A DNA stretch of 64,000 nt from Agrobacterium vaccinii. GTDB lineage: Bacteria > Pseudomonadota > Alphaproteobacteria > Rhizobiales > Rhizobiaceae. A program made the translations under genes and the position numbers. The notes under the pieces are model-generated. The model worked only from the letters and a program-made list of their open reading frames with translations, was not told the DNA's origin and did no database searches. Below, piece by piece: positions 1 through 64,000 of this stretch (the first letter of the stretch is position 1; each line of letters opens with the position of its first letter). The DNA is taken from NCBI RefSeq assembly GCF_021310995.1, contig NZ_CP054150.1:2294001-2358000 (forward strand), written 5' to 3'.

Positions 1-1013
1 TCCGTGTGCAGGCATCGCTGGATGTCCGTCGCGATCTGGCCGCCATCCGTGCCTTGAAAATCAAGACGGCGACGGGTGCGACCGTTCCGCTCTACAGCGT
101 TGCCGATATCGACTACTCCGAAGGCCCAAGCTCCATCAAGCGCAATGACCGCAACCGGGTCGTTTCCATCGGCTCGGACGTGCCTTTCGGTACCGCGCTC
201 GATACGTCGTCCGCCGAATTCAAACGCATCGTGGCAGAGGCCAAGCTGCCAGCATCCGTGCGCTTGGCGGAAAGCGGTGACGCCAAGGTGCAGGGCGAAA
301 TGCAGCGCGGCTTTACCAACGCCATGCTTCTCGGTCTGTTGCTGGTGCTGGTCGTGCTTATCCTGCTATTCAAGGATGTTATTCAGCCCTTCACCATTCT
401 GTTCTCGCTACCGCTTGCCATTGGCGGCGTGGCGGTGGCGCTTATCATCACCAACAACGCACTCTCCATGCCCGTCCTCATCGGCATTCTCATGTTGATG
501 GGCATCGTGACGAAGAATGCCATTCTGTTGGTGGATTTTGCCATCGAAATGCGCCGACACGGGCTGGAACGGGTTCATGCCATGGTGGAAGCTGGCCGCA
601 AACGCGCCCGCCCGATCATCATGACTTCGATTGCCATGTCCGCGGGGATGTTGCCGTCAGCGTTGGGTGTCGGTGAAGGTGGCTCGTTCCGCGCACCGAT
701 GGCCATCGCCGTCATCGGCGGCATCATCGTCTCGACCGTCCTCTCTCTGATCGTCGTGCCCGCCTTCTTCCTTATCATGGATGACCTGTCACGGCTGCTC
801 GCCCACCTCTTCGGCCGCTTCATCGGCAAAAAGGAAGAGGAGCATCCGGTTCTCTCGAATGAGGAACTGTCGGAAGTGGCACGCACCAACCAGGACGCGC
901 TTTCAGGCCTTGAGGAGCGCTTGGCCAACATCGAGCAGAAAAACGGCCCCGCTTCCAAAACGGCGGGGAATGCCAACAATGTGCTGCGCCTGCCGCCACT
1001 CGCCGCCGAGTAA
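1..1013 (+). CDS. RND efflux transporter, inner-membrane subunit (3' part)
   Basis: This is the C-terminal part of an AcrB/MexB-like resistance-nodulation-division pump; the reading frame is open to the left edge, so the start lies outside the window. The visible 335 residues hold the end of the second porter domain and then about five hydrophobic segments (residues about 105-125, 130-150, 155-178, 205-225 and 232-260). One of these is the MGIVTKNAILLVDFA region typical of RND transmembrane helices. Such pumps use the proton gradient to export drugs or metals together with a periplasmic adaptor and an outer-membrane channel. A charged cytoplasmic tail of about 70 residues follows the last helix. 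No partner gene is visible here, and the substrate cannot be inferred. Confidence 0.9.
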   Translation, partial: RVQASLDVRRDLAAIRALKIKTATGATVPLYSVADIDYSEGPSSIKRNDRNRVVSIGSDVPFGTALDTSSAEFKRIVAEAKLPASVRLAESGDAKVQGEMQRGFTNAMLLGLLLVLVVLILLFKDVIQPFTILFSLPLAIGGVAVALIITNNALSMPVLIGILMLMGIVTKNAILLVDFAIEMRRHGLERVHAMVEAGRKRARPIIMTSIAMSAGMLPSALGVGEGGSFRAPMAIAVIGGIIVSTVLSLIVVPAFFLIMDDLSRLLAHLFGRFIGKKEEEHPVLSNEELSEVARTNQDALSGLEERLANIEQKNGPASKTAGNANNVLRLPPLAAE

Positions 1014-1034
1014 GCTAAGGACTCGAATATTTGG

Positions 1035-1061
1035 AAAACGCCGGGCACCGCCCGGCGTTTT
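1035..1061 (+). terminator. Rho-independent terminator of the RND pump gene
   Basis: A perfect 11-bp inverted repeat (AAAACGCCGGG / CCCGGCGTTTT) with a 5-base loop lies 22 bases after the stop codon and ends in a short T run. Confidence 0.85.
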
Positions 1062-1097
1062 GCGTGTCGGCCAACGCCTTTCGAAAATTGTCATTGT

Positions 1098-1111
1098 TTG
1101 ATCGAAATCAA
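1098..1111. promoter_or_regulatory. FNR/FixK-type anaerobox
   Basis: TTGATCGAAATCAA is a perfect match to the TTGAT-N4-ATCAA consensus for Fnr/FixK-family activators. It lies about 100 bases upstream of the Crp/Fnr regulator gene. This suggests induction at low oxygen by an FnrN-type activator, or autoregulation. Confidence 0.8.
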
Positions 1112-1209
1112 GTCCGTCTGAACCGCTGCTGTTATCTTACGCGCATGGGAACATCGTCCTCAGACCAAGCATCCGTCCGGTCTGAAGGCTTTCGGGGAGT
1201 ACGCTGGAC

Positions 1210-1893
1210 GTGAACGGCATGGTAAAACTGAACAGCAAAGAGAAAACCATCCTTTTGAATGCGCCCTTCATCGGCGCTGGAGACGACATCTCGGCGGCGA
1301 AGCTGATGGAGGCATCGACCATCGTCACCGTGCCCGCACGCAGCGTCCTGTTTCGCGCGGGCGATCACGCGGAACATCTCTACTGCGTTCTCAACGGTTA
1401 TGTCCGCCTCTACCGTCTGAGCAAGGATGGACGCGAGGCCGATGTGAGGATTTGCGGGCCCGGCGACAGCTTCAACGAATGCCTGATTTTCGGTACGGAT
1501 CGATATCACTACCACGCACAGGCAGCAGAAAGCTGCACCGTCTCCCGCTTCGATCTGGACCGTCTCAGAACCATGGTCGAGGACGATCCAAAAATTGCCA
1601 GAACCCTGATGCAGTGGCTCTCGCGCAGTCTGACGACGACGATGGACTGTGTGGCTAATGATCGGCTTCAGACCGCACCCCAGCGTGTCGCCAACTATCT
1701 TGTCACGCAGGGACCACGAGACGCCACGTCCTTTTCACTGCGGCTGCCGTTCCAGAAAAGCGTTCTGGCGGGCAAACTCGGCCTTGCACCTGAAGCGCTG
1801 TCACGCGCCTTTTCCAGCCTTCGCGATGTCGGTGTCATCGTGCGAGGCCGGATCATTCAGGTCAGCGATATCGCAGCCCTCAAGCAGTTGTAA
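1210..1893 (+). CDS. sinR: Crp/Fnr-family transcriptional regulator, SinR-like
   Basis: This 227-residue protein has a cyclic-nucleotide-binding-like effector domain (about residues 20-130), a dimerisation helix and a C-terminal Crp-type helix-turn-helix (about 170-222, around QKSVLAGKLGLAPEALSRAF). It lacks the N-terminal cysteine cluster that binds the iron-sulphur centre in true FNR; its five cysteines are scattered. Direct oxygen sensing is therefore unlikely, and the perfect anaerobox upstream points to indirect oxygen control. In Agrobacterium tumefaciens, SinR is a regulator of this type that controls surface attachment and depends on FnrN. I assign the name from family features and the FNR box, so it is tentative. 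Translation may start at this GTG (GGAG 10 bases upstream) or at the ATG at 1219. Confidence 0.65.
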   Translation: MNGMVKLNSKEKTILLNAPFIGAGDDISAAKLMEASTIVTVPARSVLFRAGDHAEHLYCVLNGYVRLYRLSKDGREADVRICGPGDSFNECLIFGTDRYHYHAQAAESCTVSRFDLDRLRTMVEDDPKIARTLMQWLSRSLTTTMDCVANDRLQTAPQRVANYLVTQGPRDATSFSLRLPFQKSVLAGKLGLAPEALSRAFSSLRDVGVIVRGRIIQVSDIAALKQL

Positions 1894-1901
1894 AACGATC
1901 G

Positions 1902-1927
1902 AAAACGGAGCGCGACCGCTCCGTTTG
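1902..1927. terminator. Bidirectional terminator between sinR-like gene and ureG
   Basis: A perfect 10-bp stem (AAACGGAGCG / CGCTCCGTTT) with loop CGAC lies between two convergent genes. A tracts and T tracts on either side let it act on both strands. Confidence 0.75.
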
Positions 1928-1930
1928 ATA

Positions 1931-2542
1931 TTACAAACCGCCGTGCTGCTTCAGAAAGCCAACGATGCTATCCACGCCATCACCGCGCTTCATATCGGTG
2001 AAGATGAAGGGCATGTCCTTGCGCATCCGCGTCGCGTCACCATCCATGACGTCGAGATCAGCGCCGACATAGGGTGCTAGATCCTTCTTGTTGATCACCA
2101 GCATATCTGAGCGCGTGATGCCAGGACCACCCTTGCGCGGTATCTCCTCACCCTGACAGACCGAAATCACATAAATGGTGATATCCGCCAAATCCGGGGA
2201 GAAGGTCGCCGCCAGATTATCGCCGCCGGATTCGATGAAGACGATGTCGAGATCGGGGAAGCGTTCGTTGAGACTAGCGATGGCTTGAAGGTTGATCGTG
2301 GCATCCTCACGAATGGCTGTGTGCGGGCATCCGCCGGTTTCTACACCCACGATGCGCTCAGACGGCAGGGCCTGCATTCGCACCAGCGCTTCGGCATCTT
2401 CCTTGGTATAGATGTCGTTGGTCACGACTGCGACGGAATAATCCGCGCTCATTGCCTTGCAAAGCTTTTCCGTCAGCGCGGTCTTGCCAGAGCCGACAGG
2501 CCCACCGATACCGACCCGCAAAGGGCCATTTCGCGATTTCAT
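1931..2542 (-). CDS. ureG: Urease accessory GTPase UreG
   Basis: UreG is the GTPase that powers delivery of nickel to the urease active site as part of the UreDFG complex. The 203 residues match the usual family length. The P-loop GGPVGSGKT is at residues 13-21, the metal-binding CPH motif at 72-74, and the SIMIBI-class guanine-specificity motif NKKD follows later in the chain. It is the last gene of the minus-strand ureE-ureF-ureG group and lies 47 bases after ureF. A shared terminator separates it from the convergent regulator. Confidence 0.97.
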
Positions 2543-2589
2543 TCCATTTTCCTTCCAAGCATTTCGTTCATTCTATTTCACCGCCGGGC

Positions 2590-3258
2590 CTATGATCGGA
2601 ATAGTCGCGTTTCCATCGTCTCATGCCGCATGGCCGCCATATCAGCCAGAATGGTCGCCGAGCCCAGATCATCGAGCGTTGACGCCGCAGCGCGCTCGGC
2701 AACAGCGGCAATGTTTGCCTCCAGATGCGCCAGAATAGCAACGCCATCCTTCTGTCCAGCCACGCCTAGACGAATGCCAGCAGAGACGACTTGCGAAACC
2801 GATGAATGCAGATAGGCCGCCAAGGCGTCCCTCAATGCAATTCCATGGGCCGCAGCAATGGCCCCCACCGCGATCGGATAGGGCGTGCTCCTCGGCAGGC
2901 GCTCGAAAACCGCGTTTGGCCACGCAATGGCAGCATCCTTGAAGGCATCTCCCAGCAACACCGTTTCGCGGTAACGTTCCGCCGACCCCGCCAGCGCCTG
3001 CGCCAGTTCCACGAGTTCAGCCAAAGCATCGGCCTCCCCGTAACTAGTCCATCCCTGAGAGAATAGAACGGCATCATTCCAAAACGTTCCACGATCCAAA
3101 ATGACGGAAATCCACTGCCGCAGATCGGCGGCGTTGACGACGCGCCGGTCGTTCACGGCACTTTCCAGACCACCGGAATAGGAAAACGCCCCCAGCGGAA
3201 ACGCTGGCGACATCCAAGTCAGCAGTCGCAGCAGTGCGTCCACGTTCCCCGCTGTCAT
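2590..3258 (-). CDS. ureF: Urease accessory protein UreF
   Basis: UreF bridges UreD and UreG in the urease activation complex and gates the GTPase of UreG. The 222-residue all-helical protein carries the family signature FPLGAFSYSGGLE near residues 20-32. It is separated from ureE by only three bases, which suggests a single transcript and coupled translation. The chaperone genes ureE-F-G are split from the structural genes by a peroxiredoxin and a diguanylate cyclase gene. Confidence 0.95.
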   Translation of the reverse strand: MTAGNVDALLRLLTWMSPAFPLGAFSYSGGLESAVNDRRVVNAADLRQWISVILDRGTFWNDAVLFSQGWTSYGEADALAELVELAQALAGSAERYRETVLLGDAFKDAAIAWPNAVFERLPRSTPYPIAVGAIAAAHGIALRDALAAYLHSSVSQVVSAGIRLGVAGQKDGVAILAHLEANIAAVAERAAASTLDDLGSATILADMAAMRHETMETRLFRS

Positions 3259-3261
3259 CTC

Positions 3262-3741
3262 TTAATCGTGGCTGTGGTGATGATGGTCATGCGCGTGGGC
3301 ATGGCCACCATGGGCGTGATAAGCGCCCCGCGCAGGCTGGAACGGCTCATCGATGTCCCGCACCGTCGCACCCAGTCCTTCCAGCATGGCCCTGATAACG
3401 TGGTCCCGCAGGATGAGGATGCGGCCTTCCTCAATCTGCGCCGACAAATGCCGGTTGCCCAGATGCCAGGCCAGCTCGATGAGGTGCAGCGTGTTTTTGG
3501 CTTTCACCTCGAACAACTTCTCATCTGCCGCCCGGACTTCCACGAGATCACCATTCTCGACCACCAGCAAGTCGCCATGGGCAAACAGCACCGCTTCCTT
3601 CAGATCCAGCATCACCATCTCGTCATTCTGAAGATGCAGCAATTTGCGCCGCAGGTGTCTCTGGTCGTGGGCGAGAGTGACATAACCGGTCGGTTCGTCC
3701 GCAGGCGTGCCAGCGGGTAGATAGGATTGAACGCGCAGCAT
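3262..3741 (-). CDS. ureE: Urease accessory nickel-binding chaperone UreE
   Basis: UreE is the cytoplasmic metallochaperone that stores and hands Ni2+ to the UreDFG complex. The 159 residues hold an N-terminal peptide-binding domain, a metal-binding domain (around [20 protein letters not shown]) and a histidine-rich C-terminal tail. The tail (about residues 141-159) has roughly ten histidines alternating with Ala, Gly and Asp, as in UreE proteins with high nickel capacity. It begins the ureEFG group; about 108 bases separate it from the diguanylate cyclase gene downstream in the window. Confidence 0.95.
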
Positions 3742-3849
3742 GATCTTTCCAGATTGAATTTCAGTGCTTTGGAAGTTGAAGGATCACGCGGGGGAATGCA
3801 AGTCGATGCCGGCAAAATGCGCGCTCATACAGGCGCTTGAATGATGATG

Positions 3850-4686
3850 TCAGGATGCGACGAGCAGATTGGATTTCAGGTTTTCGATGACGTGGGAAAC
3901 GGGAAGCTCTTCTTCGTGACACACGCAGTTGCGGCCCGATGCCTTGGCGAGATAGAGCGCCTTGTCGGCAATCGCGAAGGTGTCGTGTTTGGACCGCGAT
4001 GGCTCGATATCGGCAACACCGACGGAGACCGTCGTCTGCAACTGGGTGCCGTTATAGTTGATGGTCAGGCACGAAACGCGGATGCGGGCCAGTTCGATCA
4101 GCGTCAGCCTGTCCTTGCGCAGCCCGCCGCGCACGATGACGGCGAACTCCTCTCCGCCCAGCCGCGCCACGCAGTGGAAATCCCCGAACACATCTTCGAT
4201 GGCTGCCGCCGCTCGTCTGATGACAACATCTCCGGCGGCATGGCCGTAGCTGTCGTTGATCCGCTTGAACCGGTCGAGATCGAAGATCGCCAGCGAAGCG
4301 TCGTCAACGACTTCATCGAAGGACTGGTTGAACGCGCGGCGGTTCGCCAGTCCCGACAGGGTGTCGGTTCTGCTCAACCGCTCGAATTCCGCGTGGGATT
4401 CGTGCAGCTTACGGATCGCTGTCCCGATGACGGAGCACAGCATGCCGGTAACGATGCCGCCGACGATCCACGCCATGACGACGCTGTAACCCAGCGCTTC
4501 GAAAAGCGGCAGTGGCAACAGGTGGAAGAAGCTCGCAACGGCGATGACCGCGCAACTGACCAGCACAGACAGAATGATGGAAATGAACACCATTTTGGTC
4601 GCAAAAGTGCGAAGATTTTGCCCTTCGCGGGGATCGCTTAAACTCATTTCTAATGAAATAAATTTCCTCAAACGTTCAGTCATCAC
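3850..4686 (-). CDS. Membrane-bound diguanylate cyclase (GGDEF)
   Basis: This 278-residue protein probably makes cyclic di-GMP, the second messenger that controls attachment and motility. Two hydrophobic segments lie at about residues 32-54 and 66-88, and a GGDEF domain follows from about 105 to 265 with an intact active-site motif GGEEF at 177-181. The inhibitory RxxD I-site normally found just before the motif is absent, so product feedback may be weak or lacking. It has no recognisable sensory domain beyond the membrane hairpin. It sits between ureC and ureEFG on the same strand. Co-transcription with ureEFG is possible, but the 108-base gap leaves it open. Confidence 0.9.
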   Translation of the reverse strand: MMTERLRKFISLEMSLSDPREGQNLRTFATKMVFISIILSVLVSCAVIAVASFFHLLPLPLFEALGYSVVMAWIVGGIVTGMLCSVIGTAIRKLHESHAEFERLSRTDTLSGLANRRAFNQSFDEVVDDASLAIFDLDRFKRINDSYGHAAGDVVIRRAAAAIEDVFGDFHCVARLGGEEFAVIVRGGLRKDRLTLIELARIRVSCLTINYNGTQLQTTVSVGVADIEPSRSKHDTFAIADKALYLAKASGRNCVCHEEELPVSHVIENLKSNLLVAS

Positions 4687-4979
4687 ACCTCACCCTTGCA
4701 TGACATGATCGATAAAGATCAGAGATTGGCTGGAAGTAAATCAATTGTCTAAATTTTTAGCTACCGGAGGTATATTTGTGGAATACTGCGCAATGAACAG
4801 AATTATGTAATTATTTTTATTGCGCCGCAGCAGAAACAGCGCAAACGCTGGCAAACCGCTTCGCGCAGCGTCTTAGCCTATAGTCTAATGGCACGACCCA
4901 AATGGCAAAGCGGAAACAGTCATTTTGATTTTTCTGTCCGTTTTTTGAACGGTTGGCGCTTGGAAATATTAATGCCTGC
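4687..4979. other. AT-rich intergenic region upstream of the diguanylate cyclase
   Basis: About 290 bases hold no convincing gene. The AT-rich stretch at about 4730-4830 probably carries the promoter of the diguanylate cyclase on the minus strand. On the plus strand, GGAGG at about 4765 precedes a ten-codon GTG-initiated frame, too short to call. The next minus-strand feature is the peroxiredoxin terminator. Confidence 0.4.
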
Positions 4980-5009
4980 AAAAAACGAAACCCGGCGCGA
5001 GGCCGGGCT
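4980..5009 (-). terminator. Terminator of the peroxiredoxin gene
   Basis: On the minus strand a GC-rich hairpin (CCCGGC / GCCGGG, 5-base loop) is followed by a T-rich tail. It lies just downstream of the peroxiredoxin stop codon. Confidence 0.7.
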
Positions 5010-5031
5010 GCGTATCGCCATCGTTAAAACC

Positions 5032-5568
5032 TCAAGCGGCCATACGCGCCTTGAGGTTTTCGAGAATGTTCTGCGGTGAGGAAACGCCATAGGGGTCGGT
5101 TTCGCAATTGTCGGAATAGCCCTCTTCCTCGAACCATTGCTCGACCACGCCGTCATTGACGATGGCGGCATAGCGCCAGGAACGCATTCCGAAGCCGAGA
5201 TTGTCCTTGGCGACCAGCATGCCCATCTTGCGCGTGAATTCGCCGGAACCATCGGGGATGACCTTGACGTTTTCAAGGTTTTGACCCTTGGCCCAAGCGT
5301 TCATAACGAAGGCATCATTGACCGAAAGGCAATAGATTTCATCGATGCCGAGGGCGCGAAACTCCGGTGTCAAACGCTCGAAGTCGGGCAGCTGAAGGGT
5401 GGAGCATGTCGGTGTAAAAGCGCCAGGCAGCGAGAAAAGAACGACCTTCTTGCCCTTAAAGTAATCGTCAGAGGTCAGATCCTGCCAACGATAGGGGTTT
5501 GGGCCACCAACGGCCTCATCGCGAACACGCGTGCGGAAGGTAACGGCAGGCACTTTTTTACCGAGCAT
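5032..5568 (-). CDS. Peroxiredoxin of the Prx5/AhpE-like type
   Basis: This enzyme is expected to reduce hydrogen peroxide and alkyl hydroperoxides, with glutathione/glutaredoxin or thioredoxin as electron donor. The 178-residue thioredoxin fold has the peroxidatic cysteine at about residue 55 in PGAFTPTCS. A second cysteine lies in EIYCLSVND and a third near the C-terminus in SDNCETDPYG. I chose the ATG at 5568 because AGGAG lies six bases upstream; a start ten codons earlier has no such site. It interrupts the urease cluster but has its own terminator and an upstream gap of about 160 bases, so it is probably transcribed separately. Confidence 0.92.
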   Translation of the reverse strand: MLGKKVPAVTFRTRVRDEAVGGPNPYRWQDLTSDDYFKGKKVVLFSLPGAFTPTCSTLQLPDFERLTPEFRALGIDEIYCLSVNDAFVMNAWAKGQNLENVKVIPDGSGEFTRKMGMLVAKDNLGFGMRSWRYAAIVNDGVVEQWFEEEGYSDNCETDPYGVSSPQNILENLKARMAA

Positions 5569-5730
5569 GATTTTCTCCTGATGAGCGTTGCGGCGCAAAA
5601 TTCTTGAGAACCGATCGCGCCTGAAAACAGGTTTTCGGGATAAACCAAATCAGGTTGCAGCGCAGCAAAAACCTGCGTCTGCAAGGCAGTCATGCACAGG
5701 AGGAAATGCTTCCGCCGATCGTACGCTGTC

Positions 5731-7440
5731 TCAAAACAGGAAATAACGTTGCGCCATGGGCAGTACAGTAGCGGGTTCGCAGGTCAGGAGATCGCCATCC
5801 GCCCGCACCTCGTAGGTCTCAGGGTCGACCTCGATATGCGGCGTCAGCGAGTTGTGGATCATCGATGCCTTGGAGATGCCGCCGCGCACATTTCGCACGG
5901 CCACCAGCTTCTTGGCCACACCCAGTCGTTGCGACAAACCGGCATCCAGCGAAGCCTGCGATACGAAGGTGACGGAAGAGTTGGTACGCAGTTTGCCGTA
6001 AGCAGCAAACATAGGTCGGTAGTGCATTGGCTGGGGAGTCGGGATGGAGGCGTTGGGATCACCCATCGGCGCCGCGGCAATCGAACCGCCCATCAACACC
6101 ATTTCAGGCTTCACGCCGAAGAACGCCGGGTTCCACAGCACCAGATCGGCCCGCTTTCCAACCTCGATGGAACCGATTTCGTGGCTGATACCATGGGCGA
6201 TGGCCGGGTTGATGGTGTATTTGGCGATGTAACGACGAACGCGGAAATTATCGTTCTCGCCCTTCTCTTCCTTCAAACGACCGCGCTGGCGCTTCATCTT
6301 ATCCGCCGTCTGCCACGTGCGAATGGCGACTTCGCCCACGCGGCCCATGGCCTGGCTGTCGGAGGAAATGATCGAGAAGGCGCCGATATCGTGCAAAATA
6401 TCTTCTGCCGCGATGGTTTCCTTACGGATGCGGCTTTCGGCGAAGGCGATGTCTTCCGGTATCGACGGCGACAGGTGATGGCAGACCATCAGCATGTCCA
6501 AGTGTTCTGCCAGCGTGTTGATCGTGTAGGGTCGCGTCGGGTTGGTCGACGACGGGATGACGTTGGGATTGCCGCAAATCTTGATGATGTCAGGCGCATG
6601 GCCACCGCCCGCCCCTTCCGTGTGGAAGGCGTGGATGGTGCGCCCGTTGATGGCGGCAATCGTGTCTTCCACGAAGCCGCTTTCGTTCAGCGTATCGGTG
6701 TGGATCATGACCTGCACGTCGAATTCGTCGGCAACGCTCAGGCAATTGTCGATGGCAGCTGGCGTTGTGCCCCAGTCCTCATGCAGTTTCAGCGACGACG
6801 CACCAGCGAGGATCATTTCCTCCAGCGGCAAGGGCAGCGAGGCGTTGCCCTTGCCCGCAAGCGCAAGGTTCATCGGAAAACCGTCGAAGCTTTCGATCAT
6901 GCGTTCGATGTGCCAAGCACCGGTGCAGGTGGTGGCAAGCGTGCCGTGCGCCGGGCCGGAACCGCCGCCCAGCATGCAGGTGATGCCGCTCATCAAGGCT
7001 TCTTCGATCTGCTGTGGGCAGATGAAGTGAATATGCGCGTCCATGCCGCCTGCCGTGAGGATTTTGCCCTCACCGGCAATGGCCTCCGTGGAGGGGCCGA
7101 CGATGATCGTCACGCCCGGCTGCGTATCGGGATTACCCGCCTTGCCGATGGCGTGGATGCGCCCATCCTTCAAGCCGACATCAGCCTTGTAGATGCCACT
7201 GTGATCGACAATGACGACATTGGTGATGACGGTATCGACCGCACCCTCAGCCCGCGTGGCCTGGCTTTGTCCCATGCCATCACGAATGACCTTGCCGCCA
7301 CCGAATTTCACCTCTTCGCCATAGGTCGTGAAGTCCTTCTCGATCTCGATGAAGAGTTCGGTATCGGCAAGACGCACCTTATCGCCCACCGTGGGGCCGA
7401 ACATGCTGGCATAGGCTGCGCGGGAAATCTTGTAAGGCAT
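5731..7440 (-). CDS. ureC: Urease alpha (catalytic) subunit UreC
   Basis: UreC carries the di-nickel centre that hydrolyses urea to ammonia and carbamate in the cytoplasm. The 569 residues are full length. The nickel ligands and catalytic groups are present: HIH at 136-138, the lysine to be carbamylated at 218 in SLKLHEDWG, the flap motif MVCHHLS near 320, and SSDSQAMGR near 360. It is the last of the structural genes ureD-A-B-C, 48 bases after the DUF1311 gene. A 734-codon open frame on the opposite strand is a shadow of its high GC3 codon use. Confidence 0.98.
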
Positions 7441-7488
7441 GGAAATCAGGCTCCTGGGAAGGCGGAGAAAACAAAAGCGGCGATCAAA

Positions 7489-7926
7489 TCAAAACCCATC
7501 GGCAAGAGTGCGAAGCTCTTCGGCGCGTTTCGTGCTCATATCGGCAAGGCAGGACGAAACAAGCATTGGCTCCATGGTGCCACCACGCGCCTGAAAGCCT
7601 GCCGTTTCGCAATTGGCGTCTCGGAACTCGACCCACGCGCGCTGCGCGGCAACCAGCGCATCGACCGCGCCCTTGCTATCATCGTCAGCGGCCTTGTCCC
7701 ACGCGCTCATCTTCTTGCGAACCTGCTGATAGGCCGCATTCAAATCCTTGTCAGCCGTTTCATATTCAATCGCCGCACAGGCATTCATATCCGCCTGCGT
7801 CGTCGGCGAGTCACAATCTGGCTCTTCCTGCGCAAACGCCCGGTCGACCATGACGCTAGAGGGCAACGCTGCCAAGGCGAGCAAAAAGCTGAGTGACATA
7901 TGGCGCAACGACGTGGCGATCATCAT
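7489..7926 (-). CDS. Secreted DUF1311/LprI-like protein in the urease operon
   Basis: This 145-residue protein has an N-terminal signal peptide (hydrophobic to about residue 30, then AFAQEEPDC). Its mature domain resembles DUF1311, the LprI-like lysozyme-inhibitor family, with conserved cysteines in DCDSPTTQADMNAC, ANCETAG and VSSCLADM, and the pattern DLNAAYQQV followed by AQRAWVEFRDANC. Its ATG overlaps the ureB stop codon by one base (TGATG), so translation is probably coupled. In-frame alternatives (GTG at 7929, ATG at 7923) change little. Its role in urea metabolism is unknown; the domain suggests an envelope function. Confidence 0.8.
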   Translation of the reverse strand: MMIATSLRHMSLSFLLALAALPSSVMVDRAFAQEEPDCDSPTTQADMNACAAIEYETADKDLNAAYQQVRKKMSAWDKAADDDSKGAVDALVAAQRAWVEFRDANCETAGFQARGGTMEPMLVSSCLADMSTKRAEELRTLADGF

Positions 7927-8231
7927 CACAGCTTTCCCATGACGAGTTTGCGAAAACCATAGACTTCGCGTTTGCCTGAAAGCGGCACCAACGTCACCTC
8001 ACGCTTCTGACCCGGCTCAAAACGAACCGCTGTACCGGCAGGGATATCCAGACGCATGCCATGCGCGGTCTCTCGCACGAAATCGAGAGCCGCATTGGTT
8101 TCCGCAAAATGATAGTGGCTGCCAACCTGAACCGGCCGGTCGCCCGTATTGGAAACCTCGATCGTGATGGTGGGCTTACCGGCGTTCAGTTCGATCTCGC
8201 CATCTGCGGCAATGACTTCACCTGGAATCAT
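7926..8231 (-). CDS. ureB: Urease beta subunit UreB
   Basis: UreB is a small structural subunit of the (UreABC)3 urease trimer. At 101 residues it has the expected length and the signatures GEIELNAG near the start and [12 protein letters not shown], followed by [15 protein letters not shown]. It is a separate gene from ureA, as in most Gram-negative bacteria. A DUF1272 gene lies between it and ureA, and a DUF1311 gene overlaps its stop codon, so both accessory genes are part of this operon. Confidence 0.97.
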
Positions 8232-8249
8232 GATCTTTTCCTTTAATCG

Positions 8250-8507
8250 TCACGCCGCTTTGATCGGAGCGCAGCCTTCGGCTTTCAATACACGGATCGT
8301 CGAGGCTGGATTGTTCACCAGCTTGCCCGCCGGGCGCACGGGACGCCGCACCAACTCTCCACCGCAATTGGGGCAGATGCCCGCCAACGTGTTGGTGGCG
8401 CAATCCTTGCAATAGGTGCATTCGAACGAACACATCATCGCATCGAGACTATCGGGGGCTAAATCCCTGTCACAGCATTCGCAGTTGGGGCGAAGTTCCA
8501 GCGCCAT
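8250..8507 (-). CDS. DUF1272 cysteine-rich zinc-ribbon-like protein
   Basis: This 85-residue protein has eight cysteines arranged in pairs (CECC, CSFECTYC, CATNTLAGICPNC) and matches the DUF1272 family, a predicted small metal-binding domain. The cysteine spacing suggests one or two zinc sites. It lies between ureA (11 bases away) and ureB (18 bases away) on the same strand, so it is almost certainly co-transcribed with urease. Its function is unknown. A role in metal handling is possible, since urease assembly needs nickel, but nothing in the sequence proves that. Confidence 0.85.
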   Translation of the reverse strand: MALELRPNCECCDRDLAPDSLDAMMCSFECTYCKDCATNTLAGICPNCGGELVRRPVRPAGKLVNNPASTIRVLKAEGCAPIKAA

Positions 8508-8518
8508 ATGCTGATCCT

Positions 8519-8821
8519 TTAGCGTATTGGTTCGTGCACGGTCACCAGCTTGGTGCCATCGGGGAAGGTTGCTTCCACCTGCACGTCGTGGATCATTTCG
8601 GCGATGCCTTCCATGACCTGATCGCGGGTGATGACATGCGCACCGGCTTCCATCAACTCAGAGACTGCGCGGCCATCGCGCGCGCCTTCCACGACGAAAT
8701 CGGTAATCAGGGCAATGGCTTCGGGGTAATTGAGCTTGACGCCACGCTCCAGACGCCGACGTGCCACCATGGCAGCCATGGAAATCAGAAGCTTGTCTTT
8801 TTCTCTGGGGGTGAGGTTCAT
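8519..8821 (-). CDS. ureA: Urease gamma subunit UreA
   Basis: UreA is the 100-residue gamma subunit of urease. The N-terminus [12 protein letters not shown], the central [13 protein letters not shown] and the C-terminal VTVHEPI are typical of the family. It follows ureD by about 77 bases and precedes the DUF1272 gene. The structural subunits UreA, UreB and UreC assemble into the apo-enzyme that UreDEFG then activate. Confidence 0.97.
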
Positions 8822-8898
8822 GGTCGTCCCGTTTCTAGAGCGCCATGCGTTTTTTTAGAACGCATAAAGGACGCTCGAACTCTTAACTAATTCGCGCA

Positions 8899-9726
8899 TC
8901 AGAGATTCCAGACTTTCGGCACTGGCGCACCATTTCGCAAGAGCGAAATGATCGGAAACAGCATTTTTCTCAGGGTGAAACCATCCTGCGCCGAAAGACG
9001 CACGACGAGCTTTCCCGTCCAGGCGCTGGCGCCGCCGGAAATTCCAGCAATAGCCCGGATTTTAGGCAATAGCGCTTCACTGAGAGGGCCGATGTAAATC
9101 AGGGTGGCGAAAGCAACCTGCCCGGAAAGAACAGGGGACGTGCGGGTCAGTTCTGCGATATTCCCGTCCAGCCGCAATTCTTCCGCATGAACCAGCTTGC
9201 CGCCGTGGCGAATGCGCCAGCGGTCTCGAAACAGCCCCTCCTCCATCATCTCGCCCATGGCCTGACGACCGAGCAAAACAGCTTCGACAGCAATGAATTC
9301 GGCGGAGGCATCGATATCCGCTTCCAGCCTGCGCGTCAGGGAAGCGCGGTCAAAAAGGATGGTTTCCTGTGGCAGCCAGTGAAGTCTGGCGTTGGGCCCA
9401 ACAGTGACGCGGGCGGTGACTTTCGTCGTGCCGGAGGCGGCTTTGTAGACTTTTTCGCAGGCCTGCGTGGACACCACGAGCGATGTCCCCGCACCGGCAA
9501 CCGCTTGCCATTCCATCTCGTCGCCTCCGGTCAAACCGCCGGAGGAGTTGATGAGAACGGCTTCCATTTCGTTGGAAAAGGTTTCGGGCAACCGGATTTT
9601 GGCGCAGCCTTCCTGAAACAATTCGTCCAGACGGCTGCGCCCATTCAGGGCTTTCGTTACAATGCGTCCTCGGCCACGGGCGCGCTGCGGACGGGGTTCA
9701 GGGATGCTTTGCTGGTCTGGCTGCAC
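8899..9726 (-). CDS. ureD: Urease accessory protein UreD
   Basis: UreD binds apo-urease and recruits UreF and UreG for nickel insertion. I start it at the GTG at 9726 because GGAG lies nine bases upstream and the resulting 275 residues match the family length. The open frame extends to 9840, but that N-terminal stretch is not UreD-like. Conserved segments include RSRLDELFQEGCAKIRLPE and NSSGGLTGGDEMEW. The gene overlaps the 3' end of the upstream esterase gene by 70 bases in another frame, which implies one transcript. Confidence 0.93.
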   Translation of the reverse strand: MQPDQQSIPEPRPQRARGRGRIVTKALNGRSRLDELFQEGCAKIRLPETFSNEMEAVLINSSGGLTGGDEMEWQAVAGAGTSLVVSTQACEKVYKAASGTTKVTARVTVGPNARLHWLPQETILFDRASLTRRLEADIDASAEFIAVEAVLLGRQAMGEMMEEGLFRDRWRIRHGGKLVHAEELRLDGNIAELTRTSPVLSGQVAFATLIYIGPLSEALLPKIRAIAGISGGASAWTGKLVVRLSAQDGFTLRKMLFPIISLLRNGAPVPKVWNL

Positions 9727-10877
9727 GTCGTCTCCGAAGCTTTGGCGGATGCGGAAGCGGGAACCGCTTTCACAGAGCAATCCGTCTTCGCCGTCGCGTC
9801 GACAACCATCTGCCCTTCCGTATTCTGGAAGAAGTCCCACATTCTCTCAGCCGCATCAACCTGCCGAATGATTTCAGTCGGCATTTTACGGTCCACGGCC
9901 TGCTGAACCTTGCCGGCGGCTTCACTGACGGGCTTGCGAATAACAGCTGCAGCGGATGCGACCATGTCCGCCTTCATCGTTGCGCGCGGCCAGGCATGGT
10001 CCCATGCATCGATGACGTAGGAGTGGATGCGCGCACCGCTTTTGCAGACGTCATAGGAGTTCAAAGTAAAGCTATCGGTGGATTTGCTTTTGACCGCGCC
10101 CTTGCAGCCATCGATTTCCGCCCAGCGCTTCAACGCAGTCTCACCACTGTACTGCCAATAGGGTTTGCCACCACCCTGATAAGGGTTGGCAGGGTCCTTC
10201 AGCCCAGCGAAGGCAACGATGGAGAGCGGCTTTGCGGGCGTGCAGCTTTTGGCGTCCGGTGCCCACTTGCCCTGATTTTCCATCGGCAGGCCCGCGCGCA
10301 AAGATGCCACGAAACCGGCAGCTGCGAAATCATTGCTGCCCCCGCACAGATATTGCGACAACATGCGCCCGCCACCGGAATAACCGGAGCCGTAGAAACG
10401 GGCTTCATCCACGCAGAGCTTGGATTTTACCATGGTGATCGCGTCGCGGATAAAACCGGGCTCATCCAGCCCACCGTCGCGCTTGGTCACGCCGGGAACG
10501 TTCCAGGCGTTTGTGCCCGGCAACTCGCCGCTGAGGCTGCCCTGAAGCGCCACGACGATAACGCCCTCGCGCTCGCCGACTTTATCCCAGCCGCTGCGGT
10601 CCAGCTGTCCGTTCGGATTGCTGTTGCTGCCATGGAAATCGAACACGACAGGCATTTTCTTGCTTCCGTCATAAGACGACGGAACAAAATAAACGCCGGA
10701 GCGTTTAGAGCCCTCAGACATGAGAGAAAACGCGTGTCTGCCCGGTTGCATTGTCTGCCCGCAGCTCGAAGCCAAAGCTGCGGCGTTCGTGACTGTGAGA
10801 ATGGCAAAGCCCGCGACCAAAACGCGAGCAGGACGGACAAACCGGAGCAACCGGCTAGCAGCAGTCGTAAATTTCAT
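9657..10877 (-). CDS. Secreted polyhydroxybutyrate depolymerase/LpqC-like esterase
   Basis: This 406-residue exported alpha/beta hydrolase resembles the PHB depolymerase/feruloyl esterase (LpqC) family. It has a signal sequence ending near ALASS, the oxyanion segment VVFDFHGSNSNPN, and a nucleophile elbow GSGYSGGGR; a histidine lies in DAWDHAWP. The last 110 residues form an Ala/Ser-rich low-complexity tail with no assigned domain. I prefer the ATG at 10877, which has AAAGG at a good distance, over the GTG at 10883. Its 3' end overlaps ureD by 70 bases, so it appears to be the first gene of the urease operon, an unusual partner. The true substrate is unknown. Confidence 0.8.
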   Translation of the reverse strand: MKFTTAASRLLRFVRPARVLVAGFAILTVTNAAALASSCGQTMQPGRHAFSLMSEGSKRSGVYFVPSSYDGSKKMPVVFDFHGSNSNPNGQLDRSGWDKVGEREGVIVVALQGSLSGELPGTNAWNVPGVTKRDGGLDEPGFIRDAITMVKSKLCVDEARFYGSGYSGGGRMLSQYLCGGSNDFAAAGFVASLRAGLPMENQGKWAPDAKSCTPAKPLSIVAFAGLKDPANPYQGGGKPYWQYSGETALKRWAEIDGCKGAVKSKSTDSFTLNSYDVCKSGARIHSYVIDAWDHAWPRATMKADMVASAAAVIRKPVSEAAGKVQQAVDRKMPTEIIRQVDAAERMWDFFQNTEGQMVVDATAKTDCSVKAVPASASAKASETTCSQTSKASLNPVRSAPVAEDAL

Positions 10878-10989
10878 CGGCACGCCTTTATTGGCACTGT
10901 TCCCGGCCTACTATGCCGGAAAATATGTGGAATGTAAGGGATCGACGGAAGCGGCATGCAGATGGCTCAGCCATTGTGTCTTGCATGCA

Positions 10990-11004
10990 GCAGTTTCGTT
11001 GCCA
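10990..11004 (-). promoter_or_regulatory. Sigma-54-like -24/-12 element upstream of the esterase-urease operon
   Basis: On the minus strand TGGCAAC-N4-CTGC has the essential GG and GC at the correct spacing for RpoN promoters (consensus TGGCACG-N4-TTGC). It lies about 113 bases upstream of the esterase start. Nitrogen control of urease by NtrC and RpoN would fit. The match is imperfect and no certain NtrC site was found, although a TTGC-N13-GCAA inverted repeat lies at 11038-11058. Confidence 0.5.
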
Positions 11005-11130
11005 ATAACACACGTATTACTCAATGAAACGCTAAAATTGCGCATGAATGCTATGCAAAGCTGCAATAGCGGTCACGATTTACATCATTGTTATCCGTTC
11101 GTGAGCCGAAAATGATAGTATAAGGTATTA

Positions 11131-11826
11131 TTATACCGTTAGATGTCTCCGCGCCTCAGCCGTATCCAAGGTTTCAGCCACACCTTCGTGAACAATCTCG
11201 CCGCGGTCCATGATGTAGACGTAATCCGCAAGCTCCCGGCAGAAGTCCAGATACTGTTCCACCAGCAGGATCGCCATGCCGGTGGAATCCCGCAGATATT
11301 TGATCGCCCGCCCGATGTCCTTGATGATGGATGGCTGAATACCCTCGGTCGGCTCGTCCAGTACGAGGATTTTGGGACGTGTTACCAGCGCACGCCCAAT
11401 GGCAAGCTGTTGTTGCTGTCCGCCGGACAGGTCACCCCCGCGCCGCGACAGCATGGATTGAAGCACCGGAAACAGGCTGAAAATATCGTCAGGAATGAAC
11501 CGTTCCTTGCGCGGCAGCGGCGCATAACCCGATTGCAGGTTTTCCTGCACCGTCAACAACGGAAAAATCTCCCGGCCCTGCGGCACATAACCCACCCCGC
11601 GCTTGGCGCGTTGGTGAGGAGCAAGCCCGTTGAGGCTCTCGCCCCCGAAACTTATCGTGCCGCCGCTGAGCGGATGCTGGCCGGTCACGGCCCGCAGCAA
11701 AGAACTCTTGCCCACGCCGTTGCGCCCCAGAACGCAGGTGATCTTGCCCATTTCCGCATTGAGCGAAATACCTCGCAGGGCTTGCGCCGCACCGTAATGG
11801 AGATTGATGTTGTCGACGCTTAGCAT
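11131..11826 (-). CDS. urtE: Urea ABC transporter ATP-binding protein UrtE
   Basis: UrtE is one of two ATPases that drive the urea uptake transporter UrtABCDE. The 231 residues show Walker A GRNGVGKSS, the ABC signature LSGGQQQQLAIGRAL and Walker B ILVLDEP followed by TEGIQPSI, the last a typical UrtE/LivF-like feature. It is the last gene of the minus-strand urt group. A small TerB-like gene lies between it and urtD. Confidence 0.95.
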   Translation of the reverse strand: MLSVDNINLHYGAAQALRGISLNAEMGKITCVLGRNGVGKSSLLRAVTGQHPLSGGTISFGGESLNGLAPHQRAKRGVGYVPQGREIFPLLTVQENLQSGYAPLPRKERFIPDDIFSLFPVLQSMLSRRGGDLSGGQQQQLAIGRALVTRPKILVLDEPTEGIQPSIIKDIGRAIKYLRDSTGMAILLVEQYLDFCRELADYVYIMDRGEIVHEGVAETLDTAEARRHLTV

Positions 11827-11839
11827 TCATCCACCTGTT

Positions 11840-12358
11840 TTAGTTCAGCAAGGTTCGCCGTAAAGCCTGCAAGGCAAGCTCCTGTTCGCTGGTCTTTTCG
11901 CCACCCACTTGGGCGACCTCATCGGCAATATCGATCAGTTGAAGCCGTTCATCGACATCCAGCGCGTTCGCCCAGATATGGCGGAAACGGCGAATGGGAT
12001 CTTCGGGATTGACGACATTCTTCGAAGCCCATTCTCCAAAGACGATCACTTCTTCCATGTCCTTTGACGCGATGATGTTTTTCATCCTGTCTCGAACAAC
12101 CAGTTTTGCCGCTTCCACATGCATCGGCTTTTCATTGGCGAGGCACATGAAGAAGGCAACGGCAGCGATGGCTGGATCACGGATGGAGGCAATCGGTGCG
12201 ATCTCGGCCTTCTTGCGAAAGGACCGGCGCTTATAGGCGCCGCGCATTTTCTCAACCGTATCGATGATTTCACTGCCCGCTTCTCGCATCATCTTCAGCC
12301 GCCAATACCAAACCGCCGCACCGCCAATTGCCATTACCAAAAGTCCGATCAACGCCAT
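11840..12358 (-). CDS. Membrane-anchored TerB-like helical protein in the urt operon
   Basis: This 172-residue protein has an N-terminal membrane segment (about residues 2-18) followed by a charged helical cytoplasmic domain. Its pattern (IRDPAIAAVAFFMCLAN, then acidic helices and DERLQLIDIADEVA) resembles the TerB/DjlA-like tellurite-resistance fold, but I make that link only tentatively. It sits 13 bases before urtE and about 76 bases after urtD on the same strand, so it is probably co-transcribed with the urea transporter. No function in urea uptake is known to me. Confidence 0.6.
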   Translation of the reverse strand: MALIGLLVMAIGGAAVWYWRLKMMREAGSEIIDTVEKMRGAYKRRSFRKKAEIAPIASIRDPAIAAVAFFMCLANEKPMHVEAAKLVVRDRMKNIIASKDMEEVIVFGEWASKNVVNPEDPIRRFRHIWANALDVDERLQLIDIADEVAQVGGEKTSEQELALQALRRTLLN

Positions 12359-12434
12359 GAAATCAACTCCAGATTTTAAATTTCAGGATTTAAATCCGGT
12401 TCTTATGACAGGCGCAAGTAGGACCCTTCTCTTT

Positions 12435-13196
12435 CTACCGCCCCAGATAGTTCTCGATTACCTTCGGATCGCTCGACACAAAATCAATTGATCCTTCAGC
12501 CAGCACCGATCCTTCGGCCAGACACGTCACCTTCACACCAAGCTCGCGTATGAAGCCCATGTCGTGTTCCACCACCACCACGGAGCGGGTCTTGGCGATT
12601 TCCTTCAGCAGCACCGCCGTCTCAGCCGTCTCGGCATCGGTCATGCCTGCCACCGGCTCATCCACCAGCAACAGCTTCGGTTCCTGTGCCAGCAGCATGC
12701 CGATTTCCAGCCATTGCTTTTGCCCGTGAGAAAGATTGGCGGCCAGATCGTTGCGGCGGGAACCGAGGCGGACGGTCGAAAGGATTTCCTCGATACGAGC
12801 CTTGTCCTCTTCCGTCAGACGATAAAACAGCGTGGCGAAGACACCCCGTTTGCGGTTCAGCGCCAGTTCCAGATTGTCCCAGACCGTGTGGCTTTCGAAC
12901 ACGGTCGGCTTCTGAAATTTGCGCCCGATGCCGAGCTGCGCGATATCCGCCTCGTCCTTCTTCGTGAGGTCGATGCTGTCTTCGAACAGCACGGTGCCGC
13001 TGTCGGGCCGCGTCTTGCCGGTAATGATGTCCATCATCGTCGTCTTGCCAGCACCATTTGGGCCGATGATGGCGCGCAACTCTCCCGGCTCGACGACAAA
13101 CGACAGCGAGTTGAGGGCCCGGAAGCCATCGAACGACACGGATACGCCATCCAGATAGAGCAGGCTTTTCGTTCTGTTTTCGGCAATCGTGTTCAT
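12435..13196 (-). CDS. urtD: Urea ABC transporter ATP-binding protein UrtD
   Basis: UrtD is the second ATPase of the urea importer. Its 253 residues carry Walker A GPNGAGKTTMMD, the UrtD-like switch region IGRKFQKPTVFE, signature LSHGQKQWLEIGMLL and Walker B LLLVDEPVAGMTD. It follows urtC with only five bases between the genes, so the two are co-transcribed. Confidence 0.95.
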   Translation of the reverse strand: MNTIAENRTKSLLYLDGVSVSFDGFRALNSLSFVVEPGELRAIIGPNGAGKTTMMDIITGKTRPDSGTVLFEDSIDLTKKDEADIAQLGIGRKFQKPTVFESHTVWDNLELALNRKRGVFATLFYRLTEEDKARIEEILSTVRLGSRRNDLAANLSHGQKQWLEIGMLLAQEPKLLLVDEPVAGMTDAETAETAVLLKEIAKTRSVVVVEHDMGFIRELGVKVTCLAEGSVLAEGSIDFVSSDPKVIENYLGR

Positions 13197-13201
13197 GGTC
13201 T

Positions 13202-14380
13202 CTACTCCGCTGCCTGCTGTGCCGGTTTAGGCCCGTCGTCTTTGCCGACATTCCTGCTCGCCTCCGCCGCCGAGGCGGCGCTCTTTTCACGGCGGCCCAC
13301 CCAATAATGCTGGATGGTCCCAACGATGCCCTTGGGGAAAAACAGCGTGACGGCGATGAACAGCCCGCCCAGCGCAAACAGCCAGAATTCAGGGAATGCG
13401 CCGGTGAAGTAGCTCTTGCCACCGTTGACCAGGATTGCGCCCAGGATCGGTCCGATCAGCGTGCCGCGCCCGCCGACAGCCGTCCACACGACAACCTCGA
13501 TGGAGTTGGCAGGCGCAAATTCGCCGGGGTTGATGATGCCCACCTGCGGCACGAAAAGCGCACCCGCAATACCCGCCATCATGGCAGACACGACGAAGGT
13601 GAAGAGCTTGATATTCTCCACCCGGAAACCGAGAAACCGCACACGGCTTTCGGAATCACGCACACCCACGAGCACTTTGCCGAACTTGGAATTGACGATG
13701 CCGGAGGCGATCAGCAGGCAAAGGGCCAGCATGATCGCCGTCATGGCAAACAGCACGGCACGGGTACCATCGGCCTGAACGGAAAAGCCGAGGATGTCCT
13801 TGAAGTCCGTCAGGCCGTTATTGCCGCCGAAGCCCATATCGTTGCGGAAGAAGGCGAGCAGCAGCGCATAGGTCATCGCTTGCGTGATAATAGAAAGATA
13901 GACGCCGTTGACGCGGGAGCGGAAAGCAAACCAGCCGAAGACAAAGGCGAGCACGCCCGGCACGACCAGCACCATCAGCATGGCAAACCAGAACATGTCG
14001 AAGCCATGCCAGAACCATGGCAGTTCCTTCCAGTTCAGGAACACCATGAAGTCGGGCAGAATGGGATGACCATAGGTGCCGCGCGTGCCGATCTGGCGCA
14101 TCAGATACATGCCCATGGCATAACCGCCGAGTGCGAAGAACGCTGCGTGCCCCAGCGAGAGAATGCCGCAGTAACCCCAGACAAGATCGAGCGCCAGCGC
14201 CAGAATGGCATAGGACAGATACTTGCCCAGCATCGACATGATATAGGTCGGAATGCGGAACGCACTGTCTGCGGGAAGCAGCAGGTTGGACGCAGGCACA
14301 AGCAGCGCAATCGCCAGAATGATGCCGATGGCAATGGAGATGCGGCGGTCGAGTGCGCGCAGGAGGAAGCCGGTAATCAT
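13202..14380 (-). CDS. urtC: Urea ABC transporter permease UrtC
   Basis: UrtC is a LivM-type inner-membrane permease of the urea importer. The 392 residues contain about ten hydrophobic segments and the conserved stretch GYCGILSLGHAAFFALGGYAMG, typical of the branched-chain amino-acid/urea permease family. The C-terminal 30 residues are polar and Ala-rich. Its start overlaps the urtB stop codon by four bases (ATGA), which indicates translational coupling. Confidence 0.95.
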   Translation of the reverse strand: MITGFLLRALDRRISIAIGIILAIALLVPASNLLLPADSAFRIPTYIMSMLGKYLSYAILALALDLVWGYCGILSLGHAAFFALGGYAMGMYLMRQIGTRGTYGHPILPDFMVFLNWKELPWFWHGFDMFWFAMLMVLVVPGVLAFVFGWFAFRSRVNGVYLSIITQAMTYALLLAFFRNDMGFGGNNGLTDFKDILGFSVQADGTRAVLFAMTAIMLALCLLIASGIVNSKFGKVLVGVRDSESRVRFLGFRVENIKLFTFVVSAMMAGIAGALFVPQVGIINPGEFAPANSIEVVVWTAVGGRGTLIGPILGAILVNGGKSYFTGAFPEFWLFALGGLFIAVTLFFPKGIVGTIQHYWVGRREKSAASAAEASRNVGKDDGPKPAQQAAE

Positions 14381-15984
14381 GCTTCTATGGCCCTTCCCTT
14401 GAGTGCGAAGAGCCCGCGAGGCCGCTTCTGGATGAACAGGATGATGAGAACGAGAACGAGGATTTTGCCGAGAACCGCACCGACGGTGGGTTCAAGAAAT
14501 TTGTTGAGAACACCCAGCGTCAGCGCACCGACGAAGGTGCCCCAGAGATTACCGACCCCGCCGAACACCACGACCATGAAACTGTCGATGATGTAGGACT
14601 GGCCGAGATTTGGGGAGACGTTATCGATCTGGCTCAGCGCAACACCGGCCAGCCCGGCAACGCCAGAACCCAGTGCAAAGGTGAAGGCATCAACCCAAGG
14701 CGTCCTGATACCCATGGATGACGCCATGCGGCGGTTCTGTGTCACGGCCCGCATTTGCAGGCCGAAGGCGGAGCGCTTCAAGAGAAGCAGAAGGGCGAAG
14801 AACACCGACAGCGAGAAGCAGACGATCCAGACGCGGTTCCAGGTGAAGTTGAGATAGCCGACGCTGAAGGAACCGGACATCCAGCTGGGATTGCCGACCT
14901 CACGATTGGTCGGGCCGAAAATGGAACGCACGCCCTGCTGCAACATCAGCGAAATGCCCCATGTCGCCAGCAATGTTTCCAGCGGACGACCATAGAGAAA
15001 ACGGATCACCCCGCGCTCCATGACCAAACCCACAGCACCGGTAACGAGGAAAGCCACCGGCAGCGCAATCGTCAGCGACCAATCGAACAAAGCGGGATAG
15101 TTGCTGCGGATCACCTCTTGCACCATGAAGGTGGAGTAAGCGCCGATCATCACCATTTCGCCATGCGCCATGTTGATGATGCCCATCACGCCGAAGGTAA
15201 TGGCAAGGCCGATGGCCGCCAGCAACAGAACAGAGCCGAGCGACAGGCCGTACCAGATGTTCTGCGCGGCATCCCAAAGCGCCAGCGTGCTTTCGATTTT
15301 GATGATCGCAGACATCACATCTTCGCGCAGCATCGGGTCGAGCGACGGAGACGCAGATTGAAGAATGCCGATGACACCGCGACCGCCGATATTCGCGATC
15401 GTTTGGATCGCCGCGCGTTTTTCCTCAACGGAACGGTCGGACGCCAGCACCGAAACCGCACGTGCCTCTTCCATGCGGGTCCGCACCTGCGCATCCGTTT
15501 CCTTGGCAAGTGCTGCTTCCAGCAATTGCAGGTTTTCCGCGCTCGGCGCCTTCAGCACCGCATCTGCTGCGGAAAGGCGGACGGACTTTTCCGGGCTAAG
15601 CAACGTCAGACCGCCGAGGGCTGCGCGAATGACGCGGCGAAGATTGTTATTGACCTTGATCTTGGCAACCGCCGCCTTCGGCGCTTCACCAACACTGTCG
15701 CCGTTCAGCGGATCGATGAGCGTAAAATTGGCACCGGCGGGTTTGGTCATGAAAACGAGGTTGTCAGCTTTGCGAACGTAAAGCTCGCCCTCTGCAAAGG
15801 CATTCAGCGGCGGGACCACGCGTGGGTCTCCGGTCGCCGCGATCTGCCCGATCAGCGCTTCGGCCTGCTTGAAATCGGCAGTGCCGAGGGAGTCGATGAG
15901 GGGTTTTGGGTCGCTTTGCTGAGCGAAGGCAGAAAAAACGATGCTGAGCAGCAAGCTAATGGTGACGAACAAACGACGAAACAT
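14377..15984 (-). CDS. urtB: Urea ABC transporter permease UrtB
   Basis: UrtB is the LivH-type permease subunit. I start it at the ATG at 15984 because AAGGGGGA precedes it and the N-terminus (MFRRLFVTISLLLSIVFSAFA) is a signal sequence; the longer open frame runs into the intergenic repeat. The 535 residues match UrtB. A periplasmic N-terminal domain of about 230 residues with Ala-rich helices precedes the membrane domain, which holds FGVMGIINMAHGEMVMIGAY. This long extra-membrane N-terminus distinguishes UrtB from ordinary LivH. It is the first permease gene after urtA. Confidence 0.95.
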   Translation of the reverse strand: MFRRLFVTISLLLSIVFSAFAQQSDPKPLIDSLGTADFKQAEALIGQIAATGDPRVVPPLNAFAEGELYVRKADNLVFMTKPAGANFTLIDPLNGDSVGEAPKAAVAKIKVNNNLRRVIRAALGGLTLLSPEKSVRLSAADAVLKAPSAENLQLLEAALAKETDAQVRTRMEEARAVSVLASDRSVEEKRAAIQTIANIGGRGVIGILQSASPSLDPMLREDVMSAIIKIESTLALWDAAQNIWYGLSLGSVLLLAAIGLAITFGVMGIINMAHGEMVMIGAYSTFMVQEVIRSNYPALFDWSLTIALPVAFLVTGAVGLVMERGVIRFLYGRPLETLLATWGISLMLQQGVRSIFGPTNREVGNPSWMSGSFSVGYLNFTWNRVWIVCFSLSVFFALLLLLKRSAFGLQMRAVTQNRRMASSMGIRTPWVDAFTFALGSGVAGLAGVALSQIDNVSPNLGQSYIIDSFMVVVFGGVGNLWGTFVGALTLGVLNKFLEPTVGAVLGKILVLVLIILFIQKRPRGLFALKGRAIEA

Positions 15985-16086
15985 GATCCAAGTCCCCCTT
16001 GGAGCCTGCGCTGCACCTAGATACAGGCTGGCAAAACGTAACAGAAGAGGGATTTGGCCCTCGGATTCTGCCTCCCTCTCCACGTC

Positions 16087-16187
16087 ATCCTCGGGCTTGG
16101 CCCGAGGATCTACCACAGCAGCGGCGTATTCTCGTTGACGAAGAGTGTGGAGCGGAGGCAGCAGATCCTCGGGACAAGCCCGAGGAT
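16087..16187. repeat. Paired hairpin intergenic repeat, copy 1
   Basis: Two 23-bp hairpins lie between urtA and urtB. The first (16087-16109) is a 10-bp stem ATCCTCGGGC / GCCCGAGGAT with a 3-base loop. The second (16165-16187) is a 9-bp stem ATCCTCGGG / CCCGAGGAT with loop ACAAG. The same design recurs at 50061-50138. They resemble REP-like palindromes of rhizobial genomes. Here they may attenuate transcription or stabilise the mRNA between the highly expressed binding protein and the permeases. Confidence 0.85.
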
Positions 16188-16252
16188 TACGTTGCGTGAG
16201 AGGAGCGGTGCCAGCCAAATCACTTGACTAGCACTCCCGGCCCTCGCGCGTA

Positions 16253-17542
16253 TCAGCTACCCTTGCCGCCGCACTTGCCCGTCGCAACGTTGAAGTTGCC
16301 GCAGGACATTGGCTTGCGCCAATCGGAGATCAGGTCTTTCGAGTCAGGCAGGTAGTCCGACCATTCGTCACCAACAACCTGTGGCGTTTCCTGAACGACC
16401 TGGAACTGGCCATCCGCCTGTATTTCACCGATCAGCACCGGCTTGGTGATGTGGTGGTTCGGCATGACGGTGGAGTAGCCGCCCGAGAGGTTCGGCACGG
16501 AGACACCGATGATGCTGTCGAGAACCTTGTCGGTTTCCGTCGTGCCAGCGGCTTCAACGGCCTTCACCCACGCGTTAAAACCGATATAGGCGGCTTCCAT
16601 CGGGTCGTTGGTCACGCGCTTGTCGTTCTTTGTAAAAGCGTGCCATTCCTTGATGAACTCGGCATTGGCAGGGCTATCGACGGACTGGAAGTAGTTCCAG
16701 GCAGCAAGGTGGCCAACCAGCGGGCCCGTATCGAGACCGGCAAGCTCTTCTTCACCAACAGAGAAGGCCACGACTGGAATATCTTCGGCCTTCACGCCCT
16801 GGTTTGCCAGTTCCTTGTAGAAGGGAACGTTGGCGTCACCATTGATGGTGGAAACGACGGCCGTCTTCTTGCCAGCCGAGCCGAATTTCTTGATATCGGA
16901 GACGATGGTCTGCCAGTCCGAATGGCCAAATGGCGTGTAGTTGACCATGATGTCCTCAGGCTTCACGCCCTTGGATTCCAGATAGGCCTTGAGAATTTTG
17001 TTGGTTGTTTGTGGGTAGACATAGTCCGTACCCGCCAGAACCCAGCGCTCGACGCCTTCGGTGTTGGCCAGATAATCCACTGCGGGAATGGCCTGCTGGT
17101 TCGGCGCGGCACCGGTGTAGAAAATGTTGCGGGAGGATTCTTCGCCCTCATACTGCACGGGATAGAATAGGATGGAGTTCAGCTCTTCGAACACCGGCAG
17201 AACGGATTTGCGCGAGGACGACGTCCAGCAACCGAAAACGGCAGCGACCTTATCCTGGCTGATCAACTGACGGGCTTTTTCAGCAAAGAGTGGCCAGTCG
17301 GATGCGGGATCGACCACAACGGCTTCGAGCTTCTTGCCGAGAACGCCACCCTTCTTGTTCTGCTCGTCGATGAGCATCAACATCGCATCTTTAAGGGTGG
17401 TTTCGGAAATGGCCATGGTGCCGGACAAGGAGTGCAGCACGCCGATCTTGATCGTGTCGTCAGCGGCGAATGCACCGTGGAAGGCGGTGGTGGACATAAT
17501 GGCGCCGAGCAAGGCGCCGGTCAGCATTGTCTTGAAAGTCAT
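16253..17542 (-). CDS. urtA: Urea ABC transporter substrate-binding protein UrtA
   Basis: UrtA is the periplasmic urea receptor of the UrtABCDE importer. The 429 residues begin with a signal peptide cleaved near AFHGAFAADD. The mature protein has the type I periplasmic fold with IKIGVLHSLSGTMAISE at its start. It contains the UrtA-typical AVFGCWTSSSRKSVLPV and YYPVQYEGEE-like stretch (here FYPVQYEGEESS), and ends in a Cys/Gly tail (SCGNFNVATGKCGG). It is the first gene of the urt operon, about 270 bases from urtB, with the hairpin repeat in between. Confidence 0.97.
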   Translation of the reverse strand: MTFKTMLTGALLGAIMSTTAFHGAFAADDTIKIGVLHSLSGTMAISETTLKDAMLMLIDEQNKKGGVLGKKLEAVVVDPASDWPLFAEKARQLISQDKVAAVFGCWTSSSRKSVLPVFEELNSILFYPVQYEGEESSRNIFYTGAAPNQQAIPAVDYLANTEGVERWVLAGTDYVYPQTTNKILKAYLESKGVKPEDIMVNYTPFGHSDWQTIVSDIKKFGSAGKKTAVVSTINGDANVPFYKELANQGVKAEDIPVVAFSVGEEELAGLDTGPLVGHLAAWNYFQSVDSPANAEFIKEWHAFTKNDKRVTNDPMEAAYIGFNAWVKAVEAAGTTETDKVLDSIIGVSVPNLSGGYSTVMPNHHITKPVLIGEIQADGQFQVVQETPQVVGDEWSDYLPDSKDLISDWRKPMSCGNFNVATGKCGGKGS

Positions 17543-17578
17543 AGGAAGGACCCCTCTCCTGTTCAGCCTCTTTGGGCT

Positions 17579-17598
17579 CAGCGGTTATTTTACCGCTG
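17579..17598 (-). promoter_or_regulatory. Small inverted repeat in the urtA leader
   Basis: CAGCGGT and ACCGCTG form a 7-bp stem around a 6-base AT loop, 37 bases upstream of the urtA start codon. It could be a leader hairpin or an operator; nothing further supports either. Confidence 0.3.
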
Positions 17599-17732
17599 CT
17601 GGGAGGGACTATCGGCTTCACGACCGTGAAACCGTATACGTTAATTGACGTAGATGGGGTGGCGAAACGGGAACATAGGCGCAAAGCAAAGCGTCACGCC
17701 GGAAGCGTTCCGCATTTTCGCGCAACGTCGGC

Positions 17733-17933
17733 TCAGTTGTGCGGCTTGTCCAGATCGGGCTTTTCCGAAATGGCGTCCTGATGGTACCAGCTGTCGAAAT
17801 CCACATAGGTGGTTGGCGATGTCACAGACTTTACCTGCGCAACAGGTTCATGGCGAAAACCCTTGAACCCTGCCCGCCCACCGACAGGGAACTGGTAAAT
17901 CGTTGCGCTTTGCATGTTGGGGTCGCTTCTCAT
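17733..17933 (-). CDS. gstI: Glutamine synthetase translation inhibitor GstI (DUF2735)
   Basis: This 66-residue protein matches DUF2735 in its N-terminal signature ATIYQFPVGGRAG and in its size. In Rhizobium leguminosarum a gene of this family, gstI, lies divergently upstream of glnII, and its product blocks translation of glnII mRNA. Here the gene has the same divergent position, 476 bases from glnII. The ATG at 17933 has an upstream purine-rich site (GGGAGAAGG). It would let the cell shut off GSII synthesis when nitrogen is ample. The assignment rests on both family and position. Confidence 0.85.
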   Translation of the reverse strand: MRSDPNMQSATIYQFPVGGRAGFKGFRHEPVAQVKSVTSPTTYVDFDSWYHQDAISEKPDLDKPHN

Positions 17934-17985
17934 GAGACCTTCTCCCTTTCGAACGCTTCAGCATTTTTGCTTCATCTACAATATA

Positions 17986-18000
17986 GCGCGAAAGGAGCCA
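17986..18000 (-). promoter_or_regulatory. Possible -24/-12 element for gstI
   Basis: On the minus strand TGGCTCC-N4-GCGC keeps the GG and GC spacing of RpoN promoters, about 53 bases upstream of gstI. The match is poor beyond those bases. In R. leguminosarum I recall gstI being repressed by NtrC rather than activated, so this may be chance. Confidence 0.25.
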
Positions 18001-18306
18001 CAATTCACCCCATCTGATTAAATAAATATCATAAAGCCTAAATTTTAATCACATTAAAAATCATAAAGTTCAAAGAACAGTCTTTATGCAGATAGTTTGA
18101 AAAATCCGAAGTTTTTGCAGAAATATTGCTCTTCTTTTTAAAATCGGCATCATTTTTGGTCAAAAAATAACGCCTGCCTCCATAAAAGCATCAGATATTG
18201 CAGCTTTTTTTAAAAAAAGGTTACGCTATGCATGAGGCTGTCCGCGCGACCACTTAACGACTCACCGACAAAAAAATCGCGACCTCTTTCAGGGTATGCA
18301 TCGAAC

Positions 18307-18321
18307 TGGCACGGCGCATGC
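18307..18321 (+). promoter_or_regulatory. Sigma-54 promoter of glnII
   Basis: TGGCACG-N4-ATGC fits the RpoN consensus TGGCACG-N4-TTGC with one mismatch. It lies about 90 bases upstream of the glnII start codon. glnII of rhizobia is known to be transcribed from an NtrC-activated RpoN promoter, which supports the call. The rest of the 476-base gstI-glnII interval is strongly AT-rich with no gene. Confidence 0.8.
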
Positions 18322-18409
18322 ATAGAGATAGGCAGAACTTGAAAGCGGGTACGACTGTCTTGCTCGCCTAGAGAACACGCATCGCATTTTAACCTATGAG
18401 AGGTTCGTA

Positions 18410-19444
18410 ATGACTAAGTTCAAACTCGAGTATATCTGGCTCGATGGTTACAAGCCGGTAGCAAACCTGCGTGGCAAGACGCAGATCAAGGAATTCGACG
18501 AATTCCCGACACTCGAGCAGCTTCCGCTCTGGGGCTTTGATGGCTCCTCCACGATGCAGGCTGAAGGCCACAGCTCGGATTGTGTTCTGAAGCCCGTCGC
18601 CATCTATCCAGACCCAGCCCGCACCAACGGCGCACTCGTGATGTGCGAAGTCATGATGCCGGATGGCGTTACACCGCACGCTTCCAACAGCCGCGCAACC
18701 ATCCTCGACGACGAAGGCGCATGGTTCGGCTTCGAACAGGAATACTTCTTCTACGAAGACGGTCGTCCGCTCGGCTTCCCTGAGCAGGGTTACCCAGCTC
18801 CACAGGGTCCATATTACACAGGCGTCGGCTACAAGAACGTCGGCTCCATCGCTCGTGAAATCGTTGAAGAGCATCTCGACCTCTGCCTCGAAGCAGGCAT
18901 CAACCACGAAGGCATCAACGCCGAAGTGGCCAAGGGTCAGTGGGAATTCCAGGTATTCGGCAAGGGCTCCAAGAGCGCGGCCGACCAGATCTGGATCGCT
19001 CGCTACCTGCTTCTTCGCCTGTGCGAAAAGTACGGCATCGACGTCGAATTCCACTGCAAGCCACTCGGCGATACCGACTGGAACGGCTCTGGCATGCACT
19101 GCAACTTCTCCACCAAGTTCATGCGCGAAGTTGGCGGCAAGGAATATTTCGAAGCCCTCATGGGTGCCTTCGAAAAGAACTGGAAAGAGCACATCGACGT
19201 TTACGGCCCGGACAACCATCTGCGCCTGACCGGCAAGCACGAAACAGCGCCATGGAACAAGTTCTCCTACGGCATTGCTGACCGTGGCGCATCGATCCGC
19301 GTTCCGCACTCCTTCGTCAACAACGGCTACAAGGGCTACCTTGAAGACCGTCGTCCGAACTCTCAGGGCTGCCCATACCAGATCGCTTCCGTCGTTTTGA
19401 AGACGATCGCAGAAGTGCCGCTCGCAAAGTCGGCTGCTGCCTAA
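18410..19444 (+). CDS. glnII: Glutamine synthetase type II (eukaryotic type)
   Basis: GSII condenses ammonium with glutamate at the cost of ATP. The 344 residues have the length and signatures of the eukaryote-like GSII of rhizobia and actinomycetes: EYIWLDGYKPVANLRGKT at the start, WGFDGSSTMQAEG, WEFQVFG and the ATP-site region NFSTKFMRE. It is about 100 residues shorter than GSI and lacks the adenylylation-loop tyrosine context, so control is transcriptional and translational. An RpoN promoter and the divergent gstI supply those controls. It lies next to urea uptake and urease, which generate its ammonium. Confidence 0.97.
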   Translation: MTKFKLEYIWLDGYKPVANLRGKTQIKEFDEFPTLEQLPLWGFDGSSTMQAEGHSSDCVLKPVAIYPDPARTNGALVMCEVMMPDGVTPHASNSRATILDDEGAWFGFEQEYFFYEDGRPLGFPEQGYPAPQGPYYTGVGYKNVGSIAREIVEEHLDLCLEAGINHEGINAEVAKGQWEFQVFGKGSKSAADQIWIARYLLLRLCEKYGIDVEFHCKPLGDTDWNGSGMHCNFSTKFMREVGGKEYFEALMGAFEKNWKEHIDVYGPDNHLRLTGKHETAPWNKFSYGIADRGASIRVPHSFVNNGYKGYLEDRRPNSQGCPYQIASVVLKTIAEVPLAKSAAA

Positions 19445-19450
19445 TATTTG

Positions 19451-19486
19451 AAAATGGCGTCGCTCTATCCGGGCGACGCCATTTTT
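19451..19486 (+). terminator. Terminator of glnII
   Basis: A 13-bp stem (AAAATGGCGTCGC / GCGACGCCATTTT) with a short loop and a T tail begins seven bases after the glnII stop codon. Confidence 0.9.
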
Positions 19487-19541
19487 CCGTCTGCCCTCGG
19501 TCGCAGACCTCAGACCGTTTCGGAGGCTATGGAAAACCGGC

Positions 19542-22500
19542 ATGGCCGCAAGGCAACGCATCATCCCCGTCAGGCGCGAATATAATCGTTGGGTCGCCAA
19601 CCAGACGCTGGAAGATTACGCGCTGCGCTTTACCGCCAAAAGCGCCCGGCAGTTTTCCTCAAGCCGCATTTCCCACACCGCTATCGGCGCGATTTCGTTT
19701 CTGGCACTGGAAGCCATCGGCGGCGCGATTACTCTTTCCTACGGCACGACGAACGCGTTTTTCGCCATCCTCGTCGCCGCAACCGTCATGCTCGCCGTCG
19801 GCATTCCCATCAGCCGCTACGCCATCCGCTACGGTGTGGACATCGACCTTTTGACGCGTGGCGCCAGCTTCGGCTATATCGGCTCCACCATCACATCGCT
19901 CATCTATGCCGCCTTCACCTTCATGCTGTTTGCTATCGAAGCATCCATCATGTCGGGTGCTCTGGAACTGGCGCTCGGCATACCCCTGTGGATCGGCTAC
20001 ATTATCTCGGCCATCATGGTCATTCCGCTGGTCACCCATGGTGTGCGGCTCATCAGCCGGTTCCAGATCATCACCCAGCCCTTCTGGATCGTCCTCAACG
20101 TCCTGCCCTTTATCTTCATCGCCTTTCTGGATTGGGAAAAATTCGATCTGTGGCGCGCCTTCGCAGGCATTCACCACGCCTCCGGCCCGCCCGGCACCGT
20201 TGCGGATTTCAATCTCGTTGAGTTCGGAGCCGCCTCTGCCGTCATTCTGGCGCTGATGTCGCAGATTGGCGAGCAGGTGGATTTCCTTCGCTTCCTGCCA
20301 GCCGATGGCAAGCTGAAGCTGCGGCATCGCTTTGCCGTATTTCTCGCCGGCGCCGGTTGGGTGCTGGTGGGCGTGCCGAAACTGCTGGCGGGCTCTTTCC
20401 TCGTGGTGCTGACCTTCAGCTCCGGCGTATCGGTGGACCGCGCCGCCGATCCCTCACAAATGTACCTGACCGCCTTCGGCTACATGATCCCGAACCAGAA
20501 TGCCGCGCTGCTGCTGATGGTGGCTTTCGTGGTCGTTTCGCAGTTGAAGATCAACGTCATGAACGCCTATGCGGGGTCGCTGGCGTGGTCCAATTTCTTC
20601 TCGCGCCTAACACACAGCCACCCGGGCCGTGTCGTCTGGCTGGTGTTCAACGTGCTGATCGCATTGCTGCTGATGGAACTGGGCATCTACCGGCTTTTGG
20701 AAGAAACGCTCGGCATCTTCTCCATCGTCGCCATGGCGTGGCTGTGCACCATCTCAGCCGATCTTTTCATCAACAAACCGCTTGGCCTTGCGCCGCCCGG
20801 CATCGAGTTCAAGCGCGCGCATCTTTACGACATCAACCCCGTTGGCGTCGGCACCATGGCGCTGTCGGCCACGGTTGCGCTGACTGCCCATTTCGGCACC
20901 TTCGGTGCGCTGGCCGCATCGCTTGCGCCTTACCTCACCCTCATCGTCGCCTTCACGGCATCGCCGCTCATCGCCTGGGGCACGAAGGGCAAATTCTACC
21001 TTGCGCGCAAACCGCGCCAGAAATGGAAGGAAGCCAGCGGCATCACCTGTTCCATTTGCGAGCATGATTTCGAACCAGAAGACATGGCCTGGTGCCCGGC
21101 CTATGCCGCGCCCATCTGCTCGCTCTGCTGTTCGCTGGACAGCCGCTGCCACGATATGTGCAAGCCAAAGGCCAAGCTCAACTATCAGGTGGCAACAGTC
21201 GCCCGCACCTTCCTGCCAAATGATCTGGTCGCCCGGCTCTCTAGCCGGTTGGGCAGATATGCCATGTCGGCGGCGCTCGCCATCGCCGTCCTCGGCGGCA
21301 CCCTCGCGCTCATCGCCCATCAGGTCGGCACCGCCTCCCCTGCCACCGTCGATGTGGTCAACCGCACTATCCTTGCCGTCTTCTTCGTCTTTGCCGTCAT
21401 CGCTGGAATCGTCTGCTGGTTTCTGGTGCTGGCGCATGACAGCCGTGTCGTGGCGGAAGAAGAATCCTCTCGCCAGAACACGCTGCTGTTAAAGGAAATC
21501 GCCGCGCACAAGAAGACCGATGCGGCACTTCAAAACGCCAAGGACACAGCGGAGGCGGCAAACCGGGCGAAGAGCCGCTATGTCGTGGGCTTAAGCCACG
21601 AATTGCGCACGCCGCTGAATGCCGTTCTTGGGTATGCGCAAATCTTAGAGCGCGACGAAACCATTCCCCAGCCGCGCCAGTCCGCCATCAAGGTTATCAG
21701 GCGCTCTGCAGACCACCTCTCCGGGCTGATTGACGGTCTCTTGGATATTTCCAAGATCGAGGCAGGCCGTTTGCAGGTCTACTCCAACGAAATCAATATC
21801 AAGGACTTTCTGGACCAGATCATCGATCTGTTCCAGCCGCAGGCGCAGGCCAAGGGGCTGGACCTGAAACATGAACGCAGCAGGGCCCTGCCGCAATATG
21901 TTCGTACCGATGAGAAACGCCTGCGCCAGATCCTCGTCAACCTGCTGTCCAACGCCATCAAGTTTACCGACGCAGGCACCGTCAGTTTCGATGTCACCTA
22001 TCGCAGTCAGGTCGCAACCTTCACCATTTCCGATACCGGGCGCGGCATTGCCGAAAAGGATTTGAGCCGCATCTATGAGCCCTTCCAGCGCGGTGAGGCA
22101 GAGAGTATTCGCCCCATGCCGGGCCTCGGCCTTGGCCTCACCATCACACAACTGCTGACCAATACGCTTGGCGGGGAAATCTCTGTTGTCAGCGAAAAGG
22201 ACAAGGGTTCGACCTTCAAGGTCCGGCTGATGCTCTCGGCAGTAGACCGCCCCAACACGGCACCGGCGGCGGAAAAGACGATCGTCTCCTATTCCGGCCC
22301 ACGCCGCACCATCGTCATCGTGGACGACAATGAAGACCATCGCGAATTGATGCGCGAAGTGCTGGGTCCGCTCGATTTCGTGGTGCTGACGGCGCAAAGC
22401 GGCCCGGAATGCCTAACACTGATCGAAGGCGTGAAGCCCGATCTCTTCCTGATCGACATCTCCATGCCCGGCATGAGCGGCTGGCAACTGGTATCTCGCC

Positions 22501-22928
22501 TGCGTGAGGCGGGCCAATCGGCACCCCTCATCATGCTGTCAGCCAATATCGGCGATGGCTCTGTCGCCGGTGCGGGCGAAGACAATCACAACGATGCGAT
22601 CGCAAAACCCGTCGATATTCGCCGTCTATGCGACAAGCTCGCGGTTCATTTGGGCCTCACCTGGGTTTACGAAACCGATGCCCCTGCTAAGCCAGCAAAA
22701 GCCGACATCACCACGCCGGGGCCGCAGCACATCAAGGATTTGCAGCAGCTGGGCGAAATCGGCTACATCAGAGGCATAGAGGCAAAGCTTGCCGATCTCG
22801 CCCGCACATCGGAAAATCTGGCCTTCACCGAAGAACTAACAACCTATGTCCAGTCCTTCGACATGGCGGGCTATGCCGCCTTTCTCCGCCGTTTTGAAAA
22901 CCCAGAACCCAGGGAGCGTCAGCCATGA
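19542..22928 (+). CDS. Hybrid histidine kinase with N-terminal NCS1 permease-like domain
   Basis: This 1128-residue fusion starts with about twelve transmembrane segments (residues about 40-480) that resemble NCS1 purine/cytosine/hydantoin permeases, including the RGASFGYIGS stretch. A cysteine-rich block follows (from Cys503, CSICEHD, then CPAYAAPICSLCCSLDSRCHDMC) and may bind zinc. Two more membrane segments come next. Then come a HisKA domain with His686 in SHELRTPLNA, an HATPase domain with DTGRGIAEKD and GLGLGLTI, a receiver domain with Asp972 in LIDISMPGMSG, and a C-terminal tail of about 100 residues. It probably couples solute binding or transport to phosphorelay signalling. The signal is unknown; the neighbours suggest a nitrogenous compound. 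Confidence 0.85.
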   Translation: MAARQRIIPVRREYNRWVANQTLEDYALRFTAKSARQFSSSRISHTAIGAISFLALEAIGGAITLSYGTTNAFFAILVAATVMLAVGIPISRYAIRYGVDIDLLTRGASFGYIGSTITSLIYAAFTFMLFAIEASIMSGALELALGIPLWIGYIISAIMVIPLVTHGVRLISRFQIITQPFWIVLNVLPFIFIAFLDWEKFDLWRAFAGIHHASGPPGTVADFNLVEFGAASAVILALMSQIGEQVDFLRFLPADGKLKLRHRFAVFLAGAGWVLVGVPKLLAGSFLVVLTFSSGVSVDRAADPSQMYLTAFGYMIPNQNAALLLMVAFVVVSQLKINVMNAYAGSLAWSNFFSRLTHSHPGRVVWLVFNVLIALLLMELGIYRLLEETLGIFSIVAMAWLCTISADLFINKPLGLAPPGIEFKRAHLYDINPVGVGTMALSATVALTAHFGTFGALAASLAPYLTLIVAFTASPLIAWGTKGKFYLARKPRQKWKEASGITCSICEHDFEPEDMAWCPAYAAPICSLCCSLDSRCHDMCKPKAKLNYQVATVARTFLPNDLVARLSSRLGRYAMSAALAIAVLGGTLALIAHQVGTASPATVDVVNRTILAVFFVFAVIAGIVCWFLVLAHDSRVVAEEESSRQNTLLLKEIAAHKKTDAALQNAKDTAEAANRAKSRYVVGLSHELRTPLNAVLGYAQILERDETIPQPRQSAIKVIRRSADHLSGLIDGLLDISKIEAGRLQVYSNEINIKDFLDQIIDLFQPQAQAKGLDLKHERSRALPQYVRTDEKRLRQILVNLLSNAIKFTDAGTVSFDVTYRSQVATFTISDTGRGIAEKDLSRIYEPFQRGEAESIRPMPGLGLGLTITQLLTNTLGGEISVVSEKDKGSTFKVRLMLSAVDRPNTAPAAEKTIVSYSGPRRTIVIVDDNEDHRELMREVLGPLDFVVLTAQSGPECLTLIEGVKPDLFLIDISMPGMSGWQLVSRLREAGQSAPLIMLSANIGDGSVAGAGEDNHNDAIAKPVDIRRLCDKLAVHLGLTWVYETDAPAKPAKADITTPGPQHIKDLQQLGEIGYIRGIEAKLADLARTSENLAFTEELTTYVQSFDMAGYAAFLRRFENPEPRERQP

Positions 22929-23851
22929 GCGTACCGTCTGCCGCGCTAGCCAAGGATATCGTTCTGCTGGTGGATGACAGCCCAGATGCGCTGGGCTTCC
23001 TCACCGATGCGCTGGAACAGTCAGGCTTCTCCGTGCTGATCGCCACATCGGGCCAAGCCGCTCTCAACATCGCCGAACGCATTACCCCCGATATCATTCT
23101 GCTGGACGCCGTCATGCCATCAATGAATGGGTTCGAGACCTGCACGCGGCTGAAATCCAACGCCGCTGTGACGCAGGTCCCGGTCATCTTCATGACCGGG
23201 CTGACCGAAACGGAGCATGTGGTGCGGGCACTTGAGGCTGGTGGCGTAGACTACCTGACCAAGCCGATCAACATCGATGAGTTGCGCGCTCGTATTCGTG
23301 TTCACCTCTCCAACGCCCGTTCCGCCCAAAGCGCGCGGGTTGCGCTGGATGCTGCGGGCCGCCATCTGCTGGCCGTGCGCGCAAACGGCGCCATCCACTG
23401 GTCGACACCGCAGGCCACGCGGCTGGTCAATGCTGCAACGGGCCGCGACGACGGAATGGACATCGTGTCACGCCATATCGCTGAATGGCTGGAAACGAGA
23501 GGCAATGACGCCCTTCGCGAGACACCGCTCACCATAGAGCAGCCCGACCGCGCCACGCTGCAACTCACATTTCTGGGCGCGATGGGACCGGACGAACACC
23601 TGTTTCGCCTGACCGCAGCCAACGACAAATCCGCCGATGCGCTGCTGCGCCAGCATTTCACGCTGACCGTCAGGGAATCGGAAGTGTTGCTGTGGATTGC
23701 CAAAGGCAAATCCAACCGCGATATCGGTGACATACTGGGCCTTTCAGCCCGCACCGTGAACAAGCATCTGGAACAGATCTACGTCAAGCTGGGCGTTGAA
23801 AACCGCGCGTCAGCCGCGGTAAAGGCCGCACATATTCTGCATGATACATAG
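22925..23851 (+). CDS. Response regulator with LuxR-type HTH
   Basis: This 308-residue regulator has an N-terminal receiver domain with phosphoacceptor Asp61 (ILLDAVMPSMNG) and the conserved KP in LTKPINIDE. A linker domain of about 100 residues follows, then a LuxR/FixJ-type helix-turn-helix at about 240-300 (RESEVLLWIAKGKSNRDIG). The linker holds NGAIHWSTPQATRLV, which looks PAS-like, but I do not assert it. Its ATG overlaps the stop codon of the permease-kinase gene by four bases, so the two are surely partners. The target genes are unknown. Confidence 0.93.
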   Translation: MSVPSAALAKDIVLLVDDSPDALGFLTDALEQSGFSVLIATSGQAALNIAERITPDIILLDAVMPSMNGFETCTRLKSNAAVTQVPVIFMTGLTETEHVVRALEAGGVDYLTKPINIDELRARIRVHLSNARSAQSARVALDAAGRHLLAVRANGAIHWSTPQATRLVNAATGRDDGMDIVSRHIAEWLETRGNDALRETPLTIEQPDRATLQLTFLGAMGPDEHLFRLTAANDKSADALLRQHFTLTVRESEVLLWIAKGKSNRDIGDILGLSARTVNKHLEQIYVKLGVENRASAAVKAAHILHDT

Positions 23852-23853
23852 CA

Positions 23854-23880
23854 AAACGGGCGCTGATGACGCGCCCGTTT
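23854..23880 (+). terminator. Terminator of the kinase-regulator operon
   Basis: A 10-bp inverted repeat (AAACGGGCGC / GCGCCCGTTT) with a 7-base loop lies two bases after the stop codon. It also lies downstream of the convergent small gene. Confidence 0.8.
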
Positions 23881-23901
23881 AACAGACTATGGACTGCGAT
23901 A

Positions 23902-24132
23902 TTAGCGGCAGATACGCGTTTCCTTGATCACAACGCGACCGTGGTGATGCGAGCGGACCTTCTTGACAACGCAATCGCGGGCAACGCGGTGGTGGCGCGG
24001 GCGGTACTCTTCGCGCATTGGAGAGCGAACCTTCTGCGTCGTGGTCACGGTAACCGTGTCAGCGTATGATGGTGCCGAAAAGGCGAATACGGAAGAGACA
24101 GCAATCAGGGAAGAGATGAGAAGTGTTTTCAT
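23902..24132 (-). CDS. Small secreted basic protein of unknown function
   Basis: This 76-residue protein has a signal peptide (MKTLLISSLIAVSSVFAFSA, cleavage near SYADT). The mature part of about 50 residues is rich in Arg and His, with a HHH run and two cysteines (ARDCVVKKV and ETRICR) that could form a disulphide. I start it at the ATG at 24132, preceded by AGAGG; the open frame extends 19 codons further but lacks a ribosome site there. I do not recognise a family. It stands alone between convergent and divergent neighbours. Confidence 0.7.
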   Translation of the reverse strand: MKTLLISSLIAVSSVFAFSAPSYADTVTVTTTQKVRSPMREEYRPRHHRVARDCVVKKVRSHHHGRVVIKETRICR

Positions 24133-24257
24133 GTCAGGAACCTCTTGGTTGGGTTGCGAACAAACGCGTGATCGAGCCAGCGGTTCCACCCCGAAATATT
24201 AATCCTGCGTAATGTTGCCGCTTTTGAAAAACACTTTGTTCCCAATAGTATAGGAGA

Positions 24258-24818
24258 ATGAATATTAGACGCGAGACAGATAATCTGGTCATCCTTTCGG
24301 GCTGCTCCGGCGGCGGCAAATCGACCCTGCTATCAGAGCTTTCCAGACGCGGTCATGCAACCATAGAGGAGCCCGGTCGCCGCATCGTAAAGCAGGAAAC
24401 AGACAGCCAAGGGTCGGCTCTTCCGTGGGTTGATATGGAAGCATTCGCCCGCCGCGCCGTCGCAACGTCCCTTGGGGATCACGAGCAAGCACCTGACACA
24501 GGCTGGGTATTTTTTGATCGGGGCCTGATCGACGCAGCCTCGGCTCTTCACGCCGTCTGTGCGGATGGGCTGCTTTACGAACTGAAGAACAGTCACCGCT
24601 ACAATCCCCTCGTTTTCCTGACGCCGCCATGGCCCGAAATCTACGTTTCCGATGGCGAACGGCAACACGATCTTACAGCGGCGATCGAAGAGTATGAGCG
24701 CCTGGTTCGCGACTATGCCGATCTTGGTTATGAAACGATCGTCCTTGCGAAAATGAGCGTGGCTGAGCGCGCCGATTTCGTTTTGAGCCGTCTGGGTGGA
24801 CCTAACGGTTCTCGATAA
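24258..24818 (+). CDS. P-loop NTPase (AAA_28-like)
   Basis: This 186-residue protein has a Walker A motif GCSGGGKS at residues 15-22, a DRGLID segment (about 93-98) that may be Walker B or a lid, and helices typical of AAA_28/nucleoside-kinase-like NTPases. The phrase EEPGRRIVKQE after the P-loop is common in that family. It is cytoplasmic and probably an ATP-dependent kinase or phosphotransferase of unknown substrate. The ATG follows GGAGA almost directly, so initiation may be inefficient. Its 3' end overlaps the convergent deacetylase gene by 17 bases. Confidence 0.75.
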   Translation: MNIRRETDNLVILSGCSGGGKSTLLSELSRRGHATIEEPGRRIVKQETDSQGSALPWVDMEAFARRAVATSLGDHEQAPDTGWVFFDRGLIDAASALHAVCADGLLYELKNSHRYNPLVFLTPPWPEIYVSDGERQHDLTAAIEEYERLVRDYADLGYETIVLAKMSVAERADFVLSRLGGPNGSR

Positions 24819-25518
24819 GCTTCGACACCGTGACGAATTCGAAGCCGCGTTGACGCAAGCCATCGATAATCAGCGGTAGCGCCTGTCGAGACACTTCGCG
24901 GCTGCGATACATCACATGCATGATGATAATCGAGCCATTCATGGCGTTATCGATGACGTATTTCGCCAATGCATTGGGATTGTCCGCAACCTCGGGATAA
25001 GATTCAGGCTCGACATCCCACATGATGGTTTTTCGGTCATGTTGCGAAAGATACCAAGGCAAGGTCAGAAGCTTCTTGCCGTAGGGCGGGCGAAACAGGA
25101 TTTCTCCCTTATATCCCGCCGCCCGGATGGCCGCATCGGTCCGCTCAAGCTCATCTTTCACCGCTGACAGGCTCGACCATCGCATATCGGCGTGGGAGTA
25201 GGAGTGATTGCCGATCTCGTGACCCGCTTCTGCAATGAGCCGTGCCTGCGGCAGATTTTCAGCTGTTTCCTTGCCGATCAGAAAAAACGTCGCTTTCACG
25301 TCGCGGTCTTTGAGGACGGTCAAGACATCCTTCGTAAACCGTGCGGAAGGACCATCGTCGAATGTAAGTGCTACGACGGGCTTGTCCGTTTCGACGCGCG
25401 CAATGATGTCGCCGAATAACTGCGTCGTACGAGAGTTGCTGTACACATGGAGCGAGACGATCGCCGTCAGAAGAACGGCAAGGATGCCGCAGCCGATCAC
25501 AACACGCCGTATCGTCAT
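24802..25518 (-). CDS. Polysaccharide deacetylase (NodB-like)
   Basis: This 238-residue protein has an N-terminal membrane anchor or signal (about residues 5-25) and a NodB-homology domain. Motif 1 TFDDGPS carries the catalytic aspartates, motif 2 HSYSH the metal histidines, and motif 3 FRPPYGKK is intact. Members of carbohydrate esterase family 4 remove acetyl groups from chitin-like oligomers, peptidoglycan or exopolysaccharide outside the cytoplasm; the substrate here is unknown. I use the ATG at 25518, with AGGA seven bases upstream, over a codon six residues earlier. Confidence 0.9.
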   Translation of the reverse strand: MTIRRVVIGCGILAVLLTAIVSLHVYSNSRTTQLFGDIIARVETDKPVVALTFDDGPSARFTKDVLTVLKDRDVKATFFLIGKETAENLPQARLIAEAGHEIGNHSYSHADMRWSSLSAVKDELERTDAAIRAAGYKGEILFRPPYGKKLLTLPWYLSQHDRKTIMWDVEPESYPEVADNPNALAKYVIDNAMNGSIIIMHVMYRSREVSRQALPLIIDGLRQRGFEFVTVSKLIENR

Positions 25519-25610
25519 TGCTATTCCTAATTGCAATATTCAGATGACGATGTTGTTGCCGGTCTTGTTGGCTCCATTGTGGCGATGCCATGACAGGGCG
25601 CCTATTAACG

Positions 25611-25645
25611 AAAAAAGCCCGGCATCGCTGCCGGGCTTTCTTTTT
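25611..25645. terminator. Terminator of livK (bidirectional shape)
   Basis: A 10-bp stem (AAAGCCCGGC / GCCGGGCTTT) with a 6-base loop is flanked by A and T runs. It lies 16 bases beyond the livK stop codon on the minus strand. Confidence 0.85.
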
Positions 25646-25660
25646 CTAATCCGATAAGGC

Positions 25661-26779
25661 TCAGGTGCCCTGCTGGAAGTAGCTGTACTTGCCGTCTGGG
25701 CCCTTCTTCCACTCGTACATGACGTAGCCTGGAAGCTTCGGGTCGCCCTTTTCGTCGAAGGAGAGTTCGCCGAGAACGGTCGAGAACTTGCCCTTCTTCA
25801 TGGCTTCGGCAACTTTTTCTGCGTCGAGCGAGCCTGCATCCTTGGCAGCGGCAGCAATGGTCTGCACCGCAGCGTAGGAGTAGAGCGTGTAAGCTTCAGG
25901 GTTGAAGCCAGCAGCCTTGAACTTCGCAACGAGGTCCTTGTTGGCTGGGTTGATGGTTGGATCGGGACCGAACGTGTTCAGCGTGCCTTCGACAGCATCA
26001 CCGGCGATGGAAGCAAGTTCGTTGGAGACGATGCCGTCACCCGAAACGAGCTTGGCCTTCAGACCCTGGTCGGCTGCCTGGCGAATGATGAGACCGGCTT
26101 CGGTGTGGAGACCACCCCAATAGATGACCGATACGCCAGCTTCCTTCATCTTGGCGATGAGGGCCGAGAAGTCCTTGTCGCCGACGTTTACGCCTTCGTA
26201 GATGGCTTCCTTCACGCCAGCAGCGTTGGCAGCCTTCTTGGTTTCATCGGCAAGACCCTGACCGTAAGGTGTCTTGTCGTGAATGATCGCGACTTTTGCA
26301 TCCTTGAAGTGGTCAGCCAGATACTTGCCGGCAATGCCACCCTGCTGGTCGTCGCGACCGCACGTGCGGAACGTGTTCCACAGGCCGCGCTCGGTGAAAA
26401 CAGGGTTTGTTGCAGCAGGCGTGATTTCGAGGATGCCGTTTTCTGCGTAAACTTCGGACGCCGGAATGGAAACGCCGGAGTTGAAGTGACCGACGACGAA
26501 CTTGACGCCGTCAGCAACGAACTTGTTGGCAACCGAGATGCCCTGCTTGGGGTCGGACACGTCATCGCCCAGAACGATCTTGATCTGTTCGCCGTTGATG
26601 CCGCCTGCAGCGTTGATGTCTGCCGCAGCCTGCTCAGCGCCCTTCTGGAGCTGTGCGCCAAATGCCGCGTTCGGGCCGGTCAGCGGGCCGCCGACGCCGA
26701 CGAGAATGTCAGCCCAGGCAGATCCACTGAAGGCGACCATTGCGGTCAGCGCAACTGCGGAAAGAAGAGACTTCTTCAT
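25661..26779 (-). CDS. livK: Branched-chain amino-acid ABC transporter binding protein
   Basis: This periplasmic receptor of 372 residues serves the LivHMGF importer. The ATG at 26779 has GGGAGT upstream and begins a signal peptide ([20 protein letters not shown], cleavage near AWADI). The mature fold starts with [17 protein letters not shown] and contains [21 protein letters not shown], both typical of Leu/Ile/Val/Ala-binding proteins. Rhizobial Bra/Liv systems take up a broad range of amino acids, so the specificity may be wide. It is the last gene on this strand in the liv cluster, after the DUF6867 gene, and ends at a strong terminator. Confidence 0.93.
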
Positions 26780-26895
26780 TATATTACTCCCAGTTCCATT
26801 GGTTGGGTTGATTATCCCTGCCTGCTCAGCACCCACCTTAACTGCTCAGGCTGTTCCACTCTTGCGCGCATTCTGAGTTCAGAAAAACGTCGCTG

Positions 26896-27249
26896 TCAAT
26901 CTTTCTTCTTGTAAGAAAATGCTGAAGTACGGTCATAAAGCCAATAGTACTTATCGACCATCTGACTGGTGCGGCGCATGCGAAATCCGACCGTCGCAAA
27001 AGCGAGCAGCAGAACGACATCGGTCACGTAATAAAACGCATCCAGCATGGGTCCGGCAAACAGCGCGTAGTGCAAAAAGCGCATCACCACACCCAGAAGC
27101 AGGGTGTACAAAACCACCTTCGGATAGTCTTCCCAGCCATCGGCCACGGACTTGCCCGTGCGCCAGGCCGTCCAGAAACCCAAGAGCACCACGAGCGCGC
27201 GCAAAACGTAGCGAACGCCGCTGTCACTTTCGAAAAAAAGTCCCTGCAT
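26896..27249 (-). CDS. DUF6867 membrane protein in the liv cluster
   Basis: This 117-residue protein has about three hydrophobic segments (residues about 15-32, 45-65 and 73-88) and a basic C-terminus (RRTSQMVDKYYWLYDR). I believe it matches DUF6867, a family seen beside liv genes in Rhizobiales, but this is from memory. The ATG at 27249 has GGGGA nine bases upstream; a start four codons earlier has none. It lies between livF and livK on the same strand. A role in transport is possible but unproven. Confidence 0.7.
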   Translation of the reverse strand: MQGLFFESDSGVRYVLRALVVLLGFWTAWRTGKSVADGWEDYPKVVLYTLLLGVVMRFLHYALFAGPMLDAFYYVTDVVLLLAFATVGFRMRRTSQMVDKYYWLYDRTSAFSYKKKD

Positions 27250-27403
27250 CTTTTTCCCCATCAGGGTTCATTGGACCAGCCGCAGAACCTGCCTTGATAT
27301 TGCGCCCGCCGTTTGCCGCCGGGCTTTATTGTTATGTTGAATCCGGAGCCGCACGACGACGCGTAGACCCGGTTATCGACGCCCGCTCGCGCGGGCGCAG
27401 ACA

Positions 27404-28132
27404 TTAGTGGCGACCGCCTTCGAGATAAGCAGCACGAACTTCGGGATTAGCCAAAAGCTCCTTGCCGGAACCGCTCATGGTCACCTTACCGTTGACCATG
27501 ACGTAAGCGCGGTCCGAAAGCTTCAAGGCCGCGAAAGCGTTCTGCTCGACGAGGAAGACGGTCAGCCCCTCTTCCTTATTCAGCGTCTTGATCGCCTCGA
27601 AGATGCCCTTGACGATCAGCGGTGCCAGACCCAGCGAAGGCTCGTCAAGCAGCAGCAGCTTGGGACGCGACATCAGCGCGCGACCGATGGAGAGCATCTG
27701 CTGCTCGCCGCCCGAGAGTGTGCCGCCACGCTGGCTCTGACGCTCTTTCAAACGTGGGAACATGACGAAAATCTTTTCGACATCTTCCTTGAAGTATTTG
27801 AGGTTGTCGAGATTGGCACCCATCTGGAGGTTTTCCAGAACGGTCATGCGCGGGAAAATGCGTCGACCCTCTGGCGACTGTGCGATGCGGCGGCGTGCGA
27901 TGAGGTGCGTCGGCACCTGGGTGATGTCTTCGCCATCGAAAATCACCGAGCCGGTACGCGCCTGCGGACTGCCGCAAATCGTCATCATCAATGTCGATTT
28001 GCCGGCACCGTTGGCGCCGATAAGGCTGACGATTTCGCCCTTGTTCACTTCGACATCGACGCCAGCCAATGCGCGAATATTGCCGTAATAGGTTTCGACA
28101 CCCTGGACTTTGAGAAGGGGTTCACCGGACAT
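27404..28132 (-). CDS. livF: Branched-chain amino-acid ABC transporter ATPase LivF
   Basis: LivF is one of two ATPases of the importer. The 242 residues show Walker A GANGAGKSTLM, signature LSGGEQQMLSIGRAL and Walker B LLLLDEPSLGLAP. Its start codon shares one base with the livG stop codon (TGATG), so the two are translationally coupled. The order livH-M-G-F is the standard one. Confidence 0.95.
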   Translation of the reverse strand: MSGEPLLKVQGVETYYGNIRALAGVDVEVNKGEIVSLIGANGAGKSTLMMTICGSPQARTGSVIFDGEDITQVPTHLIARRRIAQSPEGRRIFPRMTVLENLQMGANLDNLKYFKEDVEKIFVMFPRLKERQSQRGGTLSGGEQQMLSIGRALMSRPKLLLLDEPSLGLAPLIVKGIFEAIKTLNKEEGLTVFLVEQNAFAALKLSDRAYVMVNGKVTMSGSGKELLANPEVRAAYLEGGRH

Positions 28133-28995
28133 CAGATTGTCCCCCCAAGTTCTTCTGCAATCACTTCTTCCACTTCATCATCCTCGACACCCAGATAGGC
28201 GGCGATGACCTTCGGGTCGTTCTTCACGTGGTCAGGCGTACCATCGGAAATCTTTTGGCCATATTCGAGAACGACGACGTGGTCGGAGATTTCCATGACC
28301 ACCGACATGTCGTGTTCGATCAGCAGCAGAGACGTTCCGTCAGCACGAATGCCGCGCAGCAGATTGTTGAGTGCCAGCGATTCCTTGGGGTTGAGGCCCG
28401 CCGCCGGTTCGTCGAGGCACAGCAGTTCCGGCTCCGTGCACATGGCGCGGGCAATTTCCAGACGGCGCTGCGCACCATAGGGAAGGTCACCCGCCGGGTC
28501 GTCGGCACGATCGGTCAGATCGGCCTTGTCGAGCCAGTATTTGGCCTTATCGATGGCTGCTGCTGCCGCCTTGCTGTAAGTCGGCAGACCGAGAAGGCCC
28601 AAAATAGTGTAGCCGGATGCCTTCATCAGCGCGTTGTGCTGGGCAACCAGCAGGTTTTCTAAAACGGTCAGACCCGAAAACAATCGGATGTTCTGGAAGG
28701 TACGGGCAACCTTGGCCTTCTTGGTGATCTCGAAATCCGGCAGACGTTCAAGCAGATGCTCCTCGCCGGTTTTGCGCCGCATGGTGATCATGCCCATAGT
28801 CGGCTTGTAGAAGCCGGTAATGCAGTTGAAGACGGTCGTCTTGCCTGCGCCATTGGGGCCGATCAGCGCGGTGATCTCACCGCGCTTGGCTTCGAAGGAG
28901 AAGTCGTTGATGGCCATCAGACCACCGAACTTCATGGAAAGATGCTCGACTTTGAGGATCGTGTCTTTTGTCATTTCACTGTTACCGGAAACCAT
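28132..28995 (-). CDS. livG: Branched-chain amino-acid ABC transporter ATPase LivG
   Basis: LivG is the second ATPase. Its 287 residues hold Walker A GPNGAGKTTVF, the LivG-typical VARTFQNIRLF, and Walker B LLCLDEPAAGLNPKE. A C-terminal extension (EDDEVEEVIAEELGG) is acidic. The start overlaps the livM stop codon by one base; a second ATG at 28974 is also possible and would remove seven residues. Confidence 0.95.
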   Translation of the reverse strand: MVSGNSEMTKDTILKVEHLSMKFGGLMAINDFSFEAKRGEITALIGPNGAGKTTVFNCITGFYKPTMGMITMRRKTGEEHLLERLPDFEITKKAKVARTFQNIRLFSGLTVLENLLVAQHNALMKASGYTILGLLGLPTYSKAAAAAIDKAKYWLDKADLTDRADDPAGDLPYGAQRRLEIARAMCTEPELLCLDEPAAGLNPKESLALNNLLRGIRADGTSLLLIEHDMSVVMEISDHVVVLEYGQKISDGTPDHVKNDPKVIAAYLGVEDDEVEEVIAEELGGTI

Positions 28996-30392
28996 CAGCC
29001 GTGACCTTCCTTGGTGAAGCTGCCGGATACGGTCTTGCGCTCCTTGAGGAAGGCCGTGGGCTCACGAGAGCCGACGAAGCCGCGGGGTTTGAACAGCATG
29101 ACGATAACCATCGCCAGGCCGAACAGCAGCATGCGGTAGAGTTCCGGTGTGAACTCGGGGCCAAAGACGTGCTTGAGGAATTCCATCTCGCGCAACAGTT
29201 CCGTGCCACCGACCATGACGACAGCGGCGACCGCGATACCCGTCAGCGAACCCATGCCGCCCAGAACCACGATGGCGAGGATGACAGCCGATTCGAGGAA
29301 CACGAAGCTCTCAGGTGAGACGAAGCCCTGACGTGCAGCAAAGAACGAGCCCGCAAAACCGCCAAACATGGCACCCGTAGCAAAGGCCGTGAGCTTGGTC
29401 TTGACTGTATCGATACCGAGCGAGCGGCAGGCGATTTCGTCTTCACGCAGCGCTTCCCACGCACGACCAATCGGCATGCGGCGCAGCTTGATCGTCACAT
29501 AGGCGGTCAGCATGCACAGTAGCAGAATGACGTAGAACAGAAAGATTTTGTAATAGGCCGACGACATGGGCAGGCCGAAGGACTTGGCGAAGTTGTTTGG
29601 CGCACCGACATCGAAGGACCAGATACCGAAGATGGATGCCTTGGCGATACCGGAAATACCGAAGGTCCCCTTGGTGACTTCGGTCCAGTTCAACAGCACA
29701 AGACGAATGATTTCGCCGAATGCGAGCGTCACAATGGCAAGATAATCGCCGCGCAGACGCAGAACCGGGAAGCCGAGAATGATGCCCCAGAACGCGGCAA
29801 GGATACCGGCCATGGGCAACAAGACCCAGAAAGACAGGCCGAAATAGCTGGATAGCAACGCGTAGGAGTAAGCACCCACGGCGTAAAAAGCGACATAGCC
29901 GAGATCGAGCAGGCCAGCGAGACCCACCACGATGTTCAGGCCCCAGGCCAGCATAACATAGATGAGGATCTGGATGCCGAAGTTATCGACTAGTTTCAGC
30001 GAGCCCTGAACACCGAATAGGCCTACGGCGATTGCCGGGTAGATGACGAGGAAAACCAACGCAAGCTTCAGAAAATGCTTGTGAAAGAAGCCCTTGTTTT
30101 CGGAAATTTCCAGCACGCCGCTTTTGGCTTTCGCCAGCTTGCGGTGGTCAAGATGCGGCTTGATAAAACCAACGATCAGGAAGCGCCCAACGGCGGCAAT
30201 GGCAACGAATATCGCCAGCAGGCCCCAGCGCGTGCCCCAGATCAACTGGTTGTTGATGTCCTGATAGGTCACGACACCGATGTAAAGAATGAACATTCCA
30301 AACGAGACGAAGCCCGCGAAGATGCCCTCTTTCAAGGCCTGCGCCATCAGGCTCGGGCCAGAGGTTTCGTTTTCGGAAACAGTGTTTGCCAT
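28995..30392 (-). CDS. livM: Branched-chain amino-acid ABC transporter permease LivM
   Basis: LivM is an inner-membrane permease with about ten hydrophobic segments in 465 residues. It is longer than many LivM proteins because of an N-terminal region of about 120 residues with two or three extra helices before the conserved LNIVVGLAGLLDLGYVAFYAVGAY core. The conserved EAA-like loop WEALREDEIACRSLGID is present. It follows livH with a gap of four bases. Confidence 0.95.
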   Translation of the reverse strand: MANTVSENETSGPSLMAQALKEGIFAGFVSFGMFILYIGVVTYQDINNQLIWGTRWGLLAIFVAIAAVGRFLIVGFIKPHLDHRKLAKAKSGVLEISENKGFFHKHFLKLALVFLVIYPAIAVGLFGVQGSLKLVDNFGIQILIYVMLAWGLNIVVGLAGLLDLGYVAFYAVGAYSYALLSSYFGLSFWVLLPMAGILAAFWGIILGFPVLRLRGDYLAIVTLAFGEIIRLVLLNWTEVTKGTFGISGIAKASIFGIWSFDVGAPNNFAKSFGLPMSSAYYKIFLFYVILLLCMLTAYVTIKLRRMPIGRAWEALREDEIACRSLGIDTVKTKLTAFATGAMFGGFAGSFFAARQGFVSPESFVFLESAVILAIVVLGGMGSLTGIAVAAVVMVGGTELLREMEFLKHVFGPEFTPELYRMLLFGLAMVIVMLFKPRGFVGSREPTAFLKERKTVSGSFTKEGHG

Positions 30393-30396
30393 GATC

Positions 30397-31299
<903 letters not shown>

Positions 31300-31657
31300 A
31301 TCTTTCCCCCGGACCCGCTCTCATAGGGAACAGGTCTCGTTTATGTTGATTCCGGGGGCTGCATTATCTGTCCCCCTTGGTTAAAACCCATATCGCGTTC
31401 GGACGAAATGTGAAGTCAAAAATCTGTAAAACAGCTTTTTATTTGGTATTTCCCCATGGAATGGCGCAGCAAGCCTCACAAAGGTCAGAATTTTGGCAAC
31501 CGCTGCCGTAAAAAGCGGCTCATAACCACGCAAAACTTGCTGCGACAGCACATATGACCCATCACCAGCGCATGAGACGTCGCGTTGTAAATTGCGTGAC
31601 GAAAGCTTATGTCGTCTCTGCCGGAGATTGCATCCGGCGAGCGCCAAAGGGACTTCG
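31300..31657. other. Divergent promoter region livH / cysQ
   Basis: This 358-base interval separates the divergent livH and cysQ genes and should carry both promoters. I found no sigma-54 element, no strong terminator and no convincing gene. An open frame running across it on the minus strand into cysQ is a shadow. Confidence 0.5.
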
Positions 31658-32431
31658 ATGCTCGACATATTAACAGCGGCGACCTTGAGGGCTGGCAAAG
31701 AGATCATGTCGGTTCGTGCCGCGGGTCCGCATGTCACCTACAAAAATGACTGTTCGCCAGTGACCGAAGCCGACCAGCGAGCCGAAGACGTTATCCTGGA
31801 AGCGCTGGCGCAGCATTTCCCGGACATTCCCATCATCGCCGAAGAGGCTGCGGCCAATGGCGTCGTGCCCGAGGCGCATGACGAATTCTTTCTGGTGGAT
31901 CCGCTGGATGGCACCAAGGAGTTCATCTCCGGCAAGCAGGATTTTACCGTCAATATCGCTCTTGTGCGTGATGGGACGCCTGTTCTGGGCGTCGTTTATG
32001 CTCCGGCACTGAAGGTGCTATGGACAGGTGATGGCAACGTTGCCTGCAAGGTCCAGATATCCGAAGACTTCGAGCAGATAGATGTCCGCAAGGTGCGCTG
32101 CCGCGCCAAGCCGACCATCCCCATCGCCGTCATCAGCCGCTCGCACTGTACGCCGAAGACGGAAGCCTTCGTGGCAGAGCATGGATTGATCGACAGTATC
32201 TCCATCGGTTCATCGTTGAAGTTCTGCATGCTGGCGGAAGGCGCTGCCGACGTCTATCCGCGCTTCAGCCGCACCATGATGTGGGATACGGCAGCGGGTG
32301 ACGCGGTGCTGCGCGCAGCGGGTGGCATCACGCTGGATATGGCCGGTCTGCCGCTGCGATATGAGGTGCTGGATGGCGACGAAGACGCCCTGGCCAACCC
32401 CGATTTCATTGCCTGGGGCGCCGCTCCCTAA
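31658..32431 (+). CDS. cysQ: 3'(2'),5'-bisphosphate nucleotidase CysQ
   Basis: CysQ removes the 3'-phosphate from adenosine 3',5'-bisphosphate, a by-product of sulphate assimilation. The 257 residues belong to the inositol monophosphatase superfamily, with the Mg2+ motifs IIAEEAA, DPLDGTKEF and WDTAAGDAVLRAAGG all present. I use the ATG at 31658, preceded by AAGGGA; the longer frame starts 22 codons earlier without support. It is monocistronic here and divergent from the liv operon. Confidence 0.92.
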   Translation: MLDILTAATLRAGKEIMSVRAAGPHVTYKNDCSPVTEADQRAEDVILEALAQHFPDIPIIAEEAAANGVVPEAHDEFFLVDPLDGTKEFISGKQDFTVNIALVRDGTPVLGVVYAPALKVLWTGDGNVACKVQISEDFEQIDVRKVRCRAKPTIPIAVISRSHCTPKTEAFVAEHGLIDSISIGSSLKFCMLAEGAADVYPRFSRTMMWDTAAGDAVLRAAGGITLDMAGLPLRYEVLDGDEDALANPDFIAWGAAP

Positions 32432-32520
32432 GCGGCCCGAATTTTTTCAAATTTTTTTTGATTTTTTCTCAATGGTCCTCCGCGTGGCCGCACAATCTCC
32501 AGCGCAACGGAGATCGACCC

Positions 32521-33561
32521 ATGACGGAACAGACCACGAGACTTGAACTTCCCTTTATTCTGCCCTCGCAGGCGCAGAAACACGTGACCCATAACGAGGC
32601 GCTGCAACGGCTTGATGCCATCACCCAGATGGTGATCCGCAGCGAGGCCAGTACCCCGCCACAGACGCCGGATGAAGGCGACTGCTTTCTAATATCGGCA
32701 TCCCCCACCGGTGATTGGGCGGGCAAAAGCGGCAAACTGGCGTCCCGGCAGGATGCCGGGTGGCTTTACATCTCCCCGCGCGAAGGCTGGCAGGCATGGT
32801 TTGCCGATTCCGGTCGCCTGAAAGCGCTACAGAATGGCGCATGGCAGGTCCTCCACCTGCCCGATAGTGCCAGCTTCCAGCAACTCGGCATCAACGCCAC
32901 GGCTGACGCATCGAACCGGCTTGCCGTCTCGTCCCCCGCCAGCCTTTTTACCCATGCGTCCACGGGCGGCGGGCACCAGATGAAGGTGAACAAGGCAACA
33001 GCGGCAGAGACCGCCTCACTGCTGTTTCAATCCGGCTGGAGCGGACGTGCGGAGATGGGACTGGCTGGCAATGACAGCTTCTCCATCAAGACCAGCGGCG
33101 ACGGCAGCAAATGGACGACGGCGCTGAGCATTTCTGGGGAAGGTCACGTCTCCATGCCTGCACGGCCCGTAGCACGCGCCGGGCGCGCGGCAGGCAATGT
33201 TGCCCACGCGGCGGGCTCCGCCTCCGGCTTCACCGACCTTCCCGTTCAGCAGGGCGGCTTCGCGCTCGGCAATGTCGTGACAGATACACTGAAGGAATTG
33301 CGAGTACCGGTGACGGGTCTTTACACGGTCACCCTGTCACTCGCCGTCGTCTCCTCCTCGGGGCACGGTGTCGCGATTAGGATCAACGGCGCGGCAAGCT
33401 CCTTTGCCATCAATGGCACGACATCGGCGGCCAACAGCCTGCAATCGGCAAGCTTCACAATTGCGCTCAACGCAAACGACCGCCTGTCGCTGGGTCATAC
33501 CGGCACATGCCAGTTAGCATACGGAGCGGGAAAAACCGAGTTGTCGCTGACGATGCTTTAA
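32521..33561 (+). CDS. DUF2793 phage/GTA-like structural protein with C1q-like tail
   Basis: This 346-residue protein opens with the DUF2793 signature (LPFILPSQAQKHVTHNEALQ), a domain found in phage-like and gene transfer agent structural proteins of alphaproteobacteria. The middle region has WLYISPREGWQAWFAD. The last 125 residues have the beta-strand rhythm of a C1q/TNF-like jelly roll (VPVTGLYTVTLSLAV, later NDRLSLGHTG), a fold common in fibre tips that bind sugars. No capsid, tail or lysis genes flank it, so it is an orphan. The ATG at 32521 follows GGAG. Whether it serves a gene transfer agent elsewhere or has another role is open. Confidence 0.7.
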   Translation: MTEQTTRLELPFILPSQAQKHVTHNEALQRLDAITQMVIRSEASTPPQTPDEGDCFLISASPTGDWAGKSGKLASRQDAGWLYISPREGWQAWFADSGRLKALQNGAWQVLHLPDSASFQQLGINATADASNRLAVSSPASLFTHASTGGGHQMKVNKATAAETASLLFQSGWSGRAEMGLAGNDSFSIKTSGDGSKWTTALSISGEGHVSMPARPVARAGRAAGNVAHAAGSASGFTDLPVQQGGFALGNVVTDTLKELRVPVTGLYTVTLSLAVVSSSGHGVAIRINGAASSFAINGTTSAANSLQSASFTIALNANDRLSLGHTGTCQLAYGAGKTELSLTML

Positions 33562-33896
33562 ACAGCTAGCCACCACGCCCTGTCGCCGCGTCGAAAGACC
33601 GGCGGCAGGAACGCTACCGGAGAGAGTGAAAAAAGCACGATGAGGAGGCCTCAAGTCGCTGCCTGCCAGTCGAACGCGAATATTATGAAATTCAGATATG
33701 ACTTTATTTCACAAAAACTGGCACAAAAAACGACAAAAGCATTTTTTCTTTACCCGCAGGAATCCAGCAAAGCTCGAACAAATCAGGCGAAACCATTCAA
33801 ATTCTTAACAAATTGTCTCTGACTGCTTAGGTAATTTTTAAAGGTACGGCCCTAGAGTGCATCTGCATATGGTCTTGAGTTTGTGTAGAGTGTCCA
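33562..33896. other. Intergenic region upstream of sciP
   Basis: About 335 bases with an AT-rich stretch (33690-33850) that probably carries the sciP promoter. No full CtrA box (TTAA-N7-TTAA), GANTC site or terminator is evident. A 60-codon open frame at 33640-33822 has no ribosome site or composition to support it. Confidence 0.4.
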
Positions 33897-34172
33897 ATGA
33901 CCGAAATGATACGCCCACGAGTTAAATATGTCATCGGCCCCGATGGCAGCCCTCTTACGATTGCCGACTTGCCCCCTGCGGACACGCGCCGCTGGGTCAT
34001 TCGTCGAAAGGCAGAGGTTGTCGCCGCGGTACGAGGAGGACTATTGAGCCTCGAGGAAGCCTGCGAACGTTACACACTGACAGTTGAGGAGTTCCTCTCC
34101 TGGCAGTCTTCTATCAGTGACCACGGCCTTGCCGGTCTGCGCACCACGCGTATCCAGCAATACCGCCACTAG
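33897..34172 (+). CDS. sciP: CtrA inhibitor SciP (DUF1153)
   Basis: SciP is a small DNA-binding protein that in Caulobacter binds CtrA and blocks its activation of target promoters in G1. This 91-residue product matches DUF1153 in length and in its core (DTRRWVIRRKAEVVAAVRGGLLSLEEACERY, a helix-turn-helix, then TVEEFLSWQ). Its position about 1.2 kb upstream of ctrA and near chpT fits a cell-cycle cluster. It has its own upstream AT-rich promoter region. Confidence 0.9.
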   Translation: MTEMIRPRVKYVIGPDGSPLTIADLPPADTRRWVIRRKAEVVAAVRGGLLSLEEACERYTLTVEEFLSWQSSISDHGLAGLRTTRIQQYRH

Positions 34173-34276
34173 TTTACGCGTTCCCCTCAGGGAAAGCATC
34201 GACAAAATGAAGCGTCACCTTTCTCCAATCTCGGGGAAGAGTGGCGCTGATTTGTTTGGCCCGGCAAAAAATGCGA

Positions 34277-34294
34277 TGGTTCTGATCAGAACCA
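34277..34294. promoter_or_regulatory. Perfect 18-bp palindrome between sciP and fliJ
   Basis: TGGTTCTGATCAGAACCA is a perfect inverted repeat without a spacer. It lies about 105 bases after sciP and about 100 bases before a terminator-like hairpin, in a 383-base stretch without a gene. It could be an operator or part of a structured RNA. Confidence 0.5.
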
Positions 34295-34391
34295 GTTGCT
34301 CGCGCGGGTGATTTTTGGCGCAACGCCCAACTCCCCCAAATTGCTCATTAACAGCCCATCATCCTGAGAACATCACCGCTTTTCATCGCAT

Positions 34392-34422
34392 AAAAAACCG
34401 CCCGGAGATCGAGCGGTTTTTT
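34392..34422. terminator. Terminator-like hairpin between sciP and fliJ
   Basis: A 10-bp stem AAAAAACCGC / GCGGTTTTTT with an 11-base loop has T runs in both directions. It lies 220 bases beyond sciP and 134 bases beyond the convergent fliJ-like gene. The rest of the 34173-34555 interval holds no gene I can support. Confidence 0.75.
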
Positions 34423-34555
34423 CGTTTTGAAACCTGTCTGCCAAGTCATCAAGAAGATTGGCAACCGACGACGAGACATGACGTCACGTCATTGAAAGCA
34501 GCCTCCTGATCCACAGGCCACCGTCAATGAGGACGTTTCGTTTCTTCGTAACGGT

Positions 34556-34906
34556 TCAGGCCCGAGCGCGAATCGCCACGTCGCGATTTTCAAGAGCAGA
34601 CGCTCTTTCGAACTCGGCCTGCACTTCTTCCAGCACCGTCTCGGCTGCTTCTTCCTGCATCTTCAGTTCACGAATGGAAACCTGAAGATTATCCGCGCGC
34701 TGGCGAGCAGCTTTCGCGAATGTCGGATAGGCAAAGTGCGTCGGATCGGTAATGCCCGATTTGCTCTCCTCCAGAGAAATCTGATGGACCAACTCCTTGG
34801 CCATTCGTTCGAATTCGGACATCATCATCTGCAATTGCTGCAACTGACGACGTTTTTCGTTGACCTGAAATTCCTTCAGGCGAACTAGGCTGTCACGCGA
34901 CTTCAT
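34556..34906 (-). CDS. fliJ: FliJ-like flagellar export coiled-coil protein
   Basis: This 116-residue, almost wholly helical protein has heptad-like charged repeats across its length (VRLKEFQVNEKRRQLQQLQ, later a second helix around ADNLQVSIRELKMQ) and the size of FliJ, the soluble stalk protein of the flagellar export ATPase. I use the ATG at 34906, with GGAG eight bases upstream. FliJ sequences diverge strongly, so the name rests on shape, size and on its position next to ctrA, which controls flagellar genes; treat it as likely rather than certain. Confidence 0.65.
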   Translation of the reverse strand: MKSRDSLVRLKEFQVNEKRRQLQQLQMMMSEFERMAKELVHQISLEESKSGITDPTHFAYPTFAKAARQRADNLQVSIRELKMQEEAAETVLEEVQAEFERASALENRDVAIRARA

Positions 34907-35021
34907 ACGCAATACTCCGTGGATAGCGAGACCCCGGTCATAACTGGAACCGACCCTTCACTCCGGCCTGTGCCGGAATGTTCCCGAAAAGTTACTCGAC
35001 GTTAATAAAAAATAGGCGTCG

Positions 35022-35036
35022 TTAACCTTTCGTTTA
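35022..35036. promoter_or_regulatory. Near-consensus CtrA box
   Basis: TTAA-N7-TTTA differs by one base from the CtrA consensus TTAA-N7-TTAA. It lies upstream of ctrA and of the divergent fliJ-like gene, where autoregulation would be expected. Confidence 0.4.
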
Positions 35037-35114
35037 CGGGCATCGTTAATGATAAGGCAGATCATTTAAAGGTCGGTAAACGCCAAGTCCGAAAAAGCGG
35101 ACACGACAATGTAG

Positions 35115-35178
35115 GAGTCGATTGAATCACTTAACGGGATTTGTTCACGTTATGATTCAAGTTTGGTGATGCGGATTC
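35115..35178. promoter_or_regulatory. Cluster of four CcrM methylation sites upstream of ctrA
   Basis: GAGTC at 35115, GAATC at 35124, GATTC at 35154 and GATTC at 35174 are four GANTC sites within 64 bases. CcrM methylates GANTC, and in Caulobacter and Agrobacterium the methylation state of the ctrA promoter affects its timing. The whole 34907-35348 interval is AT-rich and holds the ctrA promoters but no gene. Confidence 0.75.
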
Positions 35179-35348
35179 ACGTTTGATAACAGCACGCTGG
35201 AGCCATTATTTAATAAATTCTGCACACCTTGCCAAAGGTAATTAGAATTTGTTAACCATTTGGTGGCAGCCTGCAAATCAGGCAACGACTGGATCCGTAT
35301 CGCGCAAAAGGCAATCATTTACCTTCCGCGGCGGCAAAGGGGATAATT

Positions 35349-36053
35349 ATGCGGGTTCTACTAATCGAAGACGACAGCGCAACAGCTCAGAGCATTGAGC
35401 TGATGCTGAAGTCGGAAAGTTTCAATGTTTACACGACCGACCTCGGAGAGGAAGGCGTGGACCTTGGAAAACTCTACGATTACGACATCATTCTGCTCGA
35501 CCTCAACCTCCCCGATATGTCGGGTTACGAGGTTCTGAGAACGCTTCGCCTGTCCAAGGTAAAGACGCCAATCCTGATTCTCTCAGGCATGGCGGGTATC
35601 GAAGACAAGGTTCGCGGCCTCGGTTTCGGCGCAGACGACTACATGACGAAGCCTTTCCACAAGGATGAGCTCGTCGCTCGCATTCACGCGATCGTTCGCC
35701 GTTCCAAGGGCCATGCCCAGTCGGTCATCTCGACGGGCGAACTGATCGTCAATCTGGATGCCAAGACGGTTGAAGTCGGCGGTCAGCGCGTTCACCTGAC
35801 TGGCAAGGAATACCAGATGCTGGAGCTGCTTTCGCTCCGCAAGGGCACCACGCTCACCAAGGAAATGTTCCTCAACCACCTCTATGGCGGTATGGACGAG
35901 CCTGAACTGAAGATCATCGACGTTTTCATCTGCAAGCTGCGCAAGAAGCTGGCAAATGCTGCAGGCGGCGCGAACTACATCGAAACCGTCTGGGGCCGTG
36001 GCTACGTGCTTCGCGAGCCCGATGGCGCGACGGAATTCCTAGAGACTGCTTGA
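35349..36053 (+). CDS. ctrA: Cell-cycle master regulator CtrA
   Basis: CtrA is the essential OmpR-type regulator that controls replication initiation, division, flagellar and envelope genes in alphaproteobacteria. The 234 residues have acidic pocket residues EDD at 7-9, phosphoacceptor Asp51 in [11 protein letters not shown] and KPFHKDE, then a winged-helix domain with the highly conserved [20 protein letters not shown]. The C-terminus is not the Ala-Ala proteolysis tag of Caulobacter CtrA; it ends in EFLETA. It is phosphorylated through CckA and ChpT, and chpT lies 0.7 kb downstream. Confidence 0.97.
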
Positions 36054-36076
36054 TCCTACAACCAAGCATGATCCCC

Positions 36077-36107
36077 AAAAAAACCGCCCTCAACAGGCGG
36101 TTTTTTT
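36077..36107 (+). terminator. Terminator of ctrA
   Basis: A 12-bp stem (AAAAAAACCGCC / GGCGGTTTTTTT) with a 7-base loop and a T run lies 23 bases after the stop codon. Confidence 0.92.
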
Positions 36108-36164
36108 CGTTTTCAACCATGATTTTAAGTGTCACCAACTCCCCTCATTTCAGGAGCGTTCGCC

Positions 36165-36674
36165 ATGAGATTGAGAAACGCGGTTTCAGCCGATGCTTCG
36201 AGCCTCGCGGCCCTTTCAATGGAAGTCTGGGTCGGCACCTATCTGCGAAAGGGGATCAGCAGCTTTTTCGCGGATTACGCGCTCGCGGAATTTACGGTAG
36301 CCAAATTTCGAGCTGTTATCGAGGCCGAAGATGACATCCTCATCGTCTCTGACAACGACGAAGGTATCGACGGCTTCATCCGCGTGACGTTCGACAGCCC
36401 CTCACCCGGACCGGACGGCTCACGGACCGAGATTAAGACACTGTACGTCCAGCCAAGACACCATGGAAAAGGGATCGGCAAAGCTCTGTTGAAGGAAGCA
36501 CTTGCGGCCTGCGCAGCACGTGGATGCGGCTCGGTCTGGCTGGCGGTTAATTCCGAGAATACCGCAGCACTCGCTTTTTATCTGGCAAACGGCTTCCAAT
36601 CCGTCGGCCAGACACATTTTCGCATCGCAGATCAAGCCTATCTCAATGAAGTGATGACACGACAGCTACCGTGA
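36165..36674 (+). CDS. GNAT-family N-acetyltransferase
   Basis: This 169-residue enzyme is a GCN5-related acetyltransferase that uses acetyl-CoA. The motif-A pyrophosphate loop is QPRHHGKGIGKALL, preceded by the strand EIKTLYV, and the motif-B region has NSENTAALAFYLANGFQSVG. The ATG at 36165 has AGGAG nine bases upstream, so I reject the frame start 12 codons earlier. The substrate (protein, amine or antibiotic) cannot be read from sequence. It is convergent with chpT and separated from ctrA by a terminator. Confidence 0.88.
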   Translation: MRLRNAVSADASSLAALSMEVWVGTYLRKGISSFFADYALAEFTVAKFRAVIEAEDDILIVSDNDEGIDGFIRVTFDSPSPGPDGSRTEIKTLYVQPRHHGKGIGKALLKEALAACAARGCGSVWLAVNSENTAALAFYLANGFQSVGQTHFRIADQAYLNEVMTRQLP

Positions 36675-36697
36675 TGCGGTGAGCGCAGACGTGACAA

Positions 36698-36723
36698 AAC
36701 GGGCCGCCAGCGGCAGCCCGTTG
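36698..36723. terminator. Weak hairpin between GNAT gene and chpT
   Basis: AACGGGC and GCCCGTT flank an 11-base interior between two convergent genes. There is no strong T run, so its role as a terminator is tentative. Confidence 0.4.
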
Positions 36724-36743
36724 CATATCTCAAGAAAAACGAA

Positions 36744-37394
36744 TCAGGCGGCTTCGACCATTTTCGCGCTGAAGACGATTCGGTCTTCGTGGACTTCATA
36801 TTCGATCTTCATGCCGGATTCTTCCGCCATCAGCAGCGTGTAGTAGGGCTGGACCGAATGGGCGTCGACGGCTTCTTCTTCCGTGCCCTCGGCAAGCGCT
36901 ACGAATTTTGCAGGAAGGCGCATCATCCGGCCTTTGACTGCGATTTCGAAGCGTGCATCCGTTTCAGGGTTTTCCAGCGTGATATCGACATTACCGCCGC
37001 GTGGAATGGCGCTGTAAGCAACGAGAAACAGGTTGAGCAGCAGTTTTACGCGGTTCTTGGGAACGATGGCGCGTGGGCCTGTCCAGGTTACCTCGGCCTT
37101 CTTTTCCGCAGCAGCGAAGTCCTTGGCGGCCTTTTCGGCCTCGCCCGTATCGATGGACGCACCGGCGGAGCCCGAAGCACCGAAGGCCAAACGAGCGAAC
37201 TTGAGGCGTACGGATGCGTTGACTGCGGATGTGCGAATGAGATCGAGTGCGTCGGCATCCGAGCCGCCTTCGTCGAGAAGCTCCAGTCCGTTGTTGATGG
37301 CACCCACGGGAGAGATCACATCATGGCACACGCGACTGCACAGAAGCGCCGCCAGATCGGGGCCGGACAGCGTCAGATTAGGTTTGCTCGTCAT
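36744..37394 (-). CDS. chpT: Histidine phosphotransferase ChpT
   Basis: ChpT carries phosphate from the hybrid kinase CckA to CtrA and CpdR. The 216 residues have a DHp-like helix with the phosphorylated histidine at about position 24 in CSRVCHDVISPVGAINNGLELL, followed by a degenerate ATPase-like domain. This layout matches Caulobacter and Brucella ChpT. Together with ctrA and sciP it places three parts of one regulatory circuit within 3.5 kb. Its promoter region is adjacent to the MITE-like palindrome. Confidence 0.93.
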   Translation of the reverse strand: MTSKPNLTLSGPDLAALLCSRVCHDVISPVGAINNGLELLDEGGSDADALDLIRTSAVNASVRLKFARLAFGASGSAGASIDTGEAEKAAKDFAAAEKKAEVTWTGPRAIVPKNRVKLLLNLFLVAYSAIPRGGNVDITLENPETDARFEIAVKGRMMRLPAKFVALAEGTEEEAVDAHSVQPYYTLLMAEESGMKIEYEVHEDRIVFSAKMVEAA

Positions 37395-37506
37395 AAAATT
37401 CTCTCCTGCGCAAGTCTGCGCGGACCGTGTGGAAGTTATTAAGCCATAATGACACCATATTTGGTAAACCGATTGTTAATATCATGGTTTCAAAATGCCA
37501 AATGTC

Positions 37507-37674
37507 TAAGAGTCCGTTTGGAAACTCGGCGGCGGAGATTCGACGAATGATTTTTGTGGCTGACAAGGAGAAGATCGTAGGCGATATCTTGTGATATCGG
37601 CAAGATTTTCGACGCAGTCTGGCGCGAAAAGCATCGACGAATCGACCCGTCCGAGGTTTTCAAACGGACTCTTA
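37507..37674. mobile_element. MITE-like imperfect palindrome, about 168 bp
   Basis: The ends are near-perfect inverted repeats of about 23 bases: both begin TAAGAGTCCGTTTG when read inward, then agree to CTCGG with one insertion. Inner segments also pair (GATTCG near both ends; GATATC-TTGT-GATATC at the centre), so the whole element folds on itself. TA occurs at both outer ends, as expected for a Tc1/IS630-type target. It encodes no protein. It ends 38 bases before the eipA start codon, inside that gene's promoter region. Confidence 0.65.
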
Positions 37675-37712
37675 CAGGGCAAAACGAACGAAACAGACGG
37701 ACGGAATTGACG

Positions 37713-38303
37713 ATGCGACTTACCGAACTCCGCACCATCGCACGCCTCGGACTGGTAAAGATTTTCGTGGTACTCGCGAGCCTTTGCGTGTCTGCCGCGC
37801 ATGCCTCTGCCCAAAGTAGCGACCAATATTCCATTCAGGAAATTGTTGACGCTGGCCACGGCTTCTTTGGCGAAACCACCGGCGGTCTGGCAAAGGTGGT
37901 GGAACGCGCCTTCCAGCAATACGGCCTGCCCAATGGTTATATCCTCGGACAGGAAGGCTCCGGTGCCTTCGTGGCCGGTCTGACCTATGGCGAAGGCCAG
38001 CTTTACACCAAGAATGCCGGTCAGCACCCCGTCTTCTGGCAGGGCCCTTCGCTGGGTCTGGACTACGGCGGACAGGGCACACGCGCCATGATGCTGGTTT
38101 ATAACCTCCCTGCCGTCAATTCGCTCTACCGTCGCTATGGCGGCGTCAGCGGCTCGGCCTTCATCGTGGCTGGCGTTGGCATGACCGTGCTGAAAAACAG
38201 CGACGTGACGATTGCCCCAATCAGAACCGGTATCGGCGCACGCCTCGGCATCAATGTCGGCTATCTGAAACTGACACCGCAGCCGACATGGAATCCCTTC
38301 TGA
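37713..38303 (+). CDS. eipA: Periplasmic DUF1134 protein, EipA-like
   Basis: This 196-residue protein has a signal peptide (hydrophobic about 10-30, cleavage near AHASA) and a glycine-rich DUF1134 domain (GFFGETTGGLAKVVERAF, then GLDYGGQGTRAMMLVYNL, RRYGGVSGSAF). In Brucella abortus the DUF1134 protein EipA is a periplasmic factor needed for envelope integrity and stress resistance. I start it at the ATG at 37713; a TTG two codons earlier is the only alternative. Its upstream region is occupied by the MITE-like element, which may supply or disturb its promoter. Confidence 0.82.
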   Translation: MRLTELRTIARLGLVKIFVVLASLCVSAAHASAQSSDQYSIQEIVDAGHGFFGETTGGLAKVVERAFQQYGLPNGYILGQEGSGAFVAGLTYGEGQLYTKNAGQHPVFWQGPSLGLDYGGQGTRAMMLVYNLPAVNSLYRRYGGVSGSAFIVAGVGMTVLKNSDVTIAPIRTGIGARLGINVGYLKLTPQPTWNPF

Positions 38304-38468
38304 TTCGCAATCGACACCGATTCGCGTAAAATGCGGTTTAAGGCCGCCCTTGGCGGGATAAGGCCTGGCGCAAGATTGGTGTGAGAGAAATCGCGCCTTG
38401 AGAATAAGCCGTGATGCTGATGACCTCGTGGAGGTCCGGCATTGCGTTTGTGAGTGGAGACGACCTGC

Positions 38469-39578
38469 GTGATCGAGTACGCCCTTCTTTTCGGCCTGGG
38501 TTTTCTCTCTGCCATTTTGCTCGTTTCGTTGATGGCACCCGCCATTCATCGCCGCATCGTCGTTTATACGGAGAAGCGGCTGCGCGCGACGATGCCAATC
38601 AGCCCGCAGGAAGTTCGCGCCCAGAAAGACATGGCGCGCGCGCTCTACGCTGCTGAAAACGCCCGCACGCGGCAGGAACTGGATGCCGAGCGTGAAAAGG
38701 CGCTGTCCCTGAAATTCAGGAACGACAACGCCGTAACCGATGCGAGCAAGCTTCTGGGCGAGACGCGTGACCTGAAAACGCAGTTGGAGCAGATGACGCT
38801 GGAAGCCAACGACCTGCGCGCCAAGGCTCGCCGTCACGAAGATGCAGCCGCACGTCTAAAGGCAGCGCTGAACGATGCCGAGGAAACCGCTCTTTCCAGA
38901 ACACACGAAATTTCCAGCCTGACCAAACGCGTCAGCGCCATCTCGCGTGAACTCGACGATCTTAAAATCACCCTGTCGGCCCGAGAAATCGAAGTGGAGC
39001 AGGCCAAGCACAAAACGGCCTCCTGGCGCCGGGAGCGGGAAAGTCTGACCAAGGAACTCGAAGAGGCCAACGCCAAGAACCGTGAAGCGGCCAACCACAT
39101 GAACCGCGAGAGCCGCAAGGTCGCACGGCTGGAAGAGCAGCTGGCGCAGGAAGCCGCTAGAGCCGCCGATCATGAGACGCTGCTGGAACGCCGTGCGCAG
39201 GAAGTGGCCCGCCTGAAAGAACGCGTAGCAGGTATCAGCGAGACAGCAGCCGTCGAGCCCATAGCGGCGGTCGCAGCGCCTCTCATCCAACTTGGCGACA
39301 AGGCGGCAACGCCGGATAGGCTTGCCCGCGAAATCGAGGATATCCGCAATCAGGGAACGGCACTGACCGAGCGCTTGCTGAACGGAAAAGGCAACGGCAA
39401 CGATGAAGCCATCCGCCGCGAGATATCGCAGATTGCCGCACGGATGATCGCGCTGACCGCCGCACAGGAAGGCGAGACATCACCGGTTCACACCATGATC
39501 GCAGATGTGGGTGAGGACGGCGGGCGGAAAAACCTAGCCAACCGCGCCATCGACGCCATGGGGCAGCTGAAAAACTGA
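38469..39578 (+). CDS. Membrane-anchored coiled-coil protein of unknown function
   Basis: This 369-residue protein has one N-terminal membrane helix (about residues 5-25, IEYALLFGLGFLSAILLV) followed by a long charged region of predicted coiled coil (about 80-255) rich in Glu, Arg, Lys and Ala. A C-terminal domain of about 90 residues follows (TPDRLAREIEDIRNQGTALTE to the end). The GTG at 38469 has GGAG nine bases upstream; a GTG five codons earlier is possible. The design recalls scaffold proteins of the cell envelope, but I do not recognise the family. Confidence 0.75.
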   Translation: MIEYALLFGLGFLSAILLVSLMAPAIHRRIVVYTEKRLRATMPISPQEVRAQKDMARALYAAENARTRQELDAEREKALSLKFRNDNAVTDASKLLGETRDLKTQLEQMTLEANDLRAKARRHEDAAARLKAALNDAEETALSRTHEISSLTKRVSAISRELDDLKITLSAREIEVEQAKHKTASWRRERESLTKELEEANAKNREAANHMNRESRKVARLEEQLAQEAARAADHETLLERRAQEVARLKERVAGISETAAVEPIAAVAAPLIQLGDKAATPDRLAREIEDIRNQGTALTERLLNGKGNGNDEAIRREISQIAARMIALTAAQEGETSPVHTMIADVGEDGGRKNLANRAIDAMGQLKN

Positions 39579-39777
39579 CCGTTTTCGACGCCTCAACAAA
39601 AAAATCGAGATAGATCGCTTTAAAAATAAAGACCGATAAAATTGTACCTATCGGCTTAAATCCCCCGCAAACAGTGCCCTGTAATGTGGTTGTCAGTGGC
39701 GCCGAACAGAGATGTTGGCGCAAACAACAACAAGCGGAAAGACCGGCAGCAGACCGGCCAACGTAAAAAAACGGGGT

Positions 39778-40023
39778 ATGAACATGTTCAAGAAGCTTTT
39801 TGCCGCTGCCATCTGCGGCGCTGTCATCGCCTCGATCTCCACGCATGCAGATGCAGCCGGCCCCGGTGGTTTCGCGCGCGGATTTGCCAAGGTCGAACAC
39901 GAGGTGGTCACGTCAGTTGCGCCAATGACCAGCGCCGACACCATCGACATCTCACGCCAGCAGGCCCTCTCGGCCCTCGATCAGTATTTCAAAGGCTTCG
40001 ATCAGTCGCCCGACGCCCGCTAA
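39778..40023 (+). CDS. Small secreted protein of unknown function
   Basis: This 81-residue protein has a signal peptide (KKLFAAAICGAVIASISTHADA) and a short mature part of about 55 residues with no cysteine and no recognised domain (GFARGFAKVEHEVV, then ISRQQALSALDQYFKGFDQ). GGGG lies just upstream of the ATG; the ATG two codons later is equally likely. A strong terminator follows, which supports it as a real transcript. Confidence 0.65.
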   Translation: MNMFKKLFAAAICGAVIASISTHADAAGPGGFARGFAKVEHEVVTSVAPMTSADTIDISRQQALSALDQYFKGFDQSPDAR

Positions 40024-40051
40024 GCCCATTCACACCATCATGACTGACTTG

Positions 40052-40084
40052 CCGCCGGCTCCTTATGGGACCGGCGGTTTTTTT
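40052..40084. terminator. Terminator between the small secreted gene and the EamA gene
   Basis: A 7-bp GC stem CCGCCGG / CCGGCGG, extended by TCC/GGA pairs inside, ends in seven Ts. It overlaps the 3' end of the convergent transporter gene. Confidence 0.85.
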
Positions 40085-40950
40085 CGTTCTGCAACAGCAA
40101 TACCACCCAGCGTCAGCGATAGCGCGATGATCTGATAGGGGTGCAGCACCTCACCCAAAATCATCACCGATAAAAGCGTGCCGAAGACCGGAATGAGGTT
40201 GATGAACAAGCCCGCACGGTTGGGGCCGATGCGTTCCACACCCAGAATGAAGCATATCTGCGCAATGAGCGAGGCAAACAGCGCGGTGTAAAGCGCGATT
40301 ACCCAGCCCTTCGCGTCCGGCCAAACAGCCGTTTCCTTGGCGACTTCCCAGAGCATCAGGGGCGCCGACGTCACGAGCGCGCCGATAGCCGGAATGGCCA
40401 TCAGCGTCCGCCAATTGACCACGGGTTTCCAGCGCAGCATCACAGTGTAGACGGCGTAGGACAGCACCGCGAGCAGCATGATCGCATCACCGACATTCAT
40501 CTGTAACTGAACTAGAGACATCAGGTCGCCGTGCGACGCGAGAAGGCTCACACCTGCAATGGTCAGGAAGAAGCCGATGATCTGTCCAGCAAAAATCTTC
40601 GTTCGAAACAGGATGAAATTCAGCGCAAAGATCACCATCGGAATGCCCGCCTGAATGACGGCAACGTTGATGGCGGAGGTGTATCTAAGCGCAGTGTAAA
40701 GAGCCGCATTGAAGCAGGTGTAGCCGATGGCGCCCAGAACGAAGAAATAGGGCAGCTGCTTTTTTACAACCGGCCAGTCCCGCACCAGTTGCGGCAGGGA
40801 GATCGCGAGAATGATGACCACCGCCAGCGTCCATCGCAGAAAGGTCAGTACCATGGGGCTTACATGCCCGACGGCCAGCTTTCCAGCCACGGCATTTCCG
40901 CCCCAGCACAAGGTGGCGATGATCAGGACGAGATACGCTCTTGAAGTCAC
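40063..40950 (-). CDS. EamA/DMT-superfamily transporter
   Basis: This is a ten-helix drug/metabolite exporter of about 295 residues made of two EamA repeats; the first starts YLVLIIATLCWGGNAVAGKLA and the second near NVGDAIMLLAVLSYAVYTV. Such proteins export metabolites, often amino acids or nucleosides; the substrate here is unknown. The open frame extends 90 codons further but is not transporter-like there. I set the start at the GTG at 40950, giving MTSRAYLVLI; its ribosome site is weak, so the start is uncertain. It is divergent from purA. Confidence 0.85.
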   Translation of the reverse strand: MTSRAYLVLIIATLCWGGNAVAGKLAVGHVSPMVLTFLRWTLAVVIILAISLPQLVRDWPVVKKQLPYFFVLGAIGYTCFNAALYTALRYTSAINVAVIQAGIPMVIFALNFILFRTKIFAGQIIGFFLTIAGVSLLASHGDLMSLVQLQMNVGDAIMLLAVLSYAVYTVMLRWKPVVNWRTLMAIPAIGALVTSAPLMLWEVAKETAVWPDAKGWVIALYTALFASLIAQICFILGVERIGPNRAGLFINLIPVFGTLLSVMILGEVLHPYQIIALSLTLGGIAVAERKKPPVP

Positions 40951-41173
40951 GGAGATTTCGACTTTCGACTGGATGCCCAAGGCTGTTCTGCACCGCCGAT
41001 TCGCGTTCTGCAAGCGCAGATGACGCACCTGAAATGGCTTCACCGCTGAAATGCCTCGGAAAAAGCAAGGTTTCGCCGCATAAACAGGGTCGCTTTCCGC
41101 AAAACAACGCAGTATACATTCGCGGGTTTGAGTTAGGGGCGTTTTTTTGGCGCCATGAGCAGGAAAGCAAGAA

Positions 41174-42472
41174 ATGACGAATGTCGTGGTGGTCGGCTCG
41201 CAGTGGGGCGATGAAGGCAAGGGTAAGATCGTTGACTGGCTGTCGGAGCGTGCGGACGTCGTCGTTCGCTATCAGGGCGGTCACAATGCGGGTCATACGC
41301 TTGTTATCGATGGCGTCAGCTACAAGCTGTCGCTTTTGCCTTCCGGTGTCGTGCGTCCGGGCAAACTTGGCGTTATCGGCAACGGTGTCGTTGTCGATCC
41401 ACATGCGCTGATTGCCGAAATCGGCCGTCTGGAAGCGCAGGGCGTAACCGTTACGCCTGACAATCTGCGGATTGCCGACAATGCGACCCTCATCCTCTCC
41501 CTGCACCGCGAACTGGACGGCATGCGCGAAGACGCAGCCTCCAACAGCGGCACGAAGATCGGCACCACCCGTCGCGGCATCGGCCCCGCCTATGAAGACA
41601 AGGTTGGCCGCCGCGCCATTCGCGTCATGGATCTGGAAGACACTGAAGCGCTGGCCGCCAAGGTCGACCGCATTCTGACGCACCATAACGCGCTTCGTCG
41701 CGGTTTCGGTGCAGCGGAAGTCAGCCACGAAACAATCATGGAAGAACTGACGTCGGTTGCCGACCGCATCCTGCCCTTCAGCGAAACCGTGTGGCTGCTG
41801 CTGGACAAGAAGCGTCGCGCTGGCGAGCGTATCCTGTTCGAAGGCGCACAGGGCTCGCTGCTCGACATCGACCACGGCACATATCCCTATGTAACCTCAT
41901 CCAACACCGTTGCCGGACAGGCAGCTGCCGGTTCCGGCATGGGTCCGGGCTCGCTCGGCTACATTCTCGGCATCACCAAGGCCTACACGACGCGCGTCGG
42001 CGAAGGCCCGTTCCCGACGGAATTGCACGACGAAGTCGGCCAGTTCCTGGGCGAAAAAGGCCACGAATTCGGCACCGTGACAGGTCGCAAGCGCCGTTGC
42101 GGCTGGTTCGACGCCGCACTGGTACGCCAGTCGGTTGCAACCAACGGCATTACCGGCATCGCGCTGACCAAGCTCGACGTTCTTGACGGTCTCGAAGAGC
42201 TGAAGATTTGCGTCGGCTACAAGCTGGACGGTCAGGAAATCGATCATCTTCCAGCAAGCCAGGGCGCCCAGGCGCGGGTCGAGCCTATCTATGTGACGCT
42301 GGAAGGCTGGAAAGAATCGACGGTCGGTGCCCGCAAATGGGCGGATTTGCCTGCTCAGGCTATCAAATACGTTCGTCAGGTCGAAGAACTGATCGGCGCA
42401 CCGGTTGCGCTTCTTTCTACAAGCCCTGAGCGAGATGACACAATACTTGTGACTGATCCATTTGAGGATTAA
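41174..42472 (+). CDS. purA: Adenylosuccinate synthetase
   Basis: PurA joins IMP and aspartate with GTP to form adenylosuccinate, the first committed step to AMP. The 432 residues are full length. The GTP-binding loop [14 protein letters not shown] is at about 13-26, GGHNAGHT follows at about 38-45, and the late motif [13 protein letters not shown] is intact. It is preceded by a short purine-rich site (GCAGGAAAGCAAGAA). It is monocistronic or leads into the large acidic membrane protein 70 bases downstream. Confidence 0.98.
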
Positions 42473-42542
42473 TGTCCTCTGCGATCGAGTTTCATAAACC
42501 ATATCGGGCCAGTACGTCGTTGGCCTCGACGAGAAAGTGCTT

Positions 42543-44792
42543 ATGGCGGATTTTGTAGCAGTCATTCGCAAGGCCGTGGATGGCTTGGCGAACAATACTC
42601 CCGAAAACCGGGCGAGGGTATACGACAAGGCGCGTAGCGCAGTCGTGCGCCAGCTTGAAAACATGAAGCCGCGCCCGCCGGAAGAATTGTTGAAGCGGCA
42701 GATCCTCAAGCTCGATACGGCAATTGCCGAAGTTGAAGGAGAATATTCCGAGGCCCTACCGGCTGCGGAAGAAGAAGAGCAGTCCTACATTGCACCCGCA
42801 GTACCGGTTGCCACACCCGTGGCACCGGATACGACCTCTCCCTATTACGAAGAAGAGGTCGCCAGAGACCAGCACGACGAACAGGATGAGGCCGTCGAGC
42901 CGGAACCCGTCTACGCTGCACCTGTCGAAGAAGAACCAGCACCGCAATATTCTACCTACAGCGAAGAGCCCGCCGTAGAAGAGCGCTATGTAGAGCCTGA
43001 GCCAGACTATGTGGCACCGGAAGCGGAAACGAAGAGCTACTTCACCACTGCGCAGGAAGAGCCTCGCTATGAAGAGGACGTATACGAGCCTGTAGCAACG
43101 ACAGAGCCGGAGCCCGTCGCCGCTGAAGAAGAGCATGCGCATGAACACTGGGTTGGGCAGGATACGCCCGCTGAACAGGCATGGGCTTACGAAGCCGATG
43201 AGCCTGCGCCACATGCGTCCGAAGATCGGCATGCAGAGCCGGTGAAGCATGCGGAAGACGATGTTTTCCACGAAAACACGCCGCTTCCCTACGCAGCCAG
43301 CTATGCAGCCCCCTCGCCTTACTACCAGGATGTGAACCCAGACGCTTCCCGCGAAGAACAGCGCAACGAAGAGGTTCATTTTGGCGAAGCTCCGCAGTTC
43401 GGTGAAGAGGTGGATCATCACCCGGAGCCCAAGGCGGACGCACAGAAGCCATCCCCTGCAGTCGTTGAGGATTACTCGACATACTTCGATGACGCTGCAC
43501 TCGATCTTCCCCCGAAAACCAGCCCCGGTCTGCCACGCGCCGACAACGATCCCTTTGCCCCGCAGGCAGCCCAGAAGGACGATAAGGAACGTACCCCCTG
43601 GGACGATCTGGAAGAGCTGATCGGCTACGACGGCGCTTCCGGCAATTCCTCGACCAGCAATGGCAGAAGCGATTTCGATTCGGGCGTTGCGGCGGATGGA
43701 ATTCCGGCTGCGGCCTATAGAACCAAGAAAAAGCCGCGCCGTAACTACGGCGCGATGGTGCTTTCGCTTGGCGGCATTCTGCTTCTGGCTGGTGGTGCCT
43801 ATGCGATGTGGGTCAACCGTGACGCCTTGAACGACATGGTCGGCGGGCTCGTGCAGTCTGCGCAGACCGGCACCGCGACAACGACGACCCCACCCCAGAC
43901 GACGTCCAACACGACCACAACACCTCCTGCGACGACACCTGCACAGCCGACAAGCACCAATGGCCAGCAACCAGCCACGCCGACGCAGACTGCGGCTGTG
44001 GATGATGGTTCCGTTAGCGGCACCAAGTTCACCCAGCGCCTTCTGACCGATGGCACGGAAAAGGACGAGGGCGCAGGCCCCGGCGCCAACGGCCAGCCGG
44101 TGACGGCTGAAGGCCAGTCCGTCTACGTACAGAACGAAGAGGCGCCTGCAGCACCAGCTGCAAACACGCCAGCGGGTGCTGCTGCACCGGCTGGGCAGAC
44201 ACCGGCCGCGCAACAGCCTGCTGCCGCCGCAGCATCGGGCCATCGCATGTTCCTTTATGAGGAAGTGCTGGGCCAGACCGTTCCGACCGCCATCGAAGGA
44301 TCGGTCTCATGGTCGCTGCAAAATGAGCAGGATGCCAATGGCAAGCCTTCCCCAACGGTTCAGGGTCAGATCACCATTCCGGGCCGTGGCCTCAGTGCTT
44401 TGATCACCTTCAAGCGCAACACCGACCCATCCCTGCCCGCCAGCCATCTGGTCGAGATCGTTTTCTCGGTCGGTTCCGGTTTCGAGGGTGGAGCGATCGA
44501 CAGCGTTCAACGCATTGCGATGAAGAGCACCGAGCAGGATCGCGGAAACGCCCTGATTGCGGTTCCAGCAAAGATCACGGACGATTTCCACATGATCGCG
44601 CTCAACGACTTCCCGGATGCGTTGAAGACCAATCTGGAATTGATGCGCACCCGGGACTGGATCGATATCCCCGTATCCTACCGAAACGGTCGCCGCGCGT
44701 TGTTGACACTCCAGAAGGGTGCAGACGGCAAGGCGGCTTTCGAGACGGCTCTGCGCGAATGGAGTGCAGCGGTTCCTACGACCGGTCAGTAG
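42543..44792 (+). CDS. Large acidic single-pass membrane protein of unknown function
   Basis: This 749-residue protein has three parts. Residues 1-70 form a helical domain (MADFVAVIRKAVDGLANNTPE). Residues about 70-400 are low-complexity and rich in Glu, Pro, Ala, Tyr and His. One membrane helix lies at about 402-425 (GAMVLSLGGILLLAGGAYAM), followed by a Thr/Pro-rich linker and a C-terminal domain of about 180 residues (HRMFLYEEVLGQ to the end). By the positive-inside rule the acidic half is cytoplasmic and the C-terminal domain periplasmic. I know similar proteins beside purA/rpoH in rhizobia only as hypothetical. The bipartite design suggests a scaffold or envelope-sensing role. Confidence 0.8.
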   Translation: MADFVAVIRKAVDGLANNTPENRARVYDKARSAVVRQLENMKPRPPEELLKRQILKLDTAIAEVEGEYSEALPAAEEEEQSYIAPAVPVATPVAPDTTSPYYEEEVARDQHDEQDEAVEPEPVYAAPVEEEPAPQYSTYSEEPAVEERYVEPEPDYVAPEAETKSYFTTAQEEPRYEEDVYEPVATTEPEPVAAEEEHAHEHWVGQDTPAEQAWAYEADEPAPHASEDRHAEPVKHAEDDVFHENTPLPYAASYAAPSPYYQDVNPDASREEQRNEEVHFGEAPQFGEEVDHHPEPKADAQKPSPAVVEDYSTYFDDAALDLPPKTSPGLPRADNDPFAPQAAQKDDKERTPWDDLEELIGYDGASGNSSTSNGRSDFDSGVAADGIPAAAYRTKKKPRRNYGAMVLSLGGILLLAGGAYAMWVNRDALNDMVGGLVQSAQTGTATTTTPPQTTSNTTTTPPATTPAQPTSTNGQQPATPTQTAAVDDGSVSGTKFTQRLLTDGTEKDEGAGPGANGQPVTAEGQSVYVQNEEAPAAPAANTPAGAAAPAGQTPAAQQPAAAAASGHRMFLYEEVLGQTVPTAIEGSVSWSLQNEQDANGKPSPTVQGQITIPGRGLSALITFKRNTDPSLPASHLVEIVFSVGSGFEGGAIDSVQRIAMKSTEQDRGNALIAVPAKITDDFHMIALNDFPDALKTNLELMRTRDWIDIPVSYRNGRRALLTLQKGADGKAAFETALREWSAAVPTTGQ

Positions 44793-44810
44793 TATCGTCA
44801 GTATCAAAAT

Positions 44811-44850
44811 GAAAAAGGCCCCGGATGCGATCATCCGGGGCCTTATTTTT
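44811..44850. terminator. Bidirectional terminator between the acidic protein gene and rpoH
   Basis: A 13-bp stem (AAGGCCCCGGATG / CATCCGGGGCCTT) with a 4-base loop is flanked by A and T tracts. It serves the two convergent genes. Confidence 0.92.
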
Positions 44851-44902
44851 ATATGTAAGTGATGCGCACCTGGTGCCGGAGAACCGTCTACAAAACGTCG
44901 CC

Positions 44903-45805
44903 TTAAGCGTCGACGACACGCAGAGCCTTGGCCGCCTCCAGCGCTTCCTTCTGGACAGCTTCCTGAACCTTTTCGAAAGCGCGTACTTCGATCTGGCGCA
45001 CGCGCTCGCGGCTGATATCGAACTCGGTAGACAGGTCTTCCAGCGTAACAGGATCTTCCGACAGGCGGCGCGCCTCGAAAATTCGGCGTTCGCGCTCGTT
45101 CAACACGCCCATGGCCTTCGCCAGCATGCGTCTACGCGTATCGAGTTCGTCCTGCTCGATCAGCACGGTTTCCTGACTGTCGTGGTCATCGACCAACCAG
45201 TCCTGCCATTGGCCCGCTTCGCCTTCCGCAGCCTTGATCGGCGCGTTGAGCGATGCGTCGCCGTGCAGGCGGCGGTTCATCGAAATGACCTCTTCTTCCG
45301 ACACCTGAAGCTTGGTCGCGATTTCGGTTACATGCTCCGGCTTCAGATCGCCGTCGTCGATAGCTTGTATCTTGCCCTTGAGGCGACGCAGGTTGAAGAA
45401 GAGGCGCTTCTGATTGGCCGTCGTGCCCATCTTCACCAACGACCATGAGCGCAGAATGTATTCTTGAATGGACGCCTTGATCCACCACATGGCATAGGTC
45501 GCCAGACGAAAGCCGCGCTCGGGGTCGAATTTCTTGACCGCCTGCATCAGGCCCACATTGCCTTCGGAAACCACTTCGCCAATCGGCAGGCCATAGCCGC
45601 GGTAGCCCATGGCGATCTTCGCCACGAGACGCAGGTGACTCGTCACAAGCCTGTGTGCTGCATCGCGGTCACCATGTTCGGCATAACGTTTGCCAAGCAT
45701 GTATTCTTCCTGCGGCTCCAGCATCGGGAACTTGCGGATTTCATCGAGATATCGATTAAGACCGGCTTCACCGGCGGTAATGGAAGGCAAACTATTGCGG
45801 GCCAT
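44903..45805 (-). CDS. rpoH: Heat-shock sigma factor RpoH (sigma-32)
   Basis: RpoH directs RNA polymerase to heat-shock promoters. The 300 residues contain region 1.2/2 (LNRYLDEIRKFPMLEPQEE), the region 2.4 area around AMWWIKASIQEYILRSWSLVK, the RpoH box QKRLFFNLRRLK that is diagnostic of sigma-32, and region 4 (DISRERVRQIEVRAFEKVQ). Rhizobia often have several rpoH genes; the full-length match here is RpoH1-like. AAGGGGG precedes the ATG. An inverted repeat lies 59 bases upstream of the start. Confidence 0.96.
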   Translation of the reverse strand: MARNSLPSITAGEAGLNRYLDEIRKFPMLEPQEEYMLGKRYAEHGDRDAAHRLVTSHLRLVAKIAMGYRGYGLPIGEVVSEGNVGLMQAVKKFDPERGFRLATYAMWWIKASIQEYILRSWSLVKMGTTANQKRLFFNLRRLKGKIQAIDDGDLKPEHVTEIATKLQVSEEEVISMNRRLHGDASLNAPIKAAEGEAGQWQDWLVDDHDSQETVLIEQDELDTRRRMLAKAMGVLNERERRIFEARRLSEDPVTLEDLSTEFDISRERVRQIEVRAFEKVQEAVQKEALEAAKALRVVDA

Positions 45806-45863
45806 AAAGCACCCCCTTATCTTTGTTCTAGGCTGGATCCCCTTTTGGGCGAACCAAAGTCGC

Positions 45864-45880
45864 GGGTCGAATTTCGACCC
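45864..45880. promoter_or_regulatory. Inverted repeat upstream of rpoH
   Basis: GGGTCGAA-T-TTCGACCC is a perfect 8-bp inverted repeat with a single central base, 59-75 bases before the rpoH start codon. It may be an operator or a leader hairpin affecting rpoH expression. Confidence 0.45.
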
Positions 45881-45984
45881 CGCACGAACCCAATTGTCAG
45901 ATATGTATTGCGCGCACTCGATTCAAGCGCGCGCAAGCTTGGCACGTTATAAAATAACTCTGCCTTGGTTACCCTGAAAACTTG

Positions 45985-46767
45985 TCAGCGATAAATTCGT
46001 TCCGAAAAATTCGTGAGGCCGGACCGGATCATCAACTCGTAGATCATGCGACGACCCATGGGATTGTGTAGCCGCGTGACCTTTGCACCCAGAAACTCCG
46101 TTTCCACATGCTCGAAAGCAAGCAGTTCCGGCGCCTGTGTGACCACCTTTTCATAGTAGTCGTGATATTCGCGGCGACACACATAGGTCTTGTATTTCGT
46201 CATGCAAAAGGCACTGAAGTGATCACCGTGTTGGCGAAGGAAGTCCGCGACACCAACGGTAACTTCAGGCCATTGCGGATTGAACGTATCGTCAAATGCG
46301 ATAATGCCATGATCGGCCAGAACATCCATCGCCAGCCTGCTGTCAGCCAGAACGTGATGCAGCATATGGCCGCCATCGACGCTGAAAAATCGGACCCTGC
46401 CAACCTTCTCCAGAATCTGGTCCGGCGTCAATTGCGTGCTGTCGCCCTTGATCACAAGGTTTTCATCGACCTTCAGGTCAAGACGTTTACCGTTGTCCAG
46501 AAAACGCTCGTATTGGCGGCATTCGCCATCGGCGTCGTTGAGGTCGAACAAATCAACCGCCAGCACATCGCCATCATTGCCTATGGCCTTGCGAAGGAGA
46601 AAGTAAGAACGGCCATAGAAGACACCGATCTCGGCAACTCCTCCTTTCAGTGACTTTTTCTGCTGAGCATGGAGTAGCGACGTAAAAACAAGAGCATCGG
46701 GAGGATCAATATAACCTTCGATTTTTTGTAGGTCATGAAAGATGAATTTACGGTCATTCACGTTCAT
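45985..46767 (-). CDS. Class I SAM-dependent methyltransferase-like protein
   Basis: This 260-residue protein has the class I Rossmann pattern of the Methyltransf_24 family: motif I GGVAEIGVFYGRSYFLL (about 42-58), an acidic end of strand 2 (LAVDLFDLND), and the VDGGHMLHHVLADSRLA stretch. Such proteins act on sugars, cephalosporin-type scaffolds or surface polysaccharides; the substrate is unknown. AAGGCGCA precedes the ATG. The 285-base region upstream is much more AT-rich than its surroundings. Confidence 0.8.
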   Translation of the reverse strand: MNVNDRKFIFHDLQKIEGYIDPPDALVFTSLLHAQQKKSLKGGVAEIGVFYGRSYFLLRKAIGNDGDVLAVDLFDLNDADGECRQYERFLDNGKRLDLKVDENLVIKGDSTQLTPDQILEKVGRVRFFSVDGGHMLHHVLADSRLAMDVLADHGIIAFDDTFNPQWPEVTVGVADFLRQHGDHFSAFCMTKYKTYVCRREYHDYYEKVVTQAPELLAFEHVETEFLGAKVTRLHNPMGRRMIYELMIRSGLTNFSERIYR

Positions 46768-47007
46768 TGCGCCTTACCCCTGTTTTCTGCATGTGGAATA
46801 GCAGGTTGAAGGAAATTTCAATCTAAGATAGATTTATTATTAACGCCGGTTGCCGTTTCTATACTGCTTGTTGCAATGCAAAAAACTAAGAATAATTGAA
46901 GCGAAATTGAGACAAATTGTTTTTACTTAACATTCACGAATTCGACTAAGCTAATTTTCGTATGTTATTTGATACTTAGGCGAATGTTCTCCAACACGAA
47001 TGGCGCC

Positions 47008-47024
47008 GGTGAGACGTTCTCACC
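47008..47024. repeat. Short hairpin downstream of rluD
   Basis: GGTGAGA and TCTCACC form a perfect 7-bp stem with a 3-base loop, 29 bases after the rluD stop codon. There is no T run; it may be a weak terminator. Confidence 0.35.
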
Positions 47025-47052
47025 AGCGTAAACGTGTCGTCATTTGGGCGTG

Positions 47053-48075
47053 TCAGGCGCGCAGAACGACCGCCAGGGCATCCATATCGTCAGGCATATC
47101 CGTCTCGAACTCCATCACCTCACCGGTGCGGGGATGTTCGAATGCGAGCAAGTAGGCATGCAGGGCCTGGCGCGGAAACAGGTTGACCACATCTCTGGCA
47201 TCATCCGGCAGAAGGTTGGCCTTGGTTCGGAAGGCCGCGCCATATTCCGGGTCACCGATCAGCGGGTGGCCGATATGGGCCATATGAACGCGGATCTGAT
47301 GGGTGCGGCCTGTTTCAAGCCGGCATTCCACCAGCGAGGCAAGGCACGTCGCATCCGGCTTTTCGTGATAGCGCTCGATCACCTCGTAATGCGTAATCGC
47401 CTCGCGCGCGTCGTTGGAGTCTTCGTTTTTCACCGCACGCTTGGTGCGGTCGGCACCGCGGCCAAGCGGCGCATCGATGGTGCCGCGCAAGGTTTTCGGA
47501 CGCCCCCAGACGATGGCTTTATAGGCGCGCTCTAGCGGCCCCGTGCGACCGTGGTCGGCAAATTGCGCAGCCAGATGCCGGTGGGCATTGTCGTTCTTGG
47601 CAACCACCATCACGCCGCTGGTTTCCTTGTCCAGACGGTGCACGATGCCGGGGCGCTTGACGCCGCCAATGCCGGAAAGACTATCACCGCAATGGTGGAT
47701 CAGCGCATTGACCAGCGTTCCGGTCCAGTTACCGGCACCGGGATGCACGACGAGGCCAGGCGGCTTCAAAAGCACGATGAGGTCTTCGTCTTCATATTCC
47801 ACCTCGAGCGGAATATCCTCACCCTTGGGTTCCGGGTCTTCCGGCTCCGGCATGGTGATCTCGATGCGGTCGCCCGGATGCACCTTCTTCTTCGGCTCGG
47901 TGATAGGCTTCTCATTCAGAAAAACCGCGCCCTGCTCGATCAACGCCTTGATGCGGCTGCGCGACAGATCGCCACCGACTTCGGCTGCCAGCCATGCATC
48001 GAGGCGTCCTTCGGCATCTTCCCCGGCAATCAGGACTTTCCTTGCGTCTCCGCCTTGTTTAAAGGGGTCGTTCAT
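47053..48075 (-). CDS. rluD: Ribosomal large-subunit pseudouridine synthase (RluD family)
   Basis: This enzyme converts uridines of 23S rRNA to pseudouridine. The 340 residues have an N-terminal S4-like RNA-binding domain (SRSRIKALIEQGAVFLNEK, about 38-56), an acidic linker, and the RluA-family catalytic motif GIVHRLDKETSGVMVVAK containing the essential aspartate, followed by RLETGRTHQIRVHMAHIGHPLIGD. I use the ATG at 48075 because the S4 domain starts soon after. It is divergent from the DUF6476 gene with only 39 bases between start codons, so the two promoters must overlap. The exact position modified is inferred from the family. Confidence 0.93.
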   Translation of the reverse strand: MNDPFKQGGDARKVLIAGEDAEGRLDAWLAAEVGGDLSRSRIKALIEQGAVFLNEKPITEPKKKVHPGDRIEITMPEPEDPEPKGEDIPLEVEYEDEDLIVLLKPPGLVVHPGAGNWTGTLVNALIHHCGDSLSGIGGVKRPGIVHRLDKETSGVMVVAKNDNAHRHLAAQFADHGRTGPLERAYKAIVWGRPKTLRGTIDAPLGRGADRTKRAVKNEDSNDAREAITHYEVIERYHEKPDATCLASLVECRLETGRTHQIRVHMAHIGHPLIGDPEYGAAFRTKANLLPDDARDVVNLFPRQALHAYLLAFEHPRTGEVMEFETDMPDDMDALAVVLRA

Positions 48076-48114
48076 TCTTATTTTCCGATCACTCAACAAT
48101 ATCCAAGGATCCCG

Positions 48115-48495
48115 ATGACGCAGATCGAGCAAGCCGAACAGGACGACCAGCCGTTAGACCCGGCCATGGAAAAAGTTCGCCGCAAGATGATCCGTTTGCA
48201 GATCGTGTCGGGCTCCGTAATGTTCATCAGCCTTATGGCTGTCTTCGGTGCGGTTGTCTATAAGGCGGTCGGCCCGTCCAAGACGGCGACAAGCGCAGCA
48301 ACGAACACCGTTCCTTCGGACGCGCCGGTCGCTGCCACCGCAAGTCTGCCACAGGGCTTCACCATCGAAAACGTCTCTTTCGCCAATGGCGACATGCTGT
48401 TTTACGGACGTCTTGCCAATGGCACGCGCAAAGCACTGGTGTTCAACGTGCAGGCCGGTCGCTTCGTCGCAGACATTACCATCGATGCCCGTTGA
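48115..48495 (+). CDS. Small membrane protein (DUF6476-like)
   Basis: This 126-residue protein has one transmembrane segment (about residues 31-50, IVSGSVMFISLMAVFGAVVY) and a C-terminal periplasmic domain of about 50 residues (GFTIENVSFANGDMLFYGRL). I link it to DUF6476 from memory of rhizobial genomes; its function is unknown. AAGGA lies six bases before the ATG. Its stop codon overlaps the start of the RNA methyltransferase gene by 11 bases, so the two form an operon. Confidence 0.75.
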   Translation: MTQIEQAEQDDQPLDPAMEKVRRKMIRLQIVSGSVMFISLMAVFGAVVYKAVGPSKTATSAATNTVPSDAPVAATASLPQGFTIENVSFANGDMLFYGRLANGTRKALVFNVQAGRFVADITIDAR

Positions 48496-49330
48496 TTTGC
48501 CTGATATCAGAACCTTTATCCCGATAACGCAGGCCGACGATCCGCGCATCGCCGATTTCCGTGATGTGAAGGAGCGCGACCTGACCGGCAGGCAGGGCCG
48601 CTTCATCGTCGAAGGCACGGTCGTTCTGCGCATGCTGGCCGCAGCGCACAAAGCTGGCGGCGACTTCGCGGCTGAAAGTATCCTTATCCTCGAGAACCGT
48701 CTGGCAGGCATCGCCGACATTCTCGATGCCTTCCCGGCTGATGTGCCGGTCTATGTGGCGAAGGCCGAGGTGCTGGATGCCATCGTCGGGTTCCACCTGC
48801 ACAGGGGCATTCTGGCGATCGGAAAGCGGACAAGCGAAAACGACCTGACGGCGAACATCCGGCAATTGCCTGACACCTCGCTCGTGCTGGTTGGCTGTGG
48901 CATTTCCAATCATGATAATCTCGGCGCCATGTTTCGCAACGCCGCCGCTTTTTACGCCGATGCGGTGTTCATGGACACCACCTGCTGCGATCCGCTCTAT
49001 CGCAAGTCCCTGCGCGTCTCGGTCGGCTCGGTCTTATCGGTCCCATACCATCGCGGCGGAAGCGCCGTTGGCATGCTGGAAACGCTGGCGACTGAAGGCT
49101 TCGATATCTGGAGCCTTTCCCCGGCGGGCACTGCGGAAATCCGCGATATACCCGCATCGGCCAGAATGGCGCTCGTCATCGGCACCGAGGGGGACGGACT
49201 GCCGCAGGACGTGCTGTCCCGCTTCCACACCGCCCGCATCGCCCAGTCGCCGCAACTCGATAGCTTGAATGCCGGAACGGCGTCGGGGCTGGCGCTCTAT
49301 CAGATGGCAAGCGCCATGGGCCGCATCTGA
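48485..49330 (+). CDS. TrmH/SpoU-family RNA methyltransferase
   Basis: This 281-residue protein is a SPOUT-class methyltransferase that probably modifies ribose 2'-hydroxyls of tRNA or rRNA. An N-terminal substrate-binding domain (FRDVKERDLTGRQGRFIVEG) precedes the knotted catalytic domain. Motif 1 is SNHDNLGAMFRNAAAF, motif 2 VIGTEGDGLP and motif 3 LNAGTASGLALY, a variant of the usual LNVSVAAGI. The target nucleotide cannot be read. Its start overlaps the DUF6476 gene by 11 bases. Confidence 0.9.
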   Translation: MPVDLPDIRTFIPITQADDPRIADFRDVKERDLTGRQGRFIVEGTVVLRMLAAAHKAGGDFAAESILILENRLAGIADILDAFPADVPVYVAKAEVLDAIVGFHLHRGILAIGKRTSENDLTANIRQLPDTSLVLVGCGISNHDNLGAMFRNAAAFYADAVFMDTTCCDPLYRKSLRVSVGSVLSVPYHRGGSAVGMLETLATEGFDIWSLSPAGTAEIRDIPASARMALVIGTEGDGLPQDVLSRFHTARIAQSPQLDSLNAGTASGLALYQMASAMGRI

Positions 49331-49431
49331 TTGTAAATGAAACCTTAATAGATCGCATTTGCATTAACCTTGTCTCAAAACCGACCGTTAAGATTTACAA
49401 TTTAGTAATGAGCGGAACGAGAGGTTTCGCG

Positions 49432-50016
49432 ATGCGTGGCGTATTTGTCGTCGTTTTTCTTTTGACTGTTCTGGCTGGCTGCGCGACGGCTCCGTCGCAG
49501 ATCACCAATGCTTGTGCGATCTTTGAACAGCGAAACGGCATGTTCAACAACTGGAAAAAAGATGCGCAGGCGGCAGAGCGGGAGTTCGGCGTGCCGGTGC
49601 CGGTTATGATGGCCACCATCTACACCGAATCCAGCTTCCAGCCCTATGCCCGCCCGCCGCGCAACAAGCTCTTCGGCTTCATTCCCTGGGGGCGTAAATC
49701 CACCGCCTATGGCTATGCCCAGGCGCTGGATGGCACGTGGAAGGTCTATCAGCGCGAGACAGGCCGCTGGAACGCCAGCCGCACGGATTTCACCGACGCC
49801 ATCCACTTCGTCGGCTGGTACCACGCGAAGAGCAACCGCCAGAACGGCATCGCGCTGAACGATCCTTACAATCTTTATCTCGCCTATTATTCCGGCCACG
49901 CGGGCTATTCGAACGGAGTGTGGCGCAACAACCGAGCCATCCAACAGGCCGCCCGCCGCTCCGCCAATATGGCCATCCGCTACGAGAAGCAGTTGCAGGA
50001 TTGCGGGTACCGGTAA
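49432..50016 (+). CDS. Lysozyme-like (SLT) lipoprotein
   Basis: This 194-residue protein has a lipoprotein signal with lipobox LAGC at about residues 14-17, so it is probably anchored to a membrane facing the periplasm. The rest resembles the transglycosylase SLT/lysozyme fold: the probable catalytic Glu lies in MMATIYTESSFQPYA, with AYGYAQALDGTW and YNLYLAYYSGHAGYS further on. It may cleave peptidoglycan. The ATG at 49432 has AGAGG eight bases upstream; an ATG eight codons earlier is possible but has none. Confidence 0.82.
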   Translation: MRGVFVVVFLLTVLAGCATAPSQITNACAIFEQRNGMFNNWKKDAQAAEREFGVPVPVMMATIYTESSFQPYARPPRNKLFGFIPWGRKSTAYGYAQALDGTWKVYQRETGRWNASRTDFTDAIHFVGWYHAKSNRQNGIALNDPYNLYLAYYSGHAGYSNGVWRNNRAIQQAARRSANMAIRYEKQLQDCGYR

Positions 50017-50060
50017 GGCCTTTAGAGCACGGGCAGTGTGCTAAGTCCTCCCGTTTCGTC

Positions 50061-50138
50061 ATGCTCGGGCCTGTCCCGAGCATCTGCTACCTATCCAGTT
50101 TTGCAACGTGAGTGGATCCTCGGCACAAGGCCGAGGAT
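50061..50138. repeat. Paired hairpin intergenic repeat, copy 2
   Basis: Two 23-bp hairpins lie 55 bases apart, centre to centre: ATGCTCGGG / CCCGAGCAT with loop CCTGT (50061-50083) and ATCCTCGGC / GCCGAGGAT with loop ACAAG (50116-50138). They follow the same design as the pair at 16087-16187, including the ACAAG loop. They lie between two convergent genes and may terminate both. Confidence 0.85.
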
Positions 50139-50148
50139 GACGACAGGG

Positions 50149-50760
50149 TTACATGTAAGGTGCCAGAAACACCTTCGCCTCTTCAATTTCATTCCCGCGA
50201 ATGTCATGACCACCAGCGTGCCATTCCATCTCAACTTCACCGCCCTGTGCCTTGAAATAATTCGCCAGACGATTGGTCAACGGCATCGGGCAGATCGGAT
50301 CACGTTCCCCTGCCGTTATCAGCACCCGGCGAGAGTCTGGCGCTGGCGCGGGCTTCGGGTCGAACGGAATGAGTGGGTGCATCAACACCGCTGCGTCGAA
50401 CAGGTCAGGGAATTCGATCAGGACGTTCGCCAGAATATTCGCACCGTTGGAGAAGCCGAGGCCCAGCACAAGACCCGACTCGTGATAATCGCGGTTGGCC
50501 GTCACGAAGGCTGCCATCTGCTGCGTGGCACGATCGAGGTCGGCCATGTCATAGACGCCTTCCGCCGTTCGGCGGAAAAAGCGCGCTGCACCGAACTCTG
50601 CGACATCGCCCCGGGGCGATATGACAGTCGCGTTCGGCAACAGGCGGGCACCGAAATCGAAGAACTGATTTTCATCGCCGCCCGTGCCGTGAAAGACGAA
50701 AAAAGCGGGCCGGCCCGGCGCCCCGGCGCGGGCCTTGTGAATGTAGCTATCCTTGCTCAT
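50149..50760 (-). CDS. Carboxylesterase/phospholipase-like alpha/beta hydrolase (MhqD-like)
   Basis: This 203-residue hydrolase has the oxyanion region FFVFHGTGGDENQ, the nucleophile elbow GLGFSNGAN, an acid in AGERDPICP and the histidine in HAGGHDI, so the catalytic triad is complete. It is close to MhqD of Bacillus in size and context: its neighbour is a ring-cleaving dioxygenase, as in the mhqNOD operon that answers quinone stress. The ATG at 50760 has GGGAG eight bases upstream; an ATG two codons earlier sits too close to that site. Confidence 0.85.
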   Translation of the reverse strand: MSKDSYIHKARAGAPGRPAFFVFHGTGGDENQFFDFGARLLPNATVISPRGDVAEFGAARFFRRTAEGVYDMADLDRATQQMAAFVTANRDYHESGLVLGLGFSNGANILANVLIEFPDLFDAAVLMHPLIPFDPKPAPAPDSRRVLITAGERDPICPMPLTNRLANYFKAQGGEVEMEWHAGGHDIRGNEIEEAKVFLAPYM

Positions 50761-50815
50761 GGACATGTCTCCCTTGAAGGGCTTGCGGCGATAGCGCCAC
50801 AAGCCTTCACGTCAG

Positions 50816-51757
50816 TTACTTTGCGCTATCGTCCAGCGGTTCCAGATGCTGCTCCAGCGTGGCGCGCAGATGTGCGTGCTGCGAAGGCAATTGCAGCGCC
50901 TCGCCCAAATGCGCCGTGTCCTCGTCACGGTCGAAGCCGGGCTCGTTGGTGGCAATCTCGAACAGAACGCCACCGGGCGTGCGGAAATAGATCGCCCAGA
51001 AGTAATCACGGTCGATGACCGGCGTGACCTGATAACCCGTATCCATCAGAGCCTTGCGGACTTCCAGCTGCTTCTCACGGTTTTCGACCGCAAAGGCGAT
51101 ATGGTGGACAGAACCGGCACCAGCCCGTGCGCCTGAAATATTCGGCATGGTTTCAATGTCGATGACATCGGCCCCATTGCCGCCGGGCATGCCCAGCCGC
51201 AACACGCCATCCTGGCGGTCCACTTCCTGGTACCCCATGAACTTCAACAGTTCAGCTGTGGCACCCTCATCCTGAAGGCGCAGCGAAGCGCCCTGAAAAC
51301 CCCTGATGGCCTGATCTTCGCCAACGCCATTGGCGGTCCATTGCGCGCGCTCGTCGTCCTTGATTTCCACCAGCGCAAAGCCATCGCCATCAGGACCGGC
51401 AAAATGCAGGCGCTTGTTGCCAAAGGCTTCATCGGCCTTCAAGCCATCGACATTGGCCTTGATGAAACGATCTTGCCAGTAACCCAGAGATCCCTCGGGC
51501 ACGGAAAACAACGTGGTACCGACTTCGCCAGTGCCCTGGCGACCGCGCGCAATGTGCGGGAACGGAAAGTACGTCATGACCGAGCCGGGCGTGCCGACTT
51601 CGTCACCGTAATAGAGGTGATAGACATCGGGCGCATCGAAGTTTACGGTCTTTTTGACCCGGCGCAGGCCGAGCGTGTCGGTGAAGAAACGGTTGTTACC
51701 ACGCGCACTCGCGGCCATGGATGTCACGTGGTGCAAGCCTTTGATCTGGTTCAGCAT
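50816..51757 (-). CDS. VOC-family ring-cleaving dioxygenase (MhqO-like)
   Basis: This 313-residue protein holds two vicinal-oxygen-chelate modules: the first opens with KGLHHVTSMAASARGNNRFF and the second contains GAGSVHHIAFAVENREKQ. The histidines in LHHVTS and VHHIAF and the Glu in GGVLFEIATNEPGFD are placed to bind Fe(II). The family includes MhqO and related hydroquinone dioxygenases that detoxify quinols. It lies 55 bases upstream of the carboxylesterase gene on the same strand, so they form an operon. Confidence 0.88.
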   Translation of the reverse strand: MLNQIKGLHHVTSMAASARGNNRFFTDTLGLRRVKKTVNFDAPDVYHLYYGDEVGTPGSVMTYFPFPHIARGRQGTGEVGTTLFSVPEGSLGYWQDRFIKANVDGLKADEAFGNKRLHFAGPDGDGFALVEIKDDERAQWTANGVGEDQAIRGFQGASLRLQDEGATAELLKFMGYQEVDRQDGVLRLGMPGGNGADVIDIETMPNISGARAGAGSVHHIAFAVENREKQLEVRKALMDTGYQVTPVIDRDYFWAIYFRTPGGVLFEIATNEPGFDRDEDTAHLGEALQLPSQHAHLRATLEQHLEPLDDSAK

Positions 51758-51917
51758 CTTAAACCCCTGGATATTGGCGGGCTCGCGGAAAGCGATGCCC
51801 TTCGTTCATGGGCTCAAGATGGTGCAGATGACGGCGTTCGTAAAGACAGAACGCTCAGAACGGATTGTTCTCAATTTGGAGACGGTAGCGTGAACTGTTC
51901 AGCAGATAGTACGCCAC

Positions 51918-52985
51918 TTAGTGGTCGTCATTATTGGCACCCTTCACCCAGTAACCAGCCGTCACGAATGCCGTCTTCGGAAGCTTCGCGTCTTCGGCCA
52001 GCATTTTCTTGACGATGCGGGCTTCGCCCTTCTCGCAGCCAACGAAAACATGCAGTCCTTCAGAACCCGACCATGAATGCGCGCGCAGCGCCTGCGCCAG
52101 CAAACCCGCCGTTCCAGCGGCTTGACCGTTGCGATAGAGCCAGTTCCAGTTCATGTCAGATTTGGAGTAAATATTCTGCCGTTCGTTTTCATTGTCGATT
52201 TCGGCGTAGACCGTCAGTTTTTTACCCGCTGGCATATCCTCGGCCATACGCAGCATGACCGGTAGCGCGGTCTCATCACCGGCAAAAACGTAAGTCTCCG
52301 CATCCGGCATTTCGCCGCCGGGGCCGACGATGCCAACGATATCGCCTGCGGCAGCCGTCGCGCCAAAATGCGCACCCGGCATATCGTCACCCTCATGCAT
52401 GACGAAATCGAGATCGATTTCCCCACGCGCGACATCGCCGGAGCGGATGGTATAGACGCGCCGGGCCTGCTCATCCTCGCCCTTTGCCCAGACAATGGCA
52501 CCGGTCTTCGACAGATGCGGCCAGACTGGCGTACGGGTTTGATCGCGCAGGATGAGAATACGGACATGCAGACCGCCATTCATCAGGCGCTCGATGCCCT
52601 TATCGATGGCAATCACCACGCGGCGCATTTTCGGGGTCAAATTGTAGGCCCGCACCACCCGACCGCTGAAGAGATTGGGCATCTCGCGCATGTCAGAGCC
52701 ATGGCCTTCCCAGCGGAAGTCCAGCGACGTATCGCCAGTAAACTCGACGATATGTTCTGCCACCATGGCCTTGACGGAGAGCAGCACATTTTCAGAAACA
52801 CAGTTGATCCGTGCTGCGAAACGTCCGTCTTCCGCATCGAACGTGCCGTTGCCGTAATCCGCCTCGAAGTGCAACGCCTGCCCCTCGCGGGTCATCGTCA
52901 TATACTCGGCAAAATGCTCGTGGAACGCATCGACGATGGCAGCTGGATCGGGAAGAACGACAGATGTTTGCGCAGACAGAAGCAC
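51918..52985 (-). CDS. Siderophore-interacting FAD reductase with DUF2218 domain
   Basis: This 355-residue protein is a ferric-siderophore reductase of the SIP family. Residues about 1-95 form a DUF2218 domain, followed by the FAD-binding barrel (RVYTIRSGDVARGEIDLDFV) and the NAD(P)H domain (FAGDETALPVMLRMAE, then FVGCEKGEARIVKKML). Such enzymes release iron in the cytoplasm by reducing the imported ferric complex. It starts at a GTG with AAGGA ten bases upstream. Iron control is likely given its role, but I did not find a clear Fur, RirA or Irr box. Confidence 0.88.
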   Translation of the reverse strand: MLLSAQTSVVLPDPAAIVDAFHEHFAEYMTMTREGQALHFEADYGNGTFDAEDGRFAARINCVSENVLLSVKAMVAEHIVEFTGDTSLDFRWEGHGSDMREMPNLFSGRVVRAYNLTPKMRRVVIAIDKGIERLMNGGLHVRILILRDQTRTPVWPHLSKTGAIVWAKGEDEQARRVYTIRSGDVARGEIDLDFVMHEGDDMPGAHFGATAAAGDIVGIVGPGGEMPDAETYVFAGDETALPVMLRMAEDMPAGKKLTVYAEIDNENERQNIYSKSDMNWNWLYRNGQAAGTAGLLAQALRAHSWSGSEGLHVFVGCEKGEARIVKKMLAEDAKLPKTAFVTAGYWVKGANNDDH

Positions 52986-53200
52986 CGGCTTAAATCCTTC
53001 AGATTATAGTCCGGTTATCTTTAAATCACCCGATCTGAAAGTGCAAAGCCGTTTTGCGCAAGGTCGTGTATTTTGGCAGCACCCCAACACCCCGCTTTTT
53101 TTTTGAAGTCCACCACCAACCCATTCGTTACGTTAATTTAACTTGACTGCCGTCGGCTCGCCTCTAGTTTCACCTCATAACTTTGTTACTGGAGTGGATC

Positions 53201-53620
53201 GTGAATAGATTTGCGGTTAATGCAGCTTTGGTTTTGACAATTTCAGCGGCGCTGTCGAGTTGCGTCACCACCAACGCCGACGGTGTGAAACAATATTCTT
53301 CCCAAAAGACGACTGTGAGCGGTGATCGTCTCAAAATCAGTCGAGTTGCCATTGTAAAACGCGATTGCAACATGCGCACATTTGCAGAAATGCGCGTAAT
53401 TGATCCTCCTCAACACGGCAAGGTCGATATCGTTCACGAGAAAGTCGAAGGCAAGTTTTCCGGCGATTACAAGCTTTGCACAGGCAAAGAGGTGATGGGA
53501 ACCGTCGCCTACTACACGTCTCAAAAGGGATATGTCGGTCGTGACAAAGTCGTCATCCGGGCATCATCGGAGGACGGCATCGTTCGCGACTATGTGTCTG
53601 AGATCAATGTCGTCAAATAG
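53201..53620 (+). CDS. Small lipoprotein of unknown function
   Basis: This 139-residue protein has a lipoprotein signal ending in lipobox LSSC at about residues 18-21. The mature domain of about 115 residues is beta-rich by pattern (AIVKRDCNMRTFAEMRVIDPP, then GTVAYYTSQKGYVGRDKVVI), with two further cysteines. The phrase YVGRDKVVI resembles the end of an Ig-like or cadherin-type repeat, but that is weak. GTG is the start codon, with GGAG six bases upstream. It is convergent with ung. Confidence 0.7.
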   Translation: MNRFAVNAALVLTISAALSSCVTTNADGVKQYSSQKTTVSGDRLKISRVAIVKRDCNMRTFAEMRVIDPPQHGKVDIVHEKVEGKFSGDYKLCTGKEVMGTVAYYTSQKGYVGRDKVVIRASSEDGIVRDYVSEINVVK

Positions 53621-53641
53621 GCTTCAGGCGGTGTGACGGGA

Positions 53642-54334
53642 TCAGACATCGGCTGGCAACTGCCAGTCGATTGGCTCCCGGCCTTTAGAAACCAGAAACT
53701 CGTTGGCTTTCGAAAAATGGTGGTTTCCAAAGAAGCCGTTATGGGCCGAGAGCGGTGAGGGATGCGGTGATTTGAGGACCAGATGCTTGGACTGGTCCAC
53801 GAAGGCCGCCTTCTTCTGCGCGTAGGAACCCCACAGTAAGAAGACCACGCCATCGCACTCGTCATTCACGGTGCGGATGACGGCATCGGTGAACTTTTCC
53901 CAGCCCTGCCCCTGATGCGAGGCTGCACGGGATTGTTCCACCGTCAGCACGCTGTTGAGCAACAGCACACCTTGCTTTGCCCAGCTTTCCAGAAAGCCAT
54001 GGCGCACGGGCACAATACCCAGATCGCTCTGCAATTCCTTGTAGATATTGACGAGCGATGGCGGCACGCGGACGCCCGGCTGCACGGAAAAACACAGGCC
54101 ATGCGCTTGCCCTTCCCCGTGATAAGGGTCCTGCCCGAGAATGACGACTTTGACCTCGTCCAGCGGCGTCAGGTCGAGAGCGCGAAAATACTCGCTGCCC
54201 TTGGGAAAGATATGCTTGCCCGCATTTTTCTCGGCAAGTAGAAACTCTTTCAGCTTGAGCATGTAGGGGCTGGCGAATTCTGCGGAAAGAACGTGTTTCC
54301 AGCTTTCTTCCAGTTTGACGCCTGCCTCTGCCAT
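53642..54334 (-). CDS. ung: Uracil-DNA glycosylase
   Basis: Ung removes uracil from DNA as the first step of base-excision repair. The 230 residues have the family 1 motif [14 protein letters not shown] with the catalytic Asp at about 69, [10 protein letters not shown], and the C-terminal HPSPLSAH with the catalytic histidine. The ATG at 54334 follows GAGG by eight bases; the long frame upstream of it is not Ung-like. It lies 14 bases after the glyoxalase gene on the same strand, so they are probably co-transcribed. Confidence 0.96.
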
Positions 54335-54347
54335 GAAGAACCTCGTA

Positions 54348-54743
54348 TTATTTGAAGCGATTGCCGCGTTCCAGCACTTCAATCTTGTACCCATCCGGGT
54401 CGCAGATGAAGAAGTATTTCGCGAAAGGCGTGCCTTTGTATTCAGTGTTGACGATCTTGCCGACCGAAAGGCCAAGCGCCGTCAGCCGCGCATGCTCGGC
54501 ATCCACGTCTTCGACGCTCACAGCAATATGGCCATAGCCATCGCCCAATGCATAAGGCACTTCGCGGCCCTTGTTGATCGTCAGCTCAAGCTCGAAATCA
54601 CCTTCGGCATTGCTGAGATAGACCAGCGTGAAGGTTTCGAACTCGAAACGCTCCGCGATCTCCAGACCGAAAACCTGATTGTAAAAACCCACCGAACGCT
54701 TTTCGTCCAGCACCCGGACCATAGAGTGAATAAGTTTGGCCAT
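54348..54743 (-). CDS. gloA: Lactoylglutathione lyase (glyoxalase I)
   Basis: Glyoxalase I converts the hemithioacetal of methylglyoxal and glutathione to S-lactoylglutathione. The 131 residues match GloA in length, and the metal ligands are in the expected places: His6, Glu53, His72 and Glu122. The ATG at 54743 has AGAAGGA upstream. It precedes ung on the same strand. Confidence 0.9.
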
Positions 54744-54915
54744 GGTGTTTCCTTCTTCCTGCTTCGTGGTGTCCTGCTTATGCCGCAGGCATCGGGGCAG
54801 GCAGATAGCCGCTGGAGCCGAGAGTTTCAACCCTTGAGGCCATTTCGAGGCGCATGGCAGACAATCACCCACGCCTCGGCACTACGGCTTCCCCACTATC
54901 CTGATATCAAAACTC

Positions 54916-55287
54916 ATGATACCGGCAGGCATGCGCATCCTTTATCTCTGTCTTGGCTGGCTCATGGTTGCCACCGGCATCGTCGGTGCCTTCCTGCCGA
55001 TTTTGCCTACGACGCCGTTTTTGCTGATCGCGCTCTGGTGCTTCTCCAAATCATCGCCGAAGCTGGAGGCGTGGCTTCTGTCCCACCCCAAATTTGGCCC
55101 GTCGCTCAGAAACTGGCGGGAAAAAGGTGCCGTCCCGCGCAAGGCGAAAATCGCCGCCGTGTCTTTGATGACAATGAGTTACGCGATCTTCTGGTTCGGT
55201 ACCGAGCCAACGGCGCTACGGGCAACCATCGTCGCCGCCGTCATGCTGGGCGCTGCCCTCTACGTCTCGACCCGGCCCGAACCCTGA
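54916..55287 (+). CDS. DUF454 (YbaN-like) inner-membrane protein
   Basis: This 123-residue protein has two to four hydrophobic segments and the DUF454 signature LGWLMVATGIVGAFLPILPT followed by WCFSKSSPKLEAWLLSHP. In several bacteria such genes lie next to heme or iron genes, as here, seven bases from the convergent hmuV. Its function is unknown. The ATG at 54916 or the one at 54931 may be used; neither has a strong ribosome site. Confidence 0.85.
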   Translation: MIPAGMRILYLCLGWLMVATGIVGAFLPILPTTPFLLIALWCFSKSSPKLEAWLLSHPKFGPSLRNWREKGAVPRKAKIAAVSLMTMSYAIFWFGTEPTALRATIVAAVMLGAALYVSTRPEP

Positions 55288-55294
55288 ACGTTTC

Positions 55295-56077
55295 TTACCG
55301 GTGGCGTGATTGCGGCAGCACATAGGGTACGTGCCCAGCGGGTATGCGGCCCACGGTGCCGCCAATGCCATAAACCCGCGCAATCGTCTCGTCGTTGATC
55401 GTTTCGCGCGAGGGACCGCAGGCGGTAATTCTGCCGCGGTGCATGACGATAAGTTGATCTGCAAATTCCGCCGCGAGATTGAGATCGTGCAGAACGGCCA
55501 GCACCGTGCCGCCGTTTTTCGCAAAGTCCCGCGCGGTTTCCAGCACGGAAATCTGGTGACCGAGGTCGAGGCTCGATGTCGGCTCGTCCAGCAGAAGCGC
55601 CTTCGCCTCCCCGTTCTCGACGGCCTGCGGCACTTGCGCAAGCGCACGCGCGAACTGGACGCGCTGCTGCTCCCCGCCCGACAGCATGTTGTAGGCTCGC
55701 CCCTCGAAACCGCTCAAGCCAACCTTGGCGAGTGCCGCCCTCGCCTGCTCTTCCGGCTGAAAAGACCCCTGCGCCACGGCACCCATGCGCACGATTTCCA
55801 GCGCTGTGAAGGGAAACGACAGCACCGTGCTTTGCGGCAACACGGCCCGTAGTCGGGCAAGCTGGGCCGGTTTGAACAGTCCGACATCGACAGTACCATA
55901 GGCAACGGCGCCCGTATCTGCACGCATTTCGCCTGAGAGCACCTTCATCAGCGTTGATTTTCCAGCCCCGTTGGGACCGATAATGACGCTGAACGTGCCC
56001 GGCGAAAGCTTGATGGAGACATCGTCCAGCAAACGGCGGCCGGATCTCGTGACGGTAACACCACGCGTGGAAATCAT
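55295..56077 (-). CDS. hmuV: Heme ABC transporter ATP-binding protein HmuV
   Basis: HmuV powers heme import across the inner membrane. The 260 residues carry Walker A GPNGAGKSTLM at about 35-45, signature LSGGEQQRVQFARAL and Walker B LLLDEPTSSLD. Its start overlaps hmuU by four bases (ATGA). It is the last gene of hmuT-U-V. Confidence 0.94.
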   Translation of the reverse strand: MISTRGVTVTRSGRRLLDDVSIKLSPGTFSVIIGPNGAGKSTLMKVLSGEMRADTGAVAYGTVDVGLFKPAQLARLRAVLPQSTVLSFPFTALEIVRMGAVAQGSFQPEEQARAALAKVGLSGFEGRAYNMLSGGEQQRVQFARALAQVPQAVENGEAKALLLDEPTSSLDLGHQISVLETARDFAKNGGTVLAVLHDLNLAAEFADQLIVMHRGRITACGPSRETINDETIARVYGIGGTVGRIPAGHVPYVLPQSRHR

Positions 56078-57165
56078 GACACGTTCCTCAGACCCAGCCC
56101 GTTGTCACGGCCCAACAGCAGAAACAGGAAGACCGGCGCACCGATCAGAGCGGTGACGACGCCGATGGGCAGTTCGGCGGGTGCTGCCACGGTGCGCGCG
56201 AAACTGTCGGCCAGAAGCAGCAATGCTGCCCCGCCGATGGCGGAGGCGGGCAGCAGAAACCGGTGCGACGAACCGATGACAAGCCGCAGCAGATGCGGCA
56301 CGACGATGCCCACGAAACCGATCGACCCAGCCGCTGCAACGCTCGCTCCGCAGGCGGCGGCAACGGCAACGATGACGACGCGCTTCAGGCGCTGCACCGG
56401 TATGCCCATGTGAAAGGCAACGGCATCTCCCAGAATCAGCGCATCCAGCCCCTTCGACACGAAGGGAATGCTGGCGAGAAGGAGGAGGAAAAACGGCAGC
56501 GTCGTCCAGATTTTCAAAGACGTCGCTCCGCCCAGCGAGCCAAGGCTCCAGAAGGTGATGTCGCGCAGCGCCCGGTCATCGGCCACGAACATCATCAACC
56601 CCATCAATGCGGCGCTGAGCGCGGCAATCGCAATACCGGCCAGAACGAGAACGGTGGTGGAGGTGGAGCCGTTGCGGGTCGCAATCAGATAGAGCAGCAG
56701 CGTATTGATCAGACCACCGAAAAACGCCATCAGCGGCAGAAAATGCGCCCCAAAAAACAGCGCAATCGGCGCCAGCATGCCGCCGCCCAGCGCCAGTGCC
56801 GCGACGGCAAACAGCGCAGCCCCCGACGTGATGCCGATCAGGCCGGGATCGGCCAGCGGGTTGCGAAACAGCCCCTGCATCATGGCACCCGAGACGGCAA
56901 GCCCGGCCCCGATCATCAGGCCGAGACCCGTGCGTGGCAGGCGCACGGCCTCAAGGATCACCCGGTCGCGCGCATCCATGGTATCGGCATGTCCAGTAAA
57001 ATAGAGCCAGAGTTCATGCAGCCCCACACCCGTCGGACCGCTGGCCAGAGAGACGAAGCAGGCAAAGACCAGAACCGAAACGAGTGCAACAATCGTGACG
57101 GCACCCTTGCGAGAACGGTCTCCTGCTATGGGACCCGCGCCCTGGCTCACCACTGCGGCACTCAT
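56074..57165 (-). CDS. hmuU: Heme ABC transporter permease HmuU
   Basis: HmuU is a FecCD-type permease with about ten transmembrane helices in 363 residues. Conserved features include LPRTGLGLMIGAGLAVSGAMMQGLFRNPLADPGLIG and the late GSIGFVGIVVPHLLRLVIG. It overlaps hmuT at its start and hmuV at its end by four bases each, so the three subunits are translationally coupled. Confidence 0.95.
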   Translation of the reverse strand: MSAAVVSQGAGPIAGDRSRKGAVTIVALVSVLVFACFVSLASGPTGVGLHELWLYFTGHADTMDARDRVILEAVRLPRTGLGLMIGAGLAVSGAMMQGLFRNPLADPGLIGITSGAALFAVAALALGGGMLAPIALFFGAHFLPLMAFFGGLINTLLLYLIATRNGSTSTTVLVLAGIAIAALSAALMGLMMFVADDRALRDITFWSLGSLGGATSLKIWTTLPFFLLLLASIPFVSKGLDALILGDAVAFHMGIPVQRLKRVVIVAVAAACGASVAAAGSIGFVGIVVPHLLRLVIGSSHRFLLPASAIGGAALLLLADSFARTVAAPAELPIGVVTALIGAPVFLFLLLGRDNGLGLRNVS

Positions 57166-58049
57166 GGCTTCACGATTTCAGGGTAGAGCTTGGCGGCAAG
57201 TTCCCGTCCTGCCGCAGGGGTGCGCGGACCGAAACCGATGAGATAAAGACCATCCATGCTGATCAGCGACTTGGACGCCGCAGCCGGTGTGGATTGGAAG
57301 GCCGGAAGCGCAAATACCTGATCGGGATTTTCCGCATGGTTGCCGCGCTGCATGGTCAAGACCACTTCGGGAGCTGCCGCAATCACGGCCTCATCGGTCA
57401 GCGGCTTGTAGCCGGTGATTTCCTGGGCCGCATTGATACCGCCTGCCATTTCGATGATGGCCGCCGCTTCCGTATCCTTGCCAGCCGCCATGATGCGACC
57501 GCCTGCGGTGGAGAGAACGAACAGCACGCGCTTTTTCTTGTCCCCCACGCCAGCTACGTCACTCGCCAGCGCCGCAAGGCCCTTGTCCACCTCATCGGCC
57601 AGACCCTTGGCTTTGGCCGAAAGACCGACCGCTGCGCCGACATCCTCGATTTTCTTGGCAATAGCGCTCGGCAGCGGCGGCGTATCGACGGTCACCATCG
57701 GCACTTCGCTGGCCTTCAGAATGCCGATCACGTCGGCAGGACCGGCACCGTCTTCCGACAAAATGAGATCGGGCTTTTGCGAAAGAATGCCTTCCGACGA
57801 TAGTGCACGCATATAGCCGATATCGGGCTTCGTCAGTGCTTCTGCCGGAAAGCTGCTGGTCGAGTCACGGGCCACGATGCGGTCTCCGGCACCCAGCGCG
57901 TAGAGAATTTCGGTGATCGTGCCACCCACCGCCACGATGCGCTTTGCCTGCGGATTACCCTGATCGGAGGCGCTGGCGGCCACGGGAGAGAGTGCCAGCG
58001 AAACAGGAACAATGGCACTGATGATGAGGGAACGAAGTAAAAGCGGCAT
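57162..58049 (-). CDS. hmuT: Periplasmic heme-binding protein HmuT
   Basis: HmuT receives heme from the outer-membrane receptor and delivers it to HmuUV. The 295 residues begin with a signal peptide (cleavage near AASAS). The mature protein is a type III periplasmic fold with RIVAVGGTITEILYALGAGDRIVARDSTSSFPA, typical of HmuT. I use the ATG at 58049 since the codon at the head of the open frame is TTG and adds six polar residues. No receptor or TonB gene is in the window. Confidence 0.93.
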   Translation of the reverse strand: MPLLLRSLIISAIVPVSLALSPVAASASDQGNPQAKRIVAVGGTITEILYALGAGDRIVARDSTSSFPAEALTKPDIGYMRALSSEGILSQKPDLILSEDGAGPADVIGILKASEVPMVTVDTPPLPSAIAKKIEDVGAAVGLSAKAKGLADEVDKGLAALASDVAGVGDKKKRVLFVLSTAGGRIMAAGKDTEAAAIIEMAGGINAAQEITGYKPLTDEAVIAAAPEVVLTMQRGNHAENPDQVFALPAFQSTPAAASKSLISMDGLYLIGFGPRTPAAGRELAAKLYPEIVKP

Positions 58050-58094
58050 GGCGTGATCCTGAAACAATGCGGCGCGCTACAGCCTGCACGCCAT

Positions 58095-58148
58095 ATAAGT
58101 TGAGTTAATTACACATCTTTATAAACCGCACAATCCGATAAGTTGACT
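58095..58148. promoter_or_regulatory. Direct repeats in the hmuT / hmuQ divergent promoter region
   Basis: ATAAGTTGA(G/C)T occurs at 58095-58105 and at 58138-58148, 43 bases apart, in the AT-rich interval between divergent heme genes. They may be sites for an iron regulator such as RirA or Irr, but they do not match a consensus I can state with confidence. Confidence 0.4.
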
Positions 58149-58227
58149 ATTTTTGTTATCTTTAATATCTCCGTCCCCAGGGGCAGCGGTGCCAACACTG
58201 GTGCCAGAACTGAAAGGGAGACTATCC

Positions 58228-58581
58228 ATGTTTATTGCCATGAACCGGTTCCGTGTCGTGCCGGGCTTCGAAGAAGCGTTCGAAACCATCTGGCGCGAGC
58301 GCAAGCGCCATCTGGCCGAGATGCCGGGCTATGTCGAGTTTCACATGCTGAAGGGCGCCAAGGCCGACGACCACACGCTTTATGCATCCCACACCGTCTG
58401 GGCCACCAAAGACGATTTCACCGCCTGGACGAAATCCGAACAGTTCCGCGCAGCCCACGCCAATGCCGGCAACAATCGCGGCAAGGTCGAATATCTGTCC
58501 GGTCCGCATTTCGAAGGCTTCGACGTGATCATTCACGAGGGCCAGAACGGCGAAGACCTGCCCGTGGCAGCCCAGGCATGA
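58228..58581 (+). CDS. hmuQ: Heme-degrading monooxygenase HmuQ/IsdG-like
   Basis: This 117-residue protein belongs to the IsdG/HmuQ heme oxygenase group of the antibiotic-biosynthesis monooxygenase fold. Asn6, Trp67 and His77 fall at the positions of the catalytic Asn-Trp-His triad of IsdG. It would open imported heme and release iron; HmuQ and HmuD do this in Bradyrhizobium. The ATG has GGGAG about seven bases upstream. It is divergent from hmuTUV and its stop overlaps the hutX start (ATGA). Confidence 0.88.
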   Translation: MFIAMNRFRVVPGFEEAFETIWRERKRHLAEMPGYVEFHMLKGAKADDHTLYASHTVWATKDDFTAWTKSEQFRAAHANAGNNRGKVEYLSGPHFEGFDVIIHEGQNGEDLPVAAQA

Positions 58582-59084
58582 GCGACACGTCCATTGCCGA
58601 GCGCGCAAGGGCAGCGCTTGCCGAAAAACCCGATGGCGTGGTGGAAGCCATTGCGGCAACTGCTGGCGTGACACCGGCTGACGTGCTGGCCGTTCTGCCG
58701 CACGGTGCCGCCGTCTCCGCGCCCGCCGAGAAGTTCATCGATATCTGGAACGAGCTACGCAGCTGGGGCGAAGTTCTGATGATCGTGCAGACGCCGGACA
58801 TCGTCTTCGAAGTTCCCGGCCACCTGCCGGAGGGAACGGAAGGACATGGCTGGTTCAACATTCATGGTGACAGCCCCATTGGCGGGCACATCAAGAAAGA
58901 CAATTGCGCGACGATCACCTTCGTGGACCGCACGTTCCATGGTCGCCGGTCACTGTCCGTCTGGTTCATGAATGCCGGTGGCAGCGCCATGTTCAAGCTG
59001 TTCGTGCGCCGCGACGAAAACAAGGAACTGATGGCCGACCAGCTTTCGAAATTTGAAGCGCTGCGCGACAGCTTCCTCTCCTGA
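58578..59084 (+). CDS. hutX: Cytoplasmic heme carrier HutX/ChuX-like
   Basis: HutX-type proteins bind imported heme in the cytoplasm and hand it to heme-degrading enzymes. The 168 residues match the family (ERARAALAEKPDGVVEAIAATAGV at the start, then GWFNIHGDSPIGGHIK and SLSVWFMNAGGSAMFKLFV). Its ATG overlaps the hmuQ stop codon by four bases, so the carrier and the oxygenase are translated together. A terminator follows ten bases after the stop. Confidence 0.9.
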   Translation: MSDTSIAERARAALAEKPDGVVEAIAATAGVTPADVLAVLPHGAAVSAPAEKFIDIWNELRSWGEVLMIVQTPDIVFEVPGHLPEGTEGHGWFNIHGDSPIGGHIKKDNCATITFVDRTFHGRRSLSVWFMNAGGSAMFKLFVRRDENKELMADQLSKFEALRDSFLS

Positions 59085-59093
59085 CGAAAACTC

Positions 59094-59125
59094 AGCCGCT
59101 ACCTCTAATTTCGGTAGCGGCTTTT
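59094..59125 (+). terminator. Terminator of hmuQ-hutX
   Basis: A perfect 10-bp stem (AGCCGCTACC / GGTAGCGGCT) with a 9-base loop ends in TTTT. Confidence 0.88.
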
Positions 59126-59270
59126 CCTTTGAACATCCAATGTCGCTTCCGGCATGGCTTGACCCTCCCATCATGCCCTATCCATTCAAGGCCTTGGTTC
59201 TGTGCGAGAGGCTTTTCGCCGTTCCCGACCTGCGCTATAGGCCGTTGCGACACATGATGAGGGGAAGCCG

Positions 59271-60155
59271 ATGACGACCTATGTTTTGACCGTAGCCTGC
59301 ACATCCAAACGCGGCATCGTCGCCGCCATCTCGGGTTATCTGGCGGACAAGGGTTGCAACATCGTCGACAGCTCCCAGTTCGACGACCTCGAAACCGGCA
59401 AATTTTTCATGCGCGTCTCCTTCATTTCCGAGGAAGGCCAGAGCATGGACAATATTCAGGCTGGCTTTGCGCCCATCGCGACGGAATTCGGCATGGAGGC
59501 CAATATCTACAGCGATGGCGAACGGACCAAGACACTGCTGATGGTGTCGCGTTTCGGCCACTGCCTGAACGACCTGCTCTATCGCTGGAAAATCGGCGCG
59601 CTGCCCATTGATATCGTCGGCGTGGTCTCCAACCATTTCGAATACCAGAAAGTCGTCGTCAATCACGATATCCCCTTCCACCACATCAAGGTTACGAAGG
59701 AGAACAAGCCGAAGGCCGAAGCGCAATTGCTGGACCTGATCGACACCAGCGGTGCAGAACTGGTCGTGCTGGCGCGTTACATGCAGGTGCTCTCGGACGA
59801 AATGTGCCGCAAGATGTCGGGCCGCATCATCAACATCCACCACTCCTTCCTGCCCAGCTTCAAGGGTGCAAACCCCTATAAGCAGGCTTACGAGCGCGGC
59901 GTAAAGCTCATCGGTGCGACAGCGCATTACGTCACCGCCGATCTGGACGAGGGCCCGATCATCGAGCAGGACACGGTTCGCGTCACCCACGCGCAATCGG
60001 CGGAAGACTACGTCTCGCTGGGCCGGGATGTGGAAAGCCAGGTCCTGGCCCGCGCTATCCACGCCCACATCCACCACCGCACCTTCATCAACGGCAACCG
60101 CACCGTCGTCTTCCCACCAAGCCCCGGCAGTTACGCATCGGAGCGGATGGGGTGA
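59271..60155 (+). CDS. purU: Formyltetrahydrofolate deformylase
   Basis: PurU hydrolyses 10-formyltetrahydrofolate to formate and tetrahydrofolate. The 294 residues have an N-terminal ACT domain (about 3-80, LTVACTSKRGIVAAISGYLADKG) and a formyltransferase-like domain. The catalytic Asn, His and Asp are in INIHHSFLPSFKGANPYKQA and YVTADLDEGPIIEQ. It balances one-carbon units, often with glycine cleavage. Some rhizobial genomes have several paralogues. It appears monocistronic. Confidence 0.95.
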   Translation: MTTYVLTVACTSKRGIVAAISGYLADKGCNIVDSSQFDDLETGKFFMRVSFISEEGQSMDNIQAGFAPIATEFGMEANIYSDGERTKTLLMVSRFGHCLNDLLYRWKIGALPIDIVGVVSNHFEYQKVVVNHDIPFHHIKVTKENKPKAEAQLLDLIDTSGAELVVLARYMQVLSDEMCRKMSGRIINIHHSFLPSFKGANPYKQAYERGVKLIGATAHYVTADLDEGPIIEQDTVRVTHAQSAEDYVSLGRDVESQVLARAIHAHIHHRTFINGNRTVVFPPSPGSYASERMG

Positions 60156-60255
60156 TTTTTTACCGATGAGAATCTTGAACTTTATTTTCGCTGGGGAGCA
60201 ACCGACCGCCTGACTGACCGTTGTTTTCACGTTATCAAACACAGAGGTCTCCCTC

Positions 60256-60654
60256 ATGAAAAAGCTGATTATTGCCGGTGCCGCGCTGTTCCTCGCGGCA
60301 GGGTCTACGTTTGCCCAGCAGCCACCACCACCGCCTCCAGGGGGCGCGCCAGACGCGGGCCAACAGGCTGATGCGCCACCGCCTCCTCCACCACCTCCGG
60401 GTGCTGGACCAAGAGCCGATGTTCCTCCTCCACCGCCACCACCCGGCCATTGGGGTCCTAAAGACGGCGGCCCACGAGAAGGCGGTCCGCGTGATCGTAT
60501 GATGATGCCACCGCCACCTCCGCCACCTTCGAAGGGCGCTCATTTCCGCCTGGAGCAGGGCGAAACCAAGATCGATATCAAATGCGCCGATGATGAGCCG
60601 ATGAAGGCTTGTTCGGACATCATGATGCAGTTGATCAACAAGATTAACGAGTAA
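60256..60654 (+). CDS. Proline-rich secreted protein of unknown function
   Basis: This 132-residue protein has a signal peptide (MKKLIIAGAALFLAAGSTFA) and a mature region dominated by four runs of six to eight prolines separated by Gly/Asp/Ala spacers (about residues 22-92). A C-terminal domain of about 40 residues follows (HFRLEQGETKIDIKCADDEP to the end) with two cysteines. The proline runs suggest a stiff spacer that carries the C-terminal domain through the periplasm or outer layer. I do not recognise the family. Confidence 0.8.
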   Translation: MKKLIIAGAALFLAAGSTFAQQPPPPPPGGAPDAGQQADAPPPPPPPPGAGPRADVPPPPPPPGHWGPKDGGPREGGPRDRMMMPPPPPPPSKGAHFRLEQGETKIDIKCADDEPMKACSDIMMQLINKINE

Positions 60655-60693
60655 TATTCCATTCGACCGATGAAGCGGCGCTCAGGCGCCGCT

Positions 60694-62070
60694 TCAGGAA
60701 AAACGGACGGTGGCTTTCAGCCCTTTTCCAGATGTACCGTCTTCCAGTGACAGCTGCCCGTTAAACAGCGCAGCAATCTCCTCGACAATGGCGAGGCCAA
60801 GTCCTGCGCCGGGTGCCGCATTGCCATCGCCTCTGGCGAAGCGCTGCCGCACGACATCTCTTTTTTCAGCAGAGATTCCTGGGCCGTTGTCTTCGACCTC
60901 GATAAACGCCGAGCCCTGAACATTTCCTACCCTCACCGTCACCTCCGCACCCCGCCCGGCATAGGCGATGGCATTGCTGATCAGGTTGCCCAGCAACTCT
61001 CCCAACAGCAACGGTTCTGCCGGAATGCTCGCCATTTCCACCTGTTCGAAACCAAGGTCGATGCCAGCATCTGCTGCAACAGGCACGTAGTCAGCCGTGA
61101 CAGATTGCGCCAGCGAGACGAGATCGACCTCGACGAGGCTTTGCTTCTCTCCAGAACCGGCAGCATCGATATTGGCCATGCGCAGCAGTTGCGCCAGAAT
61201 ATGCTCTGCATGTGCGACAGAAGCGTCGCCCTTGTGAGCCGCCGCCTGCGCCTCTTGCAACGTCGAAGCGCGCGCCGAGAGGGCCAACTGCGTGCGAATA
61301 ATCGCAAGCGGTGTTCTGAGCTGATGGCTGGCATTCCCCGTAAAGTGCCGCAGCGCATCCAGTGCAGATTGCAGCCGCACCATGAACGAGTTGACGGTTT
61401 CCACGAGGTTCTCGACTTCCACCGGCACGGATTGGCGGATCGGATGCAAATCATTGGGGCTGCGTTCAGCGATGGCTTCGCTGAGGCGGTAAAGCGGGCG
61501 CAGCGAAATCGTCACTGCAATCCACACGATAATAGCGGCACCGATGATCATGAACAGAAGGCGCAGAGCGGAGCGAATGATGATGGCCTGCGCCAGGCGG
61601 CTACGCGCAATCGTGGTCTCTGCCACGGTCACGGTAAACGGCACCGAGTTGACGCCCGTCGAGGCAAACCGCTCGATGGCCGCGACACGAATGGGCTCGC
61701 CACGAAATTCGGCATCGATGAAAATCGGCGCGTCACTGCGCGCCTTGTCCACCGAGGGCAGATTTTGATAGCCGGTCAGGAACTGACCGTTGGGGCCATC
61801 CACCCGGTAAAACACCCTGTCTTGCGCTGCCGATGTCAGCATTTCCAGCGCGACATAGGGGATATCCACCTCCAGCGAACCGTTTTCAGACACCACGACC
61901 CGCTCGGCAATTGCCAAGGCAGAGCCGGAGAGCACACGGTCGGAAACGATATTGGCGGTGTTGATAGCTTCACGATAGGTATCGGCCAGCGCGATGCAGC
62001 CGATGATCGCCGTGGAAATCAGAAGCCAGCCCAGCAGGCGCCGCCGCAGCGAATAGGCGGCCTGCCTCAT
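60694..62070 (-). CDS. Sensor histidine kinase (TctE-like)
   Basis: This 458-residue kinase has two membrane helices (about 10-30 and 168-190) around a periplasmic sensor of about 135 residues (2CSK_N-like), a HAMP-like region, and a HisKA domain with phosphoacceptor His249 in NASHQLRTPLAIIRTQ. An HATPase domain with VEDNGPGISAEKRD and GAGLGLAIVEEI completes it. TctE-type kinases sense carboxylates. Its start overlaps the response-regulator gene by four bases. The signal may be presented by the divergent binding protein. Confidence 0.92.
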   Translation of the reverse strand: MRQAAYSLRRRLLGWLLISTAIIGCIALADTYREAINTANIVSDRVLSGSALAIAERVVVSENGSLEVDIPYVALEMLTSAAQDRVFYRVDGPNGQFLTGYQNLPSVDKARSDAPIFIDAEFRGEPIRVAAIERFASTGVNSVPFTVTVAETTIARSRLAQAIIIRSALRLLFMIIGAAIIVWIAVTISLRPLYRLSEAIAERSPNDLHPIRQSVPVEVENLVETVNSFMVRLQSALDALRHFTGNASHQLRTPLAIIRTQLALSARASTLQEAQAAAHKGDASVAHAEHILAQLLRMANIDAAGSGEKQSLVEVDLVSLAQSVTADYVPVAADAGIDLGFEQVEMASIPAEPLLLGELLGNLISNAIAYAGRGAEVTVRVGNVQGSAFIEVEDNGPGISAEKRDVVRQRFARGDGNAAPGAGLGLAIVEEIAALFNGQLSLEDGTSGKGLKATVRFS

Positions 62071-62756
62071 TGCGCGGTCTCCGGCAGTTTTTCGAGGTAA
62101 TAGCCGATGCCCCGCGCCGTCTTCACCGTCAGCCCGTGAGGCCCCAGACGTTTGCGCAGACGGCTGACATATTGCTCGATGGCATTGCCGGAAAGCTCGT
62201 CATCGAATCCGGTCAGAGACTGGACGATGGCTTCCTTTGCCACCACTTTTCCGGCGCGCATGAACAGCACTTCCAGCAGCGCCACCTCGCGTGCGGGAAT
62301 GTCGAGCGGATGCCCTTCGGCGGAAAATGTGCGCGATGTCAGATCGAAGGAGACGTTACCGAAGCTGGCCAGCGAAGAGCGCAGACCGGCATTGCGGCGG
62401 AGCAGCACCCGCACCCGCGCCTCGAATTCATTGATGTCGAAAGGCTTGGTCATGTAATCGTCGGCACCGAGATCGAGCCCCTTTACCCGCTCCTCCGGCG
62501 AACCGCGGGCGGTGAGGATCAACACCGCCGCCTTGTCCTGACGGGCGCGCATGGAACGCAACACGTCTATGCCGTCCATTTCCGGCAGGTTGAGGTCGAG
62601 AATGACGAGATCGAAATTTTCAGCGGCAATGGCGGCAGAAGCGGACGCGCCATCGGACACCACATCCACGGCATAGCCGCTTCCGCGCAACAGCGCAGAA
62701 AGGCCTTCCGACAAAACCTGATTGTCCTCCACCAGCAGAATTCTCAACGCCAGCAA
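62067..62756 (-). CDS. OmpR-family response regulator (TctD-like)
   Basis: This 229-residue regulator has a receiver domain with phosphoacceptor Asp54 (VILDLNLPEMDG) and KPFDINEFEAR, then a winged-helix domain (REVALLEVLFMRAGKVVAKE). It is the partner of the overlapping kinase gene. The promoter region lies in the 63-base interval shared with the divergent binding-protein gene, a likely target. Confidence 0.93.
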   Translation of the reverse strand: MLALRILLVEDNQVLSEGLSALLRGSGYAVDVVSDGASASAAIAAENFDLVILDLNLPEMDGIDVLRSMRARQDKAAVLILTARGSPEERVKGLDLGADDYMTKPFDINEFEARVRVLLRRNAGLRSSLASFGNVSFDLTSRTFSAEGHPLDIPAREVALLEVLFMRAGKVVAKEAIVQSLTGFDDELSGNAIEQYVSRLRKRLGPHGLTVKTARGIGYYLEKLPETAQ

Positions 62757-62819
62757 TCCTCCATTTGGCTTTGAAACTATCCAAGCCTTTCCGTCTTGTG
62801 AATGGCAAGGCGCTGCGGC

Positions 62820-63899
62820 ATGATCTTTTCCATGCGTATTCTTCTGTCCCTCTGTCTTTTCCTGACGGCCGCCACCTGTTTGAAGGCGCAGCAGATGCTG
62901 TTTCCTGCTCTTTCCGGGAAGGCAGACGCGGAAACGCTCGTGGTCTATTCTTCATTGGACGAGCCACTTGCCACGCCCATGATAGAAGGTTTCCAGAAAG
63001 CAAACCCGGATGTGGCGGTCTCTTACGAGGACATGCTGACGGGAGAGATCTACGATCGCATCGTGCGGGAAACGGACGCCGGTGAAAAAACCGCCGACTT
63101 CGCTTTCTCCTCGGCCATGGACCTTCAAGTCAAACTCAGCAATGACGGCTATGCGCAACGCTCCGATCTGCCGATGAGCGCACGCTGGCCCGCCTGGGCC
63201 AACTGGCGCAACACGGCCTATGCGCTGACCTTCGAACCCGCCGTCTTCGTCTACCACAAGCCGAGTTTCCAGACCGAAAAGCCCCCAGCCAGCCGCGCGG
63301 AGTTCGTGGATTATCTGGAGCGGCACGCCAAAGAGGTCCACGGCCGCATCGCAACCTACGACATCGAACGTTCGGGCGTCGGCTTCTTGTTCATGTCGCG
63401 GGATCAGGAGCAGTTCGGTGATATCTGGAATGTCATCAAGAGCATGGGCACGGCGGGCGTGAAGGTTTACTCCACCTCATCCGCCATTCTGGAACGCATC
63501 TCGGATGGCCGCTTCGTGCTGGGCTACAACATCCTCGGCTCCTATGCGGCGGATTGGGCATCGCGCCACCCCGATGTCGGCATCGTGCTGCCGAAGGACT
63601 ATACAGTTGTCATGTCCCGCATCGGGCTGGTGCCGCAGGCGGCGCGCAATGCGGAACTTGGCCGTCGCTATCTGGAATTTTTCATGTCGAAGGAAGGCCA
63701 GACAATCATGGCGCGGCAGTTGCAGATCCCCGCCGTCAGCCCAGATGTGGCGGGCGACAACACGGCCAACATGATGCAGGCCATCCACGGCGCGCAATTG
63801 CGGCCCGTGCCGGTCAGTCCGGGACTGATGGTCTATCTCGACCAGGTCAAACGCGCCCGCATCATCGAGCGCTGGAACGAAGCTTTGCGCGCCCAGTAG
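62820..63899 (+). CDS. Periplasmic solute-binding protein (AfuA/PgtC-like)
   Basis: This 359-residue exported protein starts with a signal peptide (RILLSLCLFLTAATCLKA) and has the type II binding fold of the Fe3+/phosphoglycerate group (ETLVVYSSLDEPLATPMIEGFQKANP). Tyrosines that bind Fe3+ in AfuA/FbpA proteins are not clearly kept, so the ligand is open; PgtC, which acts with a two-component system in phosphoglycerate sensing, is a fitting comparison. No permease or ATPase follows in the window. The ATG at 62820 has AAGG nine bases upstream; the ATG at 62832 is also possible. Confidence 0.85.
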   Translation: MIFSMRILLSLCLFLTAATCLKAQQMLFPALSGKADAETLVVYSSLDEPLATPMIEGFQKANPDVAVSYEDMLTGEIYDRIVRETDAGEKTADFAFSSAMDLQVKLSNDGYAQRSDLPMSARWPAWANWRNTAYALTFEPAVFVYHKPSFQTEKPPASRAEFVDYLERHAKEVHGRIATYDIERSGVGFLFMSRDQEQFGDIWNVIKSMGTAGVKVYSTSSAILERISDGRFVLGYNILGSYAADWASRHPDVGIVLPKDYTVVMSRIGLVPQAARNAELGRRYLEFFMSKEGQTIMARQLQIPAVSPDVAGDNTANMMQAIHGAQLRPVPVSPGLMVYLDQVKRARIIERWNEALRAQ

Positions 63900-64000
63900 A
63901 CGTCTTTCAAAAATTAATAGACAGTAAATGTGCTGAGGAATTGCCAAGCGTCAGTTAGATGACAGCTTTCTATGGTGCTGTGCAGTTCTTCGTTCATCCG

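Follow-up and report, generated by a model that had tools for sequence, protein, structure and literature searches.

A permease–histidine kinase fusion beside the urea transport genes of Agrobacterium vaccinii and its likely role in urea and amide sensing

The locus described here encodes a histidine kinase with an NCS1-type permease domain at its N-terminus, and this permease–kinase sensor probably signals when urea or simple amides should serve the cell as a nitrogen source. The permease–kinase design is a large, widespread family and is not special to this locus; the new part is the likely role of the family in urea and amide sensing. The candidate receptor, its partner regulator, a precisely defined 16-bp site and naturally occurring urea/amide paralogues together open the sensing of external urea and simple amides to direct testing.

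Domain organization of the kinase and its partner regulator

Features of the window, i.e. the whole stretch of 64 000 nt that was analysed, are collected in Table 1. A preliminary description, made from the sequence alone, had proposed one 1128-residue chain of permease, cysteine block and phosphorelay kinase, with His686 and Asp972 as phospho-acceptors, and this arrangement is upheld by the reading frame, Pfam matches and hydropathy. The elements of a hybrid histidine kinase (HisKA, HATPase_c, receiver and phospho-acceptors) are all present, and residues 1034–1128, where an Hpt domain was looked for, matched no Pfam family at 0.01. Family-averaged hydropathy places 12 segments within residues 47–478, with 11 when a stricter threshold is applied to this sequence alone; the two later segments span residues 573–591 and 613–631.

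The kinase and regulator reading frames overlap by ATGA, and a relative of the regulator follows the kinase in 55 of the 57 loci sampled. The partnership proposed earlier from the four-base overlap is supported. A receiver and a GerE helix–turn–helix place the regulator amongst the NarL/LuxR response regulators. The reported position beside glnII, urtA and urease was likewise confirmed, with urtA–E identified by NCBIfam, ureC by Pfam, and glnII by a match that stays below the NF041605 cut-off; the UreD, UreE, UreF and UreG genes of the window were named by eye.

Table 1. Positions of the genes, protein domains and proposed operator discussed in the text
Feature	Position in window	Strand	Basis
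ureC, urease alpha subunit	5731..7440	-	PF00449, PF01979
urtE	11131..11826	-	TIGR03410 above cut-off
urtD	12435..13196	-	TIGR03411 above cut-off
urtC	13202..14380	-	TIGR03408 above cut-off
urtB	14377..16218	-	TIGR03409 above cut-off
urtA, urea ABC transporter binding protein	16253..17542	-	TIGR03407 above cut-off
Proposed operator TACGTTAATTGACGTA, 94 bp upstream of urtA	17637..17652		Palindrome shared with other kinase loci
glnII-type glutamine synthetase, between urtA and kinase in this genus	18410..19444	+	NF041605 below cut-off, 391.9 of 500 bits
Hybrid histidine kinase, NCS1-type permease domain at its N-terminus	19542..22928	+	ORF, ATG start, 1128 aa; Pfam
NCS1-type domain, residues 19–490, 12 hydrophobic segments	19596..21011	+	Profile comparison, hydropathy
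8-Cys block, residues 503–540, C-x2-C-x11-C-x7-C-x2-C-C-x5-C-x3-C (probably a zinc-bound hub)	21048..21161	+	Conserved pattern
Two further hydrophobic helices, residues 573–631	21258..21434	+	Hydropathy
HisKA, residues 677–742, His686 in GLSHELR	21570..21767	+	Pfam
HATPase_c, residues 789–898	21906..22235	+	Pfam
Receiver domain (Response_reg), residues 924–1033, Asp972 in LIDISMPG	22311..22640	+	Pfam
Response regulator, 308 aa: Response_reg 13–125, GerE 246–301; LuxR/GerE HTH at 23660–23827	22925..23851	+	ORF, Pfam

Assignment of the permease domain

Direct searches of Pfam, NCBIfam and the PDB with the kinase N-terminus returned no useful match; PF02133 (the NCS1 family) gave no direct match to the domain, nor was it listed for any of 40 diverse members. 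Weak G-protein matches of the N-terminus look like chance and were set aside. Profile comparison by hhalign, on the other hand, aligned the domain over 438 columns to a set of six rows, two of which match PF02133 strongly, at 99.8 % (E-value 6.6e-29), and to a protein itself over the PF02133 cut-off (L052) at 99.9 %, compared with 0.9 % for an SSF (SLC5) protein and 0.04 % for a further control. The PF02133-type proteins matched in this way in turn match solved NCS1 structures, whilst direct searches found no SSF/SLC5 domain in the kinase and no SSF match in its own genome. These comparisons support an NCS1-type rather than an SLC5-type N-terminus, and with it the earlier contention that the solution differs from that of CbrA-type kinases; the complete NCS1-like permease of the preliminary description is not right as worded, since no family model allows it to be read directly.

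Four invariant polar residues, E133, K336, N338 and N341, align with the substrate and cation sites of Mhp1. The Na+-site residues S312 and T313 of Mhp1 align with Lys–Ile, and hence Na+ coupling is unlikely, whilst the position of Trp117 is occupied by Leu in this kinase and by Phe in the consensus.

The cysteine block

Described previously as at least seven cysteines in about 45 residues, the cysteine-rich block proved more compact, with eight in residues 503–540. The pattern is kept in all 240 kinases among the matches listed from two protein searches, and in all 177 kinases from fetched loci (180 blast hits less three with incomplete coverage), many of these being close relatives; the spacing is nearly fixed throughout. 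Its first five cysteines recur in 120 of 120 stand-alone actinobacterial permeases among the matches listed, with the last three missing in all five that were aligned, and part of the block is therefore independent of the kinase. Comparison with zinc fingers and rubredoxins gave short local matches only. We propose that the block is probably a zinc-bound hub.

Distribution and gene context

A sample of 398 genomes from the phylum yielded 57 such kinases in 52 genomes. Two loci cut by contig ends were left out, and all 55 with readable flanks adjoin urea or amide genes, in a tally that covered genes of these two kinds. An amide-type UrtA-like transporter with formamidase or amidase accounts for 35 of the 55, true urtA for 10, ureC only for eight and formamidase only for two. 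The terms amide-type and fmdD, for the UrtA-like protein of the amide clusters, are our usage; NCBIfam gives the name UrtA to either kind. The link to nitrogenous solutes made at the outset is supported, and is refined by neighbours and DNA site to urea, and elsewhere to formamide/acetamide-type amides.

Among 169 genomes that carry a UrtA-like gene, no such kinase came up in at least 117. Where both UrtA types are present the kinase lies at the amide-type copy in all five genomes checked by hand (G254, G430, G434, G620 and G627), and in four genomes two kinase copies are split, one at amide genes and the other at urea or urease genes. Marinomonas provides a urea/amide paralogue pair (L085 and L086). 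The sensor half also occurs fused to another type of kinase core, with formamidase as a neighbour. A search of specificity residues found no convergent active-site switch between urea-type and amide-type kinases, the recurrent changes being mild (e.g. positions 274, 327, 347 and 401). Of 533 plasmid records with a match to the sensor half, 342 come from Klebsiella, which suggests that the sensor system travels on plasmids. Separately, a distant Paracoccus permease, 24.7 % identical, adjoins hydantoinase-type genes.

A candidate operator

Of 66 non-redundant intergenic regions flanking the kinase, 51 hold the palindrome TACG-N8-CGTA, compared with 0 or 1 for each other arm spacer of 0–7 and 9–20. 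These regions represent one per group of similar sequences from 122 (101 of which hold the arms), were restricted to loci in which a urtA-like gene lies divergently at a distance of up to 1.2 kb, and do not include the window. Their 24.4 kb contain 54 sites, as against 57 in the whole 852 kb of the same loci. A longer core, TACGTCA-N2-TGACGTA, itself taken from these data, is present with at most one mismatch in 39 of the 66 regions and in no shuffled copy; the shuffles moved two-base blocks, with 20 rounds in the core scan and five in another.

Within the window there is one core match at up to two mismatches, against 0.04 expected. The arms alone are nonspecific: they occur at 16 places in the genome, three of them in the window and one of these three inside ureC. 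Of the 16, only the site upstream of urtA fits the whole core. Opening the one core position that this site does not match, and allowing two mismatches, gives 15 forward and 11 reverse genome matches, fewer than the 26 and 32 of a backwards control, such that only the best match is meaningful. Four other genome sites within one or two mismatches were followed up, and no urea or amide genes were seen by eye in the reading frames around three of these.

The exact palindrome is missing from 15 of the 66 regions and from eight of nine scanned urease-context loci, where another site or target would thus be needed, and the site occurs in none of five loci whose receiver-less kinase is accompanied by another regulator. 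Where Asp or Thr replaces Asn in the recognition helix of the regulator, a GCGTA right arm lies opposite in 11 of the 12 rows listed; sites of the form TACGC...GCG also lie opposite three regulators of the Asn type, and the pairing goes back to few independent changes. We infer that the LuxR-type regulator binds the TACG-N8-CGTA palindrome.

Proposed mechanism and alternatives

We consider it quite probable that the kinase is a transceptor, sensing urea here and short amides elsewhere, and that the pair controls urtABCDE and probably urease. The proposed ligands derive from conserved neighbours and the conserved DNA site, and such context indicates genes that go together rather than the ligand itself. 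The NCS1-type domain would bind urea, and may carry it too; its conformation would be relayed through the 8-Cys block and the two helices to the kinase. The LuxR-type regulator would presumably receive its phosphate from His686, the kinase's own Asp972 receiver acting as modulator or relay, and a regulator dimer on the 16-bp palindrome would then be expected to activate urtABCDE and, probably, also the urease genes that run in the same direction. In many other genomes formamide/acetamide-type amides would be sensed, and the amide-type UrtA-like transporter, formamidase and amidase controlled.

A stronger form of this proposal, in which the domain is an active NCS1 urea/amide permease whose transport gates the kinase, is tentative and falls somewhat below even chances: it agrees with the full-length alignment to PF02133-type permeases and with CbrA, an SLC5 kinase that binds and takes up histidine (PMC13022988), but the neighbouring genes encode an ABC transporter dedicated to urea, and the Lys–Ile replacement speaks against Na+ coupling. 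It is unlikely that the system controls urea and amide genes in response to nitrogen status, a nucleobase, or metal or redox state at the Cys block, with the permease domain a mere anchor. Such a signal would suit the eight cysteines of every kinase examined, the lack of a strong residue switch for the ligand when urea-context and amide-context kinases are compared, and the adjoining glnII of this genus; however, the invariant polar residues fall at Mhp1-aligned substrate and cation positions, same-genome paralogues are split by substrate context, a division that a shared status signal would not call for, and the same sensor half serves a different kinase core beside formamidase. Least probable, and very unlikely, is a purine, allantoin or hydantoin sensor, with urea genes nearby because urea is the end product: stand-alone relatives carry source names such as allantoin or purine-cytosine permease, and the Paracoccus relative has its hydantoinase-type neighbours, but the names are annotations only, urea or formamide/acetamide genes stand at 55 of 55 readable loci, and formamide is not known as a common final product of purine degradation.

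Beyond the urea and amide transceptor itself, we lean, with less assurance, towards a second, independent class of transporter–kinase receptor, comprising an NCS1 receptor for the amide/ureido group, an 8-Cys metal hub and its own operator, with several duplications into separate urea and amide sensors and two kinase cores.

Comparison with known systems

UreR, AmiC/AmiR and NtrBC control urea or amide genes, and are not transporter-derived membrane kinases. A literature search that included few subscription papers found no description of NCS1–kinase fusions, of a urea-sensing two-component system accompanying urt, or of the sensing of outside urea or simple amides via a bacterial membrane kinase. 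NCS1 permeases (PF02133; e.g. Mhp1 and CodB) resemble the kinase domain in profile over their full length, whereas the latter lacks a direct Pfam or PDB match and is fused to a Cys block and kinase. The actinobacterial stand-alone 'allantoin/purine-cytosine permeases' (e.g. WP_260640374.1; 39–41 % identity, five aligned) share the first five cysteines, but are without a kinase and, in the five aligned, without the last three cysteines. The SLC5–STAC kinases CbrA, CrbS and RpuS (with CbrB, CrbR and RpuR) are likewise transporter–kinase fusions that control nutrient-use genes, with CrbR a LuxR-family regulator acting via an inverted repeat (PMC5715377; PMC9100948). Unlike these, the present kinase harbours an NCS1 domain followed by the 8-Cys block and two helices, and its operator and targets differ. 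The present kinase thus points to permease-to-receptor fusions outside SLC5 as well.

Organization of the locus and identity of the N-terminal domain

The 4.87 Mb host genome of the window is closely related to Agrobacterium rubi (98 % to locus L112). The anatomy claimed in the preliminary description is borne out, with permease-like, cysteine-rich and kinase regions in one chain, and a regulator ORF that shares an ATGA overlap with it. By Pfam, the kinase part is of ordinary make-up (HisKA, HATPase_c, receiver), and the regulator comprises a receiver and a GerE helix–turn–helix.

Features of the kinase locus in the window
Feature	Coordinates	Position	Remarks
urtA-E		minus strand, upstream of kinase	all exceed NCBIfam cut-offs
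Small ORF	11840-12358	between urtD and urtE	function unassigned; one also in some Rhizobium loci
Urease genes, including ureC		minus strand, upstream of kinase	
Proposed operator	17637-17652	94 bp upstream of urtA	TACGTTAATTGACGTA
glnII		between urtA and kinase	
Kinase ORF	19542-22928		1128 aa
Kinase C-terminal 95 residues	22641-22925		no Pfam family matched at 0.01
Regulator ORF	22925-23851		308 aa
Regulator 120-residue middle	23300-23659		no Pfam family matched at 0.01

No single-sequence or family search gave the N-terminal domain a name. A profile of 40 diverse members aligned with a six-row set of stand-alone permeases over 438 columns (99.8 %, E = 6.6e-29); against PF02133, two of these rows match strongly, one weakly and one not at all, with two outside the scan. 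The profile of this set retrieves the cytosine permease of known structure (5.2e-33) as well as Mhp1 (4e-14), and L052, a locus exceeding the PF02133 cut-off, aligns with the domain profile at 99.9 %. Because of these links, and the low values of the controls (SSF protein, 0.9 %; LivM, 0.04 %), profile comparison gives the domain an NCS1 ancestry, on a branch that Pfam does not reach. In chained profile alignments of approximately 17 % identity, the invariant E133 aligns to Mhp1 Gln121 and N341 to Asn318, K336-I337 fall on S312/T313, and the position of Trp117 is Leu in the window kinase and Phe in the consensus. Given the roles we assume for these Mhp1 residues, such as S312/T313 as a Na+ site, the pattern in these distant alignments would fit a small, non-aromatic ligand and no Na+ coupling.

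The cysteine block

Eight cysteines at almost constant spacing are present in 240/240 kinases among the matches listed and in all 177 from fetched loci, and stand-alone actinobacterial relatives carry only a five-cysteine pattern (120/120 among the matches listed). A 48-residue profile of the block returned 57 strong matches (E < 1e-19) from 398 phylum genomes, which by hand comparison coincide with the 57 kinase places, and five weaker, marginal ones (E 4e-4 to 8e-3). Within this sample the block is exclusive to the permease-kinase family, and it is predicted to be a likely metal binder. In some urease-context kinases (L077, L078) the linker from permease domain to block is longer. The actinobacterial permeases with the five-cysteine tail, which lack a kinase, are named allantoin or purine-cytosine permeases; one, L194:8923-10599, has no Pfam match at 0.01.

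Distribution, gene neighbourhood and modularity

The family is present in 19/19 genomes of the genus (the window's own included), in 64/249 of the order at E ≤ 0.001, a count that includes distant stand-alone permeases, and as 57 kinase places in 52/398 genomes of the phylum. At least 8000 database candidates match (8000/8000 of those scored), as do 533 plasmid records for the sensor half (permease domain plus cysteine block), 342 of them from Klebsiella.

An amide-type UrtA-like gene (a UrtA relative of amide clusters, as opposed to true urtA) with formamidase and/or aliphatic amidase accompanies 35 of the 57 phylum kinases. True urtA adjoins 10 (one with ureC as well), ureC 8 and formamidase only 2, with 2 not scorable. 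A second set of 24 loci, hand-picked from the remaining matches, gave urtA (14), amide-type (7) and formamidase (3) contexts. Kinase is followed by a regulator of the same type in 55/57 phylum loci, the exceptions being two receiver-less kinases. On annotated plasmids, in agreement, all six further kinase loci examined among the 60 places listed carry urtA-E (two Klebsiella, Peteryoungia, Thioclava, Roseomonas and Shinella), and those of both Klebsiella, Peteryoungia and Shinella also harbour formamidase or amidase. This shows that the kinase-regulator pair belongs with urt/amide genes. UrtA-like genes occur in 169/398 genomes (E ≤ 1e-60) versus 52 with a kinase, thus at least 117 of the 169 gave no kinase. 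Klebsiella plasmids L195 and L199 carry the complete urt-formamidase-kinase-regulator cassette; Rhizobium sp. Q54 has urt and no annotated glnII within the stretch; and a distant (24.7 %) stand-alone Paracoccus permease, L200:5923-7551, adjoins hydantoinase-type genes.

On a 90-row tree (quick method, some branches long) the four contexts require at least seven changes, the starred branches forcing three for urtA and three for ureC. Our own reading is that urea contexts may have arisen from amide contexts. Four genomes (G405, G465, G485, G614) hold two kinase copies, one at amide and the other at urea/urease genes. A receiver-less clade (five rows, L072-L076; support 100) joins the same permease-cysteine sensor to a different HisKA kinase core. 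Two of these loci were read, with Pfam confirming one, and in both the kinase precedes a receiver-kinase protein, an OmpR-type regulator and formamidase. This makes the sensor half a module, one that keeps company with amide genes despite the kinase swap.

A proposed operator upstream of urtA

In a pair count with no preset motif, TACG-N8-CGTA was the top pair, present in 51/66 non-redundant intergenic regions (urtA, 25/27; amide-type, 26/39), versus 12-14 for the best pair in five shuffled sets; the same arms at other spacers occur in 0 or 1 regions. In 16 of the 25 urtA regions with the site, it begins at a distance of 92-98 bp from the start of urtA. The window, in which glnII lies between urtA and the kinase, was for that reason not among these regions. 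Its site differs by one mismatch from the core TACGTCA-N2-TGACGTA and is the sole window match within two (0.04 expected; 4/100 shuffles held one). With core position 6 opened, it is the only zero-mismatch match genome-wide, and looser matches are not commoner than in the control. Bare arms occur at 16 places in the genome, three in the window (one within ureC), so the inner bases matter. Where the Asn of the recognition helix (RTVNKHLE) is replaced by Asp or Thr, a GCGTA right arm lies opposite in 11/12 rows listed (exception, L201), and the Asn-type regulators of L089, L214 and L221 likewise face TACGC...GCG sites; the rows being related, this pairing counts as support only. The site is found in 0/5 receiver-less loci and in 1/9 urease-context loci, the latter being the main gap in the case. 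Overall, the evidence strongly suggests binding of the regulator upstream of urtA.

Proposed mechanism and comparison with known systems

Module conservation and the urea/amide gene context lead us to infer that the permease domain would act as receptor, taking urea as its ligand in the window's system. The regulator would, in our reading, activate rather than repress. Of the ligands proposed earlier (purine, hydantoin, allantoin or urea), the conserved urea/amide neighbours and DNA site favour urea, with short amides elsewhere. No description of a permease-kinase/regulator system of this kind was found in the literature searched. The nearest described relative in design is CbrA, an SLC5 transceptor in which lysine occupies the Na2 site (PMC13022988). 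The earlier view that the present sensor is a different solution from CbrA holds, its domain being NCS1 by profile and the SSF comparison reaching just 0.9 %.
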